The position numbers and the translations under genes are program-made. 64,000 bases of DNA. Source: Amycolatopsis methanolica 239 (lineage in GTDB: Bacteria; Actinomycetota; Actinomycetes; Mycobacteriales; Pseudonocardiaceae). The DNA is taken from contig NZ_CP009110.1 of the NCBI RefSeq assembly GCF_000739085.1, positions 5,332,001 to 5,396,000 of the forward strand. Reading direction: 5' to 3'. Below are positions 1 through 64,000 of this stretch, one piece after another; positions within the stretch are counted from its first letter, which is position 1; each line of letters opens with the position of its first letter. The notes beneath the pieces are model-generated. The model saw nothing but the letters and a program-made list of their open reading frames with translations. It was not told where the DNA came from and ran no database searches.

Positions 1-687
1 GGGTTCGTGTGGCTGGCCGTCGTGCTGGTGCCGGTGTACTACGTGGTGGTGACGAGCCTGCGCAACCAACGCGGGTTCTACGACACGAACCCGTTGTCGG
101 TGCCGACCTCGCCGACTTTCAGCGCGTACGAACTGGTGCTGCGCAACGACTTCTGGCGTTACTTCGCCAACAGCGTGGTCGTGACGCCGACGGTGGCGAT
201 CGCGGTCGCGGTGGCGTTGATGGCCGCCTACTACGTGGTGCGCGGCACGACGTGGTTCTCGCGGTTCACCTACCGCGGCTACCTGCTGGGCCTGGCGATC
301 CCGATCCAGGCGACGATCACCCTCCCGTCGGTGGCGGTCGCGATCCCGCTGTCGGTCATCATCCTGGCGAACTTCCTGCGGGACGTGCCGAACGAGCTGT
401 TCGAGTCGATGCGGGTGGACGGCGCCGGTGACTGGCGGATGCTGTTCAGCCTGGTGCTGCCGATGATCCGGCCGGCCGTGGTGACGGTCGCGGTGCACGA
501 CGGGCTGAACGTGTGGAACGGGTTCCTGTTCCCGCTGATCCTGACGCAAAGCCCGGACCAGCGGGTGCTGCCGCTCGCGTTGTGGTCGTTCCAGGGACAG
601 TTCCGGGTCAACATCCCCGCGGTGCTCGCGGCGGTCGTGCTGTCGACGCTGCCGGTGCTGGCGCTGTACGTCCTGGGGCGGCGGTAG
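1..687 (+). CDS. Carbohydrate ABC transporter permease, MalG type (5' end outside window)
   Basis: Inner-membrane permease subunit of a sugar importer. The frame is open from base 1, so the true start lies upstream. Hydrophobic helices are visible near residues 1-16 and 55-78. The EAA loop that docks on the ATPase is clear around residues 132-156 (ESMRVDGAG, then LPMIRPA), followed by the usual WNGFLFPLIL segment. Compared with remembered family members, about 20 residues seem to be absent between IPIQATI and LPSVA near residue 105, with the reading frame kept. Family members are usually about 270-300 residues. The binding protein and partner permease would be expected upstream, and the substrate cannot be told. 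Confidence 0.85.
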   Translation, partial: GFVWLAVVLVPVYYVVVTSLRNQRGFYDTNPLSVPTSPTFSAYELVLRNDFWRYFANSVVVTPTVAIAVAVALMAAYYVVRGTTWFSRFTYRGYLLGLAIPIQATITLPSVAVAIPLSVIILANFLRDVPNELFESMRVDGAGDWRMLFSLVLPMIRPAVVTVAVHDGLNVWNGFLFPLILTQSPDQRVLPLALWSFQGQFRVNIPAVLAAVVLSTLPVLALYVLGRR

Positions 688-691
688 CTGG

Positions 692-997
692 TCAGCGGCC
701 TGACGGCGGGTTTCGGGAAGTGAGGTCGCGAACGGGCAGGAGTTCGACCGCCGCGCCGGACCGGTCGAGCAGATGCGCGTGCTCGGCGCGCCTCGGGTCG
801 TTCCGGTAGGCCTCGAACTCCTGCTCGCCCGGGAACCCGACGAGGTGCGCCTCGGTGCGGTTGTCGAGTGAGCGGACACGCCGTTCGAGGCGGCCGCCGT
901 ACTCGGCCAGGAGGGGCAGGACGGCGTCCTCGTAGGCGTCGAAGGCTTCCGCGCCGCCCTCGGGCAGCCGCGCGATCAGCAGGAAGGTCAGGGGCAT
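692..997 (-). CDS. Small DUF1330-like protein
   Basis: A 101-residue protein starting MPLTFLLIARL. It has the character of small dimeric ferredoxin-like-fold (DUF1330 or ABM type) proteins: an N-terminal beta strand, then an FDAYEDAVLPLL helix, a VGFPGEQEFEAYRNDP segment and a C-terminal ELLPVRDL strand. The open frame extends 47 codons further upstream, but that part is Arg-rich and antisense-like, so the ATG at 997 is preferred. It lies between the permease 3' end and an IclR gene on the same strand. Function unknown; a stress-induced monooxygenase-like role is possible but not shown. Confidence 0.6.
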   Translation of the reverse strand: MPLTFLLIARLPEGGAEAFDAYEDAVLPLLAEYGGRLERRVRSLDNRTEAHLVGFPGEQEFEAYRNDPRRAEHAHLLDRSGAAVELLPVRDLTSRNPPSGR

Positions 998-1082
998 CGG
1001 CTCATGATGGCGGGCTCGGCACCTCCGCACGCCGGGCACCGTGTTCGCCACGCCGAGCCGGCCGCGCAGCGGCCCGAACTCA

Positions 1083-1946
1083 TCACCGCCCGCGCACCAC
1101 GCCCCGCACGTCCGCCGCCGACGGCGCGCCCAGCGCACGCGAGATCCCCCGCGCCGCGGCGGTCATCACCGGGACCAGCGCCCTCGGCTCGCACTCGTCG
1201 ACGTGCACGACCAGGCCCAGTGCGGAGACCACCTCGTCACCGGCGCCGCGGATCGGCGCCGCGATCGCGACGGCCTCCAGCGTCAGCTGCTCCTCCGCCA
1301 CCGCGACCCCGGTGCGCCGCACCTCCGCCAGCACCCGCCGCAGCTCCCGCGCGTCGGTGATCGTCCTGTGCGTGAAGCGCTTCAGCGGCGCCTCCAGCAC
1401 CTGCTCCTGCACCTCGCGCCCCGCGTGGGCGAGCAGCGCGAGCCCGGTCCCGGTGGCGTGCAACGGCCACCGCTGCCCGAGCCTGCTCAGCACCGTCACC
1501 GTGCCGCGCGCCCGCAGCGTCTCGACGTACACCACCTCGTGCCCGTCCCGCACCGCCAGGTGCACGTGCGCGCGCGTGGAGTGGAACAGGTCCTCCAGGA
1601 ACGGCTGCGCCAGCTCGCGCAGTTCCAGCCCGCGCGGCGCGAGCGCGGCCAGTTCCAGCAGGTGCAGCCCGATCCGGTAGCGGCCGTCGTCGTCGCGTTC
1701 GAGGGCTCCCCAGTTCACCAGCTCGCCGGCGAGCCGGTGCGCGGTCGTCAGCGAAAGCCCGGCCCTGCGGCTGATTTCGCTCAACGTGAGCAGGCTGCGG
1801 CCCGGCGTGAACGCGTCGAGCACGGCGAGCAGCCGTCCCGCCGCGGTCATGGGGATCGGTCTCCGCACAGCCCTGTCCACGGCGGCTCCTCCGGGGGTCG
1901 GCGCTGACTCCGTCCCGTCCATCCTTGATCGAGTGCGGCCGCTCAT
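1083..1946 (-). CDS. IclR-family transcriptional regulator
   Basis: Regulator of about 287 residues. A winged helix lies in the N-terminal third (AGRLLAVLDAF, then LTLSEISRRAGLSLTTAHRLAGELV). It is followed by an IclR effector domain with an RGTVTVLSRLG segment, HATGTGLALLAHA and a C-terminal VMTAAARGISRALG helix. Several starts are possible. The ATG at 1946 is chosen because GGAAGG lies 8 bases upstream; the ATGs at 1922 and 1850 lack a well-spaced ribosome site. It is divergent from the hydrolase/glycosyltransferase operon at 2102, with about 155 bases between them, so it may regulate that operon. That is inference from layout only. Confidence 0.85.
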   Translation of the reverse strand: MSGRTRSRMDGTESAPTPGGAAVDRAVRRPIPMTAAGRLLAVLDAFTPGRSLLTLSEISRRAGLSLTTAHRLAGELVNWGALERDDDGRYRIGLHLLELAALAPRGLELRELAQPFLEDLFHSTRAHVHLAVRDGHEVVYVETLRARGTVTVLSRLGQRWPLHATGTGLALLAHAGREVQEQVLEAPLKRFTHRTITDARELRRVLAEVRRTGVAVAEEQLTLEAVAIAAPIRGAGDEVVSALGLVVHVDECEPRALVPVMTAAARGISRALGAPSAADVRGVVRGR

Positions 1947-2101
1947 ACAACCTGCCTTCCGCATGGTGGAAGCCCTGTTGCGCCGCGGTCACACGCGCGA
2001 GTGGTCAAGTTGGCTCGATCGAGTTTCCGCGGCGCGCCCGCGGAGGACGACGTGGTTACGTAGCGGGCCCCAAACCCCGACCGCACCGAGGAAGATCGCT
2101 T

Positions 2102-2992
2102 GTGACGGCAACGACCACCCGGCAGGAAACCGTCCCGCTCACGTTCGGCGGATTCGAGTTCGCGGGCCGCATCGTCCGCGGGGGCGGCAGACTCGCGCCG
2201 ATCGTCCTGGTGGGCGGCGCCTTCCAGCACAAGGACGCGTGGGGCCGGGTGGAACGCGACCTGCTCGGGCACGCCGACGTGATCACGGTCGACCTGCCCG
2301 GCTGGGGAGCGGCGGACCGGCTGCCGCCCGGCTACGGCGTGGACTTCCTCGCCGGCGCGCTCGGCCACCTCCTCGACCAAGTCGCGCCGGAGCCGGTGCA
2401 CGTCGTCGGCGCCTCCTACGGCAGCGGTGTCGCCCACCGGTGGGCACAGCTGCGTCCCGAACGGGTGCGCCGCCTGCTTCTCGTCGGCACCATGACGCAC
2501 GTGACCGGGCGCCTGCGCCGCCGCATCGCCCGCAGCGTGGAACTGGCCGAGCAGGGCAGGCACGCGGAGTTCACCGCCGAGGTGCTGGACCTGATGCTGA
2601 GCCGCGCGCCGGACGTGCGGCGGCAAGCCGCGGTCCGCCGGTGCCTCAACAGCCTGGTGAGCGCGATGACCGGCGCCGACATCGCCAAGTACCTGGACAA
2701 CACGCGGCGGCTGCTCGACCACCCGGGCGACGACGGCCGGGTCCTACCCGTCCCCGTGCTGGTCACGACCGGTGAGCACGATCCGCTGACCACACCGGTC
2801 CTAAGCCGGGCGGCCGCGGCCCGGTGCGCCGACGCCCGCTTCACCGCGATCCACGGCGCCGACCACCTCGTGCACCTGGAACGGCCGGCCGAGGTGGTGG
2901 ATCTCGCGTTGCGGTTCTTCGCCGGCGAACCGCTGTCCGGTCTGCCGTACTGCACCCCGGTCGAGCACGTCGTCTGCGGGGTGGCGCGGTGA
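2102..2992 (+). CDS. Alpha/beta hydrolase, first gene of glycosyltransferase operon
   Basis: A 296-residue alpha/beta hydrolase. The nucleophile elbow is GASYGSG with Ser at about residue 105. The acid is likely in EHDPLTTP and the base His in GADHLVHLERP near the C-terminus; the oxyanion region is VLVGGAFQHKDAW. The GTG at 2102 is preferred because GAGGAAG precedes it at good spacing; the open frame upstream has no such site. Its stop overlaps the next start by 4 bases (GTGA), so it is translationally coupled to the glycosyltransferase. Substrate unknown. An esterase or thioesterase acting on a glycosylated small molecule would fit the context (inference). Confidence 0.85.
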   Translation: MTATTTRQETVPLTFGGFEFAGRIVRGGGRLAPIVLVGGAFQHKDAWGRVERDLLGHADVITVDLPGWGAADRLPPGYGVDFLAGALGHLLDQVAPEPVHVVGASYGSGVAHRWAQLRPERVRRLLLVGTMTHVTGRLRRRIARSVELAEQGRHAEFTAEVLDLMLSRAPDVRRQAAVRRCLNSLVSAMTGADIAKYLDNTRRLLDHPGDDGRVLPVPVLVTTGEHDPLTTPVLSRAAAARCADARFTAIHGADHLVHLERPAEVVDLALRFFAGEPLSGLPYCTPVEHVVCGVAR

Positions 2993-4140
2993 AGCACGCG
3001 CTGTTCGTCAACGTCTCCGACCACGGGCACGTCAACCCGACGCTGGCCGTGGTGTCGGAGCTGGTGTCGCGCGGCTGGCGGGTGAGCTACGCGGTCGGCG
3101 CGGACTTCGTCCCGCAGGTGCGCGCGGCCGGTGCGGAACCGGTGGTGCTGCCGAACGTCCGGGACGGCAGCCCGCCGCCGGAGGACCTGATGGCGGGCGT
3201 GGCGATGTACCACCGGGACGCCGAGGCCGCGCTTCCCGTGCTGGAAGCCCTCGGCGAGGTGCCCGACGTGGTCGCCTACGACTTCGTCGCGTTCGCGGGC
3301 AAGGTCCTGGCACGCAAGCTCGGCTTGCCGATGGTGCAGCTGTCGCCGACGCACGCGTTGTTCCCCGGCTGGGAGCGGATCGCGTTCGGCGTCGAGAACC
3401 TCTCGGACCTGCCGGTGTACCAACGGTTCCAGCGGTTCCTGGATGCCAACGGCCTCGGTTGTTCGGTCGAGGAGTTCCAGGCGGTGGACGACCCGAAGGT
3501 GGTGTTCGTGCCGCGGGCGTTCCAGATCTCGCCGGACCTGCTCGGGCCGGAGCACACGTTCGCCGGTCCCGCGCTCGGCGACCGGTCGTTCCAGGGGACG
3601 TGGCGGCCGCCGGCGGGGAAACCGGTGCTGCTGGTCTCGCTCGGGTCGTGCTTCACCGACCAGCCGGACTTCTTCCGCGCCTGCCTCGACCTGGCCGCCG
3701 GCTTGGGCTGGCACACCGTGATGGCGATCGGTCGGCACGTCGATCCGGCGTCGCTGGGGCGGGTTCCGGACGGTGTCGAGATCGCCCCGATGGTGCCGCA
3801 GCTCGACGTGCTGGCCGCCGCGTCGGCGTTCGTCACGCACGCCGGGATGGGCAGCCTGCTGGAGGCGCTGTACCACGGGGTGCCGATGGTCGCGGTCCCG
3901 CAGATGGCCGAGCAGCGGCTGAACGCGGCGCGTCTCGCCGAGCTCGGCCTGGGCGTGACGCTCGACCGCGCTGAGGTGTCGGCGCAAACGCTGCACAACG
4001 CGGTGCTGCGGGTGTCGTCGGATGCCGGCATCGCGGCGAACGTGGCGGGTATGCGGGAGATCGTGCGGGCCTGCGGCGGGGCGGCGGAGGCCGCGGACGT
4101 GATCGAGAAGGCCTCGGTCCGGGAAGGCGCTGCGCTGTGA
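2989..4140 (+). CDS. Macrolide-type (MGT, GT1) glycosyltransferase
   Basis: A 383-residue GT-B glycosyltransferase of the OleD/MGT type, a usual length for the family (about 390). The N-terminal acceptor domain starts VKHALFVNVSDHGHVNPTL. The C-terminal nucleotide-sugar domain carries APMVPQLDVLAAASAFVTHAGMGS with the donor-binding His at about 284, then GVPMVAVPQMAEQRLNAARL. Such enzymes transfer a sugar from UDP- or TDP-sugars onto macrolides, flavonoids or other small hydrophobic acceptors. Start GTG overlaps the upstream stop by 4 bases, and its own stop overlaps the next gene by 4 bases. Acceptor unknown. An antibiotic-inactivating or natural-product tailoring role is plausible, but no biosynthetic cluster is in view. 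Confidence 0.9.
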   Translation: MKHALFVNVSDHGHVNPTLAVVSELVSRGWRVSYAVGADFVPQVRAAGAEPVVLPNVRDGSPPPEDLMAGVAMYHRDAEAALPVLEALGEVPDVVAYDFVAFAGKVLARKLGLPMVQLSPTHALFPGWERIAFGVENLSDLPVYQRFQRFLDANGLGCSVEEFQAVDDPKVVFVPRAFQISPDLLGPEHTFAGPALGDRSFQGTWRPPAGKPVLLVSLGSCFTDQPDFFRACLDLAAGLGWHTVMAIGRHVDPASLGRVPDGVEIAPMVPQLDVLAAASAFVTHAGMGSLLEALYHGVPMVAVPQMAEQRLNAARLAELGLGVTLDRAEVSAQTLHNAVLRVSSDAGIAANVAGMREIVRACGGAAEAADVIEKASVREGAAL

Positions 4141-4985
4141 CGACCCTGGAGAGCCCGGTCCGCAACGTCATGCTGGAGACCGACCGCGGCCGGTTCGCCG
4201 CCTGCCGGGCCGGGTCCGGTGAACCGGTGGTGCTGGTGGGCGGGTACCTGGGGTCCAAAGAGGACTTCGCGCCGCTGTTGCCGCTGCTGGCCGCCGCCGG
4301 GTACGCGGCGTGGGCGGTCGACCACCACGGCCAGCACGAAAGCCCGGGCTCGGACGATCCGAGCGCGTACACGTTGTCCGCGATGGCGCAGGACGTGCTG
4401 GCGGTGATCGGCGAAGTCGGCGAGGGTGAGCCGGCGCACCTGGTGGCACATTGCGCGGGCGCCGCGGTCGCGCACGCCGCCGCGGTGGCCCTGCCGCGGG
4501 CAGTGCGCAGTTTCGCGCCGCTGGGCAGCCTGCTGACCGGTTCGGAAAAGGAGACGGCGTTCCTCACCTGGTGCGCGGACGCGGTCGCCGCGGAGGGCGC
4601 CGCGGGCCTGCGCAACCTGGTCGACCACTGGGTTCGCACGGATCCGGACCGGGCGGACCTGATGCGGGACCGGCTGTCGACCACGCGCACCGGTCACCTC
4701 ATCGGGTTCGCGCGGCTGCTGTGCGGGCCGCGGGCGGGGGTCGGCGAGCTGGCCGGTTCCGGGGTGCCGCTGTTATTCGTGCACGGCGTGGACGACGAGT
4801 TCACCGGTTCGCCGGAGGAGTACCAGCGGGCGGCCCGCCGCTTCGGCCGGGACGCGGTCGCTGTCGAGGGCGCGGGCCACTGCGTGCAGCTGGACCGTCC
4901 ACAGGAGACGGCCGAGGCGCTCATCGGGTTCTGGCGCGCAGTTTCAGCAGATCGTCGGCGAGTTCCGGCAGCGGAAGGTCGTTGA
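4137..4985 (+). CDS. Alpha/beta hydrolase with Cys at the nucleophile elbow
   Basis: A 282-residue alpha/beta hydrolase, last gene of the coupled trio. The fold is visible as VVLVGGYLGSKEDF (oxyanion strand and turn), VDHHGQHESPG, the elbow LVAHCAGAAV, LFVHGVDDEFTG (acid) and GAGHCVQLDRP (base His). The usual G-x-S-x-G reads A-H-C-A-G, which puts Cys106 where Ser is expected. Cys nucleophiles occur in dienelactone hydrolases, so activity is possible, but a non-hydrolytic or altered role cannot be excluded. GTG start overlaps the glycosyltransferase stop by 4 bases. The 3' end runs 65 bases antisense into the ADP-ribosylglycohydrolase gene. Confidence 0.8.
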   Translation: MTTLESPVRNVMLETDRGRFAACRAGSGEPVVLVGGYLGSKEDFAPLLPLLAAAGYAAWAVDHHGQHESPGSDDPSAYTLSAMAQDVLAVIGEVGEGEPAHLVAHCAGAAVAHAAAVALPRAVRSFAPLGSLLTGSEKETAFLTWCADAVAAEGAAGLRNLVDHWVRTDPDRADLMRDRLSTTRTGHLIGFARLLCGPRAGVGELAGSGVPLLFVHGVDDEFTGSPEEYQRAARRFGRDAVAVEGAGHCVQLDRPQETAEALIGFWRAVSADRRRVPAAEGR

Positions 4986-5856
4986 CCTCGGTCACCGTGC
5001 GAACGGCTTCGTCCGGGAACGCGCCCGCGCCGGTGCAGGCGCCCGCGATGGCGCCGGCGATGGCCGCGATGGTGTCCGTGTCCCCGCCGAGGCTCGCCGC
5101 CGTGCAGCAGGCCTGCCACGGGTCCTCCACGTGGCGGAGCACCGCGAACGCGGCGGGCACCGACTCCTGGGTGGCGACGCTCGTGCCGATCAGCGCAGGC
5201 ACGTCGGCCGGATCCATGGTGCGGCTCCAGCGGATCCGCGCGGCGACGTCCCCGGCCGCGACCCAGTTCCCCCGCTTGGCGGCTCGTTCCGCAGCTTCGA
5301 CGGCGAAGTCGATCGCCTCGGACAGGTTCGCCCCGCCGACGCCCGCACTCACCGCGGCGGCGACCGCGGCAGCCCCCGCGAAGGCGACGCCTGTGTTGTG
5401 GGTAACCCAACTGGCCTCGACCACGGTCTCCACGAGCACGTCGAGGTCGGCCGGATTCGCGATCCCCACCGGGGCGATGCGCATGGCCGCACCGTTCGTG
5501 GTGCCGTACTTGCCGGCCTCCTCAAGGGCTCCCCCCGCGGCGACCGCTGTGAGAGCGGCGCGCGTGGACGGCCCGAGCAGCCCCCGAATGCCGCGGCTGC
5601 GCAGATCCCGCTCCCACTCCAGAAGCGCATCGGCGAGCCCGCGCGGATCGATCCGCCCACCCCCGGAAACCAGCAACCGCGCGACGATCACCGCCTGCTG
5701 GGTGTCATCGCTGACACCACCCGCAGGCAACCCCCGAGCCGCCGCGAAGCCTGTGACAGGAGTGATTTCCGCCGGCGACAACCCTTCCGTGGGCACGCCG
5801 AGCGCATCCCCGATGGCAAGACCCGCCAAAGCCGCCAAAGCACGTTCCCTCACCAC
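4921..5856 (-). CDS. ADP-ribosylglycohydrolase family protein (DraG/ARH type)
   Basis: A 311-residue all-helical hydrolase removing ADP-ribose from proteins or small molecules with two Mg2+ ions. Metal-binding motifs are present at both ends: GDALGVPTEG then GVSDDTQQA near the N-terminus, and GGDTDTIAAIAGAIAGA near residue 265. Start is GTG at 5856, with a second GTG next to it and a G-rich stretch upstream. Length matches the family (about 300). It is convergent with the hydrolase operon, overlapping its 3' end by 65 bases. The cellular target is not evident from the neighbours. Confidence 0.9.
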   Translation of the reverse strand: MVRERALAALAGLAIGDALGVPTEGLSPAEITPVTGFAAARGLPAGGVSDDTQQAVIVARLLVSGGGRIDPRGLADALLEWERDLRSRGIRGLLGPSTRAALTAVAAGGALEEAGKYGTTNGAAMRIAPVGIANPADLDVLVETVVEASWVTHNTGVAFAGAAAVAAAVSAGVGGANLSEAIDFAVEAAERAAKRGNWVAAGDVAARIRWSRTMDPADVPALIGTSVATQESVPAAFAVLRHVEDPWQACCTAASLGGDTDTIAAIAGAIAGACTGAGAFPDEAVRTVTEVNDLPLPELADDLLKLRARTR

Positions 5857-6246
5857 CCCACAATCCCACCACCAAACAGGGCGCGCCAGCGCCTGCAGTG
5901 AACCCAGGTAGCTGGGTGGTCATCCCGGAGCGTGCCCGTCCGGCGAGGACATCTCTTGATCTTTAAACCCGCGCTGTCGCGCGGATAAGCGCCTCACGGC
6001 GCTGGAAAGGTCACCTTCCGACCACCCCCGTCCCCTCTCCCTGATTGTGTTTCAGTCGCCGAGCAGGCGTGTCAAGGCGGGAAAGAGTACCTTGACACGC
6101 CTGGTCGGCGACCAAAGATCGGCTGCGGATCGGGGGAGGTCTGGTTGGGGTAGTCGGTGGCTTTCCGTTGCCGGCTTGCGTTTGCGTGTGTGATGCCCAG
6201 CCCTGACAACAACTACCAGCGTGGCGGATCGCGGGAAAGGGGCCGG
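5857..6246. other. Gene-free interval holding a palindromic repeat
   Basis: No convincing coding frame in about 390 bases. It contains the start region of the ADP-ribosylglycohydrolase gene, a less regular GC hairpin around 5968-6010, and the 58-bp palindrome listed separately. The methyltransferase gene ends at its right edge. Confidence 0.6.
6055..6112. repeat. 58-bp palindromic repeat, copy A
   Basis: Two 23-base arms, starting GTCGCCGA and ending GTGTCAAGG on the left and mirrored on the right with one mismatch, enclose the loop CGGGAAAGAGTA. A second element of exactly the same length and core lies at 12808-12865. When copy B is read on the opposite strand, the shared core is GTCAAGGCGGGAAAG followed by CCTTGAC. 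This copy lies downstream of the methyltransferase gene and could act as a terminator, but its conservation at an unrelated locus points to a dispersed repeat family. Confidence 0.8.
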
Positions 6247-6963
6247 TCAGCTGAGGGGCGCGAGGAGCAGCGTGGCGAAGCCGAAGCAGTCCCGGTATCC
6301 GCGCAGCCACTCGTCCCGGTGGGCGGCGGCGATGGCGAGCACGTCGGGCTGGTCGAGGCCGCGGGCGGCGAGCGAGCCGGTCCAGTTCCACTCGTAGTCG
6401 TCCAGCTCGTGGCGCGTGCTGAGGTGACCGTAGAGGGGCACCCAGCCGTCGGCGGTGATCGTCTCGACCGTGGTGGGGAGGTCCGCGAGGTCGCCGAGGA
6501 CCTCGACGGCCGCCGCGCTCGGTTCGCGTTCCCAGTACCCCTCGCCGACGACGACCCGCCCACCGGGCGCGAGGACCTTCCGGGCCGCCGCGAGGGCCTG
6601 CAGGAGCCCGCCGAAGGCGTGGGTGGCGCCGACGCAGAACACGACGTCGGCCGGCTGTCCGGGGACGAAGCCGGCCGCGTCGGTCTGGTGGAGCGTGAGC
6701 CGCTCGGCGAGACCGCGCCGCTCGGCCTCCCGGCGGGCGTGGTCGAGGGCCGCTTCGGAGACGTCCACGCCTTCCGCGGTGGCCCCGGGTACCAGCGCCA
6801 GGGCCCGCAGCAGCCACTCCCCGCCACCGCACCCGAGGTCGAGGAGGTGCTCGTCCCCGCGCGGCAGGGCCCGCTCCAGCAGGGCGGTCACCGCGGCATC
6901 CCCGAGGGGCGCGGCAATGGGATGGTCGGCATGCGCGAGGCGCGAGATCAAGTCACGTTCCAC
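6247..6963 (-). CDS. SAM-dependent class I methyltransferase
   Basis: A 238-residue methyltransferase. Motif I is HLLDLGCGGGEWLL near residue 40. The acidic ribose-binding position is in AEGVDVSEAAL, post I is LHQTDAAGF, and motif II is PADVVFCVGATHAFG. A KVLAPGGRVVVGEGYW segment follows, typical of ubiquinone/menaquinone-type and small-molecule methyltransferases. The GTG at 6963 is chosen because GGGGAGG lies 8 bases upstream; the longer frame from 7035 has no such site. Acceptor unknown. It stands alone between the palindromic repeat and tRNA-Val. Confidence 0.85.
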   Translation of the reverse strand: MERDLISRLAHADHPIAAPLGDAAVTALLERALPRGDEHLLDLGCGGGEWLLRALALVPGATAEGVDVSEAALDHARREAERRGLAERLTLHQTDAAGFVPGQPADVVFCVGATHAFGGLLQALAAARKVLAPGGRVVVGEGYWEREPSAAAVEVLGDLADLPTTVETITADGWVPLYGHLSTRHELDDYEWNWTGSLAARGLDQPDVLAIAAAHRDEWLRGYRDCFGFATLLLAPLS

Positions 6964-7179
6964 GACGGCAGCCTCCCCGGTGCCGGGCGGACGCGCACGC
7001 GAATTTCCGGCGATCGTGGCCGGACCGGACGACACCCGGCCGGGTCGCCACCGGACGGAGCAACGGGCGCGCCCGTCCGGCGCCGCTCCGAGAAGGAAGA
7101 CCCGTGTGGGTCAACCGCCCAGCGCCCGCCGACGAGCCCGCACACTGCGGAGGCCCGGCCAGCGGCCGTCGAAATCGGG

Positions 7180-7251
7180 TGGGCGCAGCAGGGTTCGAAC
7201 CTGCGACCCCCTCCTTGTAAGGGAGGTGCTCTTCCGCTGAGCTATGCGCCC
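7180..7251 (-). tRNA. tRNA-Val (anticodon TAC)
   Basis: Read on the minus strand, the 72-base sequence folds as a cloverleaf. The acceptor stem is GGGCGCA paired with TGCGCCC, the D arm is TAGCTCAGC, the anticodon stem-loop is CCTCC-CTTACAA-GGAGG, and the T arm contains GGTTCGAACC. The discriminator is A and CCA is not encoded. Loop CTTACAA gives anticodon TAC, reading valine codons. No integrase or att-like duplication was noticed next to it. Confidence 0.95.
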
Positions 7252-7294
7252 CGGACCGGCGGCGCCCAACCCACGGGCACCGCCGGTGCGAGCA

Positions 7295-7759
<465 letters not shown>

Positions 7760-7821
7760 CGAAGCACCTCTCACATCGCCAACGTTGCACTTGCCGCACG
7801 CTCACCTTAGCGTGCGGCCGG

Positions 7822-8253
7822 TCAGCGCTGCTTCGACTTCGACTTCGGCGGCACCAGCTTGGTCCCGGCCCAGTTCGGACCGACGCTGATGTTGGAGGTC
7901 TGCGCGAGCCCGACGGTGGGCACCGCCTCGGCGATCTCACTCGGCTCCACGTGCCCCGGCTGCCCGGTCTTGGGCGTCAGGACCCAGATGATGCCGTTCT
8001 CGTCGAGGGGCGACCGGGCGTCCATGATCGCGTCGACCAGGTCCCCGTCGTCCTCCCGCCACCACAGCAGGACCACGTCGATGACCTCGTCGGCGTCCTC
8101 GTCGAGGAGATCGCCGCCGATATGTTCTTCGATCGCGGCACGCAGGTCGTCGTCGACATCCTCGTCCCACCCGATCTCCTGAACAACCATGTCCGGCTTG
8201 ATGCCAAGCCTCTCGGCGACGCTGCTGTACTCAGCGTCTCCAGCGGCGACCAC
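7822..8253 (-). CDS. DUF3052 family protein
   Basis: A 143-residue acidic protein recognised as the conserved actinobacterial DUF3052 family: VAERLGIKPDMVVQEIGWDEDVDDDL, a central DEVIDVVLLWWREDDGDLVD, ENGIIWVLTPKTGQPGHVEPSEI and a basic C-terminus PPKSKSKQR. Molecular function is not established. The GTG at 8253 is preferred over the GTG at 8262 because GGAGG lies about 10 bases before the former and directly against the latter. It is divergent from aceE. Conservation of this pairing across actinomycetes suggests a shared regulatory region. Confidence 0.85.
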   Translation of the reverse strand: MVAAGDAEYSSVAERLGIKPDMVVQEIGWDEDVDDDLRAAIEEHIGGDLLDEDADEVIDVVLLWWREDDGDLVDAIMDARSPLDENGIIWVLTPKTGQPGHVEPSEIAEAVPTVGLAQTSNISVGPNWAGTKLVPPKSKSKQR

Positions 8254-8611
8254 TGCTGTCACTCCTCCAACTCACGACGCGGGCGGCACGGCGCCGCCCA
8301 CTCGACATACGGATGGGTGTAGCGAACACGCCTGGAGCCTCCGGCGCAACCGTCCACACCGGATCTCTGTCAACTCGTAGCGCAGCGTAGGACCCCGGGG
8401 GACGTGTTCGCGACCGCAAAACGACCCTCGGCGGCACCCGTCCGGGCACACCTGGCCTAGGGTAGGAATAACGCGCGCGCGGACTTAGGTGAACGTTACC
8501 GCTCAGTAGCGATGACGGGAAGCCCGGACTAGACGACCATGACAGAGAGGGCACGGCCGAACTGAGGCATCCGTGCCCCGCACGCGAAGTGACAACCGGC
8601 GAGGAGATCCC
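8254..8611. promoter_or_regulatory. Divergent upstream region of DUF3052 gene and aceE
   Basis: About 360 bases without a gene. The stretch at 8457-8515 is relatively A/T-rich for this genome (CTAGGGTAGGAATAACG, later GTGAACGTTACCGC), which would suit promoter elements, but no confident -35/-10 pair can be assigned. GAGGAG at 8601-8606 is the likely aceE ribosome site. Confidence 0.4.
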
Positions 8612-11419
8612 TTGGCCCCCCAGAACGACCAGGCCGCAGGCACCGGCGCCAGCACCGATCGGGCCCCGGCCCGGGTCCGCGTCATCCGTGACGGATTGGC
8701 GGCCCACCTGCCCGACATCGACCCCGAGGAGACAGCCGAGTGGCTGGACTCGTTCGACGAGGCACTCGCCCGGGGCGGCCAGCAGCGGGCTCGCTACCTG
8801 ATGCTGCGGATCCTGGAGCGCGCCCGCGAGCGCAACGTCGGTGTCCCGCCGCTGACCGCGACGGACTACGTCAACACCATCCCCACGGAGAACGAGCCGT
8901 GGTTCCCGGGCGACGAGGAGATCGAGCGCCGCTACCGGGCCTACATCCGCTGGAACGCGGCGATCATGGTGCACCGCGCCCAGCGCCCCGGCGTCAGTGT
9001 CGGCGGCCACATCTCCACGTACGCGTCGTCGGCGGCGCTCTACGAGGTCGGCTTCAACCACTTCTTCCGGGGCAAGGACCACTCCGGCGGCGGTGACCAC
9101 GTCTTCATCCAGGGGCACGCCTCCCCGGGCATCTACGCCCGCGCCTACCTGGAGGGCCGTCTCAGCGAGCAGCAGCTCGACGGCTTCCGCCAAGAGCTGT
9201 CGCACGCCGGCGAGGGCGGCGGCCTGCCGTCGTACCCGCACCCGCGGCTGATGCCGGGCTTCTGGGAGTACCCGACCGTGTCCATGGGCCTCGGCCCGAT
9301 GAACGCGATCTACCAGGCCCGGTTCAACCGGTACCTGCGTGACCGCGGCATCAAGGACACCTCGGACCAGCACGTGTGGGCGTTCCTCGGCGACGGCGAG
9401 ATGGACGAGCCGGAGTCGCGGGGCCTCATCCACGTGGCCGCGGGCGAGGGCCTGGACAACCTGACCTTCGTCATCAACTGCAACCTGCAGCGGCTCGACG
9501 GCCCGGTGCGCGGCAACGGCAAGATCATCCAGGAGCTCGAGGCGTATTTCCGCGGCGCGGGCTGGAACGTGATCAAGGTCATCTGGGGCCGCGAGTGGGA
9601 CGCGCTGCTGCACGCCGACCGCGACGGCGCGCTGGTCAACCTGATGAACCAGACGCCGGACGGTGACTACCAGACCTACAAGGCCAACGACGGCGCCTAC
9701 GTCCGGGAGCACTTCTTCGGCCGCGACCCGCGGACGAAGGACCTGGTCAAGGACATGAGCGACGCCGACATCTGGAACCTCAAGCGCGGCGGCCACGACT
9801 ACCGCAAGGTATACGCGGCGTACAAGGCGGCGATGGAGCACCACGGCCAGCCGACGGTGATCCTGGCCCACACCATCAAGGGCTACGGCCTCGGCCCGGC
9901 GTTCGAGGGCCGCAACGCCACGCACCAGATGAAGAAGCTCACGCTGGACGACCTGAAGCTGTTCCGGGACGCACAGCGCATCCCGATCAGCGACGAGGAG
10001 CTGGAGCGCGACCCGAAGCTGCCGCCGTACTACCACCCGGGCGCGAACTCGCCCGAGATCGAGTACATGGTGGGCCGCCGCAAGACCCTCGGCGGGTTCG
10101 TGCCGGAGCGGCGCAACCGGGCCAAGCCGCTGGTGCTGCCGGGCGACAAGGTGTACGAGGCCATCCGGAAGGGCTCCGGCAAGCAGGAGGTCGCCACCAC
10201 GATGGCGTTCGTGCGGCTGGTGCGCGAGCTGGCCAAGGACGCCGAGATCGGCCACCGGATCGTGCCGATCATCCCGGACGAGGCCCGCACGTTCGGCCTG
10301 GACTCGATGTTCCCGACGGCGAAGATCTACAACCCGCACGGGCAGACCTACACGTCGGTGGACGCCAACCTGATGCTGGCGTACAAGGAGTCCGAGCACG
10401 GCCAGCTGCTGCACGAGGGCATCAACGAGGCCGGGTCGACGTCGTCGTTCACGGCGGTCGGCACGTCCTACGCCACGCACGGCGAGCCGATGATCCCGAT
10501 CTACATCTTCTACTCGATGTTCGGGTTCCAGCGCACCGGCGATGGCCTGTACGCGGCGGCGGACCAGATGGCGCGCGGTTTCGTGCTGGGCGCCACCGCG
10601 GGGCGCACCACGCTGACCGGTGAGGGTCTGCAGCACGCCGACGGGCATTCGCTGCTGCTGGCGCACACAAACCCGGCCGTGGTGGCCTACGACCCGGCGT
10701 GGTCGTTCGAGATCGCCCACATCGTCAAGGACGGCCTGCGCCGCATGTACGGCGAGGGCGGCCCGGACGGCAACGGCGAGAACGTCTTCTACTACATGAC
10801 GGTCTACAACGAGCCGTACCGGCAGCCGGCCGAGCCGGAGAACCTCGACGTCGAGGGGCTGCTCAAGGGCCTGTACCGGTACGCGGAGGCGCCGTCGGGC
10901 GACGGTCCGGAGGCGCAGATCCTGGTGTCCGGCGTGACGATGCCGGACGCGCTCAAGGCGCAGACGATGCTCGCCGACGAGTGGGGCGTGCGCGCGGCCG
11001 TGTGGTCGGCGACGTCGTGGTCGGAGCTGCGGCGCGAGGCCGTGGAGATCGACCGGGACAACCTGCTGCACCCAGGTGACTCGCCGCGCGTGCCATACGT
11101 GACGGAGGCCCTGTCCGGCGCGACCGGCCCGGTCGTGGCGGTGTCGGACTGGATGCGCGCGGTGCCCGACCTGATCCGCCCGTGGGTGCCGACCGACATG
11201 GTCACCCTGGGCACCGACGGGTTCGGCTTCTCCGACACGCGTCCGGCGGCGCGGCGGCACTTCCTGGTCGACGCCGAGTCGATCACGGTCGCCACGCTGG
11301 CCGCGCTCGCCAAGCGCGGTGAGGTCGCGCAGGAGAAGGTGGTCGAGGCCGCCCGGAAGTACCGGATCCACGACGTGTCCGCCGCCGGTCCGCAGCTGAC
11401 CGACGCCGGGAACGCCTGA
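8612..11419 (+). CDS. aceE: Pyruvate dehydrogenase E1 component, homodimeric (AceE)
   Basis: A 935-residue thiamine-diphosphate enzyme that decarboxylates pyruvate and passes the acetyl group to E2 lipoyl domains. It matches the actinobacterial AceE pattern throughout: [15 protein letters not shown], the TPP-binding stretch [21 protein letters not shown] then [34 protein letters not shown], and the pyrimidine domain [23 protein letters not shown] at 8612 is chosen since GAGGAG lies 5 bases upstream; GTG at 8573 would add 13 Arg-rich residues with a weaker site. Length fits the family (about 900). E2 and E3 genes are not in this window. A strong terminator follows. Confidence 0.97.
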
Positions 11420-11431
11420 TCTCCGGTTTTT

Positions 11432-11468
11432 CGAAGGCCACCCGCGTTTTTCGCGCGGGTGGCCTTCG
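11432..11468 (+). terminator. Terminator after aceE
   Basis: Perfect 15-bp stem (CGAAGGCCACCCGCG and its complement) around the 7-base loop TTTTTCG, starting 13 bases after the aceE stop. No long T tract follows, as is common in high-GC actinomycetes. Confidence 0.85.
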
Positions 11469-11495
11469 CACGTCGTCATCACCGATGATGTATCC

Positions 11496-12707
11496 ATGAC
11501 GCGACGCCGCCTGCCGAGGCCCAGTGAGCTGCAGCAGATCCTGCGACCGAAACCGGTGAAGCTCAACCCGACCGATCGCCGCCTGTCGAACGCCCACACG
11601 ATCGCCGACCTGCGCACCATCGCGCGCAGGCGGACGCCGCGGGCGGTGTTCGACTACACCGACGGTGCCGCGGAGCTCGAGGACAGCCTGCGCCGCGCCC
11701 GGCAGGCGTTCCGCAGCGTGGAGTTCCACCCCAACGTGCTCCGCGGGGTGTCCGATGTGGACACCAGTGTGGAGGTGCTCGGCGAGCAGTCGGCGTTGCC
11801 GTTCGCGTTCGCGCCGACCGGTTTCACGCGGATGATGCACCACGAGGGCGAACGCGCGGTGGTCCGGGTGGCGCAGCGGGAGCGCATCCCGTACGCGTTG
11901 TCGACGATGGGGACGACGTCGATCGAGGACGTCGCGAAGGCCGCCCCGCACGCGCGGAAATGGTTCCAGCTCTACGTGTGGCGCGACCACGCCGCGGGCG
12001 CGGAGCTGATGCGGCGGGCGGAGGAAAGCGGTTACGACACGCTGTTGCTGACCGTGGACACCCCGGTGGCCGGCGCGCGGATGCGGGACGTGCGCAACGG
12101 CCTGACCATCCCGCCGACGCTGACGCTGCGCACGTTCCTGGACGGCGCGACGCACCCCGCGTGGTGGTTCAACCTGCTCACCACGGAGCCGCTGGAGTTC
12201 GCGTCGTTCGGTTCGTGGGACGGGACCGTCGCGGAGCTGATCAACGCCCTCTTCGACCCGACGCTCAGCTTCGACGACCTGGCGTGGGTGCGGGAAACCT
12301 GGAAGGGCAAGCTGGTCGTCAAGGGGATCCAGAACCCGGACGACGCGCGGGACGTGGTGAAGCACGGCGCCGATGCCGTGGTGCTGTCCAACCACGGCGG
12401 CCGCCAGCTGGATCGAGCCCCGACCCCGCTGGAACTGCTGACGCCCACGCTGGACGCCGTGGGCGGCGACGCGGAAGTGTGGGTGGACACCGGAATCCTG
12501 TCCGGCGGCGACATCGTGGCTGCGATGGCGAGGGGCGCGTCGATGTGCCTTATCGGCCGGGCGTACCTGTACGGCCTCATGGCCGGCGGCGAACGGGGAG
12601 TCCAGCGCTGCGTGGACATCCTGCGACAGGAAATCATCCGCACCATGCAGCTACTGGGCGTGCGAACGATCGACGCCCTACAACCAACCCACGCCACCGT
12701 GCGCTGA
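11496..12707 (+). CDS. lldD2: FMN-dependent L-lactate dehydrogenase (LldD2-like)
   Basis: A 403-residue alpha-hydroxy-acid dehydrogenase of the glycolate-oxidase fold, expected to oxidise L-lactate to pyruvate at the membrane with quinone as acceptor. It is very similar to remembered mycobacterial LldD2: RTPRAVFDYTDGAAE, PFAFAPTGFTRMMHHEGE, KWFQLYVWRD, VVKGIQNPDDARDVV, and the catalytic His/Arg signature LSNHGGRQLDRAP. WVDTGILSGGDIVAAMA is the phosphate-binding segment. It follows the aceE terminator on the same strand. The lactate permease lctP lies 2 kb on, separated by an antisense endonuclease gene, so the two act as a lactate-use module. Confidence 0.9.
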   Translation: MTRRRLPRPSELQQILRPKPVKLNPTDRRLSNAHTIADLRTIARRRTPRAVFDYTDGAAELEDSLRRARQAFRSVEFHPNVLRGVSDVDTSVEVLGEQSALPFAFAPTGFTRMMHHEGERAVVRVAQRERIPYALSTMGTTSIEDVAKAAPHARKWFQLYVWRDHAAGAELMRRAEESGYDTLLLTVDTPVAGARMRDVRNGLTIPPTLTLRTFLDGATHPAWWFNLLTTEPLEFASFGSWDGTVAELINALFDPTLSFDDLAWVRETWKGKLVVKGIQNPDDARDVVKHGADAVVLSNHGGRQLDRAPTPLELLTPTLDAVGGDAEVWVDTGILSGGDIVAAMARGASMCLIGRAYLYGLMAGGERGVQRCVDILRQEIIRTMQLLGVRTIDALQPTHATVR

Positions 12708-12807
12708 CAAAACCGGCACCCGGCGACCACCAAACCGCCGCCCGGCAACGAAACGCACCCACCCCACGAACCACTCCCCTCCCGCAACCCGATCCCCAGC
12801 CAAATCG

Positions 12808-12865
12808 GTTGCCGAGCGGCGGGGTCAAGGCACGCTTTCCCGCCTTGACCCCGCTTCTCGGCAAC
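12808..12865. repeat. 58-bp palindromic repeat, copy B
   Basis: Left arm GTTGCCGAG then GCGGGGTCAAGGC, mirrored on the right with a two-base mismatch near the middle of the arm, around an ACGCTTTCCC loop. On the opposite strand it aligns end to end with the element at 6055-6112, about 45 of 58 positions matching by hand. It sits between the convergent lldD2 and endonuclease genes, where it may terminate both. Confidence 0.8.
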
Positions 12866-12956
12866 GAAGACTGAAAGATCGGGTTCGGAAGGGGCCCTCT
12901 CAACCGCGGCGTAGCGAAGCGAAGCCGGCGCCTTTCGGTAGCGAGACGAACTCTCT

Positions 12957-14543
12957 TCACCTGGTTTGCGGCCCGAGCAGCACGTCGAGGTTCAGGTATT
13001 CCGCCAGCAGGTGTTTGAGGTGCGGACCTTCGATGAGTTGGATTCGCCCGTGACGCGCGACGAAATCCCATGAGGCCTTGCCGAAGCGCGAGGTGGTCAC
13101 CAACACGCCACGACTCGCGCGCTTGTCATCCATCACGCCCGCGAGCGCACGAACCGCATCCGGTTCGACGGTCCCCTTGTACCGCTTTGCCTGAATCACG
13201 CACACCCCGCCCATGATTGGGTCTTCATTGACGGCGAGCGCGTCAAGGCCGTCATCGCGAGAAGCCTGTGTGACCCAGGACTTCATCCCCATGGCTTCGA
13301 AGAGTTGCTTGACCAGAACCTCGAACTCGAAAGGCTTCATCTCCAGGAGCACCGCACGGCCGTCCAGACCCGCCGCCACGTCGTGAGCATCCACGAGGCG
13401 GTACTTCGACAAGTCCGGATCGAAGATCGGACGCACTGCTTCGAGGTCCCACGGATGGGGCGACACGAGCGCGTTGAAGTACTTCAGGCATTCAGCAGGA
13501 TCCAGCTCGGTGAGCACCAGTTCCTCGAACTGTTTCCGCGTCGCGGAGACACTGACCAGACAAGGGCGTTCCGATTTGCCGGTGGCCCTGTTGCGCGTCG
13601 ACACGTGCGCGTTCACAGCCACTTCGTCGACGAGGTCGCTCGGGCGGACCTCGAACACGTCACGCATCATCCTCAGAACGATCTGCGCCACCAGATTCGC
13701 GTAAGCCTGCTTGACTTCTTTCGCCAGTCGGGGCTTGGCTACGATCTCATCTCGTGACTTGACATACGTGTACTCGCGGTTGGGCGGAATCACATCAACC
13801 CCGGGCAACTCCCCGATCATGAGCAACTTCTTCGAGTCGGACTGGTAGGCAACCTCGACATCGACCGGCAGATCGGCCGGCAGAGGTGACTGCTCGATGA
13901 GTAGCTCGAAATAGTCTTCGACCGCCTCTGGCGCTCTCGCCAGGACGCGGCTTTCGAGATCTGCCACCTGAGCGTTGTGTTGTTCTACTTCTTGTCGGCG
14001 AGATTCCTCAGCCTGTCGATGTCGCGCTTCCGCAGCCGCCAGTGCGGCAAGTCGCTCGTGTTCGACCTGTTCATACCGCGCCATGGCGTGCGCGAACCTG
14101 GCTTTGGCTTGATCGACGGCCTTGTTCTGCGCCCCCTTGAAGAGTCGCCTCACCCCAGACGGAGGCGGCGGAGCGTATCTCTCCCATTGCGGCTGCGTCG
14201 CTGGAGTGGCTAGAGCCGGCGGCGCTTCAAATCGCTGCGCCTTGAAAGACCTGCGCATCTGAGCGAAGGAAAAGACACTTCGATGACGGAGGCCGTCGAC
14301 CAGGACCCTGCCCAGTTCATCCACCCGCTCCTGCGCAGCTGTGGTCATCGCTACAGCTTCGTTCTGTTGCTGCTTGACATGCAATTCTCGCTGTTCGCGA
14401 GCTTCCTTCGCCAAGGCTCGTTCACGGGCACGGACAGCACGTTCGGCTTCCCTTTGTGCTTGCTGCCACTGCCGCTGCCGTTCCCGTTCCCGCACCATCT
14501 GTTGATGCTGAAGTTCGGCGAAGAAACCACGTTTGCGTGCCAC
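12957..14543 (-). CDS. Mrr-like restriction endonuclease domain protein with coiled-coil N-terminus
   Basis: A 528-residue protein. Residues 10-75 and 150-210 are long charged helices rich in Glu, Arg, Gln and Ala (coiled coil). The central part is unassigned. The C-terminal 120 residues are an Mrr_cat-type PD-(D/E)xK nuclease: FEVLVKQLFEAMGM, then RDDGLDALA with Asp at about 434, then VCVIQAKRYK with the Q-x-K pair at about 451-453, and GVLVTTSRF. Mrr-type nucleases often cut modified or foreign DNA. No methyltransferase partner is nearby. Its third codon positions are visibly less G/C-rich than those of its neighbours, suggesting acquisition. It lies antisense between lldD2 and lctP. Confidence 0.85.
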   Translation of the reverse strand: MARKRGFFAELQHQQMVRERERQRQWQQAQREAERAVRARERALAKEAREQRELHVKQQQNEAVAMTTAAQERVDELGRVLVDGLRHRSVFSFAQMRRSFKAQRFEAPPALATPATQPQWERYAPPPPSGVRRLFKGAQNKAVDQAKARFAHAMARYEQVEHERLAALAAAEARHRQAEESRRQEVEQHNAQVADLESRVLARAPEAVEDYFELLIEQSPLPADLPVDVEVAYQSDSKKLLMIGELPGVDVIPPNREYTYVKSRDEIVAKPRLAKEVKQAYANLVAQIVLRMMRDVFEVRPSDLVDEVAVNAHVSTRNRATGKSERPCLVSVSATRKQFEELVLTELDPAECLKYFNALVSPHPWDLEAVRPIFDPDLSKYRLVDAHDVAAGLDGRAVLLEMKPFEFEVLVKQLFEAMGMKSWVTQASRDDGLDALAVNEDPIMGGVCVIQAKRYKGTVEPDAVRALAGVMDDKRASRGVLVTTSRFGKASWDFVARHGRIQLIEGPHLKHLLAEYLNLDVLLGPQTR

Positions 14544-14749
14544 CGCGCACCCCCAGGAAAGGACCCGACACGCGACCGTAGCTCAGGCTCTGGTTGATTG
14601 ACGATGCGCCGAACCGGCGATCCTTCCACACACTTCCTGAACCATCTCGATCAGTGAAACGCTCCCCTTGACGCCTCACCGGGGACCCTGGACCATACCT
14701 CCCCACCAAAAGCGGAACCCCACTTCCGCGATGTGGAATCGAGGTCGGC

Positions 14750-16363
14750 ATGTTCGTGCAGGAGCTCGCCCCGCTAGCCGGTTCACTCGGCCTGTCCGCG
14801 CTGCTCGCGGCTCTCCCACTGGCCACCGTCCTCGTCCTGCTGGGCGTGGTCCGGATGAAGGCCCACCAAGCGGGCCTGATCGGCCTGGCCGTCGCACTCA
14901 TCGTCGCCGTCACGATCTTCGGCATGCCGATCGGGCAGGCGATCTCGAGCGGGTTCCAGGGCGCCGCGTTCGGGCTCTTCCCCATCATGTGGATCGTCGT
15001 CAACGCGCTGTGGATCTACCGGATCACCGTGCGCACCGGCCATTTCGACGTGCTCCGCCGGTCGTTCGGCCGGATCTCCGACGATCCCCGCATCCAGGCG
15101 CTGATCATCGCGTTCTGCTTCGGCGCGCTGATGGAAGCACTGGCCGGTTTCGGCGCGCCGGTCGCGATCAGCTCGGTGATGCTGGTGGCGCTCGGGTTCA
15201 CCCCGGTGCGGGCGGCGGTCGTCGCGCTGGTCGCCAACACCGCGCCGGTCGCGTTCGGCGCCATGGGCACGCCGGTCGTCACCCTCGCGCAGGTCACCGG
15301 GCTGCCGCTGGACATCGTGTCGTCGATCGTCGGCCGCCAGACGCCGATCCTCGCGTTGTTCGTGCCGCTGCTGCTGGTCTTCATCGTCGACGGCCGTCGG
15401 GGGCTGCGGGAAACCTGGGTGCCCGCGCTGGTGTGCGGTGCGGCTTTCGGGGTGGTGCAGTTCGCCGCCGCCAACTACGTCTCCGCACAGCTCGCCGACA
15501 TCGGCGCCGCGCTCGCCGGCGCGGCCGCACTGGTCGCGTTGCCCGCCGCCCGCAAGCCGGCCCGCGAAGAGGTCCGGACCGCTGTGCTCACCGGCGTGGC
15601 CACCGAAACGCTGGACCGGCCGGAGGACCGCGGCGAGGTCGTCCGCGCCTACCTGCCGTACGCGCTGATCATCGTGATCTTCTCGATCGGCCAGCTGCCG
15701 CCCGTCAAGCGGCTGCTCGACGCGGCGACGTGGAAGTTCGACTGGCCGGCCCTGTCGGTGGCGAACGCGGCGGGCAAACCGGTGTCCGGCAACACGTTCT
15801 CGGTGCCGTTCCTGAGCACCGGCGGCACGCTCGTGTTGATCGCGGGCGTCCTGACCGCGGTGTTCCTGCGGGTCCGCGCCCGCGACGCGGTGCGCGAATG
15901 GGGCGGCACGGTGCACGAGCTGCGGTTCGCCATCCTGACCGTGACGAGCGTGCTCGCGCTGGCCTACGTGATGAACCTGTCCGGCCAGGCCACCACGATC
16001 GGCTACTTCATCGCGGGCGCGGGCGCCGGCCTGGCGTTCCTGTCCCCGGTGCTCGGGTGGTTCGGCGTCGCGGTCTCCGGTTCCGACACCTCGGCCAACG
16101 CCCTGTTCGGCGCGCTTCAGGTGACCGCGGCGCACCAGGCCGGGCTGCCGCCCGAACTGCTCGCCGCGGCCAACTCCTCGGGCGGTGTGCTCGGCAAGAT
16201 GATCTCCCCGCAGAACCTGAGCATCGCGTGTGCGGCGGCGATGCTGCCGGGCGAGGAGGGCACGCTGTTGCGCAAGGTGCTGCCGTGGAGCGTGGGGCTG
16301 CTGCTCGTGATGTGCCTGATCGTTGTGGCGCAGGCGAGCTTCCTCAGCGGGATGCTGCCGTGA
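14750..16363 (+). CDS. lctP: L-lactate permease
   Basis: A 537-residue membrane protein of the LctP family, which imports lactate (and glycolate) with protons. It has about 12-14 hydrophobic helices. Family hallmarks are FGMPIGQAISSGFQGAAFGLFPI, FCFGALMEALAGFGAPVAI, FGAMGTPVVTLA, SGSDTSANALFGALQ and the C-terminal ANSSGGVLGKMISPQNLSIA. ATG at 14750 has GAGG 5 bases upstream. Its 3' end overlaps the convergent pnuC gene by 20 bases. With the lldD2-type dehydrogenase upstream it forms a lactate uptake and oxidation module. Confidence 0.95.
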   Translation: MFVQELAPLAGSLGLSALLAALPLATVLVLLGVVRMKAHQAGLIGLAVALIVAVTIFGMPIGQAISSGFQGAAFGLFPIMWIVVNALWIYRITVRTGHFDVLRRSFGRISDDPRIQALIIAFCFGALMEALAGFGAPVAISSVMLVALGFTPVRAAVVALVANTAPVAFGAMGTPVVTLAQVTGLPLDIVSSIVGRQTPILALFVPLLLVFIVDGRRGLRETWVPALVCGAAFGVVQFAAANYVSAQLADIGAALAGAAALVALPAARKPAREEVRTAVLTGVATETLDRPEDRGEVVRAYLPYALIIVIFSIGQLPPVKRLLDAATWKFDWPALSVANAAGKPVSGNTFSVPFLSTGGTLVLIAGVLTAVFLRVRARDAVREWGGTVHELRFAILTVTSVLALAYVMNLSGQATTIGYFIAGAGAGLAFLSPVLGWFGVAVSGSDTSANALFGALQVTAAHQAGLPPELLAAANSSGGVLGKMISPQNLSIACAAAMLPGEEGTLLRKVLPWSVGLLLVMCLIVVAQASFLSGMLP

Positions 16364-16973
16364 GCTCTGGGCGCGTGGCCGCGGCGCGGTGCCAGCTCCA
16401 CCAGCCGTGCACGACCAGCGCGGCGAACACGAGGTAGACCGCCGCGGAGAAGTACAGGCCCGAGGAGATCTGCAGCGGCACGCCGATCGCGTCGACGACC
16501 AGCCACACCAGCCAGAACTCGACCAGGCCGCGGCCCTGGGCGGCGAAGGCGACCAGTGTCCCGATGAAGATCGCCGCGTCCGGCCACGGCGCCCAGGACG
16601 CGTCCAGCGCGTCGAGCACCAGCGCCATCACCACGGTGCCGGCCACGAACGCACCCGCCATCACCAGCCGCTCGACGGCCCGGCCACTGCGCACGACCAC
16701 CCCGTAGACCGGGTCGCGGCGGCGGGTCCAGGCCCACCAGCCGTAGATCGAGATCAGCAGGATCGCGACCTGCCGGGCCGCGAGCCCGCCCAGGTGCGCG
16801 GAGGCGTAAACGGCGAAGAGCAGCACCGTCGCGCCGACCTGCACGGGCCAGGTCCAGAGCGTGCGCCGCTGCGCCAGGAAGACCACGGCGAGCGCGCACA
16901 GCTGGCCGACCAGCTCCGCGATGGAGATCCACTGCCCGAAAACGGACAAACCGTGCTGCAACAGAACGTGCAT
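16344..16973 (-). CDS. pnuC: Nicotinamide riboside transporter PnuC family
   Basis: A 209-residue integral membrane protein with about seven hydrophobic segments. PnuC features include ELVGQLCALAVVFLAQRR near the N-terminus, ISIYGWWAWTRR in the middle, and QGRGLVEFWLVWLVVDAIGVP with the conserved Trp and Asp residues, followed by YLVFAALVVHGWWSW. PnuC proteins carry vitamin B3 ribosides (sometimes thiamine or riboflavin) by facilitated diffusion with intracellular phosphorylation. ATG at 16973 is preferred since GGGAGG lies just upstream. No kinase (NadR) gene is nearby, so the precise vitamin is uncertain. Confidence 0.88.
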   Translation of the reverse strand: MHVLLQHGLSVFGQWISIAELVGQLCALAVVFLAQRRTLWTWPVQVGATVLLFAVYASAHLGGLAARQVAILLISIYGWWAWTRRRDPVYGVVVRSGRAVERLVMAGAFVAGTVVMALVLDALDASWAPWPDAAIFIGTLVAFAAQGRGLVEFWLVWLVVDAIGVPLQISSGLYFSAAVYLVFAALVVHGWWSWHRAAATRPELTAASR

Positions 16974-16986
16974 GGCGCCTCCCGTC

Positions 16987-17013
16987 TGCCGGATCAACCT
17001 GCCACATCCGGCA
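16987..17013. promoter_or_regulatory. Inverted repeat upstream of pnuC
   Basis: TGCCGGAT and ATCCGGCA are perfectly complementary, separated by 11 bases, ending 14 bases before the pnuC start. It could be a repressor site or a leader hairpin. No known riboswitch was recognised. Confidence 0.4.
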
Positions 17014-17102
17014 CTGATTCCCTCACCACCAGTGAGCCCCGCTACACATCTCGAAAATTACTTGCACGATCGAGTGAGAAGACTGGCGGAAAAATATCCA
17101 CA

Positions 17103-17119
17103 AGGTCCATAGTGGACCT
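17103..17119. promoter_or_regulatory. 7-3-7 inverted repeat upstream of fasR
   Basis: AGGTCCA-TAG-TGGACCT is a perfect dyad about 100 bases before fasR. The 7-3-7 layout is the same as the dyad before fabD, although the sequence differs. Candidate operator; binding protein unknown. Confidence 0.45.
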
Positions 17120-17140
17120 ACCGGTGGGGACCGGGGAGAT

Positions 17141-17185
17141 GAGGCCGCCCGGCGCTGCGAGAACCGCGATGCGCCGGGCGGCCTC
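17141..17185 (+). other. Long hairpin in fasR upstream region
   Basis: A perfect 15-bp GC-rich stem (GAGGCCGCCCGGCGC and complement) with a 15-base loop, ending about 36 bases before the fasR start. It may be a terminator protecting fasR from upstream transcription or a leader structure. Confidence 0.6.
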
Positions 17186-17221
17186 GCGTTTACCGGACGG
17201 CCGGTTAGAGTCGGTTTCACC

Positions 17222-18448
17222 ATGACCCAGACCAACGGCAGCCAGACCAACGGCAGGCGGCCGGCCAAGCACCACGGCCTCTCGGCGAAGACGCTGCGCA
17301 GGCTGGAGCGCGCCTCCGGGCGCCTCGCCTCGGCCAGCGTCGCCGCCATGGAGCAGCGGCTGCCGTGGTTCGGGCGGCTGCCCGCCGAGCAGCGGGCGAG
17401 CATCCTGCTGATCACCCAGACCGGCGCGGCCGGGTTCGTCGACTGGCTGCGTGATTCGCAGGAGGCGCTCAAGCTCACCACCGACGCCTTCCGCGGCGCT
17501 CCCGAAGACCTGTCCCGCTGGATCAGCCTGCGGCAGGCAGTGGGTCTGGTGCGGCTGGCGATCGAGGTGTTCGAGGAGCAGCTGCCGGAGTTCGCCGCAA
17601 CCAAGGCCGAGGACGCCGCGCTCACCGAGGGCATCCTCCGCTACGGCCGCGAGATCGCCTTCGCGACGGCCAACTCCTACGCCGCGGCCGCGGAAGCCCG
17701 CGGCGCGTGGGACGCCCGGCTGGAGGCGCTGGTCGTGGACGGCATCGTCCGCGGCGACGCTGAGGAGGCGGTGCTGTCCCGGGCCGCGGCGCTGGGGTGG
17801 GAGCCGTCGGCGATGGCGACCGTGCTGGCCGGCCGCCCGCCCTCAGACGACCCGCCGAGCGTGGTGTTCGAGGTGCGCCGCCTCGCCGCCCGGCTGGGAC
17901 GCCCGGTGCTGCTGAGCGTCCAGGGCTCGCGGCTGATCGTGGTGGCAGGCGGGCCGACCGACGGCGACGCCAAGCAGAAGGAGGTGCTCGGCAAGCTGGC
18001 AGGCGCGTTCGGCGAGGGGCCGGTGGTGGCCGGGCCGACGGTGGACAGCCTGGCCGAGGCGCACCGCAGCGCCGCCGAGGCGCTGTCCGGGTTGCGCGCG
18101 GTGGTCGGCTGGCCGGGGGCGCCGCGCCCGGTGCGGTCGTCGGACCTGCTGCCGGAACGAGCGCTCTCCGGCGACGCCGAGGCCGAGCGGCTGCTGATCG
18201 AGGAGATCGCGCAGCCACTGGAGGCGGCGGGGCCGACGATGCTGCAGACGGTGGACGAGTACCTGGAGTCCGGCGGGGTGCTGGAGACGTGCGCGAAGAA
18301 GCTGTTCGTGCACCCCAACACCGTGCGCTACCGGCTGCGGCGGGCGGCCGAGCTGACCGGCCGCAACGCCACCGAGCCGCGGGACGCGCTGGTGCTGCGG
18401 GTGGCCCTGACCGTGGGACGGCTGGCCAGGGCACGCGGCCTCTGGTGA
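17222..18448 (+). CDS. fasR: FasR-type (PucR-family) regulator of fatty acid synthesis
   Basis: A 408-residue regulator with a C-terminal PucR-type helix-turn-helix, SGGVLETCAKKLFVHPNTVRYRLRRAAELTGRN near residues 350-385, and an N-terminal sensory part (PWFGRLPAEQRASILLITQTG, FVDWLRD). It sits immediately upstream of fabD-fabH-acpP-fabF, the same position as the Streptomyces FasR activator of the fab cluster. Note that the mycobacterial protein called FasR is an unrelated TetR regulator. The predicted role is activation of the fab operon in response to acyl intermediates, known for the Streptomyces protein and inferred here. Confidence 0.88.
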   Translation: MTQTNGSQTNGRRPAKHHGLSAKTLRRLERASGRLASASVAAMEQRLPWFGRLPAEQRASILLITQTGAAGFVDWLRDSQEALKLTTDAFRGAPEDLSRWISLRQAVGLVRLAIEVFEEQLPEFAATKAEDAALTEGILRYGREIAFATANSYAAAAEARGAWDARLEALVVDGIVRGDAEEAVLSRAAALGWEPSAMATVLAGRPPSDDPPSVVFEVRRLAARLGRPVLLSVQGSRLIVVAGGPTDGDAKQKEVLGKLAGAFGEGPVVAGPTVDSLAEAHRSAAEALSGLRAVVGWPGAPRPVRSSDLLPERALSGDAEAERLLIEEIAQPLEAAGPTMLQTVDEYLESGGVLETCAKKLFVHPNTVRYRLRRAAELTGRNATEPRDALVLRVALTVGRLARARGLW

Positions 18449-18519
18449 CCGGTCTCACTTCCGGGCTGCCCGGAACCGACAACACATCAGCGCTGGATGC
18501 GGACCTGTGGGCGCCATTT

Positions 18520-18536
18520 TTGTAGGATCCCTACAA
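18520..18536. promoter_or_regulatory. Perfect dyad upstream of fabD, candidate FasR operator
   Basis: TTGTAGG-ATC-CCTACAA is a perfect 7-3-7 inverted repeat about 52 bases before fabD, in the only A/T-rich patch of the fasR-fabD gap. Position and symmetry suit a regulator site controlling the fab operon. That FasR is the binder is a guess. Confidence 0.55.
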
Positions 18537-18588
18537 GATCACCGCTCCGACTTGGTGAACAGCGGCATCCCGGGCCCGCCGGGGAAGC

Positions 18589-19509
18589 ATGTTCCCTAGA
18601 GACGTGACAGCAGTGCTCGCTCCCGGACAGGGCTCCCAAGCGCCCGGCATGTTCTCCCCCTGGCTCGAACTCGACGGCACTCGCGAGAAGCTCGCGCGCT
18701 GGTCCGAGCGAACCGGGCTCGACCTGGTCCACCTCGGGACCGAGGCCGACGCCGAGACCATCCAGGACACCGCGATCACGCAGCCGCTGATCGTCGCGCT
18801 CTCGCTGCTGGCCTTCGACGCCCTCGGCGACGTCCCGGACGACACCCCGGTCGCCGGGCACTCCGTCGGCGAGCTCGCGGCAGCCGCCGCGGCGGGTGTG
18901 CTCACCGCCGAGGACGCGGTCGCACTCGCGGCCGTCCGCGGCGCCGAAATGGCGAAGGCGTGCGCGATCGAGCCGACGTCCATGGCCGCCGTCATGCTGG
19001 GCGACCCGGACGAGGTCGTCGCCTGGCTGGAGGGCCACGGCCTGACCGCGGCCAACCGCAACGGCGCCGGGCAGATCGTCGCCTCCGGCGCGAAGGACGC
19101 GATCGAGCGCATCGTCGCCGAGCCACTCGAAGGCACCAAGGTCCGGCCGTTGAAGGTCGCCGGCGCCTTCCACACCTCCTACATGGCCCCCGCCGAGGAG
19201 GCCCTGCGCGCGCACGCCGCGTCGATCACGCCGAAGGACCCGGTCCGCCCGCTGCTGTCCAACGCCGACGGCACCGTGGTCACCAGCGGCGCCGAGTACC
19301 TGGAGCGGCTGGTCAAGCAGGTCACCCGCCCGGTCCGCTGGGATCTGACGATGGACGGCCTCGTCGAGCTGGGTGTCACCGCGACGGTCGAGCTGCCGCC
19401 GGCCGGCACCCTGACCGGTCTGGTCAAGCGCCAGCTCAAGGGCACGGTCACGCAGACCGTCGCGCTGAAGACCCCCACCGACCTGCCCGCCGCGAAGGAG
19501 ATCCTGTGA
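18589..19509 (+). CDS. fabD: Malonyl-CoA:ACP acyltransferase
   Basis: A 306-residue transacylase loading malonyl groups from CoA onto ACP for fatty acid elongation. The substrate loop is TAVLAPGQGSQAPGMF. The catalytic Ser is at about residue 92 in AGHSVGELAAA. The Arg of AVRGAEMAKA and the catalytic His of VAGAFHTSYMAPA are also present. ATG at 18589 is used; GTG at 18604 (giving MTAVLAPGQ) is an equally reasonable start and is closer to typical family N-termini. First gene of the fab operon; the fabH start overlaps its stop by 4 bases. Confidence 0.95.
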   Translation: MFPRDVTAVLAPGQGSQAPGMFSPWLELDGTREKLARWSERTGLDLVHLGTEADAETIQDTAITQPLIVALSLLAFDALGDVPDDTPVAGHSVGELAAAAAAGVLTAEDAVALAAVRGAEMAKACAIEPTSMAAVMLGDPDEVVAWLEGHGLTAANRNGAGQIVASGAKDAIERIVAEPLEGTKVRPLKVAGAFHTSYMAPAEEALRAHAASITPKDPVRPLLSNADGTVVTSGAEYLERLVKQVTRPVRWDLTMDGLVELGVTATVELPPAGTLTGLVKRQLKGTVTQTVALKTPTDLPAAKEIL

Positions 19510-20483
19510 GCCCGGTGTTGCGCCAGAAGCAGGGGCCCGCCGCCACCCGGATCCTGGGCGTCGGCAGCTACCAGCCGGACCGCGTCGTCACCAACGACGA
19601 CCTGTCCCAGATCATGGAGACCAACGACCAGTGGATCCGTGAGCGGGTCGGCATCATCGAGCGCCGCTTCGCCGAGAAGGACGAGCTGCTGGTCGACATG
19701 GCGGTCAAGGCGGGCAACGCCGCGCTCACCGACGCGGGCCTGCAGCCGTCCGATGTTGACACCGTGATCGTGCCGAACTGCACGATGCCCGCGCCGATCC
19801 CGAACGCGGCCGGCCAGGTCGCCGACCGGATCGGCGTGAAGGCGGCCGGCGCGTTCGACCTCAACGCCGCGTGCGCCGGGTTCTGCTACGGCCTCGGCGT
19901 CGCCTCCGACCTGATCCGCGCCGGCTCGGCTGGCAAGGTGCTGGTGATCGGCGCGGAGAAGCTGACCGACGTGGTCGACCCGGTGGACCGGGCGAACGCG
20001 ATCATCTTCGCCGACGGCGCGGGCGCCGCGGTGGTCGGGCCGTCCGACGAGCCGGGCATCGGGCCGGTGTCCTGGGGCAGCGCGGGCGACCTGGTCGACA
20101 CGATCTACATGCGCGACCACAAGTACATCTACCAGGAGGGCCAGTCGGTCTTCCGGTGGGCGACCACGCAGATCGCGCCGATCGCGTTGAAGGCGGTCGA
20201 GCTGGCCGGGCTGGAGCCGTCGGACGTCGACGTGCTTATCCCGCACCAGGCGAACCTGCGGATCGTGGACGCGATCGCCAAGCGGCTCAGGGCCAAGGGC
20301 GCGCGAGAGGACCTGGTCGTCGCCGACGACATCAAGTTCTCCGGCAACACCTCGTCCGCGTCGATTCCCATGGCGCTGGACCACATGCGGAAAGCGGGCA
20401 CCGTCAAAACGGGTGACGTGGTGCTGATGGTTGGATTCGGCGCGGGCCTGTCCTACGCCGGACAGGTCGTCATCTGCCCGTGA
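19506..20483 (+). CDS. fabH: 3-oxoacyl-ACP synthase III
   Basis: A 325-residue initiating condensing enzyme that joins acyl-CoA starters to malonyl-ACP. In branched-chain actinomycetes it uses isobutyryl- or methylbutyryl-CoA. The Cys-His-Asn triad is visible: AACAGFCYG with Cys at about 123, PHQANLRI, and FSGNTSSASIP. GTG start overlaps the fabD stop (GTGA). Mycobacterial fab clusters of this type lack fabH, so its presence here follows the Streptomyces layout. Confidence 0.96.
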   Translation: MSPVLRQKQGPAATRILGVGSYQPDRVVTNDDLSQIMETNDQWIRERVGIIERRFAEKDELLVDMAVKAGNAALTDAGLQPSDVDTVIVPNCTMPAPIPNAAGQVADRIGVKAAGAFDLNAACAGFCYGLGVASDLIRAGSAGKVLVIGAEKLTDVVDPVDRANAIIFADGAGAAVVGPSDEPGIGPVSWGSAGDLVDTIYMRDHKYIYQEGQSVFRWATTQIAPIALKAVELAGLEPSDVDVLIPHQANLRIVDAIAKRLRAKGAREDLVVADDIKFSGNTSSASIPMALDHMRKAGTVKTGDVVLMVGFGAGLSYAGQVVICP

Positions 20484-20494
20484 TACCACTATCG

Positions 20495-20516
20495 CCGGCA
20501 GGCGCGGGCCTGCCGG
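20495..20516 (+). other. Intra-operon hairpin before acpP
   Basis: CCGGCAGGC and GCCTGCCGG form a perfect 9-bp stem with a 4-base loop in the 61-base gap between fabH and acpP. No T tract follows. It could partly terminate, or stabilise the acpP message so that ACP is made in excess. Confidence 0.55.
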
Positions 20517-20544
20517 TGTCGAACCCCAGAAAGGAAACACCATC

Positions 20545-20790
20545 GTGGCGGACAAGCAGGAGATCCTCAGCGGCCTCGCGGAGATCGTCGAGGAGGTCGC
20601 GGGTGTCGCGCAGGACGACGTGAGCCTGGAGAAGTCCTTCGTCGACGACCTGGACATCGACTCGCTGTCGATGGTGGAGATCGCGGTGCAGGCCGAGGAC
20701 AAGTTCGGGGTCAAGATTCCGGACGACGAGCTGGCCAACCTGAAGACCGTCGGCGACGCGGTGGACTACGTCGCCGCGAACGCCAAGTAA
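20545..20790 (+). CDS. acpP: Acyl carrier protein
   Basis: An 81-residue acidic carrier protein. The phosphopantetheine attachment Ser is at about residue 40 in DDLDIDSLSMVE. The helices before and after (SLEKSFVDDL, VGDAVDYVAANAK) are those of type II FAS ACPs. GTG start has AAAGGA about 10 bases upstream. Shuttles growing acyl chains between the Fab enzymes encoded on either side. Confidence 0.96.
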   Translation: MADKQEILSGLAEIVEEVAGVAQDDVSLEKSFVDDLDIDSLSMVEIAVQAEDKFGVKIPDDELANLKTVGDAVDYVAANAK

Positions 20791-20832
20791 GCACGAGCTG
20801 AATTCTTCGTCTGAACCTCGGGGAGACTCCTC

Positions 20833-22080
20833 ATGAGCAACATCGACGTCGTGATCACCGGGATCGGCGCGACGACGCCACTCGGCGGGGACGTCGCGTC
20901 CACGTGGGAGGGCTTGCTCGCCGGCCGCAGCGGCATCCGGCGGATCGAGGCCGACTGGGTCGAGAAGTTCGACCTGCCGGTCAAGATCGGCGCCACGCTC
21001 GCCGAGGATCCGGCGGAGAAGCTGCCGCGCGTGCAGGCGCGCCGGCTGGACCGGTGTGAGCAGATCGCGCTCATCGCCGCCCGGCAGGCGTGGGCCGACG
21101 CCGGTTTCGAGCAACCCAGCGACGAGCGCACGGACGTCGACCCGGACCGGCTCGGCGTGTCCATCGGCACCGGCATCGGCGGGCCGCTGACGCTGCTGGC
21201 GATGGACGACCTGCTCGAGCAGGAGGGCATCCGGAAGGTCTCGCCGCTGACCGTGCCGATGCTGATGCCGAACGGGCCTGCCGCGCACGTCGGCATCGAC
21301 CTCAAGGCCAGGGCCGGGGTGCACTCGCCGGCGTCGGCGTGCGCGTCCGGCGCCGAGGGCATCGCCAACGGCTACCAGATGATCCAGAACGGGCGGGCCG
21401 ACGTCGTGGTGGCGGGTGGTGCGGAGTCCTGCATCCACCCGATCACCGTGGCCGGTTTCGCGCAGGCCCGGACGGTGTCGACGCGCAACGACGAGCCCGA
21501 GCGCGCGTCGCGCCCGTTCGACACCGACCGGGACGGGTTCGTGCTCGGTGAGGGCGCCGGTGTGGTCGTCCTGGAGCGGGCGGACCGGGCGAAGGCCCGC
21601 GGCGCGCGGATCTACGGGCGGCTGGCGGGGTACGGCATCACCTCGGACGCGCACCACATCACCGGCAACCACCCGGAGGGCATCGGCCAGATCGCCGCGA
21701 TGGCGAACGCGATGACGATGGCGGGGCTGACGTCGGCGGACGTGGGGCACGTGAACGCCCACGCGACGTCCACGGTGGTCGGCGACATCGGCGAGGCCGC
21801 GGCGATCCGCAAGGCCGTCGGTGAGCACCCGGTGGTGACCGCGCCGAAGTCCGCGCTGGGTCACCTGGTCGGTGGCGCCGGGGCGGTCGAGGGCATCCTC
21901 ACGCTGCTCTCGATCTACCACGGTCTGGTGCCGCCGACGCTGAACCTGGAGAACCTGGACCCGAAGGTCGGGCTCGACGTCGTCGCGGGCGAGCCGCGGA
22001 AGGTCGAGCTGACCGCGGCGCTGAGCAACTCGTTCGGCTTCGGCGGTCACAACACGGCGCTGCTGTTCACCGGCGCCTGA
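20833..22080 (+). CDS. fabF: 3-oxoacyl-ACP synthase II (FabF/KasA type)
   Basis: A 415-residue elongating condensing enzyme with the Cys-His-His triad: SACASGAEG with Cys at about 170, NAHATSTVVGD, and KSALGHLVGGAGAVEG. The C-terminal SNSFGFGGHN glycine-rich loop is intact. ATG start with GGGGAG upstream. It closes the fasR-fabD-fabH-acpP-fabF cluster and is followed by a terminator. KasA-like in sequence, but FabF-like in genomic setting. Confidence 0.96.
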   Translation: MSNIDVVITGIGATTPLGGDVASTWEGLLAGRSGIRRIEADWVEKFDLPVKIGATLAEDPAEKLPRVQARRLDRCEQIALIAARQAWADAGFEQPSDERTDVDPDRLGVSIGTGIGGPLTLLAMDDLLEQEGIRKVSPLTVPMLMPNGPAAHVGIDLKARAGVHSPASACASGAEGIANGYQMIQNGRADVVVAGGAESCIHPITVAGFAQARTVSTRNDEPERASRPFDTDRDGFVLGEGAGVVVLERADRAKARGARIYGRLAGYGITSDAHHITGNHPEGIGQIAAMANAMTMAGLTSADVGHVNAHATSTVVGDIGEAAAIRKAVGEHPVVTAPKSALGHLVGGAGAVEGILTLLSIYHGLVPPTLNLENLDPKVGLDVVAGEPRKVELTAALSNSFGFGGHNTALLFTGA

Positions 22081-22099
22081 GTTCGGCTTCTCGTGGGAG

Positions 22100-22125
22100 G
22101 ACCCCGGCCGTTGGTGGCCGGGGTC
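22100..22125 (+). terminator. Terminator after fabF
   Basis: GACCCCGGCC and GGCCGGGGTC pair perfectly around the loop GTTGGT, 20 bases after the fabF stop, followed by TTCTC. Confidence 0.85.
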
Positions 22126-22144
22126 TTCTCGTGTGCGGGGTGCG

Positions 22145-22729
22145 TCAGCAGCGGGACAGTTCGGGGGTGGTGGAGCCGGTGACGGTGTCCACCTTCCAGG
22201 CGCCGGATTCCAGGGTGAGCGGGAGCACGAGGCGCCAGTGCACGCAGGGTTCCGGTAGTTCGGCCGGGGCGTCCTTGACGTCCTGAGTGCTGGTGAAGCC
22301 GACGAGGGCGCGGAGCTCGTCTTCGGCGACCGGGTCGATGCGGTAGACGAGGATGCTGCCGTCCCGCGTCGTGCGGTAGTCGGTGAGCCAGGCGCTCTTC
22401 GACTTGGCCTGGACGCGCTCGCGGGTGACGGCTGATTTCCACAGCTCGTAGTCGCGGTTGTTGATCGAGTCGAAGTACGTCTGGAGCAGCGTGCGGACCG
22501 TGGTGTTCTGCGGGTGCGCCGCGGCGTCCGGGGTGAGCTCGACGGTGCCCGGCCCCGGCTGCTGCGCGAGCGGCCGGGCGGCCGACGACTGGGCGAGGAT
22601 CGCGTCCGGGGTCGCTTCGGGCAGCCGGTACAGCTCGCGGGCCAGGAGACCGCCGCCGACCATGATCGACACCACGACGATGACGACGGGCACCAACCAG
22701 CGCGGCGGTGCTGTGGGAGGCGCCGACAT
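22145..22729 (-). CDS. Membrane-anchored protein with NTF2-like-looking exported domain
   Basis: A 194-residue protein with a short Pro-rich cytoplasmic N-terminus and one transmembrane helix (WLVPVVIVVVSIMVGGGLL, about residues 11-30). The extracytoplasmic part contains LLQTYFDSINNRDYELWKSAV, the kind of helix that opens NTF2/SnoaL-like domains, and ends in GAWKVDTVTGS. Two Cys residues, in PEPCVHWRL and at the very C-terminus, may pair outside the cell. Two starts three codons apart are possible. No specific function; convergent with the fab operon. Confidence 0.65.
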   Translation of the reverse strand: MSAPPTAPPRWLVPVVIVVVSIMVGGGLLARELYRLPEATPDAILAQSSAARPLAQQPGPGTVELTPDAAAHPQNTTVRTLLQTYFDSINNRDYELWKSAVTRERVQAKSKSAWLTDYRTTRDGSILVYRIDPVAEDELRALVGFTSTQDVKDAPAELPEPCVHWRLVLPLTLESGAWKVDTVTGSTTPELSRC

Positions 22730-22902
22730 GGCTGTCACATCGGCAGCGTAGTAGTGATCGTTACCGAGTGCTGTCTTGTGCGGTGCGGGTTGGTGTGGTT
22801 GGGCCGGGTAGGTGAAGGGCTGGGCTGATGCGGGGTTCTGGTGGCTGGGGTGGGTGCGGGTGGTTACGGCGGCGGGGGTTGGTTCGCGCGGGGGTTGGTT
22901 CG

Positions 22903-23215
22903 ATGAACGGTCCGTTCATCGCCGCACGACTGGGCATCTCGCGCAGGCTGAAGCCATGAACAGACCCACTCATCGGCACACGAGTGGACACCTCGCCGGG
23001 GGAAGCACTGAACGGTCCGTTCATCGCCGCACGGCTGAGCACCTCACACGGCGCCAGCCATGAACGGACCACTCATCACCGCACGACTGGGCATCTCGGG
23101 CCAACTGAAGCCACGGACGGTCCGTTCATCGGCGGCCGACTGGGCACCTCACGCGGCGCAAGGCATGAACGCTCCGTTCATCGCCGCATGAGTGGGCACC
23201 TCACCGAGCACCGAC
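22903..23215. repeat. Tandem array of six 52-53 bp units with palindromic core
   Basis: Units begin at 22903, 22956, 23008, 23060, 23113 and 23165, a period of 52 or 53. Each starts with a version of ATGAACGGTCCGTTCAT, a self-complementary core (units 2 and 4 are diverged in the right half). It continues CGCCGCACGACTGGGCACCTC and a variable GC-rich tail ending near AAGCC. Because both core and spacer are conserved between units, this is not a CRISPR. The same unit recurs at 44779. The array lies after the DUF3145 gene and before the start of the membrane-protein gene. Confidence 0.85.
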
Positions 23216-23300
23216 CATTGAGCACTGGGCACCGAGCACTGGGCACCTCACCGAGCACCAGCACCAGGCACCGGGCACCGGGCACCGAGGCAGCCAGCCG
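23216..23300. repeat. Low-complexity GCACTGGGCACC tract
   Basis: Directly after the tandem array, short imperfect copies of GCACTGGGCACC, CACCGAGCA and GGGCACC run to about 23290. They look like slippage products of the GGGCACCTC part of the neighbouring unit. Confidence 0.6.
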
Positions 23301-23327
23301 AGGCCACGCAACCGACCCGCCCGAAAC

Positions 23328-23819
23328 TCACCCCACCCGGTGCAGCCAGGTGACCGGAGCCCCGTCCCCGGCGTGCCGGAACGGCTCCAGCGCCTCATCC
23401 CAGCTCGAAGCGAGCAGTTCATCGAGCTTGTGCGCCAGCTGCTCCCCCGCGCGGCAGGTCGCCACGAGGGCGCGCAGCTGGTCTTCCCCGACGACGATGT
23501 CTCCGTTGGCGCTCGTCCGGCCGCGCCACAGTCCCAGCCCGGGCACGTAGCAGAACCGCTCGCCGTCGACGCCGGCGCTCGGCTCCTCGGTCACCTCGAA
23601 GCGCAGCATCGGCCACGCCTTGAGACCGGCCGCCAGCTTGGCGCCGGTTCCGGCGGGCGCGCTCCACATGCACTCAGCGCGAAGCTGCCCTGGAGCGGCG
23701 GGTTGCGCCGTCCACTTCAGATCCACTCGGGTACCCAGGGTGCCCGAAATCGCCCACTCGACGTGCGGGCACACCGCAGACGGCGACGAGTGGACGTAAA
23801 CCACGCCACGGGTGCTCAC
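23328..23819 (-). CDS. DUF3145 family protein
   Basis: A 163-residue protein of the conserved actinobacterial DUF3145 family: TRGVVYVHSSPSAVCPHVEWAI, LKAWPMLRFEVTEEPS, GERFCYVPGLGLWRGRTSANGDIVVGE and a C-terminal SWDEALEPFRHAGDGAPVTWLHRVG. Function unknown. GTG start with GGAGG 6 bases upstream. As I remember it, a DUF3145 gene follows fabF in Streptomyces too, so the fab neighbourhood is conserved across the intervening repeats. Confidence 0.85.
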   Translation of the reverse strand: MSTRGVVYVHSSPSAVCPHVEWAISGTLGTRVDLKWTAQPAAPGQLRAECMWSAPAGTGAKLAAGLKAWPMLRFEVTEEPSAGVDGERFCYVPGLGLWRGRTSANGDIVVGEDQLRALVATCRAGEQLAHKLDELLASSWDEALEPFRHAGDGAPVTWLHRVG

Positions 23820-23984
23820 TGCTGACCTCCGCTACTCGACGAGGGGCGTCTTCCCCTACGACCTCGCGAGCTCGGAGCCTGCTGACAAGCATCCCTGCCG
23901 TGACTGCCCATATTGTGCACCCCGGCGACGGCATTTCGCCACAGGAACCTCAGATGTCGCAGGACCACCACCGGGCGGAAGCCG

Positions 23985-25439
23985 TCAGGCCCCGGCGAGC
24001 GCCCCCACGGCGGCGACGGTGTCGACCAGCCCGGCGCCCTTGTCGAAGCTCGAACCGCCCTGGTACGCGGCGCCGTCCCTGTACTTGTACGCCGTCGACT
24101 TGATCGCGGCCTCGATTTCGCCCGGCGTGGCGCCCGGCCGGGACTGGAACAGCTGCGCCACGATGCCGGTGATCTGCGGCGTCGCCATCGAGGTGCCGCT
24201 GATCACGTTGTAGGTGCCGAGGTCGAGCATCCCCGGCCCGTTAGACGGCTGCAATCCGGTCGCACAGATCACCAGGTAGGGCCGGCACGCGGACAGGATG
24301 TTCTCGCCCGGCGCGGACACGTCCGGCCACGTCGACGGGTCCGACGCGAGACCGCGCGAGGAGAAGTCCGACACTGTCCCGTCGCGGGTCCCGGTGCCCT
24401 GGTCGTTGTAGGAGGCCACCGAGATGACCCCGGGCGTCGGGTCTTTGCCCGGCGGGTTCGACAGATCGGCCGAACCGTCCCCGCCGTCGTTGCCGTTCGC
24501 CCACACCGTCACGACCCCTTCGGCCGCGAGCGCGCGCTGCAGCTTGACCGTCGCCGATTCGGGATCGAACTCGCCACCGCCGCTCGGGCCGTACGAGTTG
24601 TTGATCACCTTGATCGGCGGGCACACCGTTGCCGGCACCCCGGCCCCGCACGGCGCGGCGTGGTTCTCCAGCACCCAGTTCAGCGCGGCGTCCGTGCCCA
24701 GCACCAGGATCGCCAGGCCGGTCGAGATCGACACGATCTTCGCGCCCGGCGCCGAACCACCGACGGACGAACCGTCGGCCAGCGTGTACGGCGCACCCGC
24801 CGCGATGCCGGCGACGTGGGTGCCGTGCCCGCCGAGCGCGGTCGCGTCGGTGTCGACCGAGGTGGGCACGTCGACGATGCACGAGGTGGTGGTGCCGTCG
24901 AGGCACAGGTTCTTCAGGTTGCGCACCACGCGGGTCGAACCGTCGGCGCCGCGGAACGCCGGGTGCGTCGGGTCGATCCCGGTGTCGATGATCGCCACGG
25001 ACACCCCGCGCCCGTCCAGCGGAGCGCCGTCCGCGCCGGAGAGCGTGGTGCGTGCTGCGGCGCTGCGGGTCGCGGTCGTGCCGGACGAGCCGAACGCGAC
25101 GAGCGGGTCGTTGTTCTCGACGTAGGTGACGCCGGCCGCCTTGCGCACCGCGGCGACCTGCGCTGCGGTGCCCGTCGCGGCGACCACGCCGATGCGCGGG
25201 AACCGGATGATCTCCCGCATCCCGGCCGCCCGCACGGCCTGTGCGGCGGTGCCCGCGTCCGCGGCGTGCACGAGGATCGTGACCGGGGTGAGCGCGGTCG
25301 CGGTGGCCAGCACCCGACCGAGCGTGTCCGACACGGGCGCGAGCGGGACCTGGGCGTTCGCCGCGGGGACGGCGCCGGTGAACGGAAGGACGAGCACGGC
25401 GGCGGCGATCGCCACCGCGCGCGTGGAGCGCCATCGCAT
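23985..25439 (-). CDS. Secreted subtilisin-like serine protease (S8)
   Basis: A 484-residue secreted subtilase. The signal peptide is about residues 1-29 (RAVAIAAAVLVLPFTGAVPAANA). A propeptide-like region to about 130 includes FPRIGVVAATG and VENNDPLVAFG. The catalytic residues are intact: Asp152 in AIIDTGIDPTHP, His205 in GGHGTHVAGIA, oxyanion Asn315 in VWANGNDGG, and Ser417 in ISGTSMATPQITG. There is no C-terminal membrane anchor, so it is not a mycosin. Four Cys residues in the catalytic part may form disulfides. Divergent from a membrane-protein gene at 25648. Confidence 0.93.
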   Translation of the reverse strand: MRWRSTRAVAIAAAVLVLPFTGAVPAANAQVPLAPVSDTLGRVLATATALTPVTILVHAADAGTAAQAVRAAGMREIIRFPRIGVVAATGTAAQVAAVRKAAGVTYVENNDPLVAFGSSGTTATRSAAARTTLSGADGAPLDGRGVSVAIIDTGIDPTHPAFRGADGSTRVVRNLKNLCLDGTTTSCIVDVPTSVDTDATALGGHGTHVAGIAAGAPYTLADGSSVGGSAPGAKIVSISTGLAILVLGTDAALNWVLENHAAPCGAGVPATVCPPIKVINNSYGPSGGGEFDPESATVKLQRALAAEGVVTVWANGNDGGDGSADLSNPPGKDPTPGVISVASYNDQGTGTRDGTVSDFSSRGLASDPSTWPDVSAPGENILSACRPYLVICATGLQPSNGPGMLDLGTYNVISGTSMATPQITGIVAQLFQSRPGATPGEIEAAIKSTAYKYRDGAAYQGGSSFDKGAGLVDTVAAVGALAGA

Positions 25440-25647
25440 CGGGGTCCCCTATCTCTCCAGCCGGCCCTACGATCTACTAACGAGTAGCACTCAATAGGGT
25501 GACCCCGGTCACTGTCAATGATCACTTATCCGCACGGGTGTGCCCGGAAGCAGACACCTTCCGCGAGTGATTTTCACACCATCGAGGGTCAGCAACTGCA
25601 CAGCGCGCTAGCGTAAGCGCACGTGGACGGGACCGGGGAGGTGCGAG

Positions 25648-26985
25648 GTGCGGCTGATCCGCCTGGAACGACAGCCCTCGCGCGTCGCCGACGACGTCCG
25701 GGCCGCGCTCGCCGCGCTCGGCCGCGGGGACTACGTCGCGGGCGGCATCGCGCTGGCCGGGGCCCGGCCGCTGCCGGACCGGCGGCCGGTCGAGGCGATC
25801 GTCATCATGCCGACCGTCGTCCTGGTCGTGATCGGCGTCGACCTGCCGGACCCGGCGATCCGCCTCGAAGCGCCCCTCACCGGCCAGTGGAAGGCCGACG
25901 GCTGGCCGCTCGTCGCCGACGGGGACGTGGTCAACCCCGCGGCGGACGCGCTCGCTCTCGCCGATGCCGTCATCGAGCGGCTGCGCCCGGACGTCCCGGA
26001 GCACCTGCCTATCGCCACGATCCTCGCCGTCGGGCCGTTCGTGGAGGAGATCGAGCAGCCGCCGACCGACCTCGCCGGGAACGTCCGCGTCCTGTTCCCG
26101 ACGCAGAACACCCTGCTCGCGGCGATCGCGTCGCTGACCCCCGCGCCGTGGCCGTGCACCCCGGCGCAGGCCCGCGCTCTGATCGGCACGCTCACTCCGG
26201 ACACCGGTCTCACCGGCGACGAACTGGCGGCGGAAGGCTTCACCGTCACCGAGGAGTCGGCGACGGTGAAGCTGGCGCCGGTCAAACCCCGCCCCCGGCG
26301 GCACCGCCCGGCCACGCCCGCCGCCGTGCCGCCGATCGTCCCGCCCGCCGAGGTGACGATGCCGGTGCCCCGGATCGCCGCGGCCGCGCCCGCGATCCCG
26401 GCTTCCGCGCCCGTGCCGTGGCGGCCGGTCGCGGCGATCGCCGTGGCGCTGGTGCTGCTGGCCGTCGTGCTCGTGCTGGTGACGACCGGCGGGGACGGCG
26501 AAACGGTCACCGCGCCCCCGACGACCACCGCGGCCACCCCCGCGCCGCAGGCCGTCGCGGGCATCGAGTTCACCAAGCGGGCCTCCGGCACGGAACGCAC
26601 CTGCGCCGCCCGCGCCTATGGGGACCTGCAGGCGCGGTTGCAAGCAAGCGGTTGCGCGGGCATGGAACGCGGCAGCTTCGAGGCCACCGTGGACGGGCGG
26701 GCGGTCGCCGTGTCGGTCGCGGTGCTCACCTTCGGCAGCGACGAACAGGCCGCGGCCTTCAAGCAGCTCGCCGACACCCCGGGCAGCGGCGGGATCGCCG
26801 ATCTGGCCACCGAGACACACCAGTGGCCGCGCGAGCCGGACACCGCCGGCGCGGCGTACCAGAGCACGATCTCGGGCCCCGCTGTCCGGCTGGTGCTGGC
26901 CGCCTACGTGGACGGCCAGTCCTCGCCGGACGACCCGGCCCTGCTGCGCGCGGCGGGCGCCGCGCTGGGCGTGCGGATCAGTTAG
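25648..26985 (+). CDS. Bitopic membrane protein, degenerate NERD-like N-terminus (hypothetical)
   Basis: A 445-residue protein of unknown function. The N-terminal about 200 residues contain VEAIVIMPTVVLVVIGVDLP and WKADGWPLVADGDVVNP, reminiscent of NERD-type nuclease-related domains but without the expected catalytic Glu-x-Lys. A Pro/Arg-rich linker follows (about 210-265), then one transmembrane helix (VAAIAVALVLLAVVLVLVTT, about 268-287) and a Thr/Pro-rich stalk. The exported C-terminal domain has two Cys residues. The layout resembles cell-envelope sensor or secretion-associated proteins. GTG start follows a GGGGAGG site. Divergent from the subtilase. Confidence 0.6.
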   Translation: MRLIRLERQPSRVADDVRAALAALGRGDYVAGGIALAGARPLPDRRPVEAIVIMPTVVLVVIGVDLPDPAIRLEAPLTGQWKADGWPLVADGDVVNPAADALALADAVIERLRPDVPEHLPIATILAVGPFVEEIEQPPTDLAGNVRVLFPTQNTLLAAIASLTPAPWPCTPAQARALIGTLTPDTGLTGDELAAEGFTVTEESATVKLAPVKPRPRRHRPATPAAVPPIVPPAEVTMPVPRIAAAAPAIPASAPVPWRPVAAIAVALVLLAVVLVLVTTGGDGETVTAPPTTTAATPAPQAVAGIEFTKRASGTERTCAARAYGDLQARLQASGCAGMERGSFEATVDGRAVAVSVAVLTFGSDEQAAAFKQLADTPGSGGIADLATETHQWPREPDTAGAAYQSTISGPAVRLVLAAYVDGQSSPDDPALLRAAGAALGVRIS

Positions 26986-27049
26986 CCGATCGCCGAACCG
27001 CACCTGCACCCCAAGCGTCGGCCCCGGCTGCCTCTCCCACAACCGGTTT

Positions 27050-28444
27050 TCAGAGCCCGTACGCCTCCAGCAGCCGCAGCCACACCTCGCTGATCGTGGG
27101 GAACGACGGGACCGCGTGCCACAGCCTTCCCAGCGGGACCTCGCCCGCGATGGCGACGGTCGCCGAGTGCAGCAGCTCCGCGACGTCCTGGCCGACGAAC
27201 GTGACGCCGACCAGCACCTCGCGCTCGGTGTCGACGATCATCCTGGCCTTGCCCGCGTAGCCGTCCGCGTGCAGCGACGACCCCGAGACGGCGATGTCGA
27301 TGTCGACCACCCGGTGCGGCGCGCCCGATTCGGGCTCGGTCAGGCCCACCGAGGCGACCTCCGGGTCGGTGAACACGACCTGCGGCACCGCGTGGTGGTC
27401 GGCGGTGGCGCTGTGCTTGCCCCACGGCCGGGTGTCCACCGGCTTGCCCGTGGCGCGCGCGGAGATCACGTCCCCGACCACGCGGGCGGCGTACTTGCCC
27501 TGGTGCGTCAGCAACGCGCGGCCGGTGACGTCGCCGGCCGCGTACAGCCACTGGCCGTCCACTTCGGACACCAGGCCGCTGTCGTCAACGGTGAGCGGCT
27601 TGCCCGGCGCGAGCCCGATGACCTCCAGGCCGAGGTCGTCGGTCGCGGGACGCCGCCCGGTCGCGACGAGCACCTGGTCGGCCGTGACGACCGCGCCACC
27701 CTTGAGCTCCAGCCGGGCGGCACCGTCCACTCGGGAGGCTCGCTCCAGGCCGGAGTCGGTGTGCACGCGGACGCCATCGGCCCGCAGGCCCTCCGCGACG
27801 GCGTCGCCGGCGAAGTCCGGGTACCGCGGCAGCGGGCGCGGGCCGGTGACGATCAGGTCCACCTGCGCGCCGAGCCGGGCCCAGGCCTGCGCCATCTCGA
27901 CGCCGACCACCCCGCCGCCGACGACGGCCAGCCTGCCCGGCACCGTGCTGCTGGACGTGGCTTCGCGGGAACCCCACACCGGCACCTCGTCCAGGCCCGG
28001 GATCGGCGGCGTCTTCGGCACGCTGCCGGTACAGACCACCACGGCGTGCCGCGCCCGCAGGACCCGGCCGCCGTCCACAGTGATCTCGCGCTCACCGGTG
28101 ATGCGGCCGCGCCCGCGGATCGTCGTGATGCCCGCGCCGCGCGCCCACTCGACCTGACCGGTGTCGTCGCCCTTGCCGGTGAAGTAGTCGCGGCGTTCGA
28201 ACACCGCCGCCGGGTCAAGCGCTTCGCCCACCGGAACGCCGGGCAGCCGGCGGGCCGCGGCGAGCGCGTTTCCCGGTCGCAGCAAGGCTTTGCTCGGGAT
28301 GCACGCCCAGTAGGAGCACTCGCCCCCGAACCGTTCCCACTCCACCAGCGCGGTGGACAGGCCGCCCTTGACCGCCCGGTCCGCCGCGTTCTCCCCCACC
28401 GGTCCGCCACCGATCACGATGACGTCAAGAGTCTCCTCGGACAT
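27050..28444 (-). CDS. FAD-dependent pyridine nucleotide-disulfide oxidoreductase
   Basis: A 464-residue class I flavoprotein disulfide reductase. FAD motif DVIVIGGGPVGENAA opens the protein. The redox disulfide is in FGGECSYWACIPSK (two Cys separated by four residues). NAD(P) motif RLAVVGGGVVGVEMAQ lies near residue 170, and the second FAD motif is LYAAGDVTG. The C-terminal interface carries HAVPSFPTISEVW with the catalytic His. Family members include lipoamide dehydrogenase, mercuric reductase and soluble transhydrogenase-like enzymes. The sequence does not settle which, and no E2 or mer gene is adjacent. Divergent from the Lsr2-like gene. Confidence 0.88.
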   Translation of the reverse strand: MSEETLDVIVIGGGPVGENAADRAVKGGLSTALVEWERFGGECSYWACIPSKALLRPGNALAAARRLPGVPVGEALDPAAVFERRDYFTGKGDDTGQVEWARGAGITTIRGRGRITGEREITVDGGRVLRARHAVVVCTGSVPKTPPIPGLDEVPVWGSREATSSSTVPGRLAVVGGGVVGVEMAQAWARLGAQVDLIVTGPRPLPRYPDFAGDAVAEGLRADGVRVHTDSGLERASRVDGAARLELKGGAVVTADQVLVATGRRPATDDLGLEVIGLAPGKPLTVDDSGLVSEVDGQWLYAAGDVTGRALLTHQGKYAARVVGDVISARATGKPVDTRPWGKHSATADHHAVPQVVFTDPEVASVGLTEPESGAPHRVVDIDIAVSGSSLHADGYAGKARMIVDTEREVLVGVTFVGQDVAELLHSATVAIAGEVPLGRLWHAVPSFPTISEVWLRLLEAYGL

Positions 28445-28528
28445 GGGTCACAGCGCACACCAGCCCGGCGCCCGGCGCAAGTGGGGCGGGTATTCTCAGC
28501 GGCAAATCGTAAGTACTGGAGGTTATCG

Positions 28529-29305
28529 GTGGCGAAGAACACCGCGGTGCAACTACTGGACGACCTGAACGGCGAACCGGCCGCGGAGACGGTGCGGTTC
28601 GGCCTGGACGGCGTCGAGTACGACATCGACCTCTCGGACTCGAACGCGGGCAGCCTGCGCGAGCTGCTGGCCACCTACGTGCAGGCGGGCCGCCGCACGG
28701 GCGGCCGCAAGCGTCCGCCGCGCCGCCTCGCCCCGATGAAGCGCACGCGCCGCACGGCGAACTCCACTGCCGCGACGGCGCGGAAGGCCGCGGACTCGCC
28801 GTCGAAGAAGACGGCCGCCACCGGGACGGCGAAGGCCCCTACCACGGCGGGCAAGCGCACGACCGCTCGCACGGCGGCCGTGGGCAAGACGGTGAAGGCG
28901 GAGGCCGCTGCCAAGGCCACCAGCCCGAAGCCGGCCACCCGGCGCAAGGCCACCCCGGCGGCGCCGAAGACCACCGACACCAAGACGACCAGGGGCAAGA
29001 AGACCACGGCGGCGGCGAAGACCGCTGACGCCAGCACGCCGAAGCCGGCCACCCGGCGCAGGGCCACCACGGTTTCCGCGCCGAAGACCACCGCGACGGA
29101 GGCCGCGGCGGAGGGCAAGAAGACCAAGCCCGCCGCGAAGCCGTCGCGCGCCAAGGCGAAGGCCAAGCCCGCCGAGGCCGCGCCCGCGAAGGAGAACACG
29201 ACCGCCAAGAAGCCGTCCACGAAGAAGGTCGCGCCGGCGGAGAAGGCTCCTCGCAAGACCGTGCGCAAGGCGCCGCCCGTGGTGTTCTCCGCGGCCACGA
29301 ACTGA
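28529..29305 (+). CDS. Lsr2 N-terminal domain fused to histone H1-like tail
   Basis: A 258-residue basic protein. Residues 1-58 match the Lsr2 dimerisation domain: VAKNTAVQLLDDLNG, ETVRFGLDGVEYDIDLS, LRELLATYVQAGRRTGGR. The Lsr2 C-terminal DNA-binding domain with its R-G-R hook is absent. It is replaced by about 195 residues of Lys, Ala, Thr and Pro in the style of histone H1 and HU-tail proteins. Two copies of KPATRRxAT, each followed by an AAPKTT or SAPKTT motif, are visible. GTG start with GGAGG 6 bases upstream. Predicted nucleoid protein that oligomerises through the Lsr2 part and coats DNA through the tail (inference). Single gene, divergent from an oxidoreductase. Confidence 0.85.
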   Translation: MAKNTAVQLLDDLNGEPAAETVRFGLDGVEYDIDLSDSNAGSLRELLATYVQAGRRTGGRKRPPRRLAPMKRTRRTANSTAATARKAADSPSKKTAATGTAKAPTTAGKRTTARTAAVGKTVKAEAAAKATSPKPATRRKATPAAPKTTDTKTTRGKKTTAAAKTADASTPKPATRRRATTVSAPKTTATEAAAEGKKTKPAAKPSRAKAKAKPAEAAPAKENTTAKKPSTKKVAPAEKAPRKTVRKAPPVVFSAATN

Positions 29306-29472
29306 GTGGGACATCCGGCGCCGGAGATGTGCCCCGCCCACGAACTGAGCGGGATCTCCGCCGCAGTGCACTCGCCGAGATGCCGCAAATCCCAGCGGCA
29401 TCAACCATTGACCGGTACGTCCGGCGCCGGGAGGCACTCGGCCAGGTGCCGTAGATCCCCGTAGGCATCAAG
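29295..29472. repeat. Degenerate direct repeats after the Lsr2-like gene
   Basis: CCACGAACTGAG occurs at 29295-29306 (spanning the stop codon) and again at 29338-29349, each followed by a related GGGA-C/T-C-TCCG stretch. Further on, CCGAGATGCCGCAAATCC and CCAGGTGCCGTAGATCCC, each followed by GGCATCAA, form a second pair. They look like decayed tandem units of about 65 bases. Confidence 0.5.
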
Positions 29473-29480
29473 CCTTCGCG

Positions 29481-29513
29481 ACGCCGGGGCGCTTCAGCGA
29501 GGCGCCCCGGCGT
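29481..29513. terminator. Bidirectional terminator
   Basis: A 12-bp perfect stem (ACGCCGGGGCGC and complement) with a 9-base loop between the convergent Lsr2-like and monooxygenase genes. Confidence 0.75.
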
Positions 29514-29540
29514 GCTGTCCACGGCCCCCCAAGATCGGAA

Positions 29541-30869
29541 TCAGCGGTCGATGCCGAGGTGCTCCCGCAGCGTGGTGCCGCTGTAGTCGGCGCGGAACAC
29601 GCCCCGCTCCTGCAACAACGGCACCACCTTGTCCGCGAACGGGTCCAGCCCGCCGGGCGTCACGTGCGGCACCAGGATGAACCCGTCGCTGGCGTCCTCC
29701 TGCACGTACGTGTTGATCGCCTCGGCGACCGTCTCCGGGGAGCCGACGAACGTCTGCCGCCCGCTGACCTCGACCACCAGGTCCCGGATCGACAGGTTCT
29801 TCGCCTCCGCCAGCTCCCGCCACTGCCGCACCGTCGCCACCGGGTCGCGGTACATGCGCGTCTGCGCGCGTCCCTTGGCGACCGACTCCGCGCCGACCAC
29901 CGGCTCGACCTCGGGCAGCGGCCCCTCCGGGTCGTAGCCGGACAGGTCGCGGTTCCACACCTGCTCCAGGAACTTGATCGCCGTCTGGCCGCTTACCTGC
30001 TGGTACCGCACGACGTTCGCCAGCTCCTCGGCCTCCGCGTCGGTGTCACCGAGCACGAATGTCGCCGCGGGGAGCACCAGCAGCTGGTGCGGCTCGCGCC
30101 CGTAGGCGGGCAACCGGCGCTTCACGTCGGCGTAGAACTTCTGCCCCGCCTCCAGCGTCCCGTGCCGCGTGAAGATCGCGTCCGCCGTCGCCGCGGCGAA
30201 CTCGCGGCCCTCGTCCGAGTCGCCCGCCTGCAGGATCACCGGCCTGCCCTGCGGACCGCGCGGCGCGTTGAACCGGCCCGCGATGTCGAACTGCGCGTCG
30301 TGGTGCTCGAACGCGCCCGCACGGGCGTTGCGCAGGAACACCCCGGACGCCTTGTCGGCGGCGATGTCGTCCGCGCCCCAGGAGTCGAACAGCTCGAACG
30401 CGGTCTGCAGGAACAACTTCGCGCGCTGGTAACGCTGTTCCTCGGGCAGGTAGCCGCCACGGCGGAAGTTCTTGCCGGTGAACGCGTCCCACGAGGTGAC
30501 CACGTTCCACCCGGCGCGGCCTTCGGAGAGGTGGTCGAGGCTGGCGAACTGGCGGGCCACCTCGTACGGCTCGTTGAACGTCGAGTTGATCGTCCCGGCC
30601 AGGCCGAGCCGGTCCGTGACGGCGGCGAGCGCGGCCAGCACGGTGAACGTGTCCGGCCGGCCGACCACGTCCAGGTCGTAGATCTGGCCCGCGTGCTCGC
30701 GCAGCCGCAGTCCTTCGGCGAGGAAGAAGAAATCGAACTTGGCCCGCTCGGCGGTGCGCGCGAGGTGCGTGAACGAGGAGAACTCGATGTGGCTGCCCGC
30801 CTCCGGGTCGCTCCACACCGTGGTGTTGTTGACGCCGGGGAAGTGCGCGGCGAGGTGGATCTGCTTCAT
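29541..30869 (-). CDS. FMN-dependent monooxygenase, NtaA/SnaA/DszA type
   Basis: A 442-residue luciferase-like (LLM) monooxygenase using reduced FMN from a separate reductase. Family landmarks: IHLAAHFPGVNNTTVWSDP at the N-terminus, FDFFFLAEGLRLRE, GLAGTINSTFNEPYEVARQFASLDHLSEGRAGWNVVTS, and the C-terminal GSPETVAEAINTYV plus FILVPHVTPGGLDPF. Relatives oxidise chelators, sulfones or pristinamycin, so the substrate is open. Its ATG overlaps the stop of the upstream monooxygenase by 4 bases, so the two are coupled. No flavin reductase or sulfonate transporter is adjacent. Confidence 0.9.
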   Translation of the reverse strand: MKQIHLAAHFPGVNNTTVWSDPEAGSHIEFSSFTHLARTAERAKFDFFFLAEGLRLREHAGQIYDLDVVGRPDTFTVLAALAAVTDRLGLAGTINSTFNEPYEVARQFASLDHLSEGRAGWNVVTSWDAFTGKNFRRGGYLPEEQRYQRAKLFLQTAFELFDSWGADDIAADKASGVFLRNARAGAFEHHDAQFDIAGRFNAPRGPQGRPVILQAGDSDEGREFAAATADAIFTRHGTLEAGQKFYADVKRRLPAYGREPHQLLVLPAATFVLGDTDAEAEELANVVRYQQVSGQTAIKFLEQVWNRDLSGYDPEGPLPEVEPVVGAESVAKGRAQTRMYRDPVATVRQWRELAEAKNLSIRDLVVEVSGRQTFVGSPETVAEAINTYVQEDASDGFILVPHVTPGGLDPFADKVVPLLQERGVFRADYSGTTLREHLGIDR

Positions 30870-31975
30870 CGCGTCGCTCCTGCGTAGCGGTTGGCGGGAC
30901 GCTCCAGGCCGAGCAGGCCCCGCAGCGTGGTGGCCTCGTACTCGCGGCGGAACACGCCGCGCTGCTGCAGTTCCGGGACGAGCCCGCGGGTGATGGCGGA
31001 CAGATCGTGCGGCAGGGCGCCCGGGCGCAGCCGGAAACCGGACAGGCCGGCGTCGCGCCAGGCCAGCAGCTGGTCGGCGAGCTGGGCCGGTGTGCCGGTG
31101 AAGACCAGCGCGTCGGAGGTGAACTCGGCGCGATCGTCCAGGCGGGCCTTGCGGTCGCGGGCCGCCTGTTCGGTCTCGTCGAGGAACACGACGATGTCGC
31201 CGAACACCAGCAGGTCATCGCGCGGGCCGCGCACCTCCTGCCCCAGAGCGCGCGCGTCGTCGGTGTCCTGCGGGGTGAGGAACACGAGGTCGGCCGAGCG
31301 GGCCGCGAGCCGGTGGATCTCGGTGACGTGCGAGAGCACCGCGACGGGCGGCTGGCCCTGCGGCGGGCGGGGCGTGATCGACGGACCCTTGACGCTGAAG
31401 AACCGCCCGGTGAAGTCGATGTAGTGCAGCTTGTCCCGGTCGATGAACCGGCCGGTGGCGGTGTCGCGGATCTCGGCGTCGTCCTCCCAGCTGTCCCACA
31501 GCCCCCGCACGACCTCGACCCAGTCACCGGCCTCCTCGGCCAGGTCGGGCAGCGGAACCGGGAACTCGCGACGGCCGAAGTGCGCCGCGTCGTCGGGGCT
31601 GCTCGCGATCCGGACGCGCACACCGCCGCGCCCGGTGGAGACGTAGTCGAGCGTCGCGATCGCCTTGGACAGGTGGAACGGTTCGGTGTGCGTGGCGATC
31701 GCCGTCGGCAGGAACCCGATGTGCCGGGTCAGCGGCGCGACGCGGGCGGCGATCAGCACGGCGTCCAGCCTGCCGTCCACCCGGTCGGTGCGCCCGTCCC
31801 GCGGCGCGCCCAGGGAGTCCTCGATCGTGACGAAGTCCAGCAGGCCGTGTTCGGCCTCGAGCACCAGACCGGCCCAGTACCGCGGGCGGAACAGCTCGTC
31901 CGGGCGCGCGTCCGGCTCCCGCCACGCGGCCGGGTGCCAGCCCGCGCCCTCCAGTGCCACCGCGAGATGAACCAT
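30866..31975 (-). CDS. LLM-class flavin monooxygenase, first of coupled pair
   Basis: A 369-residue luciferase-like monooxygenase, shorter than its downstream partner. HLAVALEGAGWHPAAWREP opens the protein. LDFVTIEDSLG, RHIGFLPTAIATHTEPFHLSKAIATLDYVSTGRGGVRV and PVAVLSHVTEIHRLAARSADLVFLTPQ follow. ATG at 31975 is chosen since AAAGGAG lies 6 bases upstream; the frame to 32038 is not needed. The shared C-terminal ending (LQQRGVFRREYEATTLRGLLGL, compared with the partner's LQERGVFRADYSGTTLREHLGI) shows the two are distant paralogues of the same NtaA-like group. Confidence 0.88.
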   Translation of the reverse strand: MVHLAVALEGAGWHPAAWREPDARPDELFRPRYWAGLVLEAEHGLLDFVTIEDSLGAPRDGRTDRVDGRLDAVLIAARVAPLTRHIGFLPTAIATHTEPFHLSKAIATLDYVSTGRGGVRVRIASSPDDAAHFGRREFPVPLPDLAEEAGDWVEVVRGLWDSWEDDAEIRDTATGRFIDRDKLHYIDFTGRFFSVKGPSITPRPPQGQPPVAVLSHVTEIHRLAARSADLVFLTPQDTDDARALGQEVRGPRDDLLVFGDIVVFLDETEQAARDRKARLDDRAEFTSDALVFTGTPAQLADQLLAWRDAGLSGFRLRPGALPHDLSAITRGLVPELQQRGVFRREYEATTLRGLLGLERPANRYAGATR

Positions 31976-32064
31976 GCCTCGCTCCTTTCGCCTCCCCCGG
32001 TCCAGCGATTGGGCGGCCCGCGCTATTTCGCGTACCACCCGTTGGGACGCCTACGGTGGGAGAC

Positions 32065-32475
32065 ATGTACTCCAAGGAGATCGAGGTGAAGACCGGCGGC
32101 CGCGCCGTGGTGCACGACCTGACCAGGGACGCCGAGGCGTTCCTGGCCGAAGCGGACGCCTCGGACGGTCTGCTGCACGTTTTCGTGCCGCACGCCACCG
32201 CGGGCCTGGCGATCCTGGAGACCGGCGCGGGCAGCGACGACGACCTGCTCGCCGCGCTGGACGAACTACTGCCCAGGGACAACCGGTGGCGGCACCAGCA
32301 CGGCAGCAAGGGCCACGGCCGGGACCACGTGCTGCCCGCGCTGGTGCCGCCGTACGCGAGCGTTCCCGTGCTGGGCGGGTCGCCGGCGCTGGGCACCTGG
32401 CAGTCGATCTGCCTGGTGGACACCAACATCGACAACCCGGTCCGGCACGTCCGGTTCAGCTACCTCGCCGGCTGA
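32065..32475 (+). CDS. YjbQ/UPF0047 family protein
   Basis: A 136-residue protein of the YjbQ (UPF0047) family, linked in the literature to a thiamin-phosphate-synthase-like side activity. Conserved features: HVFVPHATAGLAILETG, the DELLPRDNRWRHQHGSKGHGRDH stretch with clustered His and Asp residues, and LGTWQSICLVDTN near the end. ATG at 32065 follows GGGAG closely. Divergent from the monooxygenase pair; its 3' end overlaps the convergent membrane gene by 16 bases. Confidence 0.9.
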   Translation: MYSKEIEVKTGGRAVVHDLTRDAEAFLAEADASDGLLHVFVPHATAGLAILETGAGSDDDLLAALDELLPRDNRWRHQHGSKGHGRDHVLPALVPPYASVPVLGGSPALGTWQSICLVDTNIDNPVRHVRFSYLAG

Positions 32476-33494
32476 AGCGCCGCCGCCGCCACCGGCGCCG
32501 GCGACTTCACCCGGCCTGGCCAGAGGATGACCACCAGGCCGGCGACCAGCATCGCCCCGAGCACCCAGATGCCGGTGGTGACGTCCGGCGCGCCCGGGGT
32601 GCCCTGCAACAGGCTGCGGGTGCCCTCGGTGGAGAAGCGGAACGGCGTCCACGACCACAGCAGGGCCCGGTAGGCCGGGTTGAGCAGCTCCGGCACCTGC
32701 CCGGCGACGTTCGGCGCGAGCAGGTAGAGCGGCCCGAGGATCGCCGTGGCGCGGATGCCCAGCAGCCGCAGCAACGCGGCCTGCACGGCCGCGAACGCCG
32801 CCGCGACCAGCAGGATGTAGCCGAGGACGTCCCAGCCGAGGGGCAGGGACGAGTCCCACAACGCGAGGAACCCGGCAGCGACGCCGGTGATCAGCACGGC
32901 CGTGGCCCCGACCTGGGTGAGGCGCGCCGCGACGCCCACTCGCCGCCCGGTCCGCTCGGCGACGACGACCAGGATGGCGCCGGCGGCCAGGCTGCCGACC
33001 CACGCGAGGATGCTCACCGCGAGCGGCGCCGTGCGGCCCGCGGGGCTCGCCGGGTGCACCGTCTCCACCCGCACCGGCGCGGTCGGGGTGCCGGTCGCCT
33101 GGCTCATCGCCGACGACAGCGCCTGCCCCGCGCCGGTGAGCACCTGTTGCACGACCTGGGTGCCGCTCGGGTTGACTGCGCCGGACACGACCACGCCCAC
33201 CTGTCCGGGCGCCAGTTCCAGGACGCCGTAGACGTCCTTGTCGTCGAGCAGCGTCCTCGCCTCGGCGGGGGTGGTGACCTGCCAGCTGAGGGCCTCGCCG
33301 CCTTGGCTCGTGAGCTGCCCGGCCGCGGCGCGCAGCTGCGGCGGGGCGTTGTCGGGCACCGCGACCGCCACCGGCAGCCCGTCCGGTTCGACCGACGCCT
33401 GGACCCCGACGGTCAGGAATCCCAGCACCACCGCGACGACCGCGCCGGCCAGGGCCGCCAGCCCGGCGACCGGTCTCCGGGATGTGCCAGCCAT
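32460..33494 (-). CDS. ABC-2/YhgE-like multi-pass membrane protein
   Basis: A 344-residue membrane protein with one N-terminal helix (GLAALAGAVVAVVLGFLTVG). An extracytoplasmic loop of about 130 residues follows, with DDKDVYGVLELAPGQVGVVVSGA. Five or so helices occupy the C-terminal half, with GYILLVAAAFAAVQAALLRLLG and WVLGAMLVAGLVVILW. This layout is that of YhgE/Pip-like or DUF3533 ABC-2 permease relatives. No ATPase gene is adjacent. ATG at 33494 has GGGGAGG 5 bases upstream. A TTGAATTCAA palindrome lies at 33523-33532 in its promoter region and may be an operator. Transported substrate unknown. Confidence 0.75.
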   Translation of the reverse strand: MAGTSRRPVAGLAALAGAVVAVVLGFLTVGVQASVEPDGLPVAVAVPDNAPPQLRAAAGQLTSQGGEALSWQVTTPAEARTLLDDKDVYGVLELAPGQVGVVVSGAVNPSGTQVVQQVLTGAGQALSSAMSQATGTPTAPVRVETVHPASPAGRTAPLAVSILAWVGSLAAGAILVVVAERTGRRVGVAARLTQVGATAVLITGVAAGFLALWDSSLPLGWDVLGYILLVAAAFAAVQAALLRLLGIRATAILGPLYLLAPNVAGQVPELLNPAYRALLWSWTPFRFSTEGTRSLLQGTPGAPDVTTGIWVLGAMLVAGLVVILWPGRVKSPAPVAAAALQPAR

Positions 33495-33603
33495 GGGGAC
33501 CTCCCCTATATTTCTTCGACTGTTGAATTCAAGGGGAACGGTAGCCTTGGCTTCGAGCGAAGTCAACGCTCGATGAATAACGGCCTTGGTAGCGTCGGCG
33601 GAC

Positions 33604-34311
33604 GTGACGAGCAGTGCGCACCGGCTGGTGCTGTGGGACATCGACCAGACCCTCATCGACCTGCGCGGGGCGGGCCGCGGCTGGTACCGGCAGGTGCTCG
33701 AGGAGGTGACCGGGGTCCCGATGACCGCGATGCCGGACTTCTTCGGGCGGACGGAGCGCGCGATCACCGCGGAAGTGCTGAGGCTGCACGGGATCGAGCC
33801 GACAGAAGAGCTGATCCAGCGGATGTGGGCGGCGCTGACCGCGGTGTCCGAGCTGGCGTTGCCGGAGCTGGCGAAGCGCGGCCTCGCACTGCCCGGCGCG
33901 TCGACCGCGCTGGCGGGGGTGGCCGCGGCGGGCGGGGCTGTGCAGTCGCTGGTGACCGGGAACCTGCGGGAGATCGCGTGGCACAAGCTGTCCGCGTTCG
34001 GGCTGCACACCCACCTGGACTTCGAGATCGGCGCCTACGGGAACCTGTCCGCGCACCGGCCGGACCTGGTGGCGTACGCGGTCGACCGCGCCCATGCGAC
34101 ACTCGGGCGGCCGTTCGAGCCCGCGTCGGTCATCGTGGTGGGCGACACGCCACACGACATCGACGCGGCGCGTGAACACGGCGCGGTGGCCGTGGGGGTG
34201 GCGACCGGCCGGTTCGACGCGGCCGCGCTCCGCGAGGCGGGGGCGCAGGTGGTGCTGCGCGACCTCAGCGACACGAAGCTGGTGCTGGCCGCGGTGTTCG
34301 GGGAGAGCTGA
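33604..34311 (+). CDS. HAD-family hydrolase (phosphatase-like)
   Basis: A 235-residue haloacid dehalogenase-superfamily protein. Motif I is VLWDIDQTLID with the nucleophile Asp and general acid Asp. Motif II Thr is in LVTGNLRE. Lys motif III lies in AWHKLSAFGL, and motif IV is VVGDTPHDIDAAREHG. A helical cap lies between motifs I and II. It resembles the phosphoglycolate-phosphatase group. GTG at 33604 is preferred to the TTG six codons upstream; neither has a strong ribosome site. Divergent from the membrane gene and convergent with proS. Confidence 0.88.
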   Translation: MTSSAHRLVLWDIDQTLIDLRGAGRGWYRQVLEEVTGVPMTAMPDFFGRTERAITAEVLRLHGIEPTEELIQRMWAALTAVSELALPELAKRGLALPGASTALAGVAAAGGAVQSLVTGNLREIAWHKLSAFGLHTHLDFEIGAYGNLSAHRPDLVAYAVDRAHATLGRPFEPASVIVVGDTPHDIDAAREHGAVAVGVATGRFDAAALREAGAQVVLRDLSDTKLVLAAVFGES

Positions 34312-34358
34312 CCGCCCTGGCCCGCACTTCACCGCCGGGTTCGGCTAGCGGCGAAGAC

Positions 34359-34397
34359 GGCAACGGGCCCGCCGCTTTTCGCGGCGGGCCCGTTGCC
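34359..34397. terminator. Bidirectional terminator between HAD gene and proS
   Basis: A perfect 17-bp stem (GGCAACGGGCCCGCCGC and complement) with loop TTTTC, placed between two convergent genes. Confidence 0.9.
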
Positions 34398-34410
34398 GGA
34401 AAACCGCGGT

Positions 34411-36162
34411 TCAGCCGCGGACGAGCTTGACCAGGTGGTCGACCACCGCGTCCACCGCGATCTCCTCGCGGTCGCCCGTCTTGCGGTCCTTCACCTCGAC
34501 GACGCCCTTCGCCAGGCCGCGCCCGACCACGAGGATCGTCGGCACCCCGACCAGCTCCGCGTCGGCGAACTTGACGCCCGGCGTGGCCTTCCGGTCGTCC
34601 AGCAGGACCTCCACACCGGCCGCGTCGAGGTCGGCGGCCAGCTTCTCCGCGCCCGCGGCGATCGACTCGTCCTTGCCCGCGATCACCACGTGCACGTCGT
34701 ACGGCGCGACCTCACGCGGCCACACCAGGCCCAGCTCGTCGTGGCTCTGCTCGGCGATCACCGCGACCAGGCGCGACACACCGACGCCGTACGAACCCAT
34801 CGTGATGCGGATCGGCTTCGAGTCCGCGCCGAGCGCGTCCACCTGGAACGCGTCGGTGTACTTGCGGCCCAGCTGGAAGATGTGCCCGATCTCGATGCCC
34901 CGCGCCGCGACCAGCGTGCCCTGCCCGTCGGGCGAGGCGTCGCCCTCGCGGACCTCGGCGGCCTCGATCGTGCCGTCCGGGTGGAAGTCGCGGCCCACGA
35001 CGAGGTCGACGACGTGGTGGTCGGCCTTGTCGGCGCCGGTCACCCACGCCGTGCCGGTGACGACGCGCGGGTCGACCAGGTACCGGACCCCGTTGTCCTG
35101 CAACGCCTTCGGGCCGATGTAGCCCTTGACGAGGAACGGGTTGGCCGCGAAGTCGGCTTCGTCGAGCAGCGCGACCTCGGCCGGCTCCAGCGACGCTTCG
35201 AGCCGCTTCTGGTCGACCTCGCGGTCACCGGGGACGCCGATGCCGAGGATCTGCCAGTCCTTCTCGCCCGGCTGGCGGATCTTCACCATCACGTTCTTCA
35301 GCGTGTCCGCGGCGGTGAAGGTGCGGCCCAGGTCGGTCTTGTCGTTGAGGTAGTCGACCAGGGTCTGGATGGTCGGCGTGTTCGGCGTGTGGTGGACCTG
35401 CGCCTGCGGCTTGTCCTCGATGGACTGCGCGGGCGGCGGGGGCGTGACGACGGCCTCGACGTTGGCCGCGTAACCGGACGCGTTGCTGCGGACGTAGGTG
35501 TCCTCACCCGTTTCGGCGACGGCGAGGAACTCCTCGGACGCCGAGCCACCCATCGCGCCGGACGTCGCCGCGACGATCACATACTCCAGGCCCAGCCGGT
35601 CGAAGATCCGGATGTAGGCGTCGCGGTGCAGCTGGTAGGAGCGGGACAGGCCGTCGTCGTCGAGGTCGAAGGAGTAGGAGTCCTTCATGACGAACTCGCG
35701 GCCGCGCAGGATGCCGGCGCGGGGACGCGCCTCGTCGCGGTACTTGGTCTGGATTTGGTACAGGATGACCGGGTAGTCCTTGTACGAGCTGTACTCGCCC
35801 TTCACGGTGAGGGCGAACAGTTCCTCGTGCGTCGGACCGAGGAGGTAGTCGGCGCCCTTGCGGTCCTTGAGGCGGAACAGGGCGTCGCCGTACTCGGTCC
35901 AGCGGCCGGTCGCCTCGTAGGGCTCGCGCGGCAGCAGGGCGGGGAACAGGATCTCCTGCGCGCCGATCGCGGCCATCTCCTCGCGGACGACCTCCTCGAT
36001 CTTGCGCAGCACCCGCAGGCCCAGCGGCAGCCACGAGTACCCGCCCGGCGCGACCCGGCGGACGTAGCCGGCCCGCGTCAGCAGCTTGTGGCTGGGAACC
36101 TCGGCGTCGGCCGGATCCTCGCGCAGCGTGCGCAGGAACAACGACGACATCCTGGTGATCAC
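34411..36162 (-). CDS. proS: Prolyl-tRNA synthetase, bacterial type
   Basis: A 583-residue class II synthetase that attaches proline to tRNA-Pro. Motif 1 region is [24 protein letters not shown]. Motif 2 is [27 protein letters not shown], and motif 3 is [17 protein letters not shown]. An editing insertion (INS) occupies about residues 225-385. The anticodon-binding domain is the C-terminal [12 protein letters not shown] to VVGRG. GTG at 36162 has AGGAG 8 bases upstream; an ATG four codons in is an alternative. Length is normal for the bacterial form. Confidence 0.97.
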
Positions 36163-36268
36163 TGGGCTGCTCCTCGGCGTCGAAACACGGTGTGAACAGG
36201 GTAGTCAGGGGCGTCCATCGGTTATCGGGCGGGCCGGAATTGTCGGTGGGGCGCGCTACCGTGCTGAG

Positions 36269-36619
36269 ATGACTCTCGAACTGGGGATGGTGACCGTGGA
36301 CTGCGCGGATCCACGGCAGATGGCGGCGTTCTGGTGCGCGGCGCTGGGCGTGCGGGTGGACCAGGACTGGGGCGAGTACCTGGTGCTGACGCCCGCGCGC
36401 GAGGGCGGCGTGCGGCTGGGGTTCCAGCAGGTGCCCGAGGAGCGGGCCGGGAAGAACCGGCTGCACCTGGACCTGGCGGCCACCGACCGGGACGGCGAGG
36501 TGGCCCGGCTGGTCGGCCTCGGCGCGGCGAAGCTCGCGGAGCACGAGGTGCCCGGCCTGACCTGGACGGTGCTCACGGACCCGGAGGGGAACCAGTTCTG
36601 CGTGGGCGAACCCCACTGA
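36269..36619 (+). CDS. VOC-fold (glyoxalase-like) protein
   Basis: A 116-residue single-module VOC protein, like the actinobacterial glyoxalase-like-domain proteins. ELGMVTVDCADPRQMAAFWCAALGV is the first beta-alpha unit, VRLGFQQVPEERAGKNRLHLDLA the middle, and LTWTVLTDPEGNQFCVGEP the last. The HLDL His and the terminal Asp-Pro-Glu-Gly-Asn turn are typical. Substrate unknown. Divergent from proS; no operon partner. Confidence 0.85.
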   Translation: MTLELGMVTVDCADPRQMAAFWCAALGVRVDQDWGEYLVLTPAREGGVRLGFQQVPEERAGKNRLHLDLAATDRDGEVARLVGLGAAKLAEHEVPGLTWTVLTDPEGNQFCVGEPH

Positions 36620-37094
36620 CGCGTCGCGGGTCCCCGGCTCGGGACAGTGGAGGCCGGGGCTGGGCCAGGAAGGTCCGTGCGCAGGACGGTGGGGTCCCTG
36701 GAAACCTCGCGAAGCAGGAGCGCGAAACTCACCCGCGCGAGCGTGGACTCGCGGGATGAGGGTGGAATTCAACGCTGTAGTCGGTGCGCCGTCCACTGGG
36801 GTGCGCCCGCCCGGCCGCGCGGCCAGCGAGGCAGCCGCTTCGCGAAGCGGGTGCCACCCACACCCCGCGCCCCGCGGCGCCTCGCCTCGGGGCACCCGCC
36901 TCGCCGCACGAGCGGCGCCCCGCCACGGGCGCCCGCCCCGCGGCGCGGCCGGCGCCTGGCCTCGGGCTGGTGGCGTCGCAACGCGCGCTCAGCGTGGCAG
37001 CAGCGCACCCAGCATCCGCGCCACCCCACCGGCCTCGCGAGCCACCATCAACACGGCAGCACCCGCGCCGCCTCCCGGGCCTCGCGAGCCACCA
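36620..37094. other. Gene-free interval, contains duplicated IclR gene ending
   Basis: About 475 bases of very GC-rich sequence with long antisense-looking open frames but no credible start, domain or ribosome site. The right part contains an exact 20-base direct repeat and degenerate copies of the 3' end of the adjacent regulator gene (listed separately). Confidence 0.5.
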
Positions 37095-37097
37095 TCA
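37031..37097 (-). repeat. Tandem duplication of the IclR gene's 3' end
   Basis: GGCCTCGCGAGCCACCATCA occurs exactly at 37031-37050 and 37078-37097, 47 bases apart. The second copy contains the stop codon of the regulator gene. Read on the minus strand, the sequence after the stop repeats the codons for its terminal REAAR-LGAVLPR twice more in decaying form, up to about 36990. Confidence 0.7.
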
Positions 37098-37835
37098 GCG
37101 CGGCAGCACCGCACCCAGCTCCCGCGCCGCTTCGCGGAGGGCGGGCACGAAGGCCTCCAGCTCGGCCACCGACATCCGGTAGGCGGGCGCCGCCGTGGAG
37201 AGCGCGGCGATCGCGTGCCCGTCGGGACCCAGAACCGGCACCCCGACGGCCCTTATCCCCGGCTCGTGCTCCTCGTCGGCGATCGCGTAGCCCTGGGACC
37301 GCACCGTGGCGATCTCCCGCGCGAACTCCGCCCGTGAGGTGATCGTCCGCGGCGCCAGTCCCGCCAGCTCCAGCGTCTCCACCAGCGCCTCCCGGTCCGG
37401 CGCGAACGCCACCAGGCACTTCCCCATCGCCGTGCAGTGCAGCGGCCCACGCCGTCCCGGCTCGCCCCGGATCTGGATCTGCCGCGGCCCCTGCACGGAA
37501 TGCACGTAGACCTGCTGGTGCCCGTCCAGTACCGCCATCAGCGTCGGCTCGCCGGTCTGCTCCGTCAGCGCCCGCAGCACCGGCAGCGCCACCCCGGCGA
37601 ACCCCCGCGCGTGCGACACCCGCTGCCCCAGCTCGAACAGCCGCAACCCGAGCGCGTACCGCTTCGACGCGGGGTCGCTGCGCGCGAAACCCTGTTCCTG
37701 CAACGAACCCAGCAGCCGGTGCGTCGTGCTCACCGGGTAGCCCGCGCGCCGCGCGAGCTCGGACAACCCGACCCCGTCGGGGTACTCGCCGAGCAGCGAC
37801 AGCACCCGCAGGGCCTTGCCCACCATGTCGGCCAC
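37095..37835 (-). CDS. IclR-family transcriptional regulator
   Basis: A 246-residue IclR regulator. The winged helix is GKALRVLSLLGEY, then VGLSELARRAGYPVSTTHRLLGSL. The effector domain has VYVHSVQGPRQIQIRGEPGRRGPLHCTAMGKCLVAF and IADEEHEPGIRAVGVPVLGPDG. GTG at 37835 is chosen because AAGGGG lies 6 bases upstream; ATGs at 37877 and 37826 are alternatives. Divergent from the MFS/2-hydroxyacid dehydrogenase operon with a dyad operator between them, so it likely controls that operon and itself. The effector is probably a 2-hydroxy or 2-keto acid (inference). Confidence 0.87.
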   Translation of the reverse strand: MADMVGKALRVLSLLGEYPDGVGLSELARRAGYPVSTTHRLLGSLQEQGFARSDPASKRYALGLRLFELGQRVSHARGFAGVALPVLRALTEQTGEPTLMAVLDGHQQVYVHSVQGPRQIQIRGEPGRRGPLHCTAMGKCLVAFAPDREALVETLELAGLAPRTITSRAEFAREIATVRSQGYAIADEEHEPGIRAVGVPVLGPDGHAIAALSTAAPAYRMSVAELEAFVPALREAARELGAVLPR

Positions 37836-37900
37836 ACACCACCCCTTGACGTCTCCCGGTCGAAGTTCCACACTCATCGAGCACCACAATACGGAATAGC

Positions 37901-37917
37901 TTTCCATATTACGGAAA
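37901..37917. promoter_or_regulatory. Candidate IclR operator
   Basis: TTTCCATATTACGGAAA has 5-base arms TTTCC and GGAAA around 7 bases. A further half-site-like ACGGAATAG lies just upstream. It is the A/T-rich centre between the divergent IclR and MFS genes, 20 bases before the MFS start. Confidence 0.55.
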
Positions 37918-37936
37918 GAACGGCAAGGAGGCCGCC

Positions 37937-39238
37937 TTGGAGAGCCCGCCACTGACCGGCACGGCCACCCAACCGGGCAGGCAGCGCTGGCTGCGCCTGA
38001 TCCCGATCGTGTTCGTCACGTACAGCCTCGCCTACCTGGACCGCTCGAACTTCTCGATCGCCGCGGCCGGTGGCATGTCCGAGGACCTGGGCATCACGAG
38101 TTCGACGTCCGGTCTCATCGCCGCGTCGTTCTTCGCCGGCTACTTCCTGCTGCAGGTCCCGGGCGTGCTCTACGCCGACCGCCGCAGCGTCCGTGACCTG
38201 ATCTTCTGGTCGGTCCTGGCCTGGGGCGCGCTCGCCACGCTCCAGGGCCTGCTCAGCTCGGTCCCGCTGCTGATCGTCGTCCGCTTCCTGCTCGGCGCCG
38301 TCGAGGCCGCGGTGCTGCCCGCGCTGGTCGTCCTGCTCGCCCGCTGGTTCACCAAGGCCGAACGCGGCCGCGCCAACGCCTTCCTCATCCTGGGCAACCC
38401 GGTCACCGTGATGTGGCTGTCCGCCGCCTCCGGCTACCTCATCGAGGCCACGAGCTGGCGCGGCATGTTCATCATCGAGGGCGTGCCCGCCCTGATCTGG
38501 GCGTTCTACTTCCGCGCGCAGGTCCGCGACCGGCCCGCCGACGCGCCGTGGCTCGCCCCGGCCGAACGCGAGGCCGTCGACACCGCGATCGCCGCCGAGC
38601 AAGCCGAACTCGCGAGCACCGCCGACACCCCGGGAGCGGGAGCGCACCCGCTCCGGGAAGCCCTGCGCACCCCGGCCGTGCTGATCCTGTCCGCGCAGTA
38701 CCTCCTGTGGAGCATCGGCGTGTACGGGTTCGTGTTCTGGCTGCCGTCGATCGTGAAGGCCGGGTCGTCCGCCGGTATCGGCACCACCGGCCTCCTCTCC
38801 GCGGTCCCCTACGCCTTCGCCGTCGTCGCGATGCTGCTCAACTCGCGCCGCTCCGACCGCACCCACCGGCGCATCCGCTACGTGTGGCCGTGGCTGCTCG
38901 GTGGAGCGGTCACTTTCTACGGTTCCTACCTGGCGGGCCACGACGCGTTCTGGCTGTCGTTCCCGCTGCTGGTCCTCGCTGGGATCGCGATGTACGCGCC
39001 CTACGGCCCGTTCTTCGCGATGATCCCGGAGCTGCTGCCGCGCCGCACCGCCGGTGTGTCCGTGGCGCTGGTCAACGCCGCCGGCGCGCTCGGTGGCTTT
39101 CTCGGCACGTACCTGGTGGGCTGGTTGCGCACCGCCACCGGCACCGACGCCGCCGCGTTCCTGATGCTGGCCGGCACGATGGCCGCGTCCGCGCTGGTCC
39201 TGCTCGCTGTCCGCACCCCGAAGAGGAAGGTCGCATGA
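37937..39238 (+). CDS. MFS transporter, anion:cation symporter (ACS) type
   Basis: A 433-residue, 12-helix major facilitator. SLAYLDRSNFSIAAAGGM near residue 30 is the ACS-family signature. GRANAFLILGNPVTVMWLSAASGYL and WRGMFIIEGVPALIWAFYF also follow the family of organic-acid importers (glucarate, phthalate, tartrate). TTG start with AAGGAGG 5 bases upstream. Its stop overlaps the dehydrogenase start by 4 bases. Expected to import the acid that the dehydrogenase acts on or yields; substrate not identifiable. Confidence 0.9.
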   Translation: MESPPLTGTATQPGRQRWLRLIPIVFVTYSLAYLDRSNFSIAAAGGMSEDLGITSSTSGLIAASFFAGYFLLQVPGVLYADRRSVRDLIFWSVLAWGALATLQGLLSSVPLLIVVRFLLGAVEAAVLPALVVLLARWFTKAERGRANAFLILGNPVTVMWLSAASGYLIEATSWRGMFIIEGVPALIWAFYFRAQVRDRPADAPWLAPAEREAVDTAIAAEQAELASTADTPGAGAHPLREALRTPAVLILSAQYLLWSIGVYGFVFWLPSIVKAGSSAGIGTTGLLSAVPYAFAVVAMLLNSRRSDRTHRRIRYVWPWLLGGAVTFYGSYLAGHDAFWLSFPLLVLAGIAMYAPYGPFFAMIPELLPRRTAGVSVALVNAAGALGGFLGTYLVGWLRTATGTDAAAFLMLAGTMAASALVLLAVRTPKRKVA

Positions 39239-40125
39239 CGCCCCGAGTTCTGCTGCCCTGGTCCGATCTCACCGTCCCGGACGGCCTGGAGACCGCCTGC
39301 TACGACGGCACCGGCACGCCGCCCGCCCTGGACGGCGTCGAGTTCTACGTGCTGCCCTACGACAGCGGGCCCGAGCCGCCGAAGCTGATCGCGAAGATGC
39401 CGTCGCTGAAGGCGGTGCAGTCGCTGTCCGCGGGTGTTGACAGCCTCCTGCCGCTGATCCCGGACGGCGTCACCCTCGCCAACGGCCGCGGCCTGCACGA
39501 CCTCAGCGTCGCCGAGCACACGCTCGCCCTGATCCTCGCCGCGCAGCGGAACCTGCCGCGCTGGTTCCGGCAGCAGGGCACCGGCTCGTGGGACCGCGAG
39601 CACACCCGGTCGCTGGCGGACGAGCGTGTCCTGCTCGTCGGGTACGGCTCGATCGGCAAGGCGATCGAGCGGTACCTCGTCGCCGGGGAAGCCGACGTCG
39701 TGCGCGTCGCGAGCACCGCGCGTGAGGGTGTGCACGGCATCGACGAGCTGCCGGAACTCCTGCCGTCCGCGGACATGCTCATGCTGATCCTGCCGGACAC
39801 CCCCGCCACCCGTGGTCTGATCGGGGCGCCCGAGCTGGCGGCCCTGCCGGACGGCGCGCTGGTGGTCAACGTCGGCCGCGGCACCGCGATCGACACCGAG
39901 GCGCTGACGAAGGAGGTCGTGGCGGGCCGGCTGCGGGCCGCGCTGGACGTGGTCGATCCGGAGCCGCTGCCGTCGGACCACCCGCTGTGGCGAGCGCCGG
40001 GCGCGATCATCACCCCGCACGTGGCGGGCGGTTCCGACTCGTTCTATCCCCGCGCGAAGCGGCTGGTGGAGCAGCAGCTGCAGCGGTTCGCACGGGGCCA
40101 ACCGCTGGTCAACGTGGTGCGGTGA
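39235..40125 (+). CDS. D-isomer-specific 2-hydroxyacid dehydrogenase
   Basis: A 296-residue NAD(P)-dependent dehydrogenase. The nucleotide-binding motif is VLLVGYGSIGKAIERYL, near residue 137. The substrate Arg is in VVNVGRGTAIDTEAL, the Glu in DVVDPEPLPSDHPLW, and the catalytic His in IITPHVAGG. Slightly shorter than the usual 310-330, mostly in the N-terminal substrate domain. Such enzymes reduce glyoxylate, hydroxypyruvate or similar 2-keto acids. Coupled to the transporter by an ATGA overlap and under the divergent IclR. Confidence 0.9.
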   Translation: MTPRVLLPWSDLTVPDGLETACYDGTGTPPALDGVEFYVLPYDSGPEPPKLIAKMPSLKAVQSLSAGVDSLLPLIPDGVTLANGRGLHDLSVAEHTLALILAAQRNLPRWFRQQGTGSWDREHTRSLADERVLLVGYGSIGKAIERYLVAGEADVVRVASTAREGVHGIDELPELLPSADMLMLILPDTPATRGLIGAPELAALPDGALVVNVGRGTAIDTEALTKEVVAGRLRAALDVVDPEPLPSDHPLWRAPGAIITPHVAGGSDSFYPRAKRLVEQQLQRFARGQPLVNVVR

Positions 40126-40329
40126 TCAGGACGCCTGCGCGTACTCCACCACGTAGTCGGCCGTGCAGACGCAGCCGCCGTCGACCTCCTCGCACCGGAC
40201 CGTCAGGCTGTGCCGCACCAGGTCGGTGTCGGTGCAGTCCGGTTCGGTGCACTCCACCAGGGCGTCCACGTGCAGGACGAGGGTGCCGTGGCAGTGGTCG
40301 AGGTCCCGTGCGCAGCTGGGGCACTCCAT
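40126..40329 (-). CDS. Cys-rich zinc-ribbon-like mini-protein
   Basis: A 67-residue protein with nine Cys and three His: MECPSCARDLDHCHG at the N-terminus, VECTEPDCTDTDLV in the middle and VRCEEVDGGCVCTADY later. The spaced Cys pairs suggest one or two bound zinc ions. The ATG at 40329 has GGAAGG 9 bases upstream, so it is preferred over the GTG three codons earlier. Function unknown. Same strand as ku, which lies upstream in transcription order. Confidence 0.7.
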   Translation of the reverse strand: MECPSCARDLDHCHGTLVLHVDALVECTEPDCTDTDLVRHSLTVRCEEVDGGCVCTADYVVEYAQAS

Positions 40330-40423
40330 GTCTGACACCCTTCCGCCGGTTCGTGTTGCGGCACCTTGGTACCACCGCGCTTCACCGGAAGGTGGGAGGA
40401 GCTCCCGGCGTGTCGGCGTAAGG

Positions 40424-41281
40424 TCAGGCGCTCTTCGGCGAGCGGCGGCTGCGCGCCGGGGTGGCGGCCGGCTTCTTCGCGGCCGTGCGCTTGGCCGGTT
40501 TGCGTGCCTTCTTCGCCTCGCTGACGCTAGCCTCCAGCGCGGCCATCAGGTCGACCACGTCGGTCTTGGGCGAGCGCCCCTTCGGCCGGGTGGTCTTCTT
40601 GCCCGCGATCTTCGCCTCGATCACCGATTCCAGCGCCTCCCGGTACTGGTCGGTGTACTTGTCCGGGTCGAACACCGGCTCGGACAGCGACTCGATGAGC
40701 GAGCCGGCCATGCTCAGCTCCTGCGGCCGCACCTGGGGCAGCTCGTCGCGCAGGAACCCGAAGTCGGGGGTGCGCACCTCGTCCGGCCACAGCATCGTGG
40801 TCATGACCATCACGTCGGCGTGCACGCGCAGCAGCGCGAGGGTCTCCCGCTGGCGCAGGGCGACCTTGGCGATGGCGACGTTGCCGGACTTGTGCAGCGC
40901 GTCGCGCAGCAGCACGTACGGCTTGACCGCGGCCTTCTGCGGCTCCAGGTAGTAGTGGCGGTCGAAGTGCAGCGGGTCGATGGCCTCGAGCGGCACGAAC
41001 TCCAGCACGTCGATGACGTTGGAGCTGGACAGCGGCAGCTCCTTGAGGTCCTCGTCGGTGATGACCACCATCTCACCGTCGTCGGTCTCGTAGCCCTTGG
41101 CGATGTCGGCGTAGGGCACCTCTTCGCCGTCGATGGTGCAGAAGCGCTTGTACTGGATGCGCCCGCCGTCGGTGACGTGCACCTGGCGCAGGGACACGTT
41201 CTTGTTCTCGGTGGCCGCGTAGAGGTTGATCGGGATCGTGACCAGCCCGAACGACACCGAGCCCTTCCACATCGATCGCAT
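40424..41281 (-). CDS. ku: Non-homologous end joining protein Ku
   Basis: A 285-residue bacterial Ku, forming a homodimeric ring on DNA ends and recruiting LigD for end joining. MWKGSVSFGLVTIPINLYAATE, the minimal Ku-core KRFCTIDGEEVPYADIAKGYE, FDRHYYLEP and ELSMAGSLIESLSEPVFDPDKYTDQYREAL are diagnostic. The C-terminus (about 245-285) is a Lys/Arg/Ala-rich tail of the kind that binds DNA. ATG at 41281 has GGAGG 8 bases upstream. No ligD gene is in the window. Confidence 0.96.
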   Translation of the reverse strand: MRSMWKGSVSFGLVTIPINLYAATENKNVSLRQVHVTDGGRIQYKRFCTIDGEEVPYADIAKGYETDDGEMVVITDEDLKELPLSSSNVIDVLEFVPLEAIDPLHFDRHYYLEPQKAAVKPYVLLRDALHKSGNVAIAKVALRQRETLALLRVHADVMVMTTMLWPDEVRTPDFGFLRDELPQVRPQELSMAGSLIESLSEPVFDPDKYTDQYREALESVIEAKIAGKKTTRPKGRSPKTDVVDLMAALEASVSEAKKARKPAKRTAAKKPAATPARSRRSPKSA

Positions 41282-41377
41282 CGCCGGGCCCTCCGCTCCG
41301 TGCCGACATAACCGCAGGTCGGACGTTACGCGAGAACCGGTCGCGCCACCAGGCGGGCAGCCGGCCGCAGCGGCGGC

Positions 41378-42321
41378 TCAGCCGCTGGTGGCGCGGGTGA
41401 TGCGGCCGGCGAGCGCACGCAGGTGCGCGGCCAGTTCCGGCGGTTCGTGCACCTCGAACTCGCAGCCGAGGGCCAGCAGCCGGAACGCCAGCCAGTCGAG
41501 CGTGTCGGCGTGGGTCTCCACGCGGCAGGCGGCCGGGCCGGTCGCCGTCAGCTCGCCGGCGTTGCCCACCCGCGGGCGCATCTCCTCCAGGGGCGCGTGC
41601 AGGGTCACCACCGCCCGGTGCGTCGGCGCGGTGCGGTAGAGCTTCGCCGTGACGAAGGCCGCCGCGTCGTCGGCGGGCAGTTCGCGCGGGGTGGTGCGGG
41701 CGCCGGTGCCGTGGGGACGGCGGAGCGGAACAGGCGCCAGTCGTCGCGGTCGACGTCCCACGCCACCAGGTACCAGCGGCGGCCCGCGACGACCAGGCGG
41801 TGCGGTTCGGCCAGCCGGCGGGATTCGCGGCCCTCGCCGTCGCGGTAGCCGAACCGGACGCGCTCGTGGTTGGCGATCGCGGCGGCCAGCGCGGCGAGGT
41901 CCTCGGGAACGACCGGCGGGCCGGGATCGGGCATCGGCACGGTCGCCGCGCCGAGCGTGCGCACCCGGCGGCGCAGCCGCGAGGGCAGCACCTGTTCGAG
42001 TTTCGCCAGCGCCCTGGCCGAGGCCTCGTCGATTCCCGCCACCGCCTGCCGCGCGGCGGCGCGGAGGCCGACCGTGATCGCCACGGCCTCCTCGTCGTCG
42101 AGCAGCAGCGGCGACATCGCCGCTCCTGCCACCAGCCGGCAGCCGCCCTCGGCGCCCATCGTGGACTCCACCGGGTACCCGAGCCCGCGCAGCCGGTCGA
42201 TGTCCCTGCGGATCGTCCGCGTGCTGACCGCGAGCCGCGCGGCCAGCACGGTGCCCGGCCATTCGCGCGGTGTCTGCAGCAGGGACAGCAGTGTCAGCAG
42301 CCGCGCCGGGGTGTCCGTCAT
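41378..42321 (-). pseudogene. WYL-domain transcriptional regulator with internal frameshift
   Basis: Two overlapping frames make one regulator. The first (from GTG or ATG near 42321) gives an HTH (TREWPGTVLAARLAVSTRTIRRDIDRL), the DDEEAVAITVGLRAAA linker and the WYL domain (ERVRFGYRDGEGRE, RWYLVAWDVDRDDWRLFR). It then breaks into nonsense near 41740. The second frame resumes with GTGARTTPRELPADDAAAFV and carries the C-terminal WCX part to the stop at 41378. One missing base in the CCCC run near 41735 would join them, though a small deletion is also possible. Either a broken gene or a base-calling error. Confidence 0.8.
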
Positions 42322-42424
42322 GGCTCCGGAATGCGACCGATCGGTGACGGAAACTGACCTAGTTCATCATCTCCTCAGCAACACGACCCCACCGATCACC
42401 GTCCGGACGAACTAGGCTGTTGCG

Positions 42425-44710
42425 GTGGCGGGCACACTTCCGAGCGAGCTCACCAGTTTCGTCGGCCGGCGGCAGGAGCTCGCGGACATCCGGCGGCTGC
42501 TGTCCGCCGCGCGCCTGGTGACGCTGACGGGAGTCGGCGGGGTCGGCAAGACCAGGCTCGCGGTGCGGGCCGCGGTCGGGTTGAAACGCGCGTTCCCGGA
42601 CGGGGTGCACTTCGCCGAACTCGCGGACCTGGACGACCCGGCGCTGCTGACGCAGACCGTCGCCACCGCGCTCGGCCTGCGGGACGAGGCCGTCGAGCCC
42701 GCGGACCGGCTCGCCCAGTTCCTCGGCGACCGCCAGGTGCTGCTGGTGCTGGACAACTGCGAGCACCTCACCGACGCGTGCGCGACGCTGATCGGCAAGC
42801 TGCTCGCGGCGACCAGCGGGCTGCGCATCCTGGCGACCAGCCGTCAGCGGCTCTCGGTCGAGGGCGAGCACCTGCTGCCGGTGGAACCGCTGAGCCTGCC
42901 CGACCGCAGCGGCACCACCGAGGGAACCAGCGGCTGGGAAGCGATGGCGTTGTTCGCCGACCGCGCAGCCGCCGTGTCGCCGGGGTTCGCGCTCACCGCC
43001 GAGAACGAGGCGCTGATCGCGACGATCTGCCGGCACGTCGAGGGGCTGCCGCTGGCCATCGAGCTGGCCGCGGTCTGGTTGCGCACGCTCTCGCTCACCG
43101 AGCTGAACGACCGCCTGGCCGACCGGTTCGGGCTGCTGAGCGAAGCCTCCCGCACGGCGCCGCCGCGCCAGCAGGGCCTGGAGGCGCTCGTCGACTGGAG
43201 CTACCGGCTGTGCCTGCCCGCCGAGCAGCGGGCGTGGGAACGGCTGTCGGTGTTCCGCGGCGGGTTCGACCTGCCCGCGGCCGAGTTCGTGTGCGCGGGC
43301 GACGAGATCGGCGGCGACTCGCTCCTCGGCGTTCTCGCCGGGCTGGTCGACAAATCGGTTCTGGTACGGGTGCGGGAGACCTACGGGCACAACGCGCGCT
43401 ACCGGATGCTGGAGACGCTCGCCGAGTTCGGCGCGGCGCGGCTCGACGAGAACGGTGATCCGGCCGGTTCCACGCGGCGGCACCGCGATTTCTACCGCGA
43501 GCTCGCCCGCCGGTTCACCGAGGAGAAGATCACCTCGCGTCAGCAGGAGTGGATCTCCCGCATGCAGAGCGAGCACGCGAACCTGCGGGCGGCACTGGAG
43601 TCGTGGCTGGAGGAGCCGGACCCGCGGCCGGCGCTGGAGATGGCGGGGAACCTGTCGACGTTCTGGATCGCGGGCGGGCACCTGCTGGAGGGCAGCCGGT
43701 GGCTGGACCGCGTGCTCGAACTCGGCGGCGACCCATCACGGGAGCGGGCCCGCGCGTTGCACGCGTCGCTGCTCACCTGCACGTGGCTGGGGGTGCGGCG
43801 GGGGTTCGCCGGGCGGCTGCGGGAGTACCGGTCGATCGCGGCGGAGCTGGACGACCCGCTGATCAGCGTGGAGTTGCTCGTGTGCGAGGGGGTGAGCCGC
43901 TACTTCCTGGGCGATCCGCGGCGGGCGTGCGCGTTGCTGGAGGAGGCGCACGAGGCGTGCCGGGCGGCCGGGCACGACGGGCTGGCGTTGCAGATCCTGC
44001 CGTACCTGGCGCTGGCGCGGTTCGTGCTCAGCGAGCCGAACGCCGAGGAGGCCGGCGAGCAGGCGGTCGAACTCTGCGCGGCGCACGGGAACCCGCCCTG
44101 GTACACCGCGCTGGCGGTGTGGGTGGTGGGACTGGCGCTCTGGCGGCGCGGCGACCTGCAGCGCGCGGAACGCCTCCAGCGCGACGCGATCCGCCTGCGC
44201 GAACCGGCGGGTGATCATTCCGGGATCGCGCTGAGCCTGGAGTCGCTGGCCTGGTGCGCGGCGTCCGACCGGCGGTACAACCGGGCGGCGCGGCTGCTCG
44301 GCGCGGCCGCGACCGCGTGGCGCTTGTCCGGCGCCGGGCGGATCGAACCGGCGCTGCAGCAGGTTTCGCAGACGCACGCCGCGCTCCCGGCGCGCGAGGC
44401 CCTGGGACGGCGGGTGTTCGAGCAGGAGTACGCGCGCGGGGCGTCGATGACGTTCGACAGGGCGGTGGCGTTCGCCCTGGACGAGCGGCGGATGTCGGCG
44501 GCGCCGGCCAGCCCTTCGCGCAACCCGCTGACCGCCCGCGAGTCGGAAATCGCCGCGCTGGTCGCGAAGGGACTGAGCAACCGGCAGATCGCCGGGCAGC
44601 TCGTCATCTCCCAGCGGACGGCCGAAACGCACGTCGAGCACATCCTCGCCAAACTGGGGTTCACTTCGCGCAGCCAGATCGCTGCTTGGGTCACGGCTAA
44701 TGAGGCGTGA
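42425..44710 (+). CDS. Large ATP-binding LuxR-type regulator
   Basis: A 761-residue STAND-type regulator. FVGRRQELADIRRLL opens the NTPase. Walker A is LTGVGGVGKTRLA near residue 40, Walker B is VLLVLDNCEHL, and GLPLAIELAAVWLRTL is the GxP motif. Residues about 360-650 are TPR-like helical repeats. The C-terminal LuxR helix-turn-helix is LTARESEIAALVAKGLSNRQIAGQLVISQ with RTAETHVEHILAKLGF. Such proteins activate transcription after ligand and ATP sensing. GTG start. Divergent from the WYL gene; target unknown. Convergent with the NanT-like gene. Confidence 0.93.
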   Translation: MAGTLPSELTSFVGRRQELADIRRLLSAARLVTLTGVGGVGKTRLAVRAAVGLKRAFPDGVHFAELADLDDPALLTQTVATALGLRDEAVEPADRLAQFLGDRQVLLVLDNCEHLTDACATLIGKLLAATSGLRILATSRQRLSVEGEHLLPVEPLSLPDRSGTTEGTSGWEAMALFADRAAAVSPGFALTAENEALIATICRHVEGLPLAIELAAVWLRTLSLTELNDRLADRFGLLSEASRTAPPRQQGLEALVDWSYRLCLPAEQRAWERLSVFRGGFDLPAAEFVCAGDEIGGDSLLGVLAGLVDKSVLVRVRETYGHNARYRMLETLAEFGAARLDENGDPAGSTRRHRDFYRELARRFTEEKITSRQQEWISRMQSEHANLRAALESWLEEPDPRPALEMAGNLSTFWIAGGHLLEGSRWLDRVLELGGDPSRERARALHASLLTCTWLGVRRGFAGRLREYRSIAAELDDPLISVELLVCEGVSRYFLGDPRRACALLEEAHEACRAAGHDGLALQILPYLALARFVLSEPNAEEAGEQAVELCAAHGNPPWYTALAVWVVGLALWRRGDLQRAERLQRDAIRLREPAGDHSGIALSLESLAWCAASDRRYNRAARLLGAAATAWRLSGAGRIEPALQQVSQTHAALPAREALGRRVFEQEYARGASMTFDRAVAFALDERRMSAAPASPSRNPLTARESEIAALVAKGLSNRQIAGQLVISQRTAETHVEHILAKLGFTSRSQIAAWVTANEA

Positions 44711-44778
44711 TTTTGTGGCGGGGGTTTTTGTTGGCGGCTTGAGTTGCCGGGTGGCTCCCTGTGCTGCGGGGTGAAGGC

Positions 44779-44904
44779 ATGAACGGACCGTTCACCAGCG
44801 GGTGACTGGACGATTTCGTAGGCGCCGAAGGCATGAACGGACCATTCATCGCCACACCACTGGACCTCTCACCCGCCACCCAAGCCATGAACGGTCCATT
44901 CATT
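44779..44904. repeat. Tandem array of three 54-bp palindromic units
   Basis: Units begin at 44779, 44833 and 44887, a period of 54. Each opens with ATGAACGGACCGTTCA or a close variant, followed by a C-rich segment with ACTGGAC. This is the same family as the six-unit array at 22903-23215, including the preceding AAGGC or AAGCC. It lies between two convergent genes. Short open frames encoding MNGPF peptides on both strands are by-products of the palindrome. Confidence 0.8.
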
Positions 44905-44953
44905 CCCACACCACCAACCCCCTCGCGCGAGCCACCCGAGCCCCACCGCGGGT

Positions 44954-46351
44954 TCACCCCACCTCCACCCGCTCCCGCCGCCCCGCGCGGCCGATCCGCC
45001 CGAGACGCGCCGGCACGTCGAGCCCGACCAGCAGCGCCGTCAGCACCGTCAGCCCGGCCGCGAGCCACCCCAGCGCCGGCCCCAGCCCGATGTGCCCGGC
45101 CACCTGCGCGCCGAGCAGCGGGGCGACCGCGCCGCCGAGTGCGCCGACGTTGTAGGTGAACCCGAGGCTCGCCGCGCGGATGCGGGTCGGGAAGTGGTCC
45201 CCGATGTACTTCGGCAGCAGCCCCGATGTCCCGGAACTGGTGCCCTGCAACACGAACAGCAGCAACCAGACCAACACGATGCTGCCCGAGCCGAGCGCGA
45301 ACGCCGGGAACACGAACACCAGCGACAGCAGCAGCCCGCCCACGTACGTCGCGCGCGTGCCGAACCGGTCGCCGACCACCCCAGCCAGGCACGAACCGGC
45401 GGCGTACCCTAGCCCGGCCCAGGTCAGCGCGTTGGCCACCTGCCCGGCGTTGTAGTGCAGCTCCGTCTTCAGGTACGTGGGCAGCAGCGACTGGATCGGC
45501 CACGAGTACAGGAACGCGCAGAACACGGTGAGCATCAACCCGACCGCCACCGGCCACGCGCGGCCGCTGATCTGCACCCCGAACACCACGAACCCCACCA
45601 CGCACAGCGCGATGTACAGCGGATACAGGCTCCCCGCGTGCCCCGAGAAGATCAGCACCAGGCAGGTCGCCAGCACCACCGCCACGACCACGTCGAGCGG
45701 CGCCCGCCGCCGGTTCAGCAACGCCGTCGCGCTCGTCGAGCCGCCTCCACCAGAACCGACCTCCTCGGCCCAGTCCTTCGCCTCGGGCAACGTGCGCCGC
45801 AGCCACAGCGCGACGAACACCGGCAGGATCCCGAACCAGAACAGCCACCGCCAGCCGAAGCCCGGCACGATCAGGTCGTAGGCACGCGCGGCGAGCACGG
45901 TGCCGATCGGGTACGCCGACAGCAGGAACCCCGTCGCCCGGTTGCGCAGGCCCTTCGGCCAGCTCTCCATCACATACGTGCTGCTGGAGCCGTACTCGCC
46001 CGCCATGCCGAGGCCGACGACGACCCGGAAGACGAACAACGACCAGTAGTCCCAGGCGAACCCGCACAGCGCCGTGCCGACCGCGTAGAGCACGATGGAC
46101 GCGATCATCGCCGGGCGGCGGCCGAAGCGGTCGCCGAGCGCGCCCAGCGCGAGCCCGCCCAGCCAGCGGGACACGAACGCGGCCGACACCAGCGTGGACG
46201 CGGTGGCCAGCGACAGGTCGAACTCGTCGCGCAGCTCGGTGAGCACCAGCGTGATGATCACGAAGTCGAAGCCGTCGAGCAGGTAGCCGAGCCACGCTGC
46301 GCCGAACACCTTCCACTGGCCCGGACCGAGCCGGCGGTACCACGGGTTCAT
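44954..46351 (-). CDS. nanT: NanT-like MFS sialic acid transporter
   Basis: A 465-residue, 12-14-helix MFS symporter strongly resembling remembered E. coli NanT: PWYRRLGPGQWKVFGAAWLG, YLLDGFDFVIITLVLTEL, GMAGEYGSSSTYVMESWPKGLRN, LYSWPIQSLLPTYLKTEL and ASLGFTYNVGALGGAVAPL. NanT imports N-acetylneuraminate with protons. No aldolase, epimerase or kinase of sialic acid breakdown is in the window, so the true substrate may be another carboxylate. Divergent from a GntR/FadR regulator that probably controls it. Confidence 0.88.
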   Translation of the reverse strand: MNPWYRRLGPGQWKVFGAAWLGYLLDGFDFVIITLVLTELRDEFDLSLATASTLVSAAFVSRWLGGLALGALGDRFGRRPAMIASIVLYAVGTALCGFAWDYWSLFVFRVVVGLGMAGEYGSSSTYVMESWPKGLRNRATGFLLSAYPIGTVLAARAYDLIVPGFGWRWLFWFGILPVFVALWLRRTLPEAKDWAEEVGSGGGGSTSATALLNRRRAPLDVVVAVVLATCLVLIFSGHAGSLYPLYIALCVVGFVVFGVQISGRAWPVAVGLMLTVFCAFLYSWPIQSLLPTYLKTELHYNAGQVANALTWAGLGYAAGSCLAGVVGDRFGTRATYVGGLLLSLVFVFPAFALGSGSIVLVWLLLFVLQGTSSGTSGLLPKYIGDHFPTRIRAASLGFTYNVGALGGAVAPLLGAQVAGHIGLGPALGWLAAGLTVLTALLVGLDVPARLGRIGRAGRRERVEVG

Positions 46352-46431
46352 GTTCCTTACCTCTTCATCGAGGGCTAGTCGTGGGACGTTGGACGTCGTA
46401 TGATGCTGCGGACGTTAGCCGACGATTCCGG

Positions 46432-47109
46432 ATGGTGGCAAGAGTGCGGACACTGCGCAGCCAGGAACTGGCCGATTCGATCGTCGAGCTGATCGACCGG
46501 CGGCGCCTCGGGCCCGGCGATCCCCTGCCCCCGGAACCGCGGCTGATGGAGGAGTTCGGCGCGGCCCGCAACTCGGTCCGCGAGGCGCTGCGCACCCTGC
46601 AGGCGCTGGGCATCGTCGAAATCCGCCACGGCTACGGCACGTTCGTCGGCGCGGCGAGCATGACCGCGCTGAGCCCGTCGCTGCTGTTCCGCACGCGCGC
46701 CCGGTCGCGCGACGACCTGAGCGGGCTGCGCGATCTGCTGGAGGTCCGGCAGATCCTGGAGACCGAGCTGACCCGCAAGCTCGCCCGGCAGCGCGACGGC
46801 GAACTGCTCGAGCAGCTCGCCGAGCGGGTGCGGCGGATGTCCGACCCGGCCACCGCCACGGCCGCCGACGGCGAGTTCCACGAGCTGATCTGCACCGCGG
46901 TCGGCAACGAGCTGGCCGCCGAGCTGATCCGCCTGTTCTGGAGCGTCTACCGGCAGGCCGAGGCGCTCATCGGAGCGCCGCGCACGCCGTCGGACGCGCT
47001 GGTCGCCAAGCACCAGCGGATCGTCGACGCCATCACCGGCGGCGATCCGGAGGCGATCGACGACGCCGTGCGCCACCACTTCGACGAGGTCCGGAGCCGG
47101 CTCACCTGA
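46432..47109 (+). CDS. GntR-family (FadR subfamily) regulator
   Basis: A 225-residue regulator. The winged helix is RSQELADSIVELIDRRRLGPGDPLPPE, then FGAARNSVREALRTLQALGIVEIRHGYGTFV. The helical FCD effector domain shows LLEVRQILETELTRKLA, FHELICTAVGN and AKHQRIVDAITGGDPEAIDDAVRHHFDEV, with the metal-binding His residues. The ATG at 46432 is preferred; a GTG at 46381 would add 17 residues. Divergent from the NanT-like gene and upstream of the PoxB-like gene, so it may regulate both. FCD proteins usually sense small organic acids. Confidence 0.88.
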   Translation: MVARVRTLRSQELADSIVELIDRRRLGPGDPLPPEPRLMEEFGAARNSVREALRTLQALGIVEIRHGYGTFVGAASMTALSPSLLFRTRARSRDDLSGLRDLLEVRQILETELTRKLARQRDGELLEQLAERVRRMSDPATATAADGEFHELICTAVGNELAAELIRLFWSVYRQAEALIGAPRTPSDALVAKHQRIVDAITGGDPEAIDDAVRHHFDEVRSRLT

Positions 47110-47209
47110 TTGTGGCGTATTCGATTTTCGCCCGTAACGAGTGAAGTCGGGTGGACGTCCGCACCGCTGCGGGAGGAGCCTGGGCCCCAGGAGACGAAGG
47201 GGTGGGGCG

Positions 47210-48943
47210 ATGGCGACAGTGGCCGAGCAGATGGTACGGATCCTGCGGGACAGCGGTGTGCGCCGCATCTACGGGGTCGTCGGCGACAGTCTGAATCCGG
47301 TCGTGGACGCGGTGCGCCGCACCCCCGGCATCGAGTGGGTGCACGTCCGGCACGAGGAGACGGCGGCGTTCGCGGCGGCCGCGGAAGCGCAGATCACCGG
47401 TCAGCTCACCGTGTGCGCGGGCAGTTGCGGGCCGGGGAACCTGCACCTGATCAACGGTCTCTACGACGCGCACCGCAGCGGCGCGCCGGTGCTGGCGATC
47501 GCCTCGCACATCCCGTCCAACCAGATCGGCACCGGGTTCTTCCAGGAGACCCACCCGGAGCAGTTGTTCGCCGAGTGCAGCCACTTCAGCGAGCTGGTGT
47601 CCCAGGCGGACCAGATGCCGCGGCTCTTGCGGATCGCGATGCAGACCGCGGTCGGGCGCGGCGGGGTGTCGGTGCTGAGCATCCCGGGTGACGTGTCGGA
47701 GCGGCGGGCCACCGGCTCCGGGGCCGAGTCGGTGCACGTGGTCGAGCCGTCGCCCGTGGTGCCGCGGGAGGCGGCCATCGCGGAGCTGGTCAAGGTGCTC
47801 GACAGCGGCGAGAAGGTGATGCTGTTCGCCGGCGCCGGCTGCCGGGACGCGCACGACGAGGTGATGGCGCTGGCCGGCCGCCTGCTCGCGCCGGTGGGCC
47901 ACTCGCTCGGCGGCAAGGAGTGGATCCAGTTCGACAACCCGTACGACGTCGGCATGAGCGGGCTGCTCGGGTACGGCGCGTGCTACGACGCGATGCACGA
48001 GGCGGACCGCGTGGTGCTGCTGGGCACGGACTTCCCGTACGACGGGTTCCTGCCGCAGGCGCACACGGTGCAGATCGACACGAACCCGGCGCACCTCGGC
48101 CGCCGCACGCCGCTGGACCTGGCCGTGCACGGCTCGGTGAAGGAGACGCTCGCGGCGGTGCTCCCCCGCCTGCGGCAGCGCACCGACCGGTCTTTCCTGG
48201 ACCGCATGCTGCACGAACACGCGCGGCGGCTGGAGAAGGTGGTCGACGCGTACACGAAGGCCATCGAGCACCACACGCCGATCCACCCCGAGTACGCGGC
48301 CGCGGTGCTGGACGAGGTCGCCGCCGACGACGCGGTGTTCACTGTGGACACCGGAATGGGCAACGTGTGGGCGGCGCGGTACCTGACGCCGAACGGGCGG
48401 CGCCGGGTGATCGGCTCGTTCCGCCACGGCAGCATGGCGAACGCGCTGCCGCACGCCATCGGCGCCGCGCTGTCCTCGCCTGGCCGCCAGGTGGTGTCCA
48501 TCTCGGGCGACGGCGGGCTGGCGATGCTGATGGGCGACCTGCTAACGCTGTCGTTGTACGACGTGCCGGTGAAGGTGGTGCTGTTCAACAACGCCTCACT
48601 GGGCATGGTGAAGCTGGAGATGCTCGTGGACGGCCTCCCGTCCTACGGCACGGACCACACGCCGGTCGACTTCAGCGCGATCGCCGCGGCGTGCGGGATC
48701 TGGTCCACGCGGGTCGACCACCCGGGCGAGGTGCGGTCGGCGCTGACGAAGGCGTTCGAACACCAGGGGCCCGCGCTGGTCGAGCTGACCACCGACCCCA
48801 ACGCGATGTCCATCCCGCCCAAGATCACGAGCGAGATGCTGCGGGGCTTCGCGCTGGCCGCGAGCAAAACGGTGCTGAACGGCGGGGTGGGCAAGATGGT
48901 CGAGCTGGCGCGCAGCAACCTGCGGAACATCCCGCGCCCCTGA
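47210..48943 (+). CDS. Thiamine-diphosphate pyruvate oxidase/dehydrogenase (PoxB-like)
   Basis: A 577-residue enzyme, close to E. coli PoxB in length (572). RIYGVVGDSLNPVVDAV and HVRHEETAAFAAAAEAQ supply the catalytic Glu. CGPGNLHLINGLYDAHRSGAPVLAI is the pyrimidine domain. The central FAD/nucleotide domain has FAGAGCRDA. VVSISGDGGLAMLMGDLLTL with a VVLFNN continuation is the TPP-Mg motif. PoxB oxidises pyruvate to acetate and CO2, passing electrons to quinone. ATG at 47210 follows GAAGGGG. Acetolactate synthase is less likely given the HEETAAFAA and NNASLGMVKLE pattern. Confidence 0.87.
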   Translation: MATVAEQMVRILRDSGVRRIYGVVGDSLNPVVDAVRRTPGIEWVHVRHEETAAFAAAAEAQITGQLTVCAGSCGPGNLHLINGLYDAHRSGAPVLAIASHIPSNQIGTGFFQETHPEQLFAECSHFSELVSQADQMPRLLRIAMQTAVGRGGVSVLSIPGDVSERRATGSGAESVHVVEPSPVVPREAAIAELVKVLDSGEKVMLFAGAGCRDAHDEVMALAGRLLAPVGHSLGGKEWIQFDNPYDVGMSGLLGYGACYDAMHEADRVVLLGTDFPYDGFLPQAHTVQIDTNPAHLGRRTPLDLAVHGSVKETLAAVLPRLRQRTDRSFLDRMLHEHARRLEKVVDAYTKAIEHHTPIHPEYAAAVLDEVAADDAVFTVDTGMGNVWAARYLTPNGRRRVIGSFRHGSMANALPHAIGAALSSPGRQVVSISGDGGLAMLMGDLLTLSLYDVPVKVVLFNNASLGMVKLEMLVDGLPSYGTDHTPVDFSAIAAACGIWSTRVDHPGEVRSALTKAFEHQGPALVELTTDPNAMSIPPKITSEMLRGFALAASKTVLNGGVGKMVELARSNLRNIPRP

Positions 48944-49235
48944 CGCCCCTGTCCGCGGCCGGATCCGGGCCACCGGGCCGAGGGATGGTTCACCAAGCCC
49001 GGGTCGGCCCGGCTTGGTTCCGACGGGGCCGAGTCGATCGGGTGGGTCTGGGACCACCCTGGTCGCAACCGCCCCGGGGGGGCGGCGGGGTCGCACAAAC
49101 CACCCGCCAAGAACGGCTGCCGCTACCCTGCCCGTCGGACCGTTCGCAACAACCTCCACGGAGTGGGCGAGCGCGGGCCGCCGGTTGACCGAAGTGCCGC
49201 ATGTGGGACTGGCAGCCCGCAGCTAAGGTCGGCTC
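48944..49235. other. Gene-free interval
   Basis: About 290 bases with no credible gene, no clear terminator and no clear promoter. Antisense-looking open frames here lack starts with ribosome sites. Confidence 0.5.
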
Positions 49236-49568
49236 GTGCTGGTTCTGCGTTCGATCGGACTGTTCGTGCTGGCGGCGCTCGCCGAGATCGGTGGCGCCTG
49301 GCTCGTCTGGCAAGGCGTCCGCGAGCACCGCGGGTGGATCTGGATCGGCGCGGGTGCGATCGCGCTCGGGTTGTACGGCTTCGTCGCCACCCTGCAGCCG
49401 GACGCCAACTTCGGCCGCATCCTCGCCGCCTACGGGGGTGTGTTCGTCGCGGGCTCGCTGGCCTGGGGCGTGGTCGCCGACGGGTACCGGCCCGACCGGT
49501 TCGACGTCATCGGCGCGCTCATCTGCCTCGCGGGCGTCGCGGTGATCATGTACGCGCCCCGCGGCTGA
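49236..49568 (+). CDS. YnfA/UPF0060 family small membrane protein
   Basis: A 110-residue protein with four transmembrane helices in the DMT superfamily YnfA (UPF0060) family. [61 protein letters not shown] and [20 protein letters not shown] match the family pattern. GTG start. Function not settled; a role in efflux or tolerance has been suggested for relatives. Confidence 0.92.
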
Positions 49569-49625
49569 ACATCGTTTCACCGCCGCGTAGGCCACAGTGG
49601 ACACGGCTGGCCCGGTCCGGAGGGG

Positions 49626-49920
49626 ATGGACGGCCTGCACGAGCGCGACCGCTGGCGCCGCCTGCTCACCGAACACGGCGTCCCCTCCGACCCCCACGAC
49701 CTCCAGCTACCGCGCCGGGCGGTCGTCGTCCACCCCGGCGCCGCCTTCGGCAGCAAACGCTGGCCCGCCGAACGCTTCGCCACCGTCGCCCGCGCGCTCC
49801 GCGCCGCTGGTCACCGCGTGGTGATCACCGGCAGCACGTCCGAACAGGACCTCGCCGCCACCCTCGCCGTGCCAGCGGACCGCCTCGCCGGGCGAACCGG
49901 CCTGCTCGACCTCGCGGGTT
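49626..49920 (+). pseudogene. Fragment of a family 9 glycosyltransferase (heptosyltransferase-like)
   Basis: Only the central part of a GT9 enzyme is present. DGLHERDRWRRLLTEHGVP is followed by AVVVHPGAAFGSKRWPAERF, VARALRAAGHRVVITGSTSE and GRTGLLDLAGL. The N-terminal acceptor domain (about 150 residues) and the C-terminal donor-site half are missing. After LDLAGL the frame runs into the leader of the next gene. Left and right breakpoints are close to 49620 and 49925. Likely a deletion remnant. Confidence 0.75.
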
Positions 49921-49968
49921 TGCGGGCCGCCGGAAGTGGTAGCCGGGAGCGGACGAAGGGAGGCGATC

Positions 49969-50142
49969 GTGCCGGACGAGAAGCACGACGAGCTGGCCGA
50001 GTCGAAGCAGGCGCTGGCCGAGGCGAAGGAAGCGGCGCGGGACGCGAAGCTCACGCGACCCCACGAACAGGCCGAGCAGGAGGGCGCCCCGGCCGAACAC
50101 CCGCCCCACCAGGAGGACGACGACCGCTTCTCCCCCTCCTGA
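49969..50142 (+). CDS. Small acidic helical protein
   Basis: A 57-residue very hydrophilic protein. DEKHDELAESKQALAEAKEAA forms a likely coiled-coil helix, followed by a disordered Pro/Glu/His/Asp-rich tail. GTG start with GGGAGG 5 bases upstream. No recognised family. It follows the GT9 fragment on the same strand. Confidence 0.55.
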   Translation: MPDEKHDELAESKQALAEAKEAARDAKLTRPHEQAEQEGAPAEHPPHQEDDDRFSPS

Positions 50143-50153
50143 GGGGCTCGGGC

Positions 50154-51152
50154 CTACGAACGCACCGCCGCGGCGACCTCGGCCACCAGGCCCGGCTCCG
50201 CCTCGTACGGCAGGTAGAGCGTCGCGCGGGTGAACAGATCGCCGTAGCGGCGCCGGACCTCGGCCGCGACCTCGTCGGGCTTGCCTACCACCGCGATCGC
50301 GGCCAGCAACTCGTCGTCGACGAGCGTGCCCATCCGCTCCCACTCGCCGCGGCGGGACAGCCGGTGCAGCTCGTCACCCAGCTCGCCCCGGTCGTGCAGC
50401 TCCAGCACGCCCCGGTAGGCCGGCGTCGATCCGTAGAACGCTATCTGCCGCCGCGTGTCCGCGAGCGCGGCGGCGATCCCGGCGTCCGTCCGGCCGGTCA
50501 CCACCATCGGCGAACCCACCAGGTCGAAGCCGTCCAGCGAGTCCCGCCCGGACCGCAACGCAGGCACCGTCACCTCGCGCAGGTACCGCTCGGTGGTGAA
50601 CCCGTGACACAGGAAGCCGTCCGCGACCTCGCCCGCCACGCGCGTCATGCCCTCCCCCACGCCCGCGAGCAGCACCTTCGGCGGGCCGTACGGGTGCGGC
50701 GGCGGCGTGAACATCGGGGTCATCACCGTGTGGGTGTAGAACTCGCCCCGGAAGTTGAGGCACGCACCGGTCTGCCAGCTGTCCCAGATCGCCCGCAGCG
50801 CCAGCACGAACTCGCGCATCCGGGCGGCCGGTTGCGACCACGGCATCGAGAACCGCCGGGTGACGTGCGTCTTGATCTGCGTGCCAAGGCCGAGCAGCAG
50901 CCGTCCGCCGGACAGTTCCTGCAGGTCGTTCGCGATCTGCGCGACGGTCAACGGATTGCGCGCGAACGCCACCGCGATCGCCGTGCCGAGCGTGACGCGC
51001 TCGGTGACCGTGGAGCCGAGCGCGAGCGGCAGGAACGGGTCGTGCTTGACCTCGGTCGTCCACACGCCGTCGAAACCGTCGCGCTCGGCCCGCCGCATCG
51101 TCTCCCGGCAGTCGGCCGGGCTGGAGAACGGGACCGCGAAATCGACCTTCAC
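50154..51152 (-). CDS. LLM-class oxidoreductase, F420-dependent type
   Basis: A 332-residue luciferase-like protein of the group usually assigned as F420-dependent oxidoreductases in actinomycetes. KVDFAVPFSSPADCRETMRRAERDGFDGVWTTEVKHDPFLPL opens the protein. VTLGTAIAVAFARNPLTVAQIANDLQELSGGRLLLGLG, PPPHPYGPPKVLLAGVGEGMTRVAGEVADGF and the C-terminal AVVGKPDEVAAEVRRRYGD follow. GTG at 51152 lies 10 bases after the tesB stop, so the two genes probably form one transcript. Substrate unknown, though a lipid-related reaction is suggested by the neighbour. Confidence 0.85.
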   Translation of the reverse strand: MKVDFAVPFSSPADCRETMRRAERDGFDGVWTTEVKHDPFLPLALGSTVTERVTLGTAIAVAFARNPLTVAQIANDLQELSGGRLLLGLGTQIKTHVTRRFSMPWSQPAARMREFVLALRAIWDSWQTGACLNFRGEFYTHTVMTPMFTPPPHPYGPPKVLLAGVGEGMTRVAGEVADGFLCHGFTTERYLREVTVPALRSGRDSLDGFDLVGSPMVVTGRTDAGIAAALADTRRQIAFYGSTPAYRGVLELHDRGELGDELHRLSRRGEWERMGTLVDDELLAAIAVVGKPDEVAAEVRRRYGDLFTRATLYLPYEAEPGLVAEVAAAVRS

Positions 51153-51162
51153 CCGGCGAACG

Positions 51163-51966
51163 CTACCGCCTGCGGTTCCGGAACAGGCACTCCTGCGCGA
51201 GGCTCGCCAGCAGCACGCCGTCCCGCGTGCGCACGGTGCCGGTGTACCAGCCGCGGCCGCCCGCGACGCTCTGCGGCACCAGGTCCATGTGCACCCACTC
51301 GTCGAGGCGGCCCAGCCGGTGGAACCACACCGCGTGGTCCAGGCTCGACGACGCGGACGCCTCGTCGTTGCCGAAGGCCGCGACACCGGACGAGATGTCC
51401 GACAGGTAGGTCAGGACGCAGGCGTGGATGAGCGGGTTGTCGGGCAGATCGAGCTCGCAGCGTGCCCAGAAACGCGTCGGCCACTGGCCGTCCGGGTACG
51501 GCTGCGGCGGCAACGCGCCCTGCATCGAGAAGAGTCGCGGCATGCCGCCACCGGGCAGCTGCTCCGGGTCGCCCTCGGGACGCTCTGGGTGCGCCTCACG
51601 GTCCACGCCCTCCTCGCGGCGGTGGAAGGACGCCGACATGTTGAAGATGACCTCGCCGTTCTGCACGGCGACCACCCGGCGGGCGGAGTAAGAGCCGCCG
51701 TCGCGGTCCCGGTCGACGTGGAAGATCGTCGGGCGCGTCGCGTCACCCGGGCGGAGGAAGTAGCCGTGCAGCGAGTGCGGCAGCCGGTCCTCCGGCACCG
51801 TGCGCCCGGCCGCGGCGAGCGCCTGCGCGGCGACCTGGCCCCCGTAAAGCGGCAGGGGGTCGTCGAACACGAGGTTGGCGCGGTAGAGGTCGCGGTCGAT
51901 CTCCTCGAGGTCGAGCAGGTCGGCCAGGGTGGGCTCGTCCACCGCTTTCTCACTGACGGCGTGCAT
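51163..51966 (-). CDS. tesB: Acyl-CoA thioesterase II
   Basis: A 267-residue double-hotdog thioesterase hydrolysing acyl-CoA to free acid and CoA. LYGGQVAAQALAAAG is the first hotdog, LHGYFLRPGDATRP the substrate loop, and SASSSLDHAVWFHRLGRLDEWVHMDLVPQSVAGGRGWYTG holds the catalytic Asp region of the second hotdog. Length is usual for TesB (about 285). ATG start at 51966. Upstream partner of the LLM oxidoreductase. Confidence 0.93.
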   Translation of the reverse strand: MHAVSEKAVDEPTLADLLDLEEIDRDLYRANLVFDDPLPLYGGQVAAQALAAAGRTVPEDRLPHSLHGYFLRPGDATRPTIFHVDRDRDGGSYSARRVVAVQNGEVIFNMSASFHRREEGVDREAHPERPEGDPEQLPGGGMPRLFSMQGALPPQPYPDGQWPTRFWARCELDLPDNPLIHACVLTYLSDISSGVAAFGNDEASASSSLDHAVWFHRLGRLDEWVHMDLVPQSVAGGRGWYTGTVRTRDGVLLASLAQECLFRNRRR

Positions 51967-52072
51967 TACCGCACGGTAATACAGGTGGCACGCGCGGGCA
52001 GGGCCGCTAGACAGGCATCACAACGCAGGCGGCGGCCGAACTCGGGGCGGCGCGGCCGCCGCTGAACCTGGG

Positions 52073-52916
52073 TCAGGCGGCGTGACGCTGTCCCTTCGCG
52101 ACGGCGTCCTCGACGGCGCCGGCCAGCACGGCGTGGCCCTTGGCGGTGGGGTGGACGTCGCAGCCGCCGGTGGGCAGTGCGATCAGCAGGCCGGCCGCGC
52201 ACGGGTCGCCGCCGGTGGACCGGGACGCCTCCTGGAACGCGCCGGAGCCGTCGGCCACGACGCCACCGAACCGCTGGGTGGGCCCGGCGAGTGCGCATTG
52301 AGGGCCTGGACCTGTGCGACCGCGGCCGGATCGCGGTAGTCGAGCGCGTAGTAGGAGACCAGCACCAGGTCGTGCCGGTACCGGGCCGCACCGCGCAGAG
52401 CCGCGAAGATGGTGGTCAGGTTGCGGCTGATCCGCTGCAACGCCACCTGGAACCGGCCCCGGTGCACTGGTCGGGTGTGGTTTGCTGGCACACGAACAGG
52501 TCGTTCGCGCCGATGTCGATCGTGACCAGCCGGGTGCGCGGGTGCGTCCTCAGGAACCGCACGGCGTACTCCAGCTGGGTGCCGGAGTAGCTGACGTGCA
52601 ACGGGTAGATCGTCCGGTAGCCGAACGGGGACCCGACCGAGTTCTCGCAGCCGTTGCTCTGCGCCCCGGGGGTGATCATGCTGGCGGTCGTCTCACCCGG
52701 GCACGACGCGTTCGTCACGTTGGGCGAGTACCGCTCCGGGTAGCCCGCGAAGTTCGAGGCGTCGAAGTAGTCGGCGGGCGGAGTCACGGCGGGCGGACGG
52801 TCACCGAACGCGACCGAGTCACCGAGGGCGAGGTAGTCGTGCTGCCCGGCCGAAGCGGGCGTGACCGAGAACAGGACCAGCAGGAGCACCGCGCCGATCC
52901 ACCCGAAGCGTCGCAT
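52073..52916 (-). pseudogene. Secreted SGNH/GDSL hydrolase with two frameshifts
   Basis: The start ATG at 52916 begins a signal peptide (GAVLLLVLFSVTPASA), then block I YLALGDSVAFGD and block III IGANDLF. The frame breaks near 52460 after TTPDQCTGAG. The next frame continues FQVALQRISRNLTTIFAALRG and VLVSYYALDYRDP, then breaks near 52300. A third frame gives GPTQRFGGVVADGSGAFQ and the catalytic D-x-x-H block DVHPTAKGH to the stop at 52073. Both breaks are explained by one missing base each. All catalytic blocks survive, so decay is recent or the sequence has base-calling errors. Confidence 0.85.
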
Positions 52917-53010
52917 CACGAAACCTCGTCGCCGCGTTGCGATGGCCCTCCATTTTCGCTCACCGCGCCGAGTCGCGCAGGGCACCGCGCTCGGTGGGAC
53001 ACTGATCCTC

Positions 53011-54300
53011 ATGCGGCAGCTCGACGACGCCCAGCTGGCCGCGGTCGAGCGCCGCCTGGCCGACGCCGGTTGCCGTCTGCTCGCGGGCACCCTGGTGGAT
53101 CCCGCGGGGGTGACGCGGGCGAAGTTCGTGCCGCCGCACCGGGCGCGGGACTTCCACCGCGCGGGCCTGGGCGCCTCCCCCAGCTGGCACGTGTTCTGCA
53201 TCGACAACGCGATCGCGTTCACCCCAGAGCTGGGCGTGGTCGGCGACCTGCGCCTGCGTGCCGACCTGGACGCGCTCCGGATCCTCGGCGACGGGTTGGC
53301 CTGGGCGCCTGTCGGGGTGTCCACACAGGACGGTGAGCCGAGCGGACTGTGCGCCCGGAAAGCCCTGCACGAGGCGGAGAACGCGCTGGCCGACCACGGC
53401 ATCGTCGCGCGCGCCGGGTGCGAGCTGGAGTTCGTGGTCACCGACGCCTTCCCGCACTGGAACGCCTACGGCCTCAACCTCGCCGCCGAGCCGTTCCTCG
53501 CCGACCTGGTCGACGCCGGCCTGCCCGTCGAGCAGATCCACAGCGAGTACGGCGCCGGGCAGTTCGAGTTCTCCCTCGCGCCGGCGAGCCCGGTCGAAGC
53601 CGCGGACGAGGTCGTGCTCGCCCGGTTGCTGACCAGCCGCATCGCGCGGCGGCACGGGTTTTCGGTCTCCTTTTCGCCACTGCCCTTCGCCGGCGGCAGC
53701 GGGAACGGCGCGCACCTGCACGTTTCCCTCGCGCGCGACGGCGTTCCGCTGCTCTCCGGCGGCGACGGCCCGCATGGCCTGACCGCCGACGGTGCCGCAG
53801 CCATCACGGGGATCGTGACCGGCCTGCCGGAAACCCTCGCGGTGTTCGCCGGCTCCGTCCTGTCCGGACACCGGCTCCAGCCGGACACCTGGTCCGGCGC
53901 CCACGCGTGCTGGGGCTGGGAGAACCGGGAGGCGGCCGTGCGGTTCTGCGCCGCCACCGCGGGCAACCCGCACGGCGCGAGCGTCGAGCTGAAGTGCGCG
54001 GACCCGTCGGCCAACCCGTACCTCGCGCTGGCGACGCTGCTCGGGCTCGCCCTGGACGGCATCACCCGGCGGTTGCCGTTGCCCGGGGAGGTCACCCGCA
54101 ACCCGTCGGAACTGCCGGACGTTCCCCGGCTGCCCGACCCGGCCGCCGCACTGGACGCGTTCGTGGCGTCCCCGCTCGCGCGGCGGCTGCTCGGCCCGGA
54201 AATCGCCAGTGCGCTGACCGCGGTGCGCCGCCACGAACTGGACACCTACGGCAAGGCGGAGATCGACGTGCTGACCGGGAAGTTCAGGTACACGTGGTGA
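53011..54300 (+). CDS. Glutamine synthetase-like gamma-glutamyl ligase
   Basis: A 429-residue member of the glutamine synthetase superfamily. CELEFVVTDAF supplies metal-binding Glu residues. IHSEYGAGQFEFSLAPAS and the GGSGNGAHLHVSLAR loop match the GS catalytic core. LQPDTWSGAHACWGWENREAAVRF corresponds to the ATP/Arg region, and GASVELKCADPSANPYLALA is the C-terminal signature. Shorter than true GlnA (about 470) and coupled to an amidohydrolase, so it probably gamma-glutamylates an amine rather than ammonia (inference). ATG start without a strong ribosome site. Divergent from the broken SGNH gene. Confidence 0.88.
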   Translation: MRQLDDAQLAAVERRLADAGCRLLAGTLVDPAGVTRAKFVPPHRARDFHRAGLGASPSWHVFCIDNAIAFTPELGVVGDLRLRADLDALRILGDGLAWAPVGVSTQDGEPSGLCARKALHEAENALADHGIVARAGCELEFVVTDAFPHWNAYGLNLAAEPFLADLVDAGLPVEQIHSEYGAGQFEFSLAPASPVEAADEVVLARLLTSRIARRHGFSVSFSPLPFAGGSGNGAHLHVSLARDGVPLLSGGDGPHGLTADGAAAITGIVTGLPETLAVFAGSVLSGHRLQPDTWSGAHACWGWENREAAVRFCAATAGNPHGASVELKCADPSANPYLALATLLGLALDGITRRLPLPGEVTRNPSELPDVPRLPDPAAALDAFVASPLARRLLGPEIASALTAVRRHELDTYGKAEIDVLTGKFRYTW

Positions 54301-55418
54301 GCGCGCTCGCCGAGCACGTCGCCGCCGCCCCGCTCGTGGACCATCACGCGCACGGCGCCTTCACGGTCGAGGTGGAACGGGCCGAGTTCGAGGGGCACCT
54401 CAACGAGGGCTCACCCGCCCCGATCCCGCCGTGGATGACGCAGTTCGACTCGCAGCTGGGGTTCGCGGTGCGGCGATGGTGCGCGCCGGTGCTCGACCTG
54501 CCCGAGCACGCGCCGGCCGACGAGTACTGGAAGCGACGCACGGAGCTGGGCGTGGACGAGGTGACGCGGCGGTTCCTCGGCGGCGCCGGCGTGAGCGACT
54601 GGATCGTCGACACGGGGTACGCCACCAGTTCGCTGCTCGGGCTGGAGGGCATGGAGTCGGCCTCCGGCGCGCGGGCGCACGAGGTGGTGCGGCTCGAGGC
54701 GCTGGCCGAGGAGCTCGCGCTGGACAACGTGTCCGGACGCGACTACGCCGACGCGTTCACCGCCCGGCTGGCCGCGCGGGCCGAGAACGCGGTGGGGGCC
54801 AAGTCGATCCTGGCCTACCGCACGGGCTTCGACATCGACCTGACCCCGCCGTCACCGGCCGAGGTGACGGCGGCGGCGGACCGGTGGCTGGACACGGGGG
54901 GCGACGAGCCGCGGCTGGACGACGAGGTGCTGATCCGGTTCGGCCTGCACGCGGCGATCGAGCGGGGCCTGCCGCTGCAGCTGCACACCGGGATCGGCGA
55001 CCGGGACCTCGACCTGCACCGCGTCAACCCGTTGCACCTGCTGGACTTACTGCGCGCGACGTCGGACGTGCCGATCCTGCTGCTGCACTGCTACCCGTAC
55101 CACCGCGAGGCCGGGTACCTGGCGCAGGCGTTCCCGAACGTGCACTTCGACGTGGGGCTCGGCATCAACCACACGGGGGTGCGCAGCGTGGCGGTGGTGG
55201 CGGAATCGTTCGAACTGGCGCCGTTCGCGAAGCAGCTGTACTCGTCGGACGCGTGGGGGCCGCCGGAACTGCACTACCTCGGCGCGCTGCTGTGGCGCCG
55301 CGCGGTGACGACGACGTTCGGCCGGTGGGTCGCCGACGACGACTGGTCGGAAGCCGACGCGCGGCGCGTGGTGAACATGATCGCGCACGAGAACGCTCGG
55401 CGCGTGTATCGGCTGTGA
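54297..55418 (+). CDS. Amidohydrolase (amidohydrolase_2 type), FluG N-domain-like
   Basis: A 373-residue metal-dependent amidohydrolase. LVDHHAHGAF holds the H-x-H pair at the N-terminus. LPLQLHTGIGD, LLLHCYPYHREAGYLAQ and LYSSDAWGPPELHY supply further metal-binding His and the catalytic Asp. GTG start overlaps the GS-like stop by 4 bases, so the products are made together. Fungal FluG and plant nodulin-type proteins join these two domains in one chain in the order amidohydrolase then GS. Here they are separate and in the opposite gene order. Likely removes or hydrolyses the amide made by the partner, or opens its precursor (inference). Confidence 0.88.
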   Translation: MSALAEHVAAAPLVDHHAHGAFTVEVERAEFEGHLNEGSPAPIPPWMTQFDSQLGFAVRRWCAPVLDLPEHAPADEYWKRRTELGVDEVTRRFLGGAGVSDWIVDTGYATSSLLGLEGMESASGARAHEVVRLEALAEELALDNVSGRDYADAFTARLAARAENAVGAKSILAYRTGFDIDLTPPSPAEVTAAADRWLDTGGDEPRLDDEVLIRFGLHAAIERGLPLQLHTGIGDRDLDLHRVNPLHLLDLLRATSDVPILLLHCYPYHREAGYLAQAFPNVHFDVGLGINHTGVRSVAVVAESFELAPFAKQLYSSDAWGPPELHYLGALLWRRAVTTTFGRWVADDDWSEADARRVVNMIAHENARRVYRL

Positions 55419-55468
55419 GCGGCGCGGTTTACCGGCCCAACCGCATTGCGACGCGGCGGCCCGGGAAC

Positions 55469-55840
55469 TCACCAGCCCTGGCCGCGCAGCCGGTCGAGCA
55501 GGCGGCGGTCCCGCTTCGTCGGGCGGCCCGCTCCGCGCTCACGGCGGGCGACCGGCGTCAGGGCTTCCGGCGGGGGCGCCGGGGTGCGGTCGATGTAGCA
55601 CGTGGCCGCGTCGGGGGCGCCCACCCGCTTTTCGATGACCCGCACGACCTCGACGATCCGCGTCCGGTCATGGACACGCGCCCGCACCGTGTCGCCGGGG
55701 TGGACGCCCGTCGCGGGCTTGGCCGGGCGGTCGTTGACCCGCACGTGCCCGCCGCGACAGGCCGCGGCCGCATCGGATCGGGTCTTCGTCAGACGGACCG
55801 CCCACAGCCAGCGGTCCACGCGCGTGGACTCCATGGTCAT
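55469..55840 (-). CDS. S4-domain RNA-binding protein, Hsp15-like
   Basis: A 123-residue protein with an S4 RNA-binding module: STRVDRWLWAVRLTKTRSDAAAACRGGHVRVNDRPAKPATGVHPGDTVRAR. The C-terminus is basic (RRERGAGRPTKRDRRLLDRL). It matches the Hsp15 (HslR) pattern, a protein that binds 50S-peptidyl-tRNA complexes from stalled ribosomes. ATG at 55840 has GAGG 8 bases upstream and overlaps the stop of the upstream transporter gene by 4 bases. Confidence 0.9.
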   Translation of the reverse strand: MTMESTRVDRWLWAVRLTKTRSDAAAACRGGHVRVNDRPAKPATGVHPGDTVRARVHDRTRIVEVVRVIEKRVGAPDAATCYIDRTPAPPPEALTPVARRERGAGRPTKRDRRLLDRLRGQGW

Positions 55841-57141
55841 CCATCTTGCCTCGCCGGCGCCTTGACCGGCAGGATCGCCGCCAGCCCGGCAGCGAGGATC
55901 AGCACGATCCCCGCCATGCCGGCGCGCTGGCTGTCGAAGATCGCGATGAACCCGCTGAACGCCAACGGCCCCAGGAAGCTCACCGCCCGCCCGGTGGTCG
56001 CGTACAGGCCGAACGCCTCGCCCTCCCGCTCCGGCTCGACGATCCGCGCCAGGAACGTCCGGCTCGCGGCCTGCGCCGGGCCCAGGAACACCGACAGCGC
56101 CAGCCCGCACACCCAGAACGTCACCTTGCCGGGCAGCACGGTCAGCGCGACACCGATGATCACCAGCGCGATCAGCGACGTCACGATCACGGTCTTGGGC
56201 CCGAGGCGGTCGTCCAGCCGGCCACCGCTGACCGCGCCGATCCCGGCGGTCACATTCGCCACGATCGCGAACATCACGACCTCGGTCTGGCTGAACCCGA
56301 ACGTCCCGGCCGCGACCACCCCGCCGAACGTGAAGATCGCGGTCAGGCCGTCACGGTAGATCGCGCTCGCGGCGAGGAACCACAGCGTCCGCCGGTCGGT
56401 CCGCCACAGGTGCACCAGCCGCTTGACGAGCACCTTGTAGCCGGCGAAGAAGTTGCCCCTGGCCTGCTCGCGGGACGGCGGGTTCTCCGGCACGAACAGC
56501 AGCACCGGCAGGGCGAACACCAGGAACCACACCGCGACGAACAAGGCCACCGCGCGGATGTTCAGGCCGTCCTCGGAGGTCACGCCGAACAGCCCGACGT
56601 CCGGCTGCACGAACGCGAACAACACGATCGCGAGGGCGATGACGCTGCCGAAGTAGCCCATGCCCCAGCCGAACCCGGACACGCGGCCCATCGTCTTCGG
56701 CGTGGACACCTGCACGAGCATCGCGTTGTAGTTGACCTCGGCGAACTCGAAGAACACGCTGCCGACCGCGAGCAGGACCAGCCCGGCCAGCAGGTAGGAC
56801 GGCTCGTCCTGGACGAAGAACAGCCCGGCCGTGCAGGCGATCGCGATGGCGCTGTGGATCCCGAGCCAGAGCTTGCGCCGGCCGCCGACGTCGCTGCGCT
56901 GCCCGGTCACCGGGGCCAGCAGGGCGACCGCCACACCGGCGATCGTCAGCGCGACGCCAAGCGCTTGCGAGCCGCTTTCCGTGTCGGCGGCGACACCGTC
57001 GGTGAGGTAGACGGAGAAGACGAACGTGAGGATGACGGCGCTGAACGCCGACGCTCCCCAGTCCCAGAACGCCCAGCTCAGCACGGCTTTGCGCGCGCCC
57101 GGCGAGGCCTTGGCGGTGACGGTCACGGCATGATTGTCCAC
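55837..57141 (-). CDS. UMF1-family MFS transporter
   Basis: A 434-residue, 12-helix membrane protein of the UMF1/Atg22-like group. VLSWAFWDWGASAFSAVILTFVFSVYL is the diagnostic N-terminus. VTGQRSDVGGRRK, FFEFAEVNYNAMLVQVSTPKTMGRVSGFGWGMGYFGS and the long FLGPAQAASRTFLARIVEPEREGEAFGLYATTGRA also fit. Substrate unknown; yeast Atg22 exports amino acids. Coupled to the downstream S4 gene by an ATGA overlap. Confidence 0.92.
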   Translation of the reverse strand: MDNHAVTVTAKASPGARKAVLSWAFWDWGASAFSAVILTFVFSVYLTDGVAADTESGSQALGVALTIAGVAVALLAPVTGQRSDVGGRRKLWLGIHSAIAIACTAGLFFVQDEPSYLLAGLVLLAVGSVFFEFAEVNYNAMLVQVSTPKTMGRVSGFGWGMGYFGSVIALAIVLFAFVQPDVGLFGVTSEDGLNIRAVALFVAVWFLVFALPVLLFVPENPPSREQARGNFFAGYKVLVKRLVHLWRTDRRTLWFLAASAIYRDGLTAIFTFGGVVAAGTFGFSQTEVVMFAIVANVTAGIGAVSGGRLDDRLGPKTVIVTSLIALVIIGVALTVLPGKVTFWVCGLALSVFLGPAQAASRTFLARIVEPEREGEAFGLYATTGRAVSFLGPLAFSGFIAIFDSQRAGMAGIVLILAAGLAAILPVKAPARQDG

Positions 57142-57325
57142 GAGCCGGATGAACCGCTCCGCCCGGCCGGGTGAACGGCGTCACGCGGTGAAAGGGCGGG
57201 GCTGCGCACTCTCGCAATGGTTCGGCCACTCCACGCAGCAAGTCCGCCGCGGGAAGCGCGCCGACTGGCAAATGTTGACAACGTCACGGATGGTGCCCAG
57301 CGGTAACCCGGACGGCCCAATTGGC

Positions 57326-57340
57326 GATACCAGGGGTATC
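57326..57340. promoter_or_regulatory. Short dyad before small membrane gene
   Basis: GATACC-AGG-GGTATC is a perfect 6-3-6 inverted repeat 26 bases before the start at 57367. Candidate operator with no known binder. Confidence 0.35.
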
Positions 57341-57366
57341 CGAAAGATCGCGGGAGGGGTTTCGCA

Positions 57367-57585
57367 GTGAGTTTGGGCCAGTCCAAGACTCCGGTCACCG
57401 ACCGTCCGGTCTGGCTTGTCCTGACGGCGGTGTTCGCGGCGACCGCGGCGGTGCAGGTCTACCTGGCGCTCGCCATGTCCGTGTGGTTGTCCGGCGTTCT
57501 GGCGATCGTGCTCGCCTTCGCCGCGGCGGGATCACTGGCCGCCGCGGCGAAGGCGGTGCCGATCACACGTCGAAGTCGACCGTGA
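57367..57585 (+). CDS. Small membrane protein
   Basis: A 72-residue protein with two hydrophobic helices (WLVLTAVFAATAAVQVYLALAM and WLSGVLAIVLAFAAAGSLAAA) and a basic end. GTG start preceded by GGGAGGGG at workable spacing. No family recognised. Its 3' end overlaps paaE antisense by 23 bases. Confidence 0.6.
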   Translation: MSLGQSKTPVTDRPVWLVLTAVFAATAAVQVYLALAMSVWLSGVLAIVLAFAAAGSLAAAAKAVPITRRSRP

Positions 57586-58645
57586 GCGCGTCGGACACCG
57601 GCAGCGACTGGCAGGTCAGCACGAACCCGTCGGCGACCTCGCTCTCCTCGAGCGCGAAGTTGCGGCGCATGTCCACGGCCCCGGCGGTCACCTTCGCCCG
57701 GCACGTGCCGCACACGCCGCCCTTGCAGGCGAACGGCAGGTCCGGCCGCGCGCGCTGAGCGCTGTCCAGCACCGGCACGTCCCGCGGCACGGCGAGCGTC
57801 GTGGCGCGGCCGTCGAGGATGATCGTCGCCTTGGTGACGACTCCGTCGAGCGGCTTCTCCTCGTGCCGCACCGGCTCCGGCGGCACGTCGTCCACATAGA
57901 ACAGTTCCTGGTGGATCCGCGAAGCAGGCACTCCGGCCGCGCGCAGCCGGTCCTGCGCCACCGTGACCATCCCGAACGGCCCGCACAGCCACCAGTGCCC
58001 GACCGCCGACACGTCCGGGAACAGCGCCAGCAACGCGGACAGCTTCTCGCCGTCGAGCCGTCCGGTGAACAGTTCCGCCTCGCGCGGCTCGCGGGACAGC
58101 ACGTGCACCAGCTCGAGCCGGTCCGGGTAGCGGTCCTTCAGGTCGGCCAGCTCGTCGGCGAACATCACCGTGTCCGTGCGGCGGTTGCCGTACAGCACGG
58201 TGACCGTCGCCGCCGGGTCGCGCAGCACCGTCGCCGCGATCGACAGCACCGGCGTGATGCCCGAGCCGGCCGCGATGAGCACGTGGTGCTCCGGCACCGA
58301 AAGATCGGGCGTGAAGTTCCCGGTCGGCGTCCCGACCTCGATCTTGTCGCCCGGCCGCACCTGGCGCACCAGCCACGTCGAGAACAACCCGTCCGGCACC
58401 TCGCGCACCCCGATGCGCGGCTTGCTGCCCTCGGATGAGCAGATCGAGTACGACCGGCGCTCCTCGCGCCCGTCGATCGTCCGCCGCAGCGTGAGTGACT
58501 GCCCGGCACGGAACGCGTAGGCGGCCGCCAGCTCCGGCGGCACGTCGAAGGTGACCGCGACGGCGTCGTCGCACAGTGGCGTGACCTCGGCCACGGTCAG
58601 CGTGTGGAAGTCGCCCCGCAGCCTCGATTTGGTGCTCGCGGTCAC
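57563..58645 (-). CDS. paaE: Phenylacetyl-CoA epoxidase reductase subunit PaaE
   Basis: A 360-residue electron-transfer subunit bringing NADPH electrons to the PaaABCD diiron epoxidase. The FAD domain has RSYSICSS, the NAD domain has HVLIAAGSGITPVLSI and WWLCGPFGM, and the C-terminal 2Fe-2S ferredoxin has FACKGGVCGTCRAKV plus LTCQSLP. GTG at 58645 is chosen because AAGGAG lies 7 bases upstream; it starts one base beyond the paaD stop. Last gene of the paa transcript. Confidence 0.96.
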   Translation of the reverse strand: MTASTKSRLRGDFHTLTVAEVTPLCDDAVAVTFDVPPELAAAYAFRAGQSLTLRRTIDGREERRSYSICSSEGSKPRIGVREVPDGLFSTWLVRQVRPGDKIEVGTPTGNFTPDLSVPEHHVLIAAGSGITPVLSIAATVLRDPAATVTVLYGNRRTDTVMFADELADLKDRYPDRLELVHVLSREPREAELFTGRLDGEKLSALLALFPDVSAVGHWWLCGPFGMVTVAQDRLRAAGVPASRIHQELFYVDDVPPEPVRHEEKPLDGVVTKATIILDGRATTLAVPRDVPVLDSAQRARPDLPFACKGGVCGTCRAKVTAGAVDMRRNFALEESEVADGFVLTCQSLPVSDALTVDFDV

Positions 58646-58646
58646 C

Positions 58647-59138
58647 TCAGATCTCCTTGACGTGCTCGAAGGGTTCATCGCAGGACCGGCAGCGCAGCAA
58701 CGACTTGCAGGCGGTGGCCCCGAACTCCGACACCAGCTCGGTGTCCGCCGACCCGCACCGCGGGCAGGACACCCGGCGCACCGGCGGGCTCAGCGTCAGC
58801 GGGATCGGGCCGGCCGGCCGCCGCGGCGCGCTGCCCGGCGGCGCGATACCCGCCTCGGCCAGCGCCCGGCGGCCCCGCTCGCTGATCCAGTCGGTGCTCC
58901 AGGCCGGCTGCAGGACCGTGCGGACCTCCACGCGCGAGTACCCGGCGCCCTGCAGCGCGTGCACCAGGTCGTCGCGCATGGTGTCCATGGCCGGGCATCC
59001 GGTGTAGGTGGGCGTGATCGACACCGTCACCGCGCCGTCCTGTTCGGACACTTCGCGGAGCACGCCGAGGTCGGCCAGCGTCAGCATGGGCAGCTCGGGA
59101 TCGCGGACGGTCTCCGCGACAGCGCGGGCGCTCACCAT
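58647..59138 (-). CDS. paaD: Phenylacetyl-CoA epoxidase assembly protein PaaD
   Basis: A 163-residue protein with an MIP18/DUF59-type domain (VRDPELPMLTLADLGVL, TPTYTGCPAMDTMRDDL) and a C-terminal zinc ribbon with four Cys (VSCPRCGSADTELVSEFGATACKSLLRCRSCDEPFEHVK). Needed for maturation of the epoxidase metal centres in known systems. ATG at 59138 has GGAGG 4 bases upstream and overlaps the paaC end by 7 bases. Confidence 0.95.
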   Translation of the reverse strand: MVSARAVAETVRDPELPMLTLADLGVLREVSEQDGAVTVSITPTYTGCPAMDTMRDDLVHALQGAGYSRVEVRTVLQPAWSTDWISERGRRALAEAGIAPPGSAPRRPAGPIPLTLSPPVRRVSCPRCGSADTELVSEFGATACKSLLRCRSCDEPFEHVKEI

Positions 59139-60019
59139 GTCGCCTCCGGATGGGCGCGGGCGACGCTCTGCAGCTCGGCCAGCAGGTAGCCCATCGCCTC
59201 GGTGTGCCGGCCGCCCCGCCCGGTCTGCCCGTTGACCCCGGCCTTGCCCGCGATCTCCGGGCGGGCCAGGGAACCAGCCGCGAACACCTGCGCCAGCACG
59301 TCGTCGAACTCCTCGCGCACCGAAGCCGGGTCCACCGCGACACCCGCCGCGGCCAGCCGCGACTCGGTCTCGTGCGGCACGAACAGCTCGTCGAGGAACG
59401 GCCAGATCCCGTCCAGTCCGGCCTGCATCCGCTCGTGCGAGAACGCGGTGCCGTCCCCGAGCCGCACGGCCCACTGCGCCGCGTAGTCGCGGTGGTAGGT
59501 CAGCTCCTTGACGCCCTTGTCGGCGATCGCGGCGAGCACCGGGTCCACCGACGACCGCAGCCGCTGGAACAGCGCCAGCCGCCAGGTCGAGAACACCAGC
59601 AGCACCGCGATCAGCTGCCCGAAGTCGCCGCGCTCCAGCTCGGCGAGCCGGACGTTGCGGAACTCGTGCTCGTCGCGGAAGAACGCGTAGTCGTCCTCGC
59701 CGCGGTCGGTCCCGTCGGCCTTGCCCGCGCGGGCCAGCAGCAGCCGCGCCTGGCCGAGCAGGTCGAGGCCGATGTTGGCGATCGCGACCTCGTCCTCCAG
59801 CTCGGGCGCGCGGGTGCACCACTGCTGCAGCCGGTGCGAGAACACCAGCGCGTCGTCGCCCAGCATCAGGCAGTACCGCGCCAGGTCGTCACCGTCCACA
59901 CCGGACGGAACCGAGGTGTCGACCCCGGCGAGCGGGTCCTCGAACCCGGTGCCGAACGCCCACCGCGAGTCGTCGTGAGCGTCGATCAAAGCCTCGTAGG
60001 CGTTGTCAAAGGACATCAT
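59132..60019 (-). CDS. paaC: Phenylacetyl-CoA epoxidase structural subunit PaaC
   Basis: A 295-residue ferritin-like helical subunit that pairs with PaaA. DLARYCLMLGDDALVFSHRLQQWCTRAPELEDEVAIANIGLDLLGQARLLL, DDYAFFRDEHEFRNVRLAELERGDFG and ELTYHRDYAAQWAVRLGDG match the family. Two adjacent ATGs (60019 and 60016) can serve as start. The ribosome site is weak, and translation may depend on coupling to paaB, whose stop is 4 bases upstream. Confidence 0.95.
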   Translation of the reverse strand: MMSFDNAYEALIDAHDDSRWAFGTGFEDPLAGVDTSVPSGVDGDDLARYCLMLGDDALVFSHRLQQWCTRAPELEDEVAIANIGLDLLGQARLLLARAGKADGTDRGEDDYAFFRDEHEFRNVRLAELERGDFGQLIAVLLVFSTWRLALFQRLRSSVDPVLAAIADKGVKELTYHRDYAAQWAVRLGDGTAFSHERMQAGLDGIWPFLDELFVPHETESRLAAAGVAVDPASVREEFDDVLAQVFAAGSLARPEIAGKAGVNGQTGRGGRHTEAMGYLLAELQSVARAHPEATW

Positions 60020-60023
60020 CAGC

Positions 60024-60311
60024 TCACATGTGGGGAACGTTGTCGGGGATGTCGTAGAACGTCGGGTGCCGGTACACCTTGTCGCCCGACGGCGCGAAGA
60101 ACGGGTCCTTCTCGTCCGGCGAGGACGCGGTGATGTCGGCGGCCTTGACCACCCAGATGCTGACGCCCTCGTTGCGCCGTGTGTACAGGTCACGCGCGTT
60201 GTGCAGGGCCATCTGGTCGTCGGCCGCGCGCAGCGACCCGACGTGCACGTGGTTGAGGCCTCGCTTGCCGCGCACGAACACCTCGTACAGCGGCCACTCG
60301 CTCTTGCTCAC
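60024..60311 (-). CDS. paaB: Phenylacetyl-CoA epoxidase subunit PaaB
   Basis: A 95-residue bridging subunit of the PaaABC complex: [50 protein letters not shown] and a C-terminal [13 protein letters not shown]. Length is typical. GTG start overlaps the paaA stop by 4 bases. Confidence 0.96.
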
Positions 60312-61252
60312 TTCGCCTCCGCCATCTTGCGCGCGTGCGCGGCCGCGGCCTCGCGGACCCACGCGCCGTCCTCGTGCGCCTGCCGCCGCCGCGCCAGCCG
60401 CTCGGTGTTGCACGGGCCGTTGCCCGCGACGACCTGCTTCATCTCGTCCCAGTCGACCTGGCCGAAGTCGTAGTGCCCGCGGTCGGGGTTCCACTTCAGG
60501 TCCGGGTCGGGCAGGGTCACGCCGAGCGCCTCGGCCTGCGGCACCGTCATGTCGACGAACCGCTGGCGCAGCTCGTCGTTGGTGTGCCGCTTGATCTTCC
60601 ACGCCATCGACTGCGCGGTGTTGGCCGATTCGGCGTCCGGCGGGCCGAACATCATCAGCGACGGCCACCAGAACCGGTTCACCGCGTCCTGCACCATGTC
60701 CCGCTGCGCCTGCGTGCCCTTCATCATCGTCATCAGCAGCTCGTAGCCCTGCCGCTGGTGGAACGACTCCTCCTTGCAGATCCGGATCATCGCCCGGGCG
60801 TACGGCCCGTACGAGGACCGGCACAGCGGCACCTGGTTGCAGATCGCGGCGCCGTCGACGAGCCAGCCGATCGCGCCCACGTCGGCGAAGGTCAGCGTCG
60901 GGTAGTTGAAGATCGACGAGTACTTCTGCCGCCCGCTGATCAGCTTCTCGGTCAGGTCCCCGCGGTCCGCTCCCAGCGTCTCCGCGGCCGAGTACAGGTA
61001 CAGCCCGTGCCCGGCTTCGTCCTGCACCTTCGCCAGCAGGATCGCCTTGCGCCGCAACGACGGCGCGCGGGTGATCCAGTTGCCCTCCGGCTGCATGCCG
61101 ATGATCTCGGAGTGCGCGTGCTGCGCGATCTGCCGGATCATCGTCTTGCGGTAGCCCTCCGGCACCCAGTCCCGCGGCTCGATCCGCTGGTCCTTTTCGA
61201 TGGTGTGCTCGAAGTGCCGTTCGAGGTCCTGCTCGTCGAGCGTGGCGGTCAT
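60308..61252 (-). CDS. paaA: Phenylacetyl-CoA epoxidase catalytic subunit PaaA
   Basis: A 314-residue diiron monooxygenase subunit that epoxidises the ring of phenylacetyl-CoA. The iron ligands fall in [20 protein letters not shown] and [15 protein letters not shown], with [15 protein letters not shown] before them and [20 protein letters not shown] after. ATG at 61252 shares one base with the paaZ stop (TGATG), so translation is coupled. Confidence 0.97.
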
Positions 61253-63297
61253 CAGTTCTTCTCCTTGGCAACCAGGGTGAGCACGTCGTACTTGGCGACG
61301 GACTCGCCCGCGGAGTTGGTCACGTCGGCGTCCCAGCGCACCTCGCCGTAGTCGGCGTTCTCGCGCGGGGTGATCTGCTTGGCGGTCAGCGTCACGGTCA
61401 GCTCGTCGCCGGGCTTGACCGGGGTGAGGAACCGCAGGTTCTCCAGGCCGTAGTTGGCCAGGACCGGTCCCGGCTCGGGCGAGACGAACAGGCCTGCCGC
61501 GAACGACACGACCAGGTAGCCGTGCGCCACGATGCCGCCGAACAGCGGGTTCGCGGCTGCCGCCTCGGGGTCGGTGTGGGCGTAGAAGGTGTCGCCGGTG
61601 AACTCGGCGAAGTGGTCCACGTCCTCCTGGGTCACGGTGCGCGGCCCGGCCACCACCGAGTCGCCGATCTTCAGCTCCGCCAGGGACTTGCGGAACGGGT
61701 GGACGTCCTCGGTGTTGCGCGGCGCGCCCTCGACCCAGCGACCGGTGACCGCCGACAGCACCTTCGGGCTGCCCTGCACGGCCGTGCGCTGCATGTGGTG
61801 CAGCACGCCGCGGATGCCGCCCATCTCCTCGCCGCCACCGGCGCGGCCAGGGCCTCCGTGCACCAGGCCCGGCATCGGCGAACCGTGGCCGGTCGATTCC
61901 TTCGCGTCGTCGGCGTCGAGCACGAGCAGGCGGCCGTGCCACGGGGCCACGCCGAGCACGACCTCGCGGGCGAACTGGGCGTCGCCGGTGACGACCGACC
62001 CGGCGAGGCTGCCCTGGCCGCGCGCGGCGTAGCCGATGACCTGCTCGACCGAGGTGTAGGGCATCAGCGTGGAGACCGGGCCGAAGGCCTCGACCTCGTG
62101 CGGCTCGGCGCGGTCGGCGTCGCCCTTGAGCAGCACCGGCGAGATGAACGCGCCGCGCTCGGCGTCGGCGTCGACCACGTCGACCCGCTCCGGGTCACCG
62201 AACACGATGCTGGAGGCGTCCTGCAGCGCCTTGAGCGAGCGGCGGACCTCCTCGCGCTGCTCCAGGCTGGCCAGCGCGCCCATGCGGACGCCCTCCGCCG
62301 AGGGGTTGCCGATCTTGACCTTCGCCAGGCGCTCGGCGGCGGCCTCGGCCACGTCGTCGAGCAGCTCGGCCGGCACGAACGCGCGGCGGATCGCGGTGCA
62401 CTTCTGTCCGGCCTTGACGGTCATCTCGGTGACCAGCTGCTTGACGTAGAGGTCGAACTCGGCCGTGCCGGGCCCCGCGTCCGGGCCGAGGATCGAGCAG
62501 TTCAGCGAGTCGGCCTCGGCGTTGAACCGCACAGCCTGGCGCACGATCACCGGGTGCGTGCGCAGCTTCTGCGCGGTCGACGCCGACCCGGTGAACGACA
62601 CCAGGTCCTGCTCGGTGAGGTGGTCCAGCAGGTCGCCGGCGCTGCCGGAGATCAGCTGCAGCGTGCCCTCGGGGATCAGACCGGATTCGATGATCAGCTC
62701 GACCACGCGCTCGGTCAGGTACGCGGTCTGGCTGGCCGGCTTGACCAGGCTCGGCACGCCGGCGAGGAACGCCGGGGCGAACTTCTCCAGCGGGCCCCAC
62801 ACCGGGAAGTTGAAGGCGTTGATCTGCACGGCGACGCCCCGCAGCGGGGTGGCGATGTGCTGGCCGAGGAACGTGCCGCCCTTGCTCAGGGGCTCCACGT
62901 TGCCGTCGACGTAGACGGTGTCGTTGGGCAGCTCGCGCTTGCCCTTGCCGGAGTAGGCGAACAGCACACCGATGCCGCCGTCGACGTCGAACTTCGAGTC
63001 GCCGAGCGTGGCGCCGGTCTTCGCGGACAGCTCGTACAGCTCGTCGCGGTGCTCGCGGAGGTGGGAGGCCACGGCTTTGAGCAGCGCGGCCCGCTGGTGG
63101 AAGGTCAGCTCGCGCAGGGCAGGTCCGCCGACGCGGCGGCCGTGGTCGAGCGCGGCGGCCATGTCGATGCCGGCGGAGGAGATCCGTGCGACCTCGGCGC
63201 CGGTGACCGCGTCGTGCAGAGGCACCCCCTCGCCCTCCCCGGTCCGCCAGCCGCCGCTGACGTAGCTGCGCAGCATCCTCGTCGACTGCTGGGCCAT
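61252..63297 (-). CDS. paaZ: Bifunctional oxepin-CoA hydrolase / 3-oxo-5,6-dehydrosuberyl-CoA semialdehyde dehydrogenase PaaZ
   Basis: A 681-residue two-domain enzyme, the same length as E. coli PaaZ. The N-terminal aldehyde dehydrogenase has [31 protein letters not shown] (general base Glu) and [14 protein letters not shown] (catalytic Cys). The C-terminal about 140 residues are a MaoC-type hydratase with [15 protein letters not shown] and [14 protein letters not shown], which opens the oxepin ring. ATG at 63297 has GAGGA close upstream; the longer open frame to 63612 is antisense to the crotonase gene. First gene of the paaZABCDE transcript. Confidence 0.97.
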
Positions 63298-63326
63298 CGT
63301 TCCTCGCTTCCCCGGATTAACCAACC

Positions 63327-63334
63327 GAACGTTC
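63327..63334. promoter_or_regulatory. Candidate operator between paaZ and the divergent crotonase gene
   Basis: GAACGTTC is a perfect 8-bp palindrome in the imperfect wider dyad AACCGAACGTTCAGGA. It sits midway between the divergent starts at 63297 and 63359. TetR-type regulators of acyl-CoA pathways often bind such sites. The regulator gene is not in the window. Confidence 0.45.
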
Positions 63335-63358
63335 AGGAAGTCATGGTAGCGTCTCGAC

Positions 63359-64000
63359 ATGGCCGACGAAAGCACCAGTGACGTTGTTTCCGTTTCCCGC
63401 GAAGGCGCCGTGGCCACCGTGACGATGCTCCGGCCCGCCCTCACCGGCGAACTGAAGACCGAGCTGCGGGACGCGCTGGAGCGGGTGGCGGCCGACGATT
63501 CGGTCCGCGCCGTCGTGCTCACCGGCACCGGCCGGGCGTTCTGCGTGGGCCAGGACCTGGCCGAGCACGCCGACGCGCTGCGCGCCGACCCGGCCACGGC
63601 GTTCGCCACCATCGACGAGCACTACAACCCGATCGTCACCGCGCTGGCGACCATGCCGAAACCGGTGGTCGCGGCCGTCAACGGCACGTGCGTCGGCGCC
63701 GGGCTCGGGTTCGCGCTCGCCTGCGACCTGCGGGTCACCGCGGACACCGCGAAGTTCGGCACCGCGTTCACCGGGATTGGCCTGACCTGCGACTCCGGGC
63801 TCTCCGCCACCCTCGCGCGCGCCGTCGGCGCGGCCAGGGCGAGCGAACTCGTCCTGCTCGGCGAGACCTTCACCGCCACGCAGGCCGCGGAGTGGGGCGT
63901 CGCCGGACGCGTCGTGCCGCCCGACGAGGTGGCCGCGACCGCCGCCGCCCTGGCGGCCCGCCTGGCCGCGGGCCCCACGCGCGCCTACGCGGAGGCCAAG
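63359..64000 (+). CDS. paaG: Enoyl-CoA hydratase/isomerase, PaaG-like (3' end outside window)
   Basis: The open frame from ATG at 63359 runs to the last base (214 codons), so the stop is beyond the window. It is a crotonase-fold protein: GRAFCVGQDLAEHAD and NGTCVGAGLGFALACDLRV form the oxyanion hole for the acyl-CoA. GLTCDSGLSATLAR places an Asp where many hydratases have the second catalytic Glu, as in PaaG-type ring-isomerases. Divergent from paaZ, with a shared palindrome in between. PaaG converts the ring-epoxide to the oxepin form, the step before PaaZ. The PaaG assignment is inferred from context and that Asp. Confidence 0.82.
   Translation, partial: MADESTSDVVSVSREGAVATVTMLRPALTGELKTELRDALERVAADDSVRAVVLTGTGRAFCVGQDLAEHADALRADPATAFATIDEHYNPIVTALATMPKPVVAAVNGTCVGAGLGFALACDLRVTADTAKFGTAFTGIGLTCDSGLSATLARAVGAARASELVLLGETFTATQAAEWGVAGRVVPPDEVAATAAALAARLAAGPTRAYAEAK

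Follow-up and report, generated by a model that had tools for sequence, protein, structure and literature searches.

An Lsr2 paralogue of Amycolatopsis methanolica without a DNA-binding domain carries a variable tail and a conserved C-terminal peptide

Lsr2, which corresponds in actinobacteria to H-NS, is a silencer of foreign DNA and of cryptic antibiotic clusters, and its C-terminal DNA-binding domain (DBD; PF23359) carries a (Q/R)GR loop. A gene of Amycolatopsis methanolica 239 raises the question of what a protein with the N-terminal domain of Lsr2 and no such DBD could do. The gene lies in a stretch of 64,000 nucleotides (the window; contig NZ_CP009110.1, positions 5,332,001 to 5,396,000) from a genome of 7,237,391 bases in one contig. 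It opens with a GTG codon 6 nt past a GGAGG sequence, closes with TGA and encodes 258 residues (Table 1). An initial sequence-only reading had described the product as an Lsr2 dimerisation domain joined to a histone H1-like tail that would coat DNA regardless of sequence.

That reading called the first 58 or so residues Lsr2-like and was to be dropped if no significant Lsr2 match appeared. The Pfam model PF11774 covered residues 1–58 end to end (58 of 58 positions) with an E-value of 1.2e-24 and 86.1 bits, the cut-off being 29.6. The domain also matched the N-domain structure of M. tuberculosis Lsr2 (4e1p, E = 7.6e-15; also 4e1r), two Lsr2-like phage families of the PHROGs collection matched the N-terminal part of the protein, and the full-length Lsr2 of the same genome was 56% identical to it over residues 1–62. 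In the AlphaFold model of the full chain (single chain, 51 similar sequences; mean pLDDT 56.9, pTM 0.22), the N-domain folded as beta-beta-alpha, with block pLDDT values of 79–84 over residues 21–50. Its dN/dS was 0–0.38 across six genome pairs. Homology predicts that the domain dimerises; excerpts of PMC3374832 state that N-Lsr2 alone dimerises and that chains form after removal of three N-terminal residues.

The claimed loss of the DBD was likewise confirmed. The window protein showed no Pfam family besides PF11774 and no NCBIfam family at E ≤ 1, PF23359 gave no Pfam match in it, and a tblastn search with the DBD of the genome's own Lsr2, covering all frames around the gene, returned no credible match (best E 0.61). 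The protein is a PF11774 paralogue that lacks the domain distinguishing Lsr2 proper. A DBD lost through a frameshift had been named as the second possible objection; this, together with a sequencing artefact, was ruled out, as all 19 genus genomes share the architecture and no frame around the window gene gave a credible DBD match.

Table 1. Features of the locus, in window coordinates.
Feature	Position	Strand	Evidence or remark
FAD pyridine-nucleotide-disulphide oxidoreductase, divergent neighbour	27050..28444	-	PF07992/PF02852; conserved locus marker, functional link not implied
TATTCT, -10-like hexamer (resemblance only), in the 84-bp gap between the divergent genes	28491..28496	+	Identical in 9/9 aligned genomes
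GGAGG ribosome-binding site	28518..28522	+	Sequence; kept in 9/9 aligned genomes
DBD-less Lsr2 paralogue, 258 aa	28529..29305	+	Reading frame; architecture common to 19/19 genus genomes
Lsr2 dimerisation domain, residues 1-58	28529..28702	+	PF11774, 86.1 bits; 4e1p/4e1r; AlphaFold beta-beta-alpha
Basic hinge GRRTGGRKRPPRR..., residues 55-72	28691..28744	+	First half conserved in homologue alignments
Low-complexity K/A/T/P tail with two KPATRR copies, residues 73-242	28745..29254	+	Composition; AlphaFold without secondary structure
C-terminal motif P-P-V-V-F-S-A, residues 249-255	29273..29293	+	Family form carried by 127/131 distinct DBD-less proteins
Two overlapping luciferase-like monooxygenases (NtaA/DmoA type), downstream	29541-32038	-	

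The source genome held two PF11774 matches, the window gene and a full-length Lsr2 at G000:C1:6714885, whose presence elsewhere in the genome had been anticipated. The suggested survey of co-occurrence found a DBD-bearing Lsr2 together with a DBD-less fusion of 205–404 residues in each of the 19 Amycolatopsis genomes. At family level, at least 28 of 130 sampled genomes, from 9 of 46 genera, contained the fusion (a lower bound, based on the best matches fetched), and in each of the 28 the N-domain model matched at least once more. Another forty Lsr2 matches from the family, chosen for their long open frames and including L199 and L202, all possessed the DBD. In the species-representative collection, 238 loci were confirmed; the best 80 comprised 47 fusions, from Amycolatopsis, Prauserella, Saccharomonospora and Qaidamihabitans, and 33 DBD-bearing Lsr2s, mostly in records named outside the family. 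By locus proteins, the closest sampled relatives of the source genome were G015 and A. tucumanensis.

The N-domains of the DBD-less fusions form one clade. In a tree of 97 of the 236 distinct N-domains (thinned randomly; 66 columns), all 43 fusions used fell on one side of a branch with support of 98/94, recovered in 98% of bootstrap trees; the finer forks were unresolved and the bootstrap had not quite settled. Four proteins (P0003, P0061, P0064 and P0068) were left out, and P0071 was filed with a second DBD-less family, of which 8 of 14 members were used. Phages were also considered as the source of the architecture. The N-domain matched 55 phage records, and the three phage Lsr2 records that were opened carry the DBD and lack such a tail, one of them (L198) having a short extension. 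PHROG 6509, 70 positions long, hints at N-domain-only phage proteins, so phages may still be a source.

The two-part architecture of the sequence-only reading, N-domain plus tail, was borne out, and a third part had been overlooked. The window protein consists of an N-domain, a variable tail and a terminal peptide, each with its own conservation pattern. Among 131 distinct DBD-less proteins, with total lengths of 120 to 404 residues, 127 carry the motif P-x-[VI]-x-F-S-[ASN] at their C-terminus; P and F were fixed in the pattern used for counting, the S/T position was S in all 127, and P0071 of the second family is among these. The 131 sequences (64 with a fetched locus, 67 as protein records only) come from overlapping sets of species representatives, protein clusters and metagenomes. 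The motif was missing in P0003 and P0061, which lie on short contigs, in P0064, which has no contig data, and in the frameshifted-looking P0068. Selection acts on the peptide, because its P, V, S and A codons differ by synonymous changes among 70 DNA-read sequences (including the DBD-bearing L199). For the last 16 residues, dN/dS was 0–0.68 in the six genome pairs, with one value undefined and tiny numbers underlying the rest. The AlphaFold model, from a single chain and 51 similar sequences, gave the last 18 residues pLDDT values of 61–67, somewhat above those of most of the tail, with no strand and no docking on the N-domain. We infer that the peptide docks on a protein, and the spacing of V and F suits an edge strand.

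A decayed or frameshifted, functionless Lsr2 could account for a low-complexity, hypervariable tail. This reading is contradicted by conservation and is very improbable: the fusions make up one clade spanning at least nine genera, the N-domain is constrained (dN/dS 0–0.38), the motif is kept, the upstream region and the locus are conserved, and no DBD remnant is present in any frame.

Searched genome-wide, a PPVxF-type pattern had 4 matches and a wider pattern 32, compared with 1 and 6 for the reversed-pattern controls; the wider search took Ser TCN codings only, and 30 of its 32 matches were read. Besides the window gene, nine wider-pattern matches end within 20 codons, and these were judged by eye to be non-coding frames. 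Among the matches read, no other gene of the source genome credibly ended in the motif, and the idea of a tag common to many proteins of the genome was rejected.

The tail was correctly described as a basic, K/A/T/P-rich low-complexity region, with two KPATRR copies, in place of the DBD. Residues 67–242 have a composition of A 0.28, T 0.20, K 0.18, P 0.10, R 0.08 and D+E 0.05, with a net charge of about +0.20 per residue. Over nine genomes this composition was steady (K 0.14–0.19, A 0.28–0.40, T 0.14–0.22, D+E at most 0.05; net charge +0.17 to +0.22 per residue), and sequence and length drifted. No other part of the protein is conserved so little: in the six pairs, tail dN/dS was 0.53–0.85, with many indels and up to 164 gapped columns. 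AlphaFold assigned it no secondary structure, mostly at pLDDT 47–54. An explanation of the tail as a DNA tandem array was rejected, the tandem-array search of its DNA having found just two short, weak arrays.

The histone H1-like character of the tail is a compositional likeness, not a profile match. Linker histone H1 combines a winged-helix globular domain with a Lys-rich tail. No H1 globular domain was seen in the window protein, where PF11774 was the only family at E ≤ 1, and the HU fold (PF00216) was not reported in it, the genome's one HU match lying elsewhere. HupB/HupS proteins, with an HU domain and a Lys-rich tail, share a K/A/T-rich tail with the window protein, which lacks their HU fold, and the HupB of this genome ends in RKKK without PxVxFSA.

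Two sets of DBD-less proteins depart from the cationic composition. In Saccharomonospora iraqiensis (L140), the tail has no lysine and a net charge of +0.06 per residue, and the protein ends in AVPQVMFSAAP. The second DBD-less family (n = 14; P0071 and P0074–P0086), of which two members are named as Pseudonocardiaceae MAGs, has a middle part with P 0.17–0.21, A 0.19–0.30 and a net charge of +0.02 to +0.06 per residue. It contains conserved internal blocks such as LPAPRSAIKSRI, ends in PPMITF[ST] in all 14 members and groups apart from the fusions in the N-domain tree with weak support (70/84). Because the terminal peptide is retained even on the nearly neutral tails of L140 and the second family, we read the tail as probably a flexible, usually cationic tether whose conserved ends are a self-assembly domain and a docking peptide. 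The same near-neutrality means that coating DNA may not be the function these proteins have in common. The claim that a cationic coat defines the function lacks support in that form: it is the peptide that is kept almost without exception and the tail that is conserved least.

A near-invariant motif on a drifting tail would also be expected of an adaptor, in which the tail merely tethers and PxVxFSA serves to bring a specific partner to Lsr2 filaments. The retention of the motif on the nearly neutral tail of L140 and the 14/14 PPMITF[ST] ends of the second family point the same way, as does a looser form, P-x-[VIATML]-x-F: among 27 DBD-bearing Lsr2s that are extended at the C-terminus, 8 have it close to their end (shuffle control: mean 0.44, maximum 4 in 2000 runs). 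However, the strict form occurs in only 1 of these 27, and the looser cases come mostly from one search seeded with P0091; outside it there were 2 of 12, both from one genome. The looser motif on DBD-bearing Lsr2s is a lead, not a result. No partner was found, and no other credible motif-ending gene among the genome matches read; we consider the adaptor unlikely. Two DBD-bearing paralogues of genome G028 (L199 and L202) have an extension with VPT[VM]AFSS, which resembles the motif of the DBD-less family; this genome has 8 PF11774 matches.

We rank first, with roughly even confidence, the reading of the window protein as a DNA-coating Lsr2 partner that is itself not AT-targeted, in which the N-domain assembles, the tail contacts DNA and the peptide docks. 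A vertically inherited Lsr2 paralogue would here have swapped target reading for non-specific contact. Its N-domain, dimeric by homology, may also enter the filaments that the genome's full-length Lsr2 builds. A long cationic tail, probably disordered, would touch DNA independently of sequence, as Lys-rich tails do on HU, and the protein would thereby coat or bridge DNA beyond AT-rich tracts. PxVxFSA may act as a docking strand at the end of the tether, its target being either the N-domain of another Lsr2-type protein or some other nucleoid protein. Mixed oligomers with full-length Lsr2, which the sequence-only reading had proposed, are plausible; mixed dimers are not assured, because the N-domains of the two Lsr2-type proteins of the genome have diverged (56% identity). 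The DNA-coating reading draws on the coexistence with full-length Lsr2 in 19/19 genus genomes, the steady tail composition and charge, the low N-domain dN/dS, the near-universal motif and the single clade of fusions. Also in its favour, the genome's HupB has a comparable K/A/T tail attached to another DNA-binding fold, and basic linkers are thought to aid non-specific DNA binding by H-NS-type proteins (PMC6936261, in excerpt). Composition alone cannot separate DNA from other polyanions, and the tail might instead serve RNA or another polyanion in a condensate scaffold, but the N-domain is homologous to a nucleoid protein and the HupB of the same genome has a similar tail, which makes this improbable.

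Among known systems, the DNA-coating partner would work like a cross of Lsr2 self-assembly with a HupB tail. It shares the dimerisation domain of Lsr2 (M. tuberculosis Rv3597c; PF11774 + PF23359) and has, instead of PF23359, a low-complexity tail of ~190 residues and a C-terminal peptide. Four full-length Lsr2s with an added K/A/T/P tail (P0069, P0070, P0072 and P0073) are similar in N-domain and tail; unlike the window protein, they keep PF23359 between the two and have no terminal peptide. A second Lsr2 gene beside the main one, as here, is described in the consulted extracts for LsrL of Streptomyces (PMC6584129) and for MSMEG_1060 of M. smegmatis (PMC8125055), the latter DBD-bearing, unlike the window protein. 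MSMEG_1060 is distributed across the entire nucleoid and also binds GC-rich DNA (PMC8125055), and in the literature covered it is the nearest described paralogue with broader binding. The DNA-binding modes and heteromers of candidate Lsr2 paralogues are uninvestigated according to an excerpted review (PMC6936261). In open-licence PMC literature, mostly titles and abstracts, no description of a DBD-less Lsr2 with tail and peptide was found. As far as found, such DBD-less Lsr2 genes are catalogued and seemingly not described there; NCBI names for some homologues are 'Lsr2 family protein', 'Lsr2 dimerization domain-containing protein' and 'histone-like nucleoid-structuring protein Lsr2'.

The truncated H-NS derivative H-NST suggests a different role. 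Like the window protein, it is a DBD-less silencer derivative beside a full-length protein, and it counters H-NS, with a proposed action on oligomerisation (PMC6936261, in excerpt). It belongs to a different fold and lineage and also lacks an oligomerisation site. To our knowledge, H-NST has neither a long basic tail nor a conserved peptide at its C-terminus. By analogy, the window protein could be an antagonist that joins Lsr2 chains through its N-domain without an AT-reading domain and caps or loosens silencing filaments, the tail holding it near DNA. The lost DBD, the constrained N-domain and the complete Lsr2 alongside in 19/19 genus genomes fit such a role, and Table 1 of PMC6936261, within the portion available, marks truncated Lsr2 derivatives as 'unidentified'; a DBD-less partner in all 19 genomes of an antibiotic-producing genus would supply one. 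But a long basic tail would be superfluous for a pure antagonist, and conservation covers the early part of the basic hinge as well as the C-terminal motif. We regard antagonism as unlikely overall, ranking it with the adaptor after the DNA-coating partner.

HP1 chromoshadow dimers bind PxVxL. By analogy with them, PxVxFSA could be a beta-strand ligand for Lsr2-type N-domains, a specific proposal that we advance only tentatively. If the peptide binds N-domains, each molecule would pair a polymerisation domain with a docking strand across a long tether lying along DNA, Lsr2 filaments would be cross-linked or capped in trans without sequence reading, and tethered head-to-tail contacts, in place of DNA-reading domains, would build the nucleoid. 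More generally, a DBD-less paralogue with a terminal peptide suggests a new mode of nucleoid building or tethering. Such a partner splits self-assembly from DNA reading and lets filament tuning by non-reading partners be tested, and the conserved short peptide offers a handle.

An FAD disulphide oxidoreductase adjoins the fusion at 18/18 fetched genus loci and, in the tblastn table, at 42/47 named fusion loci (39/47 under a stricter count; the two sets of loci overlap). It was missing at L133, L134, L140, L145 and L160 under both counts. The window's copy lies near the lipoamide dehydrogenase/mercuric reductase group and scored below threshold for all 25 NCBIfam models among the matches listed. 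The luciferase-like monooxygenase pair adjoins the fusion gene at some of the genus loci only.

Several minor observations concern other Lsr2 loci. L133 and L134 (A. palatopharyngis NZ_PQHZ01000002.1) encode identical proteins ~180 kb apart, a recent duplication or an assembly artefact. Genomes G040, G127 and G152 have 9–12 PF11774 matches each, an unusual expansion of Lsr2 paralogues. The Lsr2 of L150, in a record named Tissierella sp. Marseille-P2918, is very near that of Varibaculum, possibly through contamination or a mislabelled contig. Finally, L221 (G059:C1:3334100-3335600) is an Lsr2 paralogue of 211 residues with one N-domain followed by two stretches that, by eye, resemble the DNA-binding domain.
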